IMG/VR virus record: IMGVR_UViG_3300042344_000751
Coordinates: 1 to 27,887 of that record
DNA: 27,887 nucleotides
Source: a virus
Reading direction: 5' to 3' (one strand)
In this document: positions 1 through 27,887 of the stretch, one piece after another
How positions within the stretch are numbered: the first letter of the stretch is position 1
Layout of the letters: each line of letters starts with the position of its first letter
The notes under the pieces: generated by a model
Seen by the model: only the letters and a program-made list of their open reading frames with translations
What the model was told of the DNA's origin: nothing
Databases searched by the model: none
Program-made: the position numbers and the translations under genes

Positions 1-343
1 TGTACTAATTAATGGTGCTACATCTTCTACCTACAATGCTACTCAAGCTGGGTTTTATAAAGTTACTGTAACTAATAGTGCTGGTAGTGACACTTCTACT
101 TCTGTAAATGTTATAACTATAACAGCACCAACAATTACTACACAACCAGTAGGTGGTAATACACCATTAAATTTATCAGTAGTAGCTACTGGTACTGCTC
201 CATTAACTTATCAATGGTATAAAGATGATGTACTAATTAATGGTGCTACATCTTCTACCTACAATGCTACTCAAGCTGGGTTTTATAAAGTTACTGTAAC
301 TAATAGTGCTGGTAGTGACACTTCTACTTCTGTAAATGTTATA
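1..343 (+). repeat. Tandem Ig-domain DNA repeat, 228-bp period
   Basis: Bases 1-115 are identical to bases 229-343, an offset of 228 bp or 76 codons, which matches one Ig-like domain. Identity stops at 115/343, at the domain boundary with the propeller. The repeat probably continues left of the window. Perfect identity, including synonymous positions, points to recent duplication or gene conversion. Confidence 0.9.
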
Positions 344-1519
344 TTAGGAACGTTTAGTCAATTAGGATCAAATTTAAATGGTATAAATGGATCTGATGCT
401 TTTGGCGGTTCTGTATCTATAAATTCTAGTGGTGATATTATAGCTATTGGTGGTTTTGAAAATGATAATAATGGTTCTAACAGTGGGCATGTTAGAGTAT
501 ATAAATTAAATTATGATACTTGGTCTATTTTAGGATCTGATATTAATGGAGATGGGATATCTCATTATTTTGGGTGTGCTGTATCTTTAAATTCTAGTGG
601 TGATACTGTAATTATTGGTGGTTTAGGTAAAAATACAAATACTGGTTATGTTAAAGTATTAAGATATGATTCCAATAATAATAGATGGGATGTACTTGGT
701 AGTGTTATAGATGGGACTGCTACCAATACTTATTTTGGAACAAGTGTTTCTATAAATTCTGGTGGTGATATTATAGCTGTTGGAGCAAATGGTGCATCAT
801 CAGGGAGAGGTGTGGTTAAAGTGTATTCGTGGAATGGTTCTTCTTGGAATCAATTAGGTTCTGATATTGTTGGTATAACTAATGGTGAAGCTTCTGGAAG
901 TTCTGTTTCTTTGAACGCTGAAGGAAATAAATTAGCGATAGGATGTCCGAATCAAGCAACAAACAAAGGTGGTGTTAGAATATATCAGTATATAAATTCT
1001 TCTTGGACTCAATTAGGTTCTACTATAACTGGAACTAACAATAATGATCTTTTTGGGATTTCTGTTTCATTAAATGATGCTGGTGACAGAGTTGCTATTG
1101 GAGGTTGGGGTTATGATACTGGAAATATTAGTGGTGGACTTATGGGAACTGTAGGAAATGATGCTGGAAGAGCTAGTATATATTCATATAATAATAATTC
1201 TTGGACTATCATAGGTTCTCATATTAATGGTGAATCTGGAGATCGTTTTGGTGTTTCGATTAGTTTGAATGGTTTGGGAGATGTGGTAGCTATAGGTGCG
1301 AATCGCAATTCTACAAATAAAGGTTGTGTTAGAATATATTCATTATCATCAGATTCTACTTGGCAAAAAAAATATACAATAGTTGGACAATCTGATGGAG
1401 ACCAATCTGGATTAGCATTATCTTTAAATTCTTCGGGAGATGTTGTTGGTATAGGTGCTAGATACAATGATGGTGGAGGTACTGATAGTGGACATGTAAG
1501 AGTATATTACATCCCTTAA
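1..1519 (+). CDS. Adhesin with Ig-like repeats and C-terminal seven-bladed FG-GAP-type propeller (5'-truncated by window)
   Basis: The frame is open from base 2 to the stop at 1517-1519, giving 505 residues; the true start lies left of the window. A GTG near 812 falls inside a propeller repeat and is not the start. Residues 1-115 hold one partial and one complete Ig-like domain, with the pattern PLTYQWYKDD...Y.V.VTNSAGSDTS. From about residue 117 to the end there are seven repeats of W..LGS.I.G....FG.SVSLNSSGD.VAIG...GHVRVY, as in FG-GAP-like repeats of extracellular proteins. Seven copies is the usual number for a closed beta-propeller, so the C-terminus is probably a complete globular tip. 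It sits 14 bases before the next fibre gene on the same strand. I infer a tail-associated receptor-binding protein; the ligand is unknown. The Ig copies are near-perfect DNA duplicates. Confidence 0.8.
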   Translation, partial: VLINGATSSTYNATQAGFYKVTVTNSAGSDTSTSVNVITITAPTITTQPVGGNTPLNLSVVATGTAPLTYQWYKDDVLINGATSSTYNATQAGFYKVTVTNSAGSDTSTSVNVILGTFSQLGSNLNGINGSDAFGGSVSINSSGDIIAIGGFENDNNGSNSGHVRVYKLNYDTWSILGSDINGDGISHYFGCAVSLNSSGDTVIIGGLGKNTNTGYVKVLRYDSNNNRWDVLGSVIDGTATNTYFGTSVSINSGGDIIAVGANGASSGRGVVKVYSWNGSSWNQLGSDIVGITNGEASGSSVSLNAEGNKLAIGCPNQATNKGGVRIYQYINSSWTQLGSTITGTNNNDLFGISVSLNDAGDRVAIGGWGYDTGNISGGLMGTVGNDAGRASIYSYNNNSWTIIGSHINGESGDRFGVSISLNGLGDVVAIGANRNSTNKGCVRIYSLSSDSTWQKKYTIVGQSDGDQSGLALSLNSSGDVVGIGARYNDGGGTDSGHVRVYYIP

Positions 1520-1527
1520 AATAAATA
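1520..1527 (+). promoter_or_regulatory. Late-promoter-like box AATAAATA
   Basis: The box ends 6 nt before the ATG at 1534. It resembles the T4 late -10 element TATAAATA, and the same arrangement recurs at eight other starts here. It could instead be an A/T-rich translation signal. Confidence 0.5.
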
Positions 1528-1533
1528 AAGAAT

Positions 1534-2901
1534 ATGGCGGGAAAATCAATATCTGAATTAGTTGTAGCGAATATATTCGATGGGAATGAATATATTCCAC
1601 TTATTAAGAATGGAACTGCATATAGGGCAGATTTAAACTCTATAACATCATTCATTCAAAGTAATCTAGAAGCATTAACATATACTCAATATTTTGACGA
1701 AGGTGTTGCTGTTGCTAGTGTAAGTGCTGTAGATATTGTTGGAGAAGGTGTTTCTGCTGCATATAATTCTTTATCTAATCGTTTAACAATTACTGTTCCT
1801 AGACCAAAACAAGAATTATATAAAGATGGTACAGCAAAAAATGATGTAATTGGAATTAATTTTGTTGGAGATAATATTACTAAAACATACAATCCTTCAA
1901 ATGAGATTGCTACAGTAGAATTTTCAAATGAACTTCCAGAATCTGAAAATGGTCAAGTATTATATTATGATAATGGTTGGAAATCTATTTCTCCGAATAT
2001 TTTCATAAAACAAAGAGCTAAAATAAGAGAATCTGCAATAGAAGATATTAGTTATTTTAGTATTGGTAGTGGATTAAGTGCTTCTTTAAGTGAAGAAGGT
2101 GAATTACACATATTTAGAGTAAATGAATCTTCTGATACAATAGTTTTAAGTGGGGATTTTCAAGGAGAAGGAATTAATGAGATTAATGGTACTGTTATAG
2201 CATTAAGAGGTTATCCATTAGACGAAGCTGAACCCACAGATGGACAAGTTATGATGTGGAATGCTGCATTAACTGCATGGACACCTACTTCATCTACTGT
2301 AACATTAACTGGTGATATAAAAGTAACTGGTTCTGGACCTGTTTTAAGTTCAACAGTAACCAAAATACAAGGAGTATCAGTTGTTTCCACACCTCCAACG
2401 AATAATCAAACTTTTAAATATAATAGTTCCACAAATAGATTTGAATTTGTACCATTCCCAACATCTGTTAGTGTAAATGATGTTGTTGATCAAATTAAAA
2501 CTTACAAATCTGATGTTAATATCGTACAAAACGTTCCAGCAATTATTGAAGTTGGATTATTGACAAATAATTTCTATTATTATCAATTAGCAGCAACTGG
2601 TGATTATATTATTAATGTATCAGCTACATCATCTCAAGCATTATCATCTACTTTACCAATAGGAAAGTCTATGGATTTGAGTTTAGTATTGAATATGGTT
2701 GCTGGTAGAAATTTAACAGATTTTAATATTGATGGAGTTAAAATGGATATTAAATGGAAGGATGCAACAGTAGCATCTACAGATAATTTGACAGCATATC
2801 CCAACTCCTATAATTTATATGAATTTAAAATAATTAGATCTGGTGCAGGAGCAACTGCAAATGATTATTTGGTTTTGGGTAGTATAAGCAAATACGTCTA
2901 A
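1534..2901 (+). CDS. Phage tail fibre protein (455 aa)
   Basis: The N-terminus (residues 4-40, SISELVVANIFDGNEYIPLI then a T.R.DL..I segment) matches the short adaptor-like module that opens many phage fibres. A weaker version opens the two collar/RCC1 proteins at 3892 and 6066. The middle has fibre-type beta repeats: residues ~205-255 show LSGDF.GEG...NGTVIALRGYPL....PTDGQVMMWN, followed by W.P. The last ~130 residues form a beta-rich domain of unknown type, with no signal peptide or membrane segment. The ATG at 1534 is preceded by a late-type box. The gene lies 14 nt from both neighbours, and the context is entirely structural. The role of tail or baseplate fibre is inferred from module resemblance; the exact attachment partner is unknown. 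Confidence 0.7.
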   Translation: MAGKSISELVVANIFDGNEYIPLIKNGTAYRADLNSITSFIQSNLEALTYTQYFDEGVAVASVSAVDIVGEGVSAAYNSLSNRLTITVPRPKQELYKDGTAKNDVIGINFVGDNITKTYNPSNEIATVEFSNELPESENGQVLYYDNGWKSISPNIFIKQRAKIRESAIEDISYFSIGSGLSASLSEEGELHIFRVNESSDTIVLSGDFQGEGINEINGTVIALRGYPLDEAEPTDGQVMMWNAALTAWTPTSSTVTLTGDIKVTGSGPVLSSTVTKIQGVSVVSTPPTNNQTFKYNSSTNRFEFVPFPTSVSVNDVVDQIKTYKSDVNIVQNVPAIIEVGLLTNNFYYYQLAATGDYIINVSATSSQALSSTLPIGKSMDLSLVLNMVAGRNLTDFNIDGVKMDIKWKDATVASTDNLTAYPNSYNLYEFKIIRSGAGATANDYLVLGSISKYV

Positions 2902-2902
2902 T

Positions 2903-2909
2903 CTAAATA
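2903..2909 (+). promoter_or_regulatory. Late-promoter-like box CTAAATA
   Basis: The box ends 6 nt before the ATG at 2916 and begins 2 nt after the preceding stop codon. It is identical to the boxes at 10879, 18930 and complement 26678-26684. Confidence 0.55.
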
Positions 2910-2915
2910 AAATAT

Positions 2916-3872
2916 ATGATTGATCGTAGAATAGGGAAGATTAAAGTTAGGAGAGGAACTAATGATTGTAGAAAGACTATAATCTTTGATGAAGGTGAAC
3001 TTCTTTATACTACAGATACAAAAAGAATGTATGTTGGTGATGGTAAAACTTTAGGTGGTATTTTAGTATCAAATAAAAACATCGTCACAGTGATGGATAG
3101 TACTATTGCAACAGATTCGATGGAATCTGGTGATTTAGTATATAATCAACGTAAAGATATTACATATATTGTTGATACTAATAGAACTTTAGTACCAATA
3201 TTAATTGGTTGTAGAGGATTGTTAGGCGTTTTTGAGAATTATCTTCCTTTAGCTGGAGGAACTATGTATGGAAGCATCAACATGGCAGATAATAAAGTTT
3301 ATGATGTTCCATGGCCAGCACAAAATAAAGATGCTGTTCCTAAAATTTACGTAGATAAGAGATATAAAGAACTCTATGATATTATGCTTGGATTGAAAAA
3401 GCAGTTAGATGATATTGGAGATGATATATTTCTTGTTCTTGAAAATGATAAAAATAAGAGAACTTATAATGTATTACTTCAAAATAACAAGAACATATAT
3501 TCTGAAGGAGAGACTGCTGTATTTTTGCTTGATACTGTTAATGTTCCTAATGAAACAGTATTATACTGGGAAATTTTAGGAACGATTACAGCACCAGATA
3601 TTTTAGGAAATATATATACTGGAGAAGTTACAATTAATAATAATAAGGGAACTATTAATGTATCATTTTTAGTTGATAGTATACCAGCAGAAGTTGAGAC
3701 GGCTAGATTATTATTAAAAGATGCTAGTGGTGTATTTTTGGCAGCTAGTCCTATAATAACACTAAGAGATGAAGTTGTGAATGAAGTTGGTAGATTGTTA
3801 ACTACTGATGGAACACCTATTGATACTTCAGAAGGTAATAATATTTTATCGGAGGGGATTTCAATTAGTTAA
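2916..3872 (+). CDS. Fibre protein with Mtd-like N-terminal domain and Calx-beta-like C-terminal domain (318 aa)
   Basis: Residues ~6-50 (KIKVRRGTNDCRKTIIFDEGELLYTTDT then RMYVGDG) match the N-terminal domain of phage fibre proteins related to the major tropism determinant (RRGT...GEL.Y.TDT.R.Y.GDG). Residues ~112-150 carry the common fibre repeat GGTMYGSINMADNKV..VPWP..N.DAV.K.YVDKRY. A short probable helix follows at ~150-175. Residues ~185-300 resemble a Calx-beta/SVQ-type Ig-fold (YSEGETAVFLLDTVNVPN then ETVLYWEILGTI..PDI.G...GEVTINN). Mtd_N domains are trimeric fibre anchors in characterised phages. The gene precedes the first collar-RCC1 gene, so it may be the shaft partner of that tip. 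The pairing is inference; the domain calls are fairly secure. Confidence 0.72.
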   Translation: MIDRRIGKIKVRRGTNDCRKTIIFDEGELLYTTDTKRMYVGDGKTLGGILVSNKNIVTVMDSTIATDSMESGDLVYNQRKDITYIVDTNRTLVPILIGCRGLLGVFENYLPLAGGTMYGSINMADNKVYDVPWPAQNKDAVPKIYVDKRYKELYDIMLGLKKQLDDIGDDIFLVLENDKNKRTYNVLLQNNKNIYSEGETAVFLLDTVNVPNETVLYWEILGTITAPDILGNIYTGEVTINNNKGTINVSFLVDSIPAEVETARLLLKDASGVFLAASPIITLRDEVVNEVGRLLTTDGTPIDTSEGNNILSEGISIS

Positions 3873-3878
3873 TTTTTA

Positions 3879-3885
3879 TTAAATA
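3879..3885 (+). promoter_or_regulatory. Late-promoter-like box TTAAATA
   Basis: The box ends 6 nt before the ATG at 3892, within the 19-nt gap after the previous stop. It departs from the CTAAATA form only at the first base. Confidence 0.45.
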
Positions 3886-3891
3886 TATTTT

Positions 3892-6051
3892 ATGTCCGAC
3901 ATTAAGATTAATGATATTCCTTTATTGACTGGCGCATTAAAAGGGGATGCAACAACAGTTGTTGTTCAGAATTTAGATACCAGAAGAATTACTATACAAT
4001 CTCTTTCTGCTATTATAGCTAATGCTGTTCCTTCGGATACTCCAGTTGGACAAGTATCATTTTTTGCTACTACGGTTCCACCTAATGGTTGGATAGAATG
4101 TAAAGGTACTAGATTGAATATTGTTGGTGAATTTAATGAACTTTATAAAGTTATTGGTCATACATTTACAGATATATTAAATCCTTCTGTAGATAAAACA
4201 AAATATTTTTATGCTCCAGATTTAAGAGGATATTTTATTAGAGCATTAGATAATGGAGCTAATGTTGATGAAGATGTTAGTAGAAAGTTGGGAAGTATTC
4301 AAGAAGATAGCATTGAAAAACATACACATAATATTCAAACTACTGTAAATTCAGGAGGTGTTGCAGCTTCTAATTATCCTCCAGATTCTAATACAAATCC
4401 ATTATATGATGTTCCTACATCAGAAACTGGTGGTGTTGAAACACGACCAAAGAATGTAGCATTAATGGCATGTATTAAATATTCTGCTGCTAAAGGTCCA
4501 GCAACTCCAGTAACACCAACTAATCCAACTACTAATTCTGGTATAGATATATCTACAAATTCTGGTAATGTTGGTAGTGTTACAGGATTAAAATTTACAG
4601 GAAATGTTGATGTAACTAAAACTGGTGATGTAGCAACTATAAATGTTAAAAGTTCTGGTTCTGGCGGTCGTCCAAATGTTTTGGGATTTCCAGTATTTAA
4701 GGATTCTTATTGGACAAGATGTGTAATAACGGATGAACCATCTTTAATTGGTTGGGGTACACATGCTTACGATAAAGATGGTGCGTGGAGAAATATGGAC
4801 CCATATGTTGCTTTAGTTAATCCACCTAGTAGATATAGATTTGATAATTTTTATTTGATTGATAATCCAGATTTAAAAATTGTAAAAGCTATATCTTCGG
4901 TATATTTTCAATGTGTATTACTAAGTGATGGTACATTATGGGTTAATGGATATGATTATGCTGATGGAAGGACTGGGTTGGGCAACAAGAATAATAAAAG
5001 CACTAATGGGTTTAAGAAAGTTAATACTAATATTAAATTTTCTGATTTTGATATTTCAGTAGATAATGATAGTGGAAATATTAGTTTTGCAGCTATTGAA
5101 ACTGGGACAAAAAAATTATATACTTGGGGTCTAAATGGTTTTGGACAATTAGGACAAGGTTCAACTACTGTTGTAGATAAACCAACATTAGTATCTGATA
5201 ATTCAACGAAAGCTGTTAGACAAGTTGTTTTCTCTGCTCATAGTAAAACAGGTGAATCAAAATTATTGGTATTATATGATGATAATACGTTGTATGCTTG
5301 TGGCTATAATAATTATGGTCAATTGGGGATAGGAAACACTACAAATCAAACAAAATTAACTCAATGCAAAAAGAATAGTACTACATTAGTTTCTGATGCT
5401 AAAAGAATCGTTGAGAGTGGGTGGGGTAATTATTATAATAGTGGTTATATTAGCACATCAGATGAATTTTATGCGTGTGGATATAATGGTGTTGGGAATA
5501 TCGGTGATGGAACTAAAACTAATTCAAGCTTTTTTTTAAAATCAAATATACCAGAAAAAGTAAAAGATGTGGTTACTTCTTCGGGGTATAATTATGGTAC
5601 AAATTATTTGGCATTAGGAATGTCTGGGAAAATGTATTCATGGGGTAGAAATGCTCATGGCCAATTAGGACATGGTAATACAACAGAAATAACTTCTCCA
5701 AAATTAATACAAAGCATGTCTGGAATTCCAATACAAAAAATATTTGGTTACGATGGTTGGGGTGATGGTAGAGCATTTGGTTGCTTGGATACTAATGGTA
5801 GAGTTTATATGACTGGATATAATATACCTGAACCTCCAGACTTTTTATTAAGTCAAAGCACAACTAGCTATACTAGAATGAATGTTCCAGATAAAGTTGT
5901 TGATATGGTGTTATTGGGTGGTGATAATAATCAAGGACATTTTTATGCTGCATTATTTTTAACTCAGGGTGGTAAAGTGTTTTCTTTCGGGCATTATAGT
6001 AATATTGAAAGCAATACGTCTACATCATTTCCTGTAGAAATAAGAATTTAA
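3892..6051 (+). CDS. Tail fibre with phage tail collar domain and C-terminal RCC1-like beta-propeller (719 aa)
   Basis: Three modules are visible. Residues 1-45 (SDIKINDIPLLTG...VVVQNLDTRRITIQSLSAII) are the short fibre adaptor shared with the gene at 6066. Residues ~50-200 are a phage tail collar domain: PVGQVSFFATT.PPNGWIEC.G, PDLRGYFIRALD at 109-120, GS.QEDS..KHTHN at 134-147, and ETRPKNVALMACIKY near 183-197. From residue ~285 to the end come RCC1-type repeats with strands such as LYTWGLNGFGQLGQGS, LYACGYNNYGQLGIGN and MYSWGRNAHGQLGHGN. I count about seven blades, plus a first/last strand pair that could close the ring. Collar domains occur in short tail fibres and baseplate fibres. The propeller probably forms the receptor-binding tip, though its target is unknown. 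Confidence 0.82.
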   Translation: MSDIKINDIPLLTGALKGDATTVVVQNLDTRRITIQSLSAIIANAVPSDTPVGQVSFFATTVPPNGWIECKGTRLNIVGEFNELYKVIGHTFTDILNPSVDKTKYFYAPDLRGYFIRALDNGANVDEDVSRKLGSIQEDSIEKHTHNIQTTVNSGGVAASNYPPDSNTNPLYDVPTSETGGVETRPKNVALMACIKYSAAKGPATPVTPTNPTTNSGIDISTNSGNVGSVTGLKFTGNVDVTKTGDVATINVKSSGSGGRPNVLGFPVFKDSYWTRCVITDEPSLIGWGTHAYDKDGAWRNMDPYVALVNPPSRYRFDNFYLIDNPDLKIVKAISSVYFQCVLLSDGTLWVNGYDYADGRTGLGNKNNKSTNGFKKVNTNIKFSDFDISVDNDSGNISFAAIETGTKKLYTWGLNGFGQLGQGSTTVVDKPTLVSDNSTKAVRQVVFSAHSKTGESKLLVLYDDNTLYACGYNNYGQLGIGNTTNQTKLTQCKKNSTTLVSDAKRIVESGWGNYYNSGYISTSDEFYACGYNGVGNIGDGTKTNSSFFLKSNIPEKVKDVVTSSGYNYGTNYLALGMSGKMYSWGRNAHGQLGHGNTTEITSPKLIQSMSGIPIQKIFGYDGWGDGRAFGCLDTNGRVYMTGYNIPEPPDFLLSQSTTSYTRMNVPDKVVDMVLLGGDNNQGHFYAALFLTQGGKVFSFGHYSNIESNTSTSFPVEIRI

Positions 6052-6053
6052 TA

Positions 6054-6060
6054 TTAAATA
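6054..6060 (+). promoter_or_regulatory. Late-promoter-like box TTAAATA
   Basis: The box ends 5 nt before the ATG at 6066 and starts just after the stop codon at 6049-6051. The following genes at 8325 and 9301 have short gaps and no exact box, so they probably share its transcript. Confidence 0.5.
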
Positions 6061-6065
6061 AAGTT

Positions 6066-8318
6066 ATGTCTGATGTAAGAATAGATGAAATACCCTTATT
6101 AAACACGCCATCTTCTCCTCTTAAGGGAAGTGCTAGTGCTGTTATATTACAAGATAATAGTACATTAAGAGTTAGAGTATCTGCTTTATCTTCAACTATT
6201 TATGATGCTGTAGTTGAAAACAATCCATCAGATATACCAGTTGGTCAAATAGCTTTTTTTGCTAGAAATACAGCACCTGAAGGTTGGTTAGTTTGTGATG
6301 GAACATTATTAATAAGAGGCACACCATCATCTCCGGGATTATATGATGCATTATATGAGGCTATTGGAACTACTTTTAATAGAAATACTGATACAGATAC
6401 TACAAAATTTAGAATACCAGATTTAAGAGGGAAATTTTTAAGATCATGGCAAGATAGTCCTACTGGGGATGATGCTGGTAGAGTGTTTGGAAGTTATCAA
6501 GAAGATGCATTAAAGTCACATAGACACGAATTGAAGGACAATGCTGGACCTGATGGAGATAATGATAGTCGTTTTGATTCTGGTGGTCAGGCACAAGCTG
6601 AAGCAGAAACCGTATATACTCAATATACTGGTGGGGATGAAACTCGTCCTAAAAATATAGCATTATTAGCATGTATAAGATATGCTCAAGTTAAAGTCTC
6701 TTCATCTATTACGAATCCATTAATTGCACCTAATTCTGGTATTACTGTTAAAGTTGGTGATACATTATATAGTAATGTAAAAGATCTAGAAATTATTGGA
6801 AGCGAAGTAACAGCAGTTAAGCAAAATGATTTATTGAAGCTATCTTTAGATAAGATAGAATCTACAACTGATACAAATACAAATACAGAAATTAATACAA
6901 TTAAAACTACGGATAAAATTGTTGATGTTGTTAGAAGACCAATAATATTAGGGATAGTTCCAGATTACTTGAATAGAAATGAAAGGTTGATTATTACATC
7001 TGATCCAGCTATTGTTGCATGGGGTAATAATTTTGAAAATAATTTAGATCCAAAAGCGAATGATGTATGGCCTCCTCAAAGAGTAAGATTTGAGGATAAT
7101 TTTTTATTTGAAAATAGAAATATTAAATTTACTAAAGTTTTAACGAGTTCTTATTGGAAATTGGCATTATTAAGTGATGGATCTTTATGGATTTGTGGTT
7201 ATGCTAATAATATTGCTTATCTTGGTATACCTAAAAATCTTAAAACAGCAGGATTTGTAAAAATTAATACGTCGATAAAGTTTAAAGATGTGGATTTTGC
7301 TGTAGATAATAATGGTAGAGATATATCAATTGCTGGAATTGGTATTGATAATAAATTATATACTTGGGGTAGAAATGATGCTGGTGAATGTGGTCATGGG
7401 AGCAAGACTGCAATAAGTGGTCCAACATTGGTAGAAAGTGTTAAAACTAAAGACGTTAAACAAGTAGTTATGTCAGCAAATGATGGGGCTACTTGTAATA
7501 TGAAAGTGTTATTTACAGATGGAACGTTGTGGGCTAGTGGAAGTAATGGTCAAGGACAATTAGGCGTTAAGGATAATACAGAAAAAACAACATTAACTCA
7601 GTGTAAAGACAGTGCAGGAACTGCTATAACTAATATTAAATTTATAGTTAAAGGAAATTGGCCAAATCTATTTCAAGGTGCTTGTGTATCTAATGATGGT
7701 AAAGTGTATACATGCGGTAGAAATAATAATGGACATTTAGGACTTGGAGATAAAACGGATAGAAATTATTATAGTCAAGTGACAATACCTGATAATAAAA
7801 AAATTGTTTCTATGGTTGGAACTGCCTATAATACAAATACCTCTTATATGGCATTGGATGAAGATGGTAGCATTTATACGTGGGGTAATAATAGTTATGG
7901 ATTAATAGGTGATGGTACTAGAAATGTAAGAGTATCTCCATATAAAGTTACTAATGGTAAAATAGCTTCCGTTAAAATTGCTAAATTATATGCTTCTGGT
8001 GGTTATGGTAATACCAGTGCATTTGGTTGTATTGATGTAAATAAAAATGTTTGGATGGCTGGATATTATATACCAGATTATCTTAGTTATGGTGATAACT
8101 ATTCTTCAACATTTATAAAAATGCCAATTAATTCTGTAGAAGACATGGTGATGCATTCTGGTTATAGTGCTGATTTTAATACACATTATAATCATATGGC
8201 TACTACATTTTTAGTTGAAAATAGTAGAATTTTTAGTTTTGGTATTAATGGTAAATCATCAACATTTGGTGCAAGACAAGAGGATTATATGTTCCCAGTT
8301 GAAGTATTCGTATCTTAA
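6066..8318 (+). CDS. Tail fibre with phage tail collar domain and C-terminal RCC1-like beta-propeller (750 aa), paralogue of the gene at 3892
   Basis: It has the same architecture as its upstream neighbour. An adaptor lies at residues 1-50 (SDVRIDEIPLLNT...SAVILQDNSTLRVRVSALSS). The collar domain lies at ~55-205, with VGQIAFFARNTAPEGWLVCD near 58, PDLRGKFLRSW near 118 and GDETRPKNIALLACIRYAQ near 193. RCC1-type repeats run from ~315 to the end, for example LYTWGRNDAGECGHGS, VYTCGRNNNGHLGLGD and IYTWGNNSYGLIGDGT. The two proteins align along their whole length but have diverged, so this is an older tandem duplication rather than a recent copy. A short linker with a TDTNTNTE run (~270-290) separates collar from propeller. 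The two probably offer alternative or complementary receptor tips; specificity is unknown. Confidence 0.82.
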   Translation: MSDVRIDEIPLLNTPSSPLKGSASAVILQDNSTLRVRVSALSSTIYDAVVENNPSDIPVGQIAFFARNTAPEGWLVCDGTLLIRGTPSSPGLYDALYEAIGTTFNRNTDTDTTKFRIPDLRGKFLRSWQDSPTGDDAGRVFGSYQEDALKSHRHELKDNAGPDGDNDSRFDSGGQAQAEAETVYTQYTGGDETRPKNIALLACIRYAQVKVSSSITNPLIAPNSGITVKVGDTLYSNVKDLEIIGSEVTAVKQNDLLKLSLDKIESTTDTNTNTEINTIKTTDKIVDVVRRPIILGIVPDYLNRNERLIITSDPAIVAWGNNFENNLDPKANDVWPPQRVRFEDNFLFENRNIKFTKVLTSSYWKLALLSDGSLWICGYANNIAYLGIPKNLKTAGFVKINTSIKFKDVDFAVDNNGRDISIAGIGIDNKLYTWGRNDAGECGHGSKTAISGPTLVESVKTKDVKQVVMSANDGATCNMKVLFTDGTLWASGSNGQGQLGVKDNTEKTTLTQCKDSAGTAITNIKFIVKGNWPNLFQGACVSNDGKVYTCGRNNNGHLGLGDKTDRNYYSQVTIPDNKKIVSMVGTAYNTNTSYMALDEDGSIYTWGNNSYGLIGDGTRNVRVSPYKVTNGKIASVKIAKLYASGGYGNTSAFGCIDVNKNVWMAGYYIPDYLSYGDNYSSTFIKMPINSVEDMVMHSGYSADFNTHYNHMATTFLVENSRIFSFGINGKSSTFGARQEDYMFPVEVFVS

Positions 8319-8324
8319 AAATTT

Positions 8325-9293
8325 ATGGCAGAACAAATTAAAGCAGTAATTAAGTTGCGCCGTGGCTCAGAACCTGAACGGTTAGCTACGTCTGTTCAAG
8401 AAGGTGAAATTGTATATTCTACCAATAAAAAAAGAGTTTATGTTGGAGATGGGGCGACTAATGGAGGAAATTTAGTTGGGAATAAAACTTTCTTTACTGA
8501 CAATGTTAGTAATCTAACATTAGCTACACAAGGAGATTTTTGGTATAATACTAGTACTAATATATTATATTCATTAACTGGTTCTGATTCAGTAGGATTT
8601 AATTCTTATAGGAGAATGAGTCAGTTGCCAGATAATTCTACAATAGAATTTAATTCAAATGGTCTTTTTAGCGTCAAATCAAGCGCATTAAATTTCTATC
8701 CAAAAGATGGTGGAAAAATTGGTGGTGATATTGACATGGATGGTACTTATAATATAATAAATCTTAAAGATCCAACATCACCTAAACATCCAGTAACATT
8801 AGGTTATTTTGATACAAAATTTGGAGACATCAACACAAAAATAAATCAATTAAGTTCTAGTTCTGATAATAAATTTGTCAAAAAAGAAGGTGATACAATG
8901 ACTGGTAAATTAACCATTCAAACAGCTGAAAGTGTTGCACTAGATTTGAAAAAGAATTTAACATTAAATGATAATTTAATTGAAAGATTTTCTCCTAAAA
9001 TAAAAACTATTACTGCTAGTACATATACTTTAACACAAGCTGATAATGGTTGTATACTTTGTTTTGAGCCAACAGCTGTTGGTAATATTGTTGTCACTGT
9101 TCCTAAATTATCTGTAGGATTTAATGCGATGTTTGTTCAAATGAAAACTGACACAGTATATGTCTTACCATCTGATAATACTGTATTAGTTCTTCAGCTT
9201 GATTCAAATCAAGCAATTAGAAAGCAATATGGTGTTGCTAATATTGTTTGTATAAAGGATTCTACTTATATATTATCTGGCGATTTAACTTAA
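8325..9293 (+). CDS. Mtd_N-type tail fibre shaft protein (322 aa)
   Basis: Residues ~6-50 form an Mtd-like N-terminal domain: AVIKLRRGSEPERLATSVQE, then GEIVYSTNKKRVYVGDGA. Two fibre shaft motifs follow: GGKIGGDIDMDG....INLKDP...K.PVTLGYFD near residues 128-163, and VKKEGDTMTGKLTIQ near 185-198. The last ~100 residues form a beta domain (TLTQADNGCILCF...TVPKL..GFNAMF...YILSGDLT) that is clearly homologous to the end of the 354-aa protein at 10891. The gene starts only 6 nt after the preceding stop, has no exact late box and is followed 7 nt later by a propeller gene. It and the next gene form a pair that is repeated at 10891-13092. The likely role is a trimeric shaft carrying the separate RCC1 tip; the pairing is inferred from gene order. 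Confidence 0.72.
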   Translation: MAEQIKAVIKLRRGSEPERLATSVQEGEIVYSTNKKRVYVGDGATNGGNLVGNKTFFTDNVSNLTLATQGDFWYNTSTNILYSLTGSDSVGFNSYRRMSQLPDNSTIEFNSNGLFSVKSSALNFYPKDGGKIGGDIDMDGTYNIINLKDPTSPKHPVTLGYFDTKFGDINTKINQLSSSSDNKFVKKEGDTMTGKLTIQTAESVALDLKKNLTLNDNLIERFSPKIKTITASTYTLTQADNGCILCFEPTAVGNIVVTVPKLSVGFNAMFVQMKTDTVYVLPSDNTVLVLQLDSNQAIRKQYGVANIVCIKDSTYILSGDLT

Positions 9294-9300
9294 TATCTAT

Positions 9301-10875
9301 ATGTTTGGTCTTCCCATATTGAGGAAATATAGTCAAGAATTTACACCGGGAGTAGGTGATCCATTAGAACCTAATAAACCAGTTAGACTAGCTTCTCCAT
9401 TGGCTGAAATGAGTGGTAATCACTATACAATGGGAGTTAGTATAAGTTGGATACATGTTGTTGCATGGGGAAGTAATTTTCCTTCAGATGGAGTCTTAGG
9501 ATTTTCTGGAACCTACAAAAAACCGACATTATCAAATATAAATAGAGCTACAGATCCTGTTTTGGGAGTGCCAGAAAAATCTAAAATTAAAAAGCTATCA
9601 TCAATTGGACAGGTATCCTTAGTATTAAGTGATATGGGATATTTATATGGAACTGGAGTAGATATTGGTGGTATTACTGGAAATGGGCATACTACACAAT
9701 TTAAATTAATAGATAGTGATGTTGTATATTATGATTTGTCTTCATATAATACTAATAATAATACATGGTGGTCTGCTAATGAAGCATCATTATTTTTAAT
9801 TAAAAAGAATGGTAGATTATATGGTAGAGGTAAGGATTATGGCGCATTTGGTGTTAGTGGGAATAAAACTACAACAACATATTTGAACATAGATAATGTT
9901 AAAAAAGTTTTTGCAACACAACCAGAAAATAAAGGTAAGACATTTGCATTAAAAAATGATGGCACAGTTTGGGCAACTGGTTGGAATACTGATGGAGTAT
10001 TGGGGATTGGAGAAAAATTAAATGAGAAGGCATCTACATGGTATCAAGTTATTAAATCGGATAACACGCCATTGAATAATGTTGTAGATATTATAACTAG
10101 TAATTTTATAGTTAAAGGTGGTGCTAATGATGGTGATATGGTTTGGAATGGTGTAAATGGAAATAGTCATCAATCTACAGTTTTTCTAACTAAAGATGGT
10201 GATGTATATTCTACTGGGAATAATTTGTATGGTCAACTTGGTTTAGGACAATCAATAACATATAAAGTCAATTATGCAACTAAAATAACAACATTATCAA
10301 ATATAGATAAAATATGTGGTTGTGCTGGAGGTATTAGTTTCATGGCTGTAGATAATAATAATACAGTTTATACTTGGGGGAATAATCATTGGGGTCAACT
10401 TGGTACTAATGATCAAGTTGATAGGAATGCTCCATATCAACATACTAAGTTTCTTGCTAATGGTGAAATTATTACTAGGATTAATGGTGGTGGATTGCAT
10501 AATACTGTTAATGGAGCATTTATAATGTGTACAAACTATGGAAATGTGTATTCATCTGGGTATAATTATACTAGAGCATTAGGATATGATGATGCGGATC
10601 TCATTAAAACAATTAGAAAGCATCCATATTTTGGTCCAGATGCTACAAAAAAAATAAAGAAATTTAATGATACGCCAGCAACATCTAATCTAAGGGCACT
10701 TGCATATGATTTAGATTTGTGTGGATATGGTACTGAAATGGCACAAAAGGTAATTACACCAGATGGAGTATTGTTTATGTGTGGATATAATCAGAATGTA
10801 GGTGGTACTAAAAACTTCAATCAAGATGAAGACGAAAAGGTATTAGTGCCTAGTGTCTTTATAATGCCTAGCTAA
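9301..10875 (+). CDS. Stand-alone RCC1-like beta-propeller, probable fibre tip (524 aa)
   Basis: The protein lacks the adaptor and collar modules and begins MFGLPILRK. RCC1-type strands run from about residue 50 to the end: VVAWGSN..SDGVLG, LYGTG, LYGRGKDYGAFG, VWATGWNTDGVLGIGE, VYSTGNNLYGQLGLGQ, VYTWGNNHWGQLGTND, VYSSGYNYTRALGYDD and a final LFMCGYNQN. This fits a roughly seven-bladed propeller closed by the N- and C-terminal strands. RCC1 is best known as a eukaryotic chromatin-bound exchange factor, but here the fold sits among fibre genes. The only reasonable inference is a surface-exposed adhesin. A near match to the late box (CTTAATA, one mismatch, 5 nt from the ATG) lies upstream, but the 7-nt gap suggests co-transcription with the shaft gene. 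The next propeller gene starts with a similar MFGLFTLRN. Confidence 0.78.
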   Translation: MFGLPILRKYSQEFTPGVGDPLEPNKPVRLASPLAEMSGNHYTMGVSISWIHVVAWGSNFPSDGVLGFSGTYKKPTLSNINRATDPVLGVPEKSKIKKLSSIGQVSLVLSDMGYLYGTGVDIGGITGNGHTTQFKLIDSDVVYYDLSSYNTNNNTWWSANEASLFLIKKNGRLYGRGKDYGAFGVSGNKTTTTYLNIDNVKKVFATQPENKGKTFALKNDGTVWATGWNTDGVLGIGEKLNEKASTWYQVIKSDNTPLNNVVDIITSNFIVKGGANDGDMVWNGVNGNSHQSTVFLTKDGDVYSTGNNLYGQLGLGQSITYKVNYATKITTLSNIDKICGCAGGISFMAVDNNNTVYTWGNNHWGQLGTNDQVDRNAPYQHTKFLANGEIITRINGGGLHNTVNGAFIMCTNYGNVYSSGYNYTRALGYDDADLIKTIRKHPYFGPDATKKIKKFNDTPATSNLRALAYDLDLCGYGTEMAQKVITPDGVLFMCGYNQNVGGTKNFNQDEDEKVLVPSVFIMPS

Positions 10876-10878
10876 TAG

Positions 10879-10885
10879 CTAAATA
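10879..10885 (+). promoter_or_regulatory. Late-promoter-like box CTAAATA
   Basis: The box ends 5 nt before the ATG at 10891 and follows the stop codon at 10873-10875. It begins the second shaft/propeller pair. Confidence 0.55.
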
Positions 10886-10890
10886 AAATT

Positions 10891-11955
10891 ATGCCGAATG
10901 ATCCTTTTGAAAATACTAATAAAGTAAATGCCGTTATTCAAGTTAGGAGAGGGTATGATAGTGAGCGTACAACATTAGAGTATAATGAGGGGGAAATTGT
11001 TTATGCTACAGATTCAAGACGTTTATATGTTGGTGGTACTGCTGGTGGTAGAAAAATCGTTGGTGGTAGCGTTGTTGGGAACCTAGTACATGTAGTTCCT
11101 AGTATTTCTCATGCACACTATGTAGAGAAATATGATATGTTGTATAATTATACATCTTCTAAATTGTATTCATTAACTGGTACTGCTAATTCATCATCTG
11201 TTAATGATTATTGTTTAATTTTTGACAAAAGCGAATTCGTATTAAAATCTGATGCTAAATTAACTGGTGATTTAGACATGGATTTTTTTGCTATTAAACA
11301 TCTAAAAGATGCTGTAGATGATAATGATGCAACAAATTTAGGAGATGTTAAGGATATAACATCAGCATTAGAAAGAAGATTAAACGAAAAAATTAATGGT
11401 GTTATTGCTGGGACAACAGGAGTTTATGTTGAAAAGGATGGAGATACAATGACTGGTCCATTGACTATTGAATTCAATGGTGCTAGTACTACATCATTAA
11501 AAGTAGCTTCTGGATTAACTGAATTGCAGGATACTATAGTAGGTGGATTAACAGCTAAAGGAAAAGTTGAAATATCTGGTGATGAATTGTTAGTTAAAAC
11601 AGATACTAATATTGGAAATAAACAATTGACAAATTTTTCCGCAAAAATAATTAATTCAGATTCTGACTTACTTGAATTGGATGCTAATTTACATAATGGA
11701 TGTATATTAGTTTGTAGTAAAGAAGCAGGAACTGGTACAGAAAAAATACAAATTAAGATTAGTAAAGCAAGACTAGTTACAGGATTTAACTGTGTAATTA
11801 TTCAAGGAGGAGATAGACAATTAAAAATTATATCAAGTGATACAACATTAGCAAATACTGATGATAAATTTACTAGTAGAAGAAAGTATTCACAGATTAA
11901 TATTTGTATGATAGATGCTTCTACTCTTTGGGTTACTGGAGATTTAGTGCAATAA
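10891..11955 (+). CDS. Mtd_N-type tail fibre shaft protein (354 aa), paralogue of the gene at 8325
   Basis: An Mtd-like N-terminal domain lies at residues ~12-65 (NAVIQVRRGYDSERTTLEYN, then EGEIVYATDSRRLYVGG). The first shaft repeat, LTGDLDMDFFAIKHLKDAVD near 123-142, continues with NDATNLGDV. The second, VEKDGDTMTGPLTIE, lies near 182-196. The C-terminal domain (LHNGCILVCS...ARLVTGFNCVIIQG...ASTLWVTGDLVQ) aligns with that of the 322-aa paralogue. The gene has its own late-type box and is followed 3 nt later by a second MFGL-type propeller protein, so the pair at 8325-10875 is repeated as a unit. The Mtd N-terminal domain is used in characterised phages to anchor trimeric receptor-binding proteins. 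No reverse transcriptase or template repeat that would make this a diversity-generating system is visible here. Confidence 0.72.
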   Translation: MPNDPFENTNKVNAVIQVRRGYDSERTTLEYNEGEIVYATDSRRLYVGGTAGGRKIVGGSVVGNLVHVVPSISHAHYVEKYDMLYNYTSSKLYSLTGTANSSSVNDYCLIFDKSEFVLKSDAKLTGDLDMDFFAIKHLKDAVDDNDATNLGDVKDITSALERRLNEKINGVIAGTTGVYVEKDGDTMTGPLTIEFNGASTTSLKVASGLTELQDTIVGGLTAKGKVEISGDELLVKTDTNIGNKQLTNFSAKIINSDSDLLELDANLHNGCILVCSKEAGTGTEKIQIKISKARLVTGFNCVIIQGGDRQLKIISSDTTLANTDDKFTSRRKYSQINICMIDASTLWVTGDLVQ

Positions 11956-11958
11956 AAT

Positions 11959-13092
11959 ATGTTTGGATTATTTACATTACGAAATGTTCCTAATATTGAA
12001 CAAAGAGATGTATTGAATTTGTTTGATGTAGAAGGAGAGGGTGGGTATAGAAATAAGCAATATACGTTTATGGATGGTGCTACTGCTTATTTTAATGACG
12101 GTATCTTGGCTGATGTACAAAAACAATTAAAGGATGATACTAAATTAAAAAAGATTGTAATTGATGGGCAAAATTATAATTATTTAGAAAATGTATTAAG
12201 AGTTGTTTTGGGTAATGAAAACAAATGTATAATGTTTAGAGATGGTACAGTCGATATTTCTGGTAAAAGTTATGATTATCCATATTTAAAGAATAATTGG
12301 AATCAAGTTATTGATACTTTTACTCCTAGTATATGGGGAACTGAAGGAGAACAATTGTTTTTGATGAGAGATGGTAGAGTTATTATAATTAATACTGTAA
12401 CTAGAGTAGATGGTAGATTGCTTTTTAATGAACCTGCTCAATACATAATGACTAAAAATCAAGCACATAGATGTGATTGTATCATAGCTATGATAGATGG
12501 TTCTATGAGACAAGCTTGGATTCGTTCAGATTCTAAAGACAATGACACAAATAAAACAAATACTGGGAGTTTATTAATACCTAATATTAAACATGAAAAC
12601 GTACAATTTTGTGCTGTTGGAGATAATCCAGCAACTAAAGTTGTTTGTTTTAAAAATGATTTAAAATCTATATATCAATTTAAGTTGAATGGAATATTTA
12701 AAATAACTGGAGTTGGTGACAAAATTAGTGGTTTAACCTTAACTGATCCTGATGAATATTATATATCTGGAATGTCTCAAGAATTTAATCTAGTATTACT
12801 AACGAACAAAAGATTAATAGTTGGAAATTGTAAAGAAACTTATGAAGCAACAAAATTAAGTTCAATTACTAAGCATACATTAACTGGTGGTGATAAAATA
12901 GTTACTCCTACAGCATATACAAACATTATTAAAATGTTGGATGGAACTTATTATATAACACCACCTGATGGAGATCCTACTGGGACAAAAAATAATGATA
13001 CTAGTTCTTGTTATTCAGTAGACCCTCCAATACCATATACATATTTTAATAAATTAAAAGAATATTTGACTCCTTTGAAAAAGGCCAGATAG
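11959..13092 (+). CDS. Degenerate RCC1-like propeller, probable fibre tip (377 aa)
   Basis: The start MFGLFTLRNVPN and the position directly behind an Mtd_N shaft gene make this the counterpart of the 524-aa RCC1 protein at 9301. The classical WG.N..GQLG signature is almost lost. What remains are blade-like segments with FRDGTVDISGKS, FLMRDGRVIIINTV, FKNDLKSIYQFKLNG, LLTNKRLIVGNCK and MLDGTYYITPP. It is about 150 residues shorter than the paralogue. The frame is intact with no internal stop, so it is diverged rather than broken. The probable role is a receptor-binding tip with a remodelled or smaller propeller. This is an inference from synteny and weak repeats, and the fold should be regarded as tentative. 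Confidence 0.55.
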   Translation: MFGLFTLRNVPNIEQRDVLNLFDVEGEGGYRNKQYTFMDGATAYFNDGILADVQKQLKDDTKLKKIVIDGQNYNYLENVLRVVLGNENKCIMFRDGTVDISGKSYDYPYLKNNWNQVIDTFTPSIWGTEGEQLFLMRDGRVIIINTVTRVDGRLLFNEPAQYIMTKNQAHRCDCIIAMIDGSMRQAWIRSDSKDNDTNKTNTGSLLIPNIKHENVQFCAVGDNPATKVVCFKNDLKSIYQFKLNGIFKITGVGDKISGLTLTDPDEYYISGMSQEFNLVLLTNKRLIVGNCKETYEATKLSSITKHTLTGGDKIVTPTAYTNIIKMLDGTYYITPPDGDPTGTKNNDTSSCYSVDPPIPYTYFNKLKEYLTPLKKAR

Positions 13093-13099
13093 AAATGAT

Positions 13100-13131
13100 T
13101 TGACATTTGACAAAAAATTTTTTAATATAAT
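13100..13131 (+). promoter_or_regulatory. Sigma70-like promoter elements (TTGACA ... TATAAT) before the nuclease island
   Basis: Two overlapping-register TTGACA hexamers lie at 13100-13105 and 13107-13112, and a perfect TATAAT lies at 13126-13131. The spacers are 20 and 13 bp, neither near the optimal 17. TATAAT ends only 3 nt before the ATG at 13135, so a start site at the usual distance would fall at about 13138, inside the gene. The elements are perfect matches but the geometry is odd; transcription may come from elsewhere. Confidence 0.4.
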
Positions 13132-13134
13132 CCC

Positions 13135-13857
13135 ATGCCAATTGTATTAGACGAAGAAAGTCATATCTATACGAATACTGACACTGGTGAAAAGTATACT
13201 TCTGTAAGTAAGCTCATTTCAACGTATAAGAAGCCATTTGATAGCGATCTTCATAGTAAAAGAGTCTCTCAAAGAGAAGGGGTTTCTCAAGATGAGATTT
13301 TAAATCGATGGAAAGAACTTACAGTAACTGCTCAAAACAGGGGAACTAAAATCCATTTGATTATGGAAGAGTTTCTCAAGCATAAAAAGGTACAAAAGGG
13401 ATACGAGAAGCTTGCTCAATCGTTTGTTAGTAAGGCTTCATATATTATCAACAACAAATCAATTGTTGAAAGTGAAAAGATTTTACATAACCATGACTAT
13501 AAACTTGCTGGTACAGCTGACATGGTTGTTACTAATGGAAATTTCTTTCATATTTTAGATTTTAAGACAAATAAAGCCTTTAATTTTACTAGTAAGTACA
13601 ATAACTATTTTTATGAACCGTTAGATTTTCTTTCAGAATGTGAGTTTAATACATATACAATACAATTGTCTGTGTATGCATATATGTACGAACTCATGAC
13701 TGGGAAGAAATGTGCTGGACTCAAGATTCTCTATTATAGGTCATTTGAGGACAAAACATTTTGGCAAGAAATTGCGGCATCATACATAAAACCATCAATA
13801 AAACTAATATTAGAAGATTATAAACAAAAAACCGATAGTAAACAAAATGCAGTCTAA
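13135..13857 (+). CDS. PD-(D/E)XK nuclease, RecB/Cas4-like (240 aa)
   Basis: The RecB-family nuclease motifs are present in order: a conserved His in NRGTKIH (H74); an acidic residue in AGTADMVV (D129); ILDFKTNK with D142 and K144 as the D-x-K pair; and QLSVYAYMYE with Q177 and Y181. The N-terminal stretch H.YTNTDTGEKYTSVSKLIS is typical of phage members and supports the ATG at 13135; an in-frame stop lies just upstream at 13123. Only two cysteines are present, so the iron-sulfur cluster of Cas4 is absent. It probably acts on phage or host DNA during replication, recombination or host-genome degradation. It is the first of three overlapping genes lying between structural genes. Leu codons CTT and CTC are commoner here than in the fibre genes, where TTA dominates. 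Confidence 0.8.
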   Translation: MPIVLDEESHIYTNTDTGEKYTSVSKLISTYKKPFDSDLHSKRVSQREGVSQDEILNRWKELTVTAQNRGTKIHLIMEEFLKHKKVQKGYEKLAQSFVSKASYIINNKSIVESEKILHNHDYKLAGTADMVVTNGNFFHILDFKTNKAFNFTSKYNNYFYEPLDFLSECEFNTYTIQLSVYAYMYELMTGKKCAGLKILYYRSFEDKTFWQEIAASYIKPSIKLILEDYKQKTDSKQNAV

Positions 13858-14338
13858 CATTATTAACAAACACGGTAAAGATTCAGTACAAAACTTTTGG
13901 ATCTTTGTTGATTCATTAAGTTTTGATTCATCAAAAAAGGCTTCATCAGCAACTAAACAGTTGATTTTGAAGAAATTGTCTCCTACCTTAGCTGGTACTT
14001 ACAAAGATATTTGCGATCAACTAGCCTTATCTTTATACAAGCAAGTATATGCTGTTAAGGGTAATCAATATATTCATTATTGCTACGAAGCAGTAAGTAG
14101 AGGAGAGAGTTTTTACGAAAACTGCTGGACTAATCCAGATGTTATTGAAGCTATTATTTCAAGTGTAGATAAATTTAATGATTTTGGTACTTGCTTTCCT
14201 GTAGAAGATGATTATTATTGTGTTCCTTCTGAGAAAGCTTCTTCTGGAGAAGAATTTTTCGAGGATGAATTTGACGATTATGGAACATATGAATTCAGAA
14301 AACGAGGAAAGCACGACAAGTTCGAAGAGGAAGTATAA
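13847..14338 (+). CDS. DUF4240-like protein (163 aa)
   Basis: The gene overlaps the end of the nuclease gene by 11 bp, suggesting translational coupling. The N-terminal half fits the DUF4240 pattern as I recall it: a leading FW (residues 17-18, in VQNFWIFVDSLSFD), a helical middle, then YIHYCYEAVSRGESFYENCW followed by TNPDV (residues ~76-100). The function of that family is not known to me. The C-terminal 45 residues are strongly acidic (EEFFEDEFDDYGTYEF) and end in a charged tail. No signal peptide or membrane segment is seen. The family assignment comes from motif memory alone and could be wrong. A role alongside the nuclease in DNA metabolism or takeover is suggested only by gene order. 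Confidence 0.6.
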   Translation: MQSNIINKHGKDSVQNFWIFVDSLSFDSSKKASSATKQLILKKLSPTLAGTYKDICDQLALSLYKQVYAVKGNQYIHYCYEAVSRGESFYENCWTNPDVIEAIISSVDKFNDFGTCFPVEDDYYCVPSEKASSGEEFFEDEFDDYGTYEFRKRGKHDKFEEEV

Positions 14339-14579
14339 CTCTGATAAAAGGAGAGCTAAAATTGATGATCTAGTTACAGCAGCTAAGAGTTTTCAATTTT
14401 CTTATACAAGGGTTCCTATCGATCTTAATAAAGATATTGATGAGCTTAAAAAATTGACTCAAGATGCTTGTCTAAGACCAGATTTGTTTTTGGATGCTGA
14501 TAGCACTTGTGATTTGTGTAATCTTTATACAAATTGTGCTTGCAAGATTAGAAATCTTTCTAAGAAAAAACGTAAATAA
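14280..14579 (+). CDS. Small basic Cys-rich protein of unknown function (99 aa)
   Basis: I do not recognise this protein. It overlaps the 3' end of the DUF4240-like gene in another frame. Candidate starts are the ATGs at 14265, 14280 and 14289. I chose 14280 because the residues encoded upstream look like an out-of-frame reading of the neighbour; 14289 is nearly as likely. None has a clear ribosome binding site, though a GAGG sits just before 14265. The protein has a basic N-terminal region (SKRKYNSDKRRAK), a helical middle and a C-terminal cysteine group (C64, then CDLCNLYTNCACK at 77-89), ending in KKKRK. The cysteine spacing could bind a metal ion, and the charge would suit nucleic-acid binding, but both are guesses. 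It is the last gene before the hairpin at 14587. Confidence 0.6.
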   Translation: MEHMNSENEESTTSSKRKYNSDKRRAKIDDLVTAAKSFQFSYTRVPIDLNKDIDELKKLTQDACLRPDLFLDADSTCDLCNLYTNCACKIRNLSKKKRK

Positions 14580-14586
14580 GAGATTC

Positions 14587-14624
14587 TCTAACGCCATTTA
14601 GATAAATATTTGAATGGCGTTAGA
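14587..14624 (+). promoter_or_regulatory. Inverted repeat/RNA hairpin enclosing late-promoter box and ATG of the 1439-aa fibre
   Basis: Bases 14587-14598 (TCTAACGCCATT) and 14613-14624 (AATGGCGTTAGA) are perfect reverse complements over 12 bp. Allowing two G-U pairs, the RNA stem extends to 17 bp (14587-14603 with 14608-14624), leaving a 4-nt loop at 14604-14607. The start codon 14614-14616 is inside the right arm. No U-tract follows, so it is not a standard terminator. It would block initiation on transcripts that read through from upstream. Confidence 0.7.
14601..14608 (+). promoter_or_regulatory. Late-promoter-like box GATAAATA inside the hairpin
   Basis: The box ends 5 nt before the ATG at 14614 and spans the inner stem and loop. 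It differs from T4 TATAAATA only at the first base. A transcript starting the usual distance downstream would begin at or next to the ATG and lack the left hairpin arm. Confidence 0.6.
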
Positions 14625-17600
14625 AGTTAAATTGATTGAACCTCCCAAGTACGGAAGTGTATCTTGGAATGGTGTTAAATGGGTTTACACACCAAACACC
14701 AATTATCCTGAAGACTATACGGATAGTTGGTTATATGCATTAAATGTTGATGGTGTCGTCTCTAAGGGTATTACAGAGTATTATAACCCAAAGAATCAGG
14801 TTCCATTATCAATTAATCCATTATTTCTAGTAGACCCTAGATCTAAATATCGAATTTCTGTTAGAGATTTAGTTGTTGATGACTATATTACCATAGATAA
14901 GCTTAGAATTTTATATATTGGAACTCCTAAGAATGGTAAAATTCAAATAAGTGAAACCCAAGACTTTTTTACATATGAAGCTAATAATGCTCTGAATGCT
15001 ATTGAGGAACTTTCATATGTAGTTACTGATGGTCAATTTTTAACGGAAGGTGTATTTAAAATTAAATATGTTGCCCCAATCTTTTTGGGTACTAAGATTG
15101 TAGATTATGTAGCATATTTAAAATATTTGGTTGATACATTTGCTACAGTACCTCCAACATCAGGTAATTGGAATTCTGCTACATCTACAATATCTTCAAT
15201 TTCAGCAGAATGGTTGTCATTAAATACTGAAAAATATGATGCTGCGTTTGATTATGTAGAAGCAAATGATCAATTTTTAATTGCTAGTTATCAAAAAGAA
15301 CCATTTTATAGTGGATTAACTTCTTTAATAGAAACATATTCTGCTTCTTGGGATGATGTTTTAGTTGATGCTACTAATTTAAATACGTTATTATCTCCAT
15401 TAACTACGGTTTGGCAAAACAATACAGTATTTCTAAATTCTAAATACTTTTCTTGGAACGATAATATTCCTTTATATGATAGATTAAGTACATTATATTC
15501 TGCAAATACTTCGAAGTATGATGATGTATATTCTTTTATTAATTCATTATCTACATCATTTGATCCTACATCATTTAGGACTGCTTATGGAAATTTATCA
15601 TCTAAATGGGATGATGTTAGTAATACTGTAACTACTAAGAGATCTACATTCGGATTTGATGCATTTGCTACTAGAAAATATGATGCATTTGTAAGCACTG
15701 TATCAACATTATCAGTACAAATTCCAGCATTAAATACATTTACTAATACCAAGAATGCTTATTGGGCTAGTAATTCTTCTATTTCTTCAATTAGTGCAAC
15801 AGCATTATCAGGTGCAGCTACACAAAATCTAGTTTCTAGAAATTTAAATGTATTTAATGATTTAATTATTAAGAGCAATTTAAGAGTTTTAGGACCAAAA
15901 ACTCAAATTGATACTACATTAAATACTCTTTGTTCATTTGAAATTAAAAACGCTGGAACTGGTGATGCATTAACTGTAGATAAAACTGGTTTAAATAATG
16001 TGTTGCGTTTAGGTAATACATTATATGTAAAGAGTGTATCAAATAATGTTGGTATTAATTTTGATCCCAAATCTGATTCGCAAACATTAACAATTTCTGG
16101 TAATATATCTGCTACTGGTAAGATTTACCCTGATACTATTGGTGATCAAATGACTCTTTATAAGAGCGTTTCTTCTGGGTACGAAACAACTACAACATAT
16201 TTTACTAATAATTCTTCTACAGTTAATACATTTAGAACATCATTACCAGTATATGATAATGCTTATAATTATGTAAGAACTAATTCTGGTGATATTACTA
16301 GGTTATTAGCACCAGACTATTCGGCATTTGATGCATTTACTAAATCATCTTCTGGTGGTTCTGTATTAGGGTTAACATTAACTGGGGGAAATTATTTGTC
16401 TGGTGGTGGGAATATTGTAGATTTCAAAAACAAAGATTTTACAGTAGAAGCTTGGATTAAAATGCCAACATTACCTACTAATAATACAACAAATACATAT
16501 ACTGCTTCTTCATATACTTTACTAGGTTCTAGTGGTGTATCATTTGTAGTAAATCTTTCTACAATGTTTTGTGTTAATGGAGCAACGCCATTAAATGCTG
16601 CTGTTCATGGCATGAGTGCTAATAGGTGGCATCATGTAGCTTATGTTAGAAATGTTTCTACTGGAAATGTGGAATATTATGTTGATGGCTTTCGTAAAGC
16701 GACTGCACCATTACTTCCCACAGTTTCAATAGCTACATCACCTAGAACTGTTATTGGAGCATATAGTCCACCAGTTTCAGCAGATGCTAGATATTTCAAA
16801 GGTGCTATATCCAATTTAAAAGTTACTAATGGAGAAGCATTATATAAATCTAACTTTACTCCTAATCCAAATAAATTTTTAAATGATTCGTTTGTAGATA
16901 CTGTTCCATTATATTATAATGATGTTTCATTGTTATTAAGTGGAGAAGAACCACCTGTTATTGATAATAGTTTATCTGGTAGAACATTAATTACTGGTGC
17001 TGGAGTATCATCAGATCCATTATCTGCTAAGTTTGGGGATCACTCCATATATTTTAATGGAACTACTAATGCATTTTTAGATGTTGAATACGATTCTTCT
17101 TTAGATTTTTCTGGACAATTTTGTTTAGAATTTTGGTTTTGGAGTGGATCTAATACTGGTGAAAAGGGATTGTTTACTAAGAGTGGTGGAACAGTTGGAT
17201 GGAATATTGCAAATGGTCATGAAGTCTCATTATTTTTGCAAAATAATAATTTCATTGCTAGATATAATTCAACTGGTCAGGCTAATGGTGTAACATTAAG
17301 TGGCGTTGATTCGGTAATTACTGTTAATGATTGGAATCATTGTGCTTTAACATATGATGGAACAACATATAGATCATATTTGAATGGTAAAGTTACTGGA
17401 ACAAGTATTTTACCATTAGCATTACCAACTACTAGAAATAGAGTTAGATTTGGTGATACATTTAAAGCAGCTATTCCGTTTGCTAATTTCTTAGGTTATA
17501 TTAATGGTATTAGATATACTAAAGGACAAGCAAGGTATACTACAACTACAATAGATCCAACTACAATACAAGCAACATATTCTAATTTAAATAATGTTAC

Positions 17601-18933
17601 ATTATTAATAAATCAAAGAAATTCTTCAGCTAGTGTTGATGCTAAAAATAATATTTTAATAAAAGATTCTAGTAATAGAAAAAATCAATTTACATTCTGG
17701 GGACAACCAGTAGTTTCTAAAAAGAAACCATATGCTGGTGCTGGTAATAGTATATATTTCGATTCATTTAGTAATATTAGTATAAATGGGTCTGCAACAA
17801 ATAAAGCATTAGATTTTTCTGGTGTAGGTGATTGGACAATAGATTTTTGGATTAATTTTAGTAAAATTTCTGCTACTCAAGCAATATTTGGTGGTAATGG
17901 TGGAGAATCGATTCAAAATAATATTATTTGTCAAATGCAAGCATCTAACTATTTGGGTTGGTGGATACAAGGATCGGCTAGATGGAATGTAACTGATGGT
18001 GATAGTATTAAATTAATTCCAGCTGTGCAACAAAATACTTGGTATCATTGTATTATAACTAGAAAGGCGAACGAAATTTATCAATATCTAGATGGCGTAT
18101 TAGTAAATTTAGTAAGTTCTACATTAGCAATAAACAAACGAACTGTAGATTTAGTTATAGGTTCGTTTTTAAATAAAACGAATCCATTCCAAGGTTATTT
18201 GTGTGATATGAGATTTACACAAGGTAAGAGTTTATATTCTCCATATACATATTATAAACCAGCTACTGCGGCAATATTCAAAGATAAAATTGAATATAAT
18301 ACATCTAGTGTATCATTATTAACTTTACAAGACACTAATTTCTTAGATGGAAGCATACTTAATAATACATTAACTGCTGTTGGAGTTATGGCATATGAAC
18401 CAACTAGTGTTACAACACCTAGATTATCAGCAATTGGTAGTATTACAATGTCTACATTGAGTAGTATTAGTGCTGTCATGGATAAAGATGCTAACTTTAG
18501 AACTAATGCAAATAAATTAGACGAAGCCGTAACCTTCGTAAACAATACAATTCCAGCAGGATATGATGAAACTAATTATTTTTATCAGTTTAATAATGTA
18601 ACTGGAACAACAGCTTCTGGATTAGTATATGTACCGAAAGCATGTAAAATTAATGAAGTATTTGTTTATACTGATGTTAATACTAGCTTGGAAGTAGATG
18701 TTTTATCTTGTGTAAAGGGAGTTATAGATTTCCCAAATCAAACAAGATCATTGATTGATAAAACTATAGGTGCTGCTCCAGTAGTTTTAAATTCTGAAAT
18801 TAAAAAGTCTGATAAAATTTTAAACAAATGGGTTACAACATTAGACGATGCTACTACTCTTAGAATTGATGTTAAATCTAATACAATAGCTAAAGATGTT
18901 AATGTTGTAATCAACACTACTAAATTAACCTAA
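14614..18933 (+). CDS. Long tail fibre/adhesin with cadherin-like N-terminus, Trp-repeat shaft, three LamG domains (1439 aa)
   Basis: Residues ~8-155 hold two cadherin/VCBS-like Ig modules (PPKYGSVSWNGVKWVYTPN..., then GTPKNGKIQIS...LSYVVTDGQF). Residues ~180-400 are a helical shaft with recurrent S.W/N..W spacing. Residues ~424-510 are a beta shaft segment (LRVLGPKTQID...GDALTVDKTG...VGINFDP...LTISGNISATGKI), like the region before chaperone or tip domains in other marine phage fibres. Three LamG (concanavalin A-like) domains follow at ~586-750, ~806-982 and ~1043-1210, each with F..E.W or F.IDFWI near the start and W.H...T......Y.DG in the middle. The last ~130 residues match the C-terminus of the next gene. 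LamG domains usually bind glycans, so this is probably a major host-recognition fibre. The start is fixed by the late box and hairpin. Confidence 0.82.
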   Translation: MALEVKLIEPPKYGSVSWNGVKWVYTPNTNYPEDYTDSWLYALNVDGVVSKGITEYYNPKNQVPLSINPLFLVDPRSKYRISVRDLVVDDYITIDKLRILYIGTPKNGKIQISETQDFFTYEANNALNAIEELSYVVTDGQFLTEGVFKIKYVAPIFLGTKIVDYVAYLKYLVDTFATVPPTSGNWNSATSTISSISAEWLSLNTEKYDAAFDYVEANDQFLIASYQKEPFYSGLTSLIETYSASWDDVLVDATNLNTLLSPLTTVWQNNTVFLNSKYFSWNDNIPLYDRLSTLYSANTSKYDDVYSFINSLSTSFDPTSFRTAYGNLSSKWDDVSNTVTTKRSTFGFDAFATRKYDAFVSTVSTLSVQIPALNTFTNTKNAYWASNSSISSISATALSGAATQNLVSRNLNVFNDLIIKSNLRVLGPKTQIDTTLNTLCSFEIKNAGTGDALTVDKTGLNNVLRLGNTLYVKSVSNNVGINFDPKSDSQTLTISGNISATGKIYPDTIGDQMTLYKSVSSGYETTTTYFTNNSSTVNTFRTSLPVYDNAYNYVRTNSGDITRLLAPDYSAFDAFTKSSSGGSVLGLTLTGGNYLSGGGNIVDFKNKDFTVEAWIKMPTLPTNNTTNTYTASSYTLLGSSGVSFVVNLSTMFCVNGATPLNAAVHGMSANRWHHVAYVRNVSTGNVEYYVDGFRKATAPLLPTVSIATSPRTVIGAYSPPVSADARYFKGAISNLKVTNGEALYKSNFTPNPNKFLNDSFVDTVPLYYNDVSLLLSGEEPPVIDNSLSGRTLITGAGVSSDPLSAKFGDHSIYFNGTTNAFLDVEYDSSLDFSGQFCLEFWFWSGSNTGEKGLFTKSGGTVGWNIANGHEVSLFLQNNNFIARYNSTGQANGVTLSGVDSVITVNDWNHCALTYDGTTYRSYLNGKVTGTSILPLALPTTRNRVRFGDTFKAAIPFANFLGYINGIRYTKGQARYTTTTIDPTTIQATYSNLNNVTLLINQRNSSASVDAKNNILIKDSSNRKNQFTFWGQPVVSKKKPYAGAGNSIYFDSFSNISINGSATNKALDFSGVGDWTIDFWINFSKISATQAIFGGNGGESIQNNIICQMQASNYLGWWIQGSARWNVTDGDSIKLIPAVQQNTWYHCIITRKANEIYQYLDGVLVNLVSSTLAINKRTVDLVIGSFLNKTNPFQGYLCDMRFTQGKSLYSPYTYYKPATAAIFKDKIEYNTSSVSLLTLQDTNFLDGSILNNTLTAVGVMAYEPTSVTTPRLSAIGSITMSTLSSISAVMDKDANFRTNANKLDEAVTFVNNTIPAGYDETNYFYQFNNVTGTTASGLVYVPKACKINEVFVYTDVNTSLEVDVLSCVKGVIDFPNQTRSLIDKTIGAAPVVLNSEIKKSDKILNKWVTTLDDATTLRIDVKSNTIAKDVNVVINTTKLT

Positions 18934-18936
18934 ATA
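18930..18936 (+). promoter_or_regulatory. Late-promoter-like box CTAAATA
   Basis: The box overlaps the TAA stop (18931-18933) of the 1439-aa gene and ends 5 nt before the ATG at 18942. Confidence 0.55.
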
Positions 18937-18941
18937 ATAAT

Positions 18942-21212
18942 ATGGCAGGAGAAAATGTAATAATACAACCAAAGCATGGAAAAGTTTCTTGGAATGGATA
19001 CAAGTATGTATATACACCAAATCAAGGATTTTTCGGAACGGATAGCTATGTAATTAGCAGAATTAATCTTCAATCAGGATTAACTGAAACACAGACAATT
19101 AATGTTGAAATACCAAACATTGCTCCTGTTGCTAATAATATTAACTTAACAGCATATGCTAGAGATTTAGCAATCGAAATTGATGTTACTGATCATATTA
19201 GTGATGCAGATAATCTATTATATCCATTAAAGATTAGTAGGGTTGAGAGTATTCCATCAGCATTCATAACATATTCAGATAATAAAATTTATATTGTACC
19301 TAAAGGTGTTGATTCGGTAGAAACTTTTAATTATTTCGTAACAGATGGACAAAATGATACAAGTGCATCTATTACATTAACTCTTACTGGTGGTATTACC
19401 AGAGATTTGCCTCAATATATTGTAGATAATATTGATGATTTGGCATTTAAGGTTACAAAAATAGCTGCTGCTAGTTCAACTTGGAACGATTCCTATACTT
19501 TCGTTCAAGCTAATAGTACAAAACTAGATGGTTTAGATGTCGATAGATTCGATGCTGCATCTACTGTTGTAGAAACTAATAGTGCTAATTGGAATGAATT
19601 GCGTTCTAAAATTCCTGTTTATGATTCAACAAATTCATTAGTAGCATCTAAATCTGCTTCTTGGGAAGCTACAGGTCCTATTATTAATACTGTTAGATCA
19701 ACTGTACAAAGTAATTCTTCTGTATGGAATTCCACTAATAGTTTATTACAATCTAATTCTTCTAATTGGGATACTACATTTAATAGAATTACATCTTTAA
19801 GTTCAAATTTCGAACTTAAAAAACCATTTTGGGATAGTGTAACTTCAACTGTTTCTTCTAATTCTGGAAGTTGGAACGTTTCTCAATTAGCAACTTCATT
19901 AGCTGCTAACTCTGCTAAATGGGAAGACACCTATTCCACAGTTCAAACAAATTCTGCATCATGGGGAGCATTGACATATAAAACACCTATTTATGATGCT
20001 GCTGTTACTACATTAAGTACTGCATCTGGTTCATGGGATAATGCAAGAAACTTTGTTGCTACCAATTCAGCTATATGGGATTCTGGTGCAAGTATTATTG
20101 CATCAAATTCTGGTAGATGGTTAAGTGGTGGTTCTGATTTAAACTTTACATCTCTCAATATGACCGTTTGTGGAGATTTGGTTGTTGCTGGTAGCTTAAC
20201 TGCTCAAGGAACAACAACTCAAATCAATGCAACTTTAGTTGCTACATCAGCATTTAACATTGTTAATACTGGTGCATTAGATGCAATGACTGTTGATAAA
20301 ACTTTAAATCAAGGTTCATTAGCTAAATTTACAACTAATAGTGGCCAAAATGCCATAATGGTTGTTAACTCTGGTAGAGTTGGTATTAATACAGCAGTTC
20401 CAAATGAGGCATTAACTGTTGTAGGTAATATTTCTGCTAGTGGTACAATATTTGGAAATATCCCTCCAGAATATACTGTATTTAGAGCTAATTCAGCAAA
20501 ATATGAATCTACATATACTTATTTGACTGGAGCTAGTGCGAATATTAATGGTTTATTAAGTGATAAACCAAAATATGATCAAACTGTTACATATCTAACA
20601 ACTAATTCTGGTGCTATATCGACAGGTTTAGAATCGATTAAAACTTTAGATACAGTAAGAACCGTTGTACAATCACAATCTGCTAATAATGTTGCTGCAT
20701 ATACTTTATTAGCAAATGTATCAGGTAGTATTGGTAAAGATGCTTTATACCAAAAAAATAAAGATGATTATGACCGTACAGTAAATTATTTCCAAAGTAA
20801 TTCATCACAAGATGTAAGTATTAACTTTATCTTCGATGGTTCTGGTAGATTTATATTCAGTGGATCTAGTGGTATTATTTCTATACCATCTAAAGTTAAG
20901 ATTAACTCATGTAGTGTTTATGGTACTGTAGATCCCGGCCAAGATGCAATAATGAAAATTGATATATTATCATCATCTAATGCATCATATCCAACCTTCG
21001 TAACAATATGTTCTTCTACTGGGAATGCGGCAGTCTATCCAGCATTGACAGGAACAAATGTTAGTAAGAGTGACCCTAATACTACAGGATGGAGAAGCAC
21101 ATTAAATGCTGGAACAATACTTAAGTTTGTTGCTACAAGAGCGGATAATAATACAGGATATATACTTACTAAAAATGCTTCAATTACATTGAATTGTACT
21201 AAAATAGTATAA
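18942..21212 (+). CDS. Long tail fibre with cadherin-like N-terminus and 14-residue Trp-repeat shaft (756 aa)
   Basis: This is a shorter paralogue of the preceding gene. Residues ~6-55 (QPKHGKVSWNGYKYVYTPN) and ~60-148 are the two cadherin-like modules. Residues ~176-395 form a shaft of repeats reading W-x(5-6)-[VIL]-x(3)-NS-x2-W, most tryptophans being exactly 14 residues apart (two heptads), which suits a trimeric coiled coil. Residues ~405-505 are the beta shaft segment (CGDLVVAGSLTAQGTTTQIN, later VGINTAVPNEALTVVGNISA). A second, weaker shaft region follows, and then the C-terminal beta domain (~620-756) shared with the 1439-aa protein. The LamG block is absent. Its stop is 17 nt before a bidirectional terminator, so it ends the rightward transcription unit. 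The role as a long tail fibre or fibre segment is inferred. Confidence 0.8.
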   Translation: MAGENVIIQPKHGKVSWNGYKYVYTPNQGFFGTDSYVISRINLQSGLTETQTINVEIPNIAPVANNINLTAYARDLAIEIDVTDHISDADNLLYPLKISRVESIPSAFITYSDNKIYIVPKGVDSVETFNYFVTDGQNDTSASITLTLTGGITRDLPQYIVDNIDDLAFKVTKIAAASSTWNDSYTFVQANSTKLDGLDVDRFDAASTVVETNSANWNELRSKIPVYDSTNSLVASKSASWEATGPIINTVRSTVQSNSSVWNSTNSLLQSNSSNWDTTFNRITSLSSNFELKKPFWDSVTSTVSSNSGSWNVSQLATSLAANSAKWEDTYSTVQTNSASWGALTYKTPIYDAAVTTLSTASGSWDNARNFVATNSAIWDSGASIIASNSGRWLSGGSDLNFTSLNMTVCGDLVVAGSLTAQGTTTQINATLVATSAFNIVNTGALDAMTVDKTLNQGSLAKFTTNSGQNAIMVVNSGRVGINTAVPNEALTVVGNISASGTIFGNIPPEYTVFRANSAKYESTYTYLTGASANINGLLSDKPKYDQTVTYLTTNSGAISTGLESIKTLDTVRTVVQSQSANNVAAYTLLANVSGSIGKDALYQKNKDDYDRTVNYFQSNSSQDVSINFIFDGSGRFIFSGSSGIISIPSKVKINSCSVYGTVDPGQDAIMKIDILSSSNASYPTFVTICSSTGNAAVYPALTGTNVSKSDPNTTGWRSTLNAGTILKFVATRADNNTGYILTKNASITLNCTKIV

Positions 21213-21229
21213 AATAAAATATAATAAAA

Positions 21230-21270
21230 AACCCCCTTCAACTTATCGTTGAAGGGGGTTAAATTTTTTT
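21230..21270. terminator. Bidirectional intrinsic terminator between convergent gene sets
   Basis: A perfect 13-bp stem is formed by 21230-21242 and 21248-21260 (GTTGAAGGGGGTT on the right arm) with the loop TTATC. A run of seven T (21264-21270) follows on the + strand, and an A-run (21225-21231) on the left supplies the U-tract for the - strand. It lies between the + fibre stop at 21212 and the - strand stop at 21269-21271, whose TAA overlaps the T-run. Confidence 0.93.
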
Positions 21271-21523
21271 AGAACCCTATTAAAATACCGAAAGCTCTGG
21301 CTTTACCAGTTCCACCAGTTAATTTTGGATCTCTATCTAAGTTTAATGGTGATGTTCCTACATTTCCTTCTCCACCTTGAAGGAATCCTGTAACTCTACC
21401 TTGATACCAAAATGCATTTGAACCTATATAGTTTGTACCATTAGTGAGATTGTTATCAATGGTTACAGCACCTTGACCTTCATACCAATATCTTTGTGTT
21501 CCGTTTGGATTTCTATTAGCCAT
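21269..21523 (-). CDS. Small Gly-rich putative structural protein (84 aa)
   Basis: I recognise no family. The protein begins MANRNPNGTQRYWYEGQG and contains two aromatic motifs, YWYEGQG and FWYQGRV, followed by a Gly/Asn-rich tail that ends hydrophobic (ARAFGILIGF). There is no signal peptide, and the last residues are too short for a membrane anchor. The ATG at 21523 lies 5 nt after the stop of the next gene upstream and has no late box, so co-transcription is likely. It is the final gene of the leftward unit, reading straight into the terminator. Its position behind fibre genes suggests a minor virion or fibre-tip component, possibly a decoration protein. That is context only. Confidence 0.65.
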   Translation of the reverse strand: MANRNPNGTQRYWYEGQGAVTIDNNLTNGTNYIGSNAFWYQGRVTGFLQGGEGNVGTSPLNLDRDPKLTGGTGKARAFGILIGF

Positions 21524-21528
21524 AATTT

Positions 21529-21966
21529 TTAAGTGTTATAATCGTAGGTTGATAATCCTGTTATTGTTGATGTAGTTGTTACACCATACCGCACAGAAAC
21601 GAATTTAGCCCCAGCAGCAGTAATAGGTACACTAAATGACTTAGTAGCTTTAGGTGCTGGTATTTGTCTTGTAGGTGGTCTTAAATCATCTGGAAGTTTA
21701 GGACTTGGAGCAGATGATACAGTTGGTGTAGTTGTTGTTGTTGTTGGTTTAGTTTTAGAAACAACAGGTACTGCTCCCAAGGCTACTGCTGGACCAGAAC
21801 TTATAACAATTGTAGCAGTTGTTGAAACAATACTTTTAGGTTGAACGAAGTTTTCATCGTTCATATTAATAACTGGTCCAACCGTTCCTAATATCTTTAC
21901 TTGTGTACTAGATATTGGAGGGATGTCAGCCCTTATTTTTCTATCTGGATCTTTATACCATGCCAT
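21529..21966 (-). CDS. Small Pro/Thr-rich putative virion protein (145 aa)
   Basis: An upstream in-frame ATG at 21999 would add 11 residues but would overlap the previous gene's end. I prefer the ATG at 21966 because a GATAAATA box ends 5 nt upstream of it and the protein then starts MAWYKDPDRKIRADIPPISS, a plausible structural N-terminus. Residues 1-65 are an unrecognised beta-type segment. Residues 71-110 are a Pro/Thr linker (TKPTTTTTT, then PSPKLPDDLRPPTRQIPAPK). Residues 111-145 form a short beta module (FSVPITAAGAKFVSVRYGVT). The linker is encoded partly by a GTT/AAC-type triplet run near 21730-21747, prone to length change. No enzyme motif is present. It probably joins two virion parts or extends a fibre; function unknown. 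Confidence 0.65.
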   Translation of the reverse strand: MAWYKDPDRKIRADIPPISSTQVKILGTVGPVINMNDENFVQPKSIVSTTATIVISSGPAVALGAVPVVSKTKPTTTTTTPTVSSAPSPKLPDDLRPPTRQIPAPKATKSFSVPITAAGAKFVSVRYGVTTTSTITGLSTYDYNT

Positions 21967-21971
21967 AATAT

Positions 21972-21979
21972 TATTTATC
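21972..21979 (-). promoter_or_regulatory. Late-promoter-like box GATAAATA (minus strand)
   Basis: Read on the - strand, the box ends 5 nt before the ATG at 21966, just past the stop codon of the 1562-aa gene (21984-21986). It is identical to the box at 14601-14608 and supports the internal start chosen for the 145-aa protein. Confidence 0.55.
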
Positions 21980-21983
21980 TTTA

Positions 21984-24900
21984 TTATACAGTATGCCAAT
22001 CAGTTTCTCCTTCATCAGAGAACCAGTATTCGCCAATATTATTATCAGTAGAAGCAGACCAGCTATCTACGTTAATATAACCAGTACCATTTACGTTGTC
22101 ACCACAGCAATCTACATAGAATTCTAATACACCATCATTAGTAACAGCTGGTGTAGAACCTTGTAATAGAACCCAATCTGTATAATTTTTATCAATCATC
22201 ATCTCTTCTGTAAATTGATCTAGAATGGTATCTTCTTTAATACCCAGAGCAACATTCTTAGCTACTACTAATCTTGGAGCATTAAAAGTACTTAAAGAAT
22301 AATTAGAAGTTTTAGATACGAACACGAATACTTTAGCATAATCACCAGAATTTAATGCTACATATTTTGGTGAACTCTTAGTTCTATGTGGGTGATCAAA
22401 CTTACCATTTAGATAAGCTCTTGGAACAACTCTCTCTGATGGTGCTCCAGTATCTACTAAGTTACCATCATAATCAGCACTGATTAATTTATCATCATTA
22501 TACAATGTCATATCTCCATTATAGAAGTATTGATATTGCTTTTTACTAGCATCAAAAATATTATTTAGTGTAGTTCCTGTAGTTATATATTTCGAATCAA
22601 TTTTACCTAATGAAATGTTTGCTCCAGTCTTAATAACATTTTGGTTGAGTGCGGTTGTACCAATATTAGAAACATCAAATTCTGGAGATTCGATGGTTTC
22701 ATCAACAAATAGATTGATATAATTTCCTTTATTATTTTTTCTAGGATGAATAGTCTTAAATTTAGTAATTAAATCGTGAGATATTTTATTATAGAATCCA
22801 ATATCAGATATTGAGAATGGGGTAAATTCTGCACCGTTATCAGAGATACTAAAGTCACTCAAAACAACATTAGTGTTTGGAGCAGTAAAATATAATACGA
22901 AGTGGAATGTATCTTTTTTATCCCATTCAAATTCTCTCATATTGATGATAAAAAATGGATATGATTTCAATATTCCACAATATACCATTTTTTCGTTTAA
23001 AAATAATTTAGCATATATGTTTATTGGAGATTCTGCTTTAAATCTTAAAAAGTTAACCTTAAGATTAAGAGAGAAAGTGGCGAAAGCAGCACCAGCAGTT
23101 GCTGAACTTAATGTTATATTTCCCGCATTTACACTTTTTATTTGATAATTAAATGCAGTAGCTTGAGATGCTAGTGTTAAACCAAACCTAGAAGGAACCC
23201 AATTAGGTTCTTGATATAACGAATCTGTATTTGGATTAGGTATATCTGCTCTAAATGATGATGCACTTTTTAGCTCTACTTTATTATAATTATAATCGGA
23301 ATTTATTTTATAAGAATAGTTACAAGAACTATCAGCTTTAATAAATTCTCCAGTTGATAAATTACTTACTAATACTCTATTATTTTTAATAGATACTGGA
23401 CCATCACCTAAAACCATTTCAGAATCAAATGTGGATAATGAAATCACATTATTTTGAATATCTCCATAGAAATTGTTAAGTGCCAATTGTCCTCCAGTTA
23501 ATATAGAATTTCTAATATCTACTTTAAATGGTTTTAATGCATTTTTAGCAGTACCCATTACACTAATTATATTTTTACCAGTAGTGAGAGTTATTGGAGT
23601 GAAACTTAGAGAATCTATGATAGTATAAATTCTAGGATTGAAAGCATCTGTTATTTTAACACCAGCATCAGTTTTTGTAATATTAGTAGATAAAATATTT
23701 TGAATGGATGTAGCACAAACTTCATTTTGGTTAAATGGATTACTCTTAGAATCTACTATATCTTCTAAAGCATTATTGTAGTTTAATGAAATACTACCTT
23801 CTAAGTTACAATTTTTAATATTTACATTATATGGATAAGTTGTTTTACCAGCTGTAGCATTTGTACCTCTAGTAGCACAATGTAATGCTACTTTATCAGT
23901 TGCAGTTGTTCTAGTAGCATTAACCGAAGATATGTTAACAACTTGTGTAGGCCATAGTGATATTAAATATATTCCAGCAGTTGCAGCATCAAAATTTATA
24001 ATGTCACTATTGATGATATTAATTGAGTAAGTGTCTTTATCTACTGGTAAATTGTATAAAATATTTTTGACCATACCAGAATTTCCATCATAAGAAATTC
24101 CACCATATATTTTAGAATTCTTTACTACTATTTTAGATGGTTTAGAGAATTCTGTTATTTCATTTTTAATATATAGTCCGTGGTTATTTGCTAATGTATT
24201 TCTAAAACATGTTAAGTTGTCAACATTTACTAAACTATTTTGATTACTTAAAGTTAATGTTAATGTGGGTTCTGCTGTGTTCTTTTGTTTAATAATACTA
24301 TTTTTAAGATCTATTAAACCATTACAAACATTTAATTCAACAGATCCAGTAATATCACAATCTGTCATTGTAACATTAACAGGGTCTGTATATTTTGCAG
24401 TACCTTTCGATATTATTAATCCTTTGCTATTTGATGTTGGTACATCATTATAGATTTTAATGTTACTTAAAGTTAATGTATTACTTGTTTTATTAATGGG
24501 ACTATATGTTATTCCTGTAGCTAAGGGAGATATTATAATTTGATTTTTAATTGTAGAATCTTTGATATCTGTATTAAGAAGATTTAATGCTGGATATTCT
24601 ATTGGTAATATATATGTATTATTATCAAAATTTAATAATGATCCATTTTTTATAGTGCTTATTTGTAATGGAGAATTTAATAATAAATTATTATTGAATT
24701 CAATTGAACTTGAATTGCTGGATGAAGGTTCATTTAATTCAATTTTATTATTATGAAATATATTATTTATGGATGTTAAATTATTTGATTCATTTGTATT
24801 ATTCTTAAATAATGATGGTATTTTAGGAGAGTTTCCAATTATTTTTGAATTTAATAATGATATATTTGATTTTGATGAAGAGTTGAGAATGAAAACTGAA

Positions 24901-26672
24901 CTTTTATCAAATTGATAAATATTTAAATTATTTGGGTTATCAAAAGATACACTACCGATTTCACCAATAATTTCATGTACCCCGCTTTGTTGTCGTATAT
25001 TTGAGATATATCCCAGTCCACCAATTCCAAACGATATACCCCCAGTAAGTGAATAAGTACCCCAATAACTAGGTCTTCTCAAACCTATATCGTGACTTAA
25101 TACTCTTTGATTATTTACATGTAATTCTAATATTCTTCCATTAGATATATATTTTATTAAATTCCAAGTTTTTGGTTTTAAAAAAACATTAGTAGTAATT
25201 GAATCCCATCCAGCCGAACCTCCCACATAATGATCATCCCAATGATAAAATGCTAATCCAACTCTACCAGCAGTATTAATACCTATTCTAATATTATTGT
25301 CTGATGATCTTATTCCATAGAAATCATGTGGATTATCACCACCAACAGGACCATTATATGTTATATTAAATGATATTGTCCAATATACTAATCCAGCATA
25401 ACGTGTACCAGATATACCATATGGAAAAAATCTATTTGTATTTCTTGTTAAACCCATATAAGTCGCAGCAGTCCAATCAGCGTCTGATGGAATATAACCG
25501 AAATTTTCTAATGTTGTATTTTTTAAATTTATATTAGAAGTTCCATTTATATTGAAATGTTTTACATATTGTTTTTCTAAAAATGGACTATAATTTTTTA
25601 TATTATCTGTTTTTATTATTACTCCAGATGATACATTTATTATATCGTTTGGAAAAATTATTTTTTTTGATGAAAGATATGGAGATATATTTGATACTGT
25701 TTGTATTGTATCATTATTTATTGATTTTATTTTTGCTATATTTTGAAAAATGCTAGAATCTTTTTGTGGTAATATTAATAGTGAATCATTTAATGACCAA
25801 TTTAAAATATCATTAGAATTTGATATTTTAAAAGCAGCTGAAGCCGTGGGAACATTAGAGTTTGAAAAATTAGCATAATTATTTATTTGCTGTCCATCGG
25901 TTAGAATATTACCGCCATTTATATCTATGGCACAATAATCTTCTAATATTAAATTTCCTCTAGATGTTAATTGAGATTTTAGTGATAAAGTTGCATTATC
26001 AATTATACTAAAATTCCCAGTTCGTTTAACAGTTATTGTATATGGTGATGTTTCAGCTAAAAGAGATGAATTTCTTTCTATAATATAATTCAAAAATGAT
26101 ATATTTGCGTTTGAACTTATATTTATAGTTGTTGGATTTATATTTCCATCTACAGTAATATGTGGAATTACTAGCAAATCATCTGCTATTGTAGATTGAG
26201 TTGTTAACAAATTATTACTTGGATTACCAATTAATCCATAATATTTTGCATCTATTGATGTTCCAGTAGTAGATACTCTATAGTATAAACAATAATTTGT
26301 ATTTACTGATATAGTAGATGGAAACTTAAAATAGAAACTTCTACCAATGGAAGTATCTATTACTGTTCTATCTACTTTATCTGAATATATTGCATCTGTT
26401 AATGTTGATAATGGATATTGATAAGTTTGTATTCCACTACCAACAGAACTTACACCTAATACGATTGTACCAGTTTTACCAATATTATTGGTAGCATTTA
26501 AGATACCTAGATATGCTCCTTCAAATGTTATACTAGCAGTATTTGTAACTGTTGGTGTGGTATATGTAGTTGCTGGAGTGGTAACTCCAGTTCTTATTCC
26601 TTCATTGATGCATTTAACAATAGCATCATTAATTAAATTTCCAGATTCCTTATATGCAATATATTTTGCCAT
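21984..26672 (-). CDS. Giant beta-helix fibre/adhesin with internal LamG-like domain and C-terminal binding module (1562 aa)
   Basis: The N-terminal ~180 residues include a domain beginning MAKYIAYKESGNLINDAIVK. Residues ~185-400 and ~575-1175 are Asn/Ser/Ile-rich strands typical of a right-handed beta-helix (repeats like NIKNCNLEGSISLNYNNALE). Residues ~290-360 (LNWSLNDSLLILPQKDSSIF, then IAKIKSINNDTIQTV...SGVIIKTDN) resemble the G8-associated helix of hyaluronan-binding proteins. A LamG-like domain interrupts the helix at ~405-565 (VYWTISFNITYNG...KPKTWNLIKYISN...ISFGIGGLGYISNI). Residues ~1185-1280 look like a jelly roll. The segment ~1410-1545 (APRLVVAKNVALGIKEDTIL...LEFYVDCCGDNV) is shared with the next gene upstream. 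It is probably a receptor-binding or glycan-degrading spike; no catalytic site was identified. The start is supported by a CTAAATA box. Confidence 0.75.
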   Translation of the reverse strand: MAKYIAYKESGNLINDAIVKCINEGIRTGVTTPATTYTTPTVTNTASITFEGAYLGILNATNNIGKTGTIVLGVSSVGSGIQTYQYPLSTLTDAIYSDKVDRTVIDTSIGRSFYFKFPSTISVNTNYCLYYRVSTTGTSIDAKYYGLIGNPSNNLLTTQSTIADDLLVIPHITVDGNINPTTINISSNANISFLNYIIERNSSLLAETSPYTITVKRTGNFSIIDNATLSLKSQLTSRGNLILEDYCAIDINGGNILTDGQQINNYANFSNSNVPTASAAFKISNSNDILNWSLNDSLLILPQKDSSIFQNIAKIKSINNDTIQTVSNISPYLSSKKIIFPNDIINVSSGVIIKTDNIKNYSPFLEKQYVKHFNINGTSNINLKNTTLENFGYIPSDADWTAATYMGLTRNTNRFFPYGISGTRYAGLVYWTISFNITYNGPVGGDNPHDFYGIRSSDNNIRIGINTAGRVGLAFYHWDDHYVGGSAGWDSITTNVFLKPKTWNLIKYISNGRILELHVNNQRVLSHDIGLRRPSYWGTYSLTGGISFGIGGLGYISNIRQQSGVHEIIGEIGSVSFDNPNNLNIYQFDKSSVFILNSSSKSNISLLNSKIIGNSPKIPSLFKNNTNESNNLTSINNIFHNNKIELNEPSSSNSSSIEFNNNLLLNSPLQISTIKNGSLLNFDNNTYILPIEYPALNLLNTDIKDSTIKNQIIISPLATGITYSPINKTSNTLTLSNIKIYNDVPTSNSKGLIISKGTAKYTDPVNVTMTDCDITGSVELNVCNGLIDLKNSIIKQKNTAEPTLTLTLSNQNSLVNVDNLTCFRNTLANNHGLYIKNEITEFSKPSKIVVKNSKIYGGISYDGNSGMVKNILYNLPVDKDTYSINIINSDIINFDAATAGIYLISLWPTQVVNISSVNATRTTATDKVALHCATRGTNATAGKTTYPYNVNIKNCNLEGSISLNYNNALEDIVDSKSNPFNQNEVCATSIQNILSTNITKTDAGVKITDAFNPRIYTIIDSLSFTPITLTTGKNIISVMGTAKNALKPFKVDIRNSILTGGQLALNNFYGDIQNNVISLSTFDSEMVLGDGPVSIKNNRVLVSNLSTGEFIKADSSCNYSYKINSDYNYNKVELKSASSFRADIPNPNTDSLYQEPNWVPSRFGLTLASQATAFNYQIKSVNAGNITLSSATAGAAFATFSLNLKVNFLRFKAESPINIYAKLFLNEKMVYCGILKSYPFFIINMREFEWDKKDTFHFVLYFTAPNTNVVLSDFSISDNGAEFTPFSISDIGFYNKISHDLITKFKTIHPRKNNKGNYINLFVDETIESPEFDVSNIGTTALNQNVIKTGANISLGKIDSKYITTGTTLNNIFDASKKQYQYFYNGDMTLYNDDKLISADYDGNLVDTGAPSERVVPRAYLNGKFDHPHRTKSSPKYVALNSGDYAKVFVFVSKTSNYSLSTFNAPRLVVAKNVALGIKEDTILDQFTEEMMIDKNYTDWVLLQGSTPAVTNDGVLEFYVDCCGDNVNGTGYINVDSWSASTDNNIGEYWFSDEGETDWHTV

Positions 26673-26677
26673 AGTGT

Positions 26678-26684
26678 TATTTAG
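26678..26684 (-). promoter_or_regulatory. Late-promoter-like box CTAAATA (minus strand)
   Basis: On the - strand the box ends 5 nt before the ATG at 26672, in the 13-nt gap after the stop codon 26686-26688 of the upstream fibre gene. Confidence 0.55.
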
Positions 26685-26685
26685 T

Positions 26686-27887
26686 TTAGATTATTTCTTG
26701 TGCCCAATCATCAATCCAGATAGATCCAACATTTACTCCAATACAATCTACATAGAATTCAAGCATACCATTTTTCTTAACAGAACCAACATTTGTTGCT
26801 TCTAATTTAATCCATGTATCATTTGAACCTGTAGCAGTTGCTAAAACAGTATCTTCATAAACGCCCATACTCTTATTTTCAACAACAATTAATCTTGGTG
26901 CTTGTCCACTCCAATCTGATGATTTTTTAACCCAAACAGATATTTTAGATAAAGTATCAGGATCATAATTACCAATTTGATTATATGCTCTTAATGCTAC
27001 TAAACGTGTACTACTTCTTAATCTTGTTTTATTTGAATTTGGTGTTAATTTCTCAGAGAATCCAACAGAAATATTTTTAAATACTGTATCATCAGTAATA
27101 ATGGTTCCAGAGTTTAGATATTTTCCATGTTTCTTAGGATTACCACCAATATAAGAATTTACAATACCCTTTTCTCTAAATACATCAGTTTGGTGTTCTG
27201 ACGTATTAAATGGTTTTGATACAACATCTGAATCTCCACCACCAAATGGATTTGAATCTGATTTGTAAACAGTTAATATTTTTGATAAGGTTAAGTTATT
27301 ATTACTCAAATCTAATATTGTATCACCATTAATAATTGGTGATGTATCTCCATTTAATAATAGTTTAGCATTAATTGCATCTACATCAGATAAAATGGTT
27401 GGACCTAAATCAATCTTTTTGGGAGTAAAGTTACCAACATATAATGGTAATCCTTTAATTATTCTTAGATTGGATATTAACCCACAGAATTCTTCTGCGG
27501 GTGTAGCTAATCTATTAGCACCTATAATTAGTGAATTGCTATTATAGTTTGTATTTTGTGCATCAATATCACCATTTCTTTGTTCTCCATTTAAGAATAC
27601 TCTTATTACTGCTCCAGTATTTGATATTGCTACATGATTCCATGCATTTTCTACGTAATCACCAAAACTTGATAATGTTTTATTAGTTATTGGAGGCATA
27701 CCAGCTATCATCAATTTAGAACCACTTAAGCCAATCTTTAAACCTTCGTCTGAAGTATTTCTATAATCTACCATACAACTCAAACCAGCAGGGAAAACTG
27801 ATTTGAATTTATAGAACCAAAACTCTATAGTATATTCTACAGCACCAAAAATTAATGAATCATTTACTGGAATTGTTATCTTAGAAT
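26686..27887 (-). CDS. LamG-domain fibre protein with C-terminal binding module (N-terminus beyond window)
   Basis: The frame is open to the right edge, giving 399 residues; a TTG near 27783 is internal, because the residues upstream (SLIFGAVEYTIEFWFYKFKS) continue a LamG domain. That LamG domain fills the first ~150 visible residues: YTIEFWFYK, NAWNHVAISNTGAVIRVFLN, then EFCGLISNLRIIKGLPLY, the typical end of phage-type LamG_3 domains. A linker follows, then a C-terminal module (KISVWVKKSSDWSGQAPRLI...SMGVYEDTVL...KNGMLEFYVDCIGVNVGSIW, then IDDWAQEI) that aligns with residues ~1410-1545 of the 1562-aa protein. The two genes probably build related fibres or share an attachment or binding partner. 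LamG domains usually bind carbohydrate. The complete length and the first domains cannot be seen. Confidence 0.75.
   Translation of the reverse strand, partial: SKITIPVNDSLIFGAVEYTIEFWFYKFKSVFPAGLSCMVDYRNTSDEGLKIGLSGSKLMIAGMPPITNKTLSSFGDYVENAWNHVAISNTGAVIRVFLNGEQRNGDIDAQNTNYNSNSLIIGANRLATPAEEFCGLISNLRIIKGLPLYVGNFTPKKIDLGPTILSDVDAINAKLLLNGDTSPIINGDTILDLSNNNLTLSKILTVYKSDSNPFGGGDSDVVSKPFNTSEHQTDVFREKGIVNSYIGGNPKKHGKYLNSGTIITDDTVFKNISVGFSEKLTPNSNKTRLRSSTRLVALRAYNQIGNYDPDTLSKISVWVKKSSDWSGQAPRLIVVENKSMGVYEDTVLATATGSNDTWIKLEATNVGSVKKNGMLEFYVDCIGVNVGSIWIDDWAQEII

Follow-up and report, generated by a model that had tools for sequence, protein, structure and literature searches.

The start codon of a large fibre-like gene in an uncultured viral relative of phage T4 lies inside an inverted repeat that also holds a late promoter box, which raises the question of whether this repeat acts in RNA as a lock that ties synthesis of the fibre to late transcription. 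The window, i.e., the whole stretch of 27,887 nucleotides that was analyzed, is a 27.9-kb virus record encoding tail and fibre-like proteins, among whose products Mtd_N, collar, RCC1-repeat and LamG domains can be recognized. Two segments of it (3892-8318 and 9301-10875) encode RCC1-like repeats (PF00415), which in a 719-aa protein are fused to a phage tail collar domain. Two neighbours, of 750 aa and 524 aa, resemble this protein in sequence. RCC1 propellers are unusual in tail proteins.

A 17-bp stem that encloses late box and fibre ATG

The gene in question (14614-18933, + strand) encodes a fibre-like protein of 1439 aa with three LamG (Laminin_G_3) domains, and its N-terminal domain is common to the fibre and the product of the next gene. 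On the same strand, the hairpin occupies positions 14587-14624: a left arm UCUAACGCCAUUUAGAU (14587-14603), which is non-coding and precedes the 5' end predicted for late RNA, is joined through the loop AAAU (14604-14607) to a right arm AUUUGAAUGGCGUUAGA (14608-14624), which contains the fibre ATG (14614-14616) plus codons 2-4. The 17 pairs of the stem are contiguous; the outer 12 are of the Watson-Crick type and the inner five include two G-U pairs. The original prediction, which had described a perfect 12-bp repeat extending to 17 bp with two G-U pairs around a 4-nt loop, was correct to the base. It had also put the start codon of the fibre in the right arm, where it is, and a late-type box over the inner stem and loop, the place occupied by the T4-type late promoter box GATAAATA (14601-14608, + strand), a member of the NATAAATA class.

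Folding of RNA with and without the bases before 14613, the comparison that the original prediction had proposed as a check, gave a clear difference: RNA of 14560-14680 folds at -34.1 kcal/mol (z = -5.15), a value equalled in none of 200 shuffles, whereas RNA of 14613-14680, which lacks the left arm, folds at -11.7 (z = -0.67). The AUG is almost never free in the read-through RNA (probability of being unpaired 0.001) but mostly so in RNA beginning at the AUG (0.90), and the energy needed to open the start region is 19.4 kcal/mol in the long RNA versus 1.2 in the AUG-start RNA. The stable stem of the long RNA sequesters the AUG only, a Shine-Dalgarno (SD) sequence being absent. At the 13 other starts of the window the cost of opening in long RNA is 2.5-12.4 kcal/mol, in agreement with the claim that no other start region carries a comparable stem. 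Across 69 late-box starts from five related contigs, the mean folding energy is -8.0 and the next-best value -15.7, as against -23 for the hairpin and -22.6 for its orthologue. When both strands of the window were folded in sliding segments of 45 nt, the sole stronger structure was a perfect 13-bp GC-rich hairpin at 21229-21262, which has T tails on both strands and, lying between convergent tail-gene arrays, is a bidirectional terminator.

The upstream exonuclease block and the nearest relative

RNAs reaching the fibre gene from upstream would carry the left arm, and they would come chiefly from a sigma70-type promoter (TTGACA-17-TAATAT; 13100-13128, + strand). This promoter heads three + strand genes without late boxes, which form the only sigma70-led block within the tail-gene array: a PD-(D/E)XK exonuclease (PF12705, phrog_298; 13135-13857), a 163-aa gene (13847-14338) and a 123-aa ORF (14208-14579) whose true start is probably further in, the latter two without an assigned function. 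A counterpart of the promoter (TTGACT-17-TATTAT) stands at the same place in the nearest relative, and between the exonuclease block and the fibre ATG at 14614 the + strand carries no T-tailed terminator, an arrangement that would permit read-through into the fibre gene. Because sigma70-like matches as good as this one commonly arise by chance, the block can be called early only presumptively. The boundary between an early or middle island and a late gene that the original prediction saw at this point thus stands as far as the missing late boxes and the sigma70-like promoter go, with its timing presumptive. Its "nuclease island" likewise holds in part: the exonuclease plus two genes are present, but the nuclease is not a homing endonuclease, the upstream gene belonging to PF12705 and phrog_298 rather than to a GIY-YIG, HNH or similar family. 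The stop codon of the 123-aa ORF precedes the fibre ATG by 34 nt, compared with 3-19 nt between most + strand neighbours, a gap which suggests that the stem may additionally stop re-initiation from the preceding gene.

In protein and DNA-pattern scans of IMG/VR, the only further copy of the junction was found in contig IMGVR_UViG_3300044620_000913 (L003/G001), and named phages yielded no DNA match to the window. The fibre N-terminus is 82% and the exonuclease 93% identical between the two, and the hairpin is identical letter for letter, with five differences at positions just upstream of the left arm and with neighbouring genes that differ at 22-39% of fourfold sites. As this single relative keeps the hairpin unchanged, there are no compensatory changes to count. 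The identity moderately favours selection on the left arm; however, the start at 8325, which has no hairpin, lies in a 59-nt run that is identical in the relative as well, and we therefore read the argument from conservation as weak to moderate. The fibre itself is 1439 aa long in the window (14614-18933) and 1205 aa in the relative (L003:8001-11618), probably reflecting another number of LamG domains. Conservation of the stem in more distant exonuclease relatives (L011-L026) was considered and rejected: in these, the last bases of the upstream gene can form 4-8 bp with the ATG of the late gene, but the pairing is not kept across members.

Box spacing and predicted leaderless late messages

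The NATAAATA box is the late motif of marine T4-like cyanophages (cyanomyoviruses; PMC2984593), and in T4 itself the late box spans positions -13 to -6, with A(-13) as its first base (PMC2988020). Because the box of the fibre gene ends 5 nt before the ATG, T4 geometry would put the late transcription start on the A of the AUG (14614, + strand), beyond the left arm; a gap of 5-6 nt would place it there or within 1 nt. Nine genes of the window have an NTAAATA box, 5 nt before the ATG in six and 6 nt before it in three, and an SD-like motif is found in none of the 17 window ORFs of at least 100 aa and in none of the nine box genes. The box-to-ATG spacing also peaks at 5 nt in three related contigs (G001, G003 and G004) and at 5-6 nt in another (G005). 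The clade sequences in which NTAAATA stands 5-6 nt before the ATG comprise the window, L032-L043, L267-L270 and the Pelagibacter phage HTVC008M (Kyanoviridae; L045/L150/L151). In HTVC008M the distance is 5 nt for 8 of the 11 ORFs that have a box within the first 50 kb and for 12 of 15 sites before annotated ATGs genome-wide, and a late sigma factor is annotated; unlike the window, this phage has no hairpin around any box. At two of its late boxes, 6280 (L045:6280) and 75559 (L150:25559), a T-run terminator lies directly upstream, which is another way to insulate a late gene. In the structural region of T4, box-to-ATG distances cluster at about 24-28 nt and 12 of 13 genes have an SD, and in the syn9 region the distances are at least 20 nt.

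With the box fixed 5-6 nt before the ATG and no SD, the late mRNAs of this marine T4-like clade, including HTVC008M, are predicted from box geometry to be leaderless, and the box itself might play a translational role. We give even odds to a broader, two-state scheme that would do without leader and SD: late mRNAs would start at or within 1 nt of the AUG, the choice of promoter would create the translation start, and the hairpin would be an off-switch for longer RNAs. Our search of the open-access literature on marine T4-like phages turned up neither hairpins of this kind nor leaderless late mRNAs, and a metagenomic study states that late-promoter prediction failed for pelagimyophages (PMC7029224). 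Over the whole window (1-27887), ATAAATA is strongly under-represented (12 found versus 33 expected), as would be the case if selection acted against stray late boxes.

Recurrence of box hairpins and the reading as a temporal switch

We scanned IMG/VR for the pattern GCCAT-N2-9-ATAAATA-N5-ATGGC, using a GCCTA core as the control. The 5-bp core was not enriched (103 stretches versus 111 for the control), and the similarity of these counts indicates that short stems occur by chance. Not so long stems: those of at least 10 bp were present in 9 of 32 gene families with the complementary core versus 1 of 32 with the control core (p = 0.006), and the single control outlier, a tail sheath gene (L241), is itself a 13-bp hairpin with mismatches. 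Divergent late genes with interleaved late boxes, as at 3372/3407 in G004 (L040-L043) and in L148, form palindromes of 13-17 bp that resemble hairpins at start codons and are a source of false positives.

The best hairpin of the scan, in IMGVR_UViG_3300045432_000021 (L113/G005), has an 18-bp stem around ATAAATA and the ATG, with a probability of the AUG being unpaired of 0.001 versus 0.71. There, too, an exonuclease of the same family (43% identical) is followed by a block of small genes and then by the hairpin, which belongs to the gene for a protein of 1037 aa whose match to a phage tail tip is weak; we found no relatives of this gene besides itself. Since its arms are unrelated to those of the window, save where ATGGC forces the sequence, the two phages seem to have come by this layout independently, through separate origin or through drift, at boundaries that are comparable. 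In this contig the boundary is not purely early-to-late: two genes of the block carry late boxes of their own. Further stems occur at a homing-endonuclease-like gene with NUMOD3, which has ATG and late box inside a 14-bp hairpin (L145:2573-3403; L061:187), at the gene for a virion protein of a 518-kb contig (L101, 14 bp), downstream of a helicase-like gene (L097, 13 bp) and in L074 (14 bp). The 12-bp hairpin of L087 belongs to a neck gene, i.e., a late gene without an obvious early neighbour, and its family (homologues in L063, L068, L090 and L120) shows one paired substitution, from GTAGCCAT/ATGGCTAC to GGGCCAT/ATGGCCAC; the three named phages that were checked for this gene family have no such hairpin. 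Among 360 unselected late-box starts, stems that cover the ATG are not generally enriched, and the hairpin device is therefore rare and gene-specific.

We favour, at a probability of about 0.72, the reading of the hairpin as a lock that acts in cis on translation and makes synthesis of the 1439-aa fibre depend on late transcription. When the left arm is present, the stem would fold and bury the AUG, with no SD to help. RNA polymerase with the late sigma factor of the phage would initiate at GATAAATA, and the resulting RNA, without the left arm, the loop and the inner part of the right arm, would begin with 5'-AUG and be read as a leaderless mRNA. The temporal switch put forward in the original prediction is, in our judgement, the best explanation of the locus: the geometry of stem, box and ATG fits it, and the independent 18-bp hairpin of G005 sits at a matching place. 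The extra lock may matter little if internal AUGs without an SD are poorly used anyway.

The hairpin could instead be a processing or stability element, which would either set the fibre message apart through an RNase III-type cut or shield the exonuclease mRNA at its 3' end. A long perfect stem in an intercistronic gap, without a U tract, is compatible with such a role; we nevertheless consider it unlikely, as 17 bp is short for RNase III and as it leaves unexplained both the register of stem, late box and ATG and its recurrence in G005, L101, L097 and L145. Somewhat more doubtful still is a palindrome without function, arisen by chance or by recent template switching. A 17-bp stem appears in 7 of 100 dinucleotide shuffles of the whole window when coverage of a start codon is not required, and the unselected late-box starts lack a general excess of stems, but a chance stem that also covers one of the roughly 14 gene starts is unlikely, by our estimate about one in a thousand. 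Moreover, the stem coincides with a start codon and a late box at the only sigma70-led block of the tail-gene array, is conserved in G001 and has its 18-bp counterpart in G005.

Action at the level of DNA, either as an operator at which a dimeric protein would cover the late promoter or as overlapping divergent promoters, has some precedent: I-TevI represses its own promoter, a 12-bp perfect inverted repeat flanks the box, and divergent overlapping late boxes form palindromes elsewhere (G004 3372/3407). We regard it as quite improbable, because the site has neither a second box nor a divergent ORF of at least 60 aa, and because the inner extension requires G-U pairs, which exist in the sense RNA only: on the antisense strand both become A.C and the stem drops to about -16, indicating that the full stem belongs to the sense RNA and not to a DNA site. 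An intrinsic terminator of the exonuclease block, which would account for a strong stem after the block's last gene and for which HTVC008M, with real terminators directly before some late boxes, offers a parallel, is hardly credible, since on neither strand is the stem followed by a T run (what follows is AGTTAAATTG), the terminator scan made no call there, and the termination point would fall within the fibre ORF.

Read as a translational lock, the fibre hairpin has counterparts in cultured phages. The precedents named in the original prediction are real: in T4 e, soc, 49 and I-TevI, the SD and/or the AUG is held in a helix on long transcripts, and the hairpin of gene e has a 100-fold effect (PMC3014915); further hairpin cases are I-TevII, I-TevIII, T4 segB and Aeh1 mobE (PMC2988022). 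As in the first four genes, the stem hides the initiation region and the late promoter would yield RNA without the 5' strand. However, the late transcripts of those genes keep an SD leader, whereas the fibre gene has none, its AUG is what is buried, and its +1 is predicted at the AUG; the fibre differs, too, in that its late box spans the inner stem and loop and that the gene encodes a tail fibre. The T4 model would thus carry over for the hidden AUG but not for the SD and the leader of the late message. Like I-TevII, I-TevIII, segB and mobE, the fibre would be a late gene in or after a presumptive early or middle unit that combines a hairpin with a promoter of its own (late or middle in those genes), but their hairpins hide the SD of homing endonucleases, and the gene behind the PD-(D/E)XK exonuclease block is a structural one. 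Closer to I-TevI and mobE in this respect is the homing-endonuclease-like gene of L145, an SD-less metagenomic counterpart of their control.

What would be new relative to the T4 device is that the hairpin appears to act on messages without any leader. If true, the lock at the fibre gene brings uncultured marine phages, and a structural gene of the tail, under a form of control known from few T4 genes, and the clade-wide rule of a late box 5-6 nt before the ATG predicts leaderless late mRNAs in abundant phages of the ocean.
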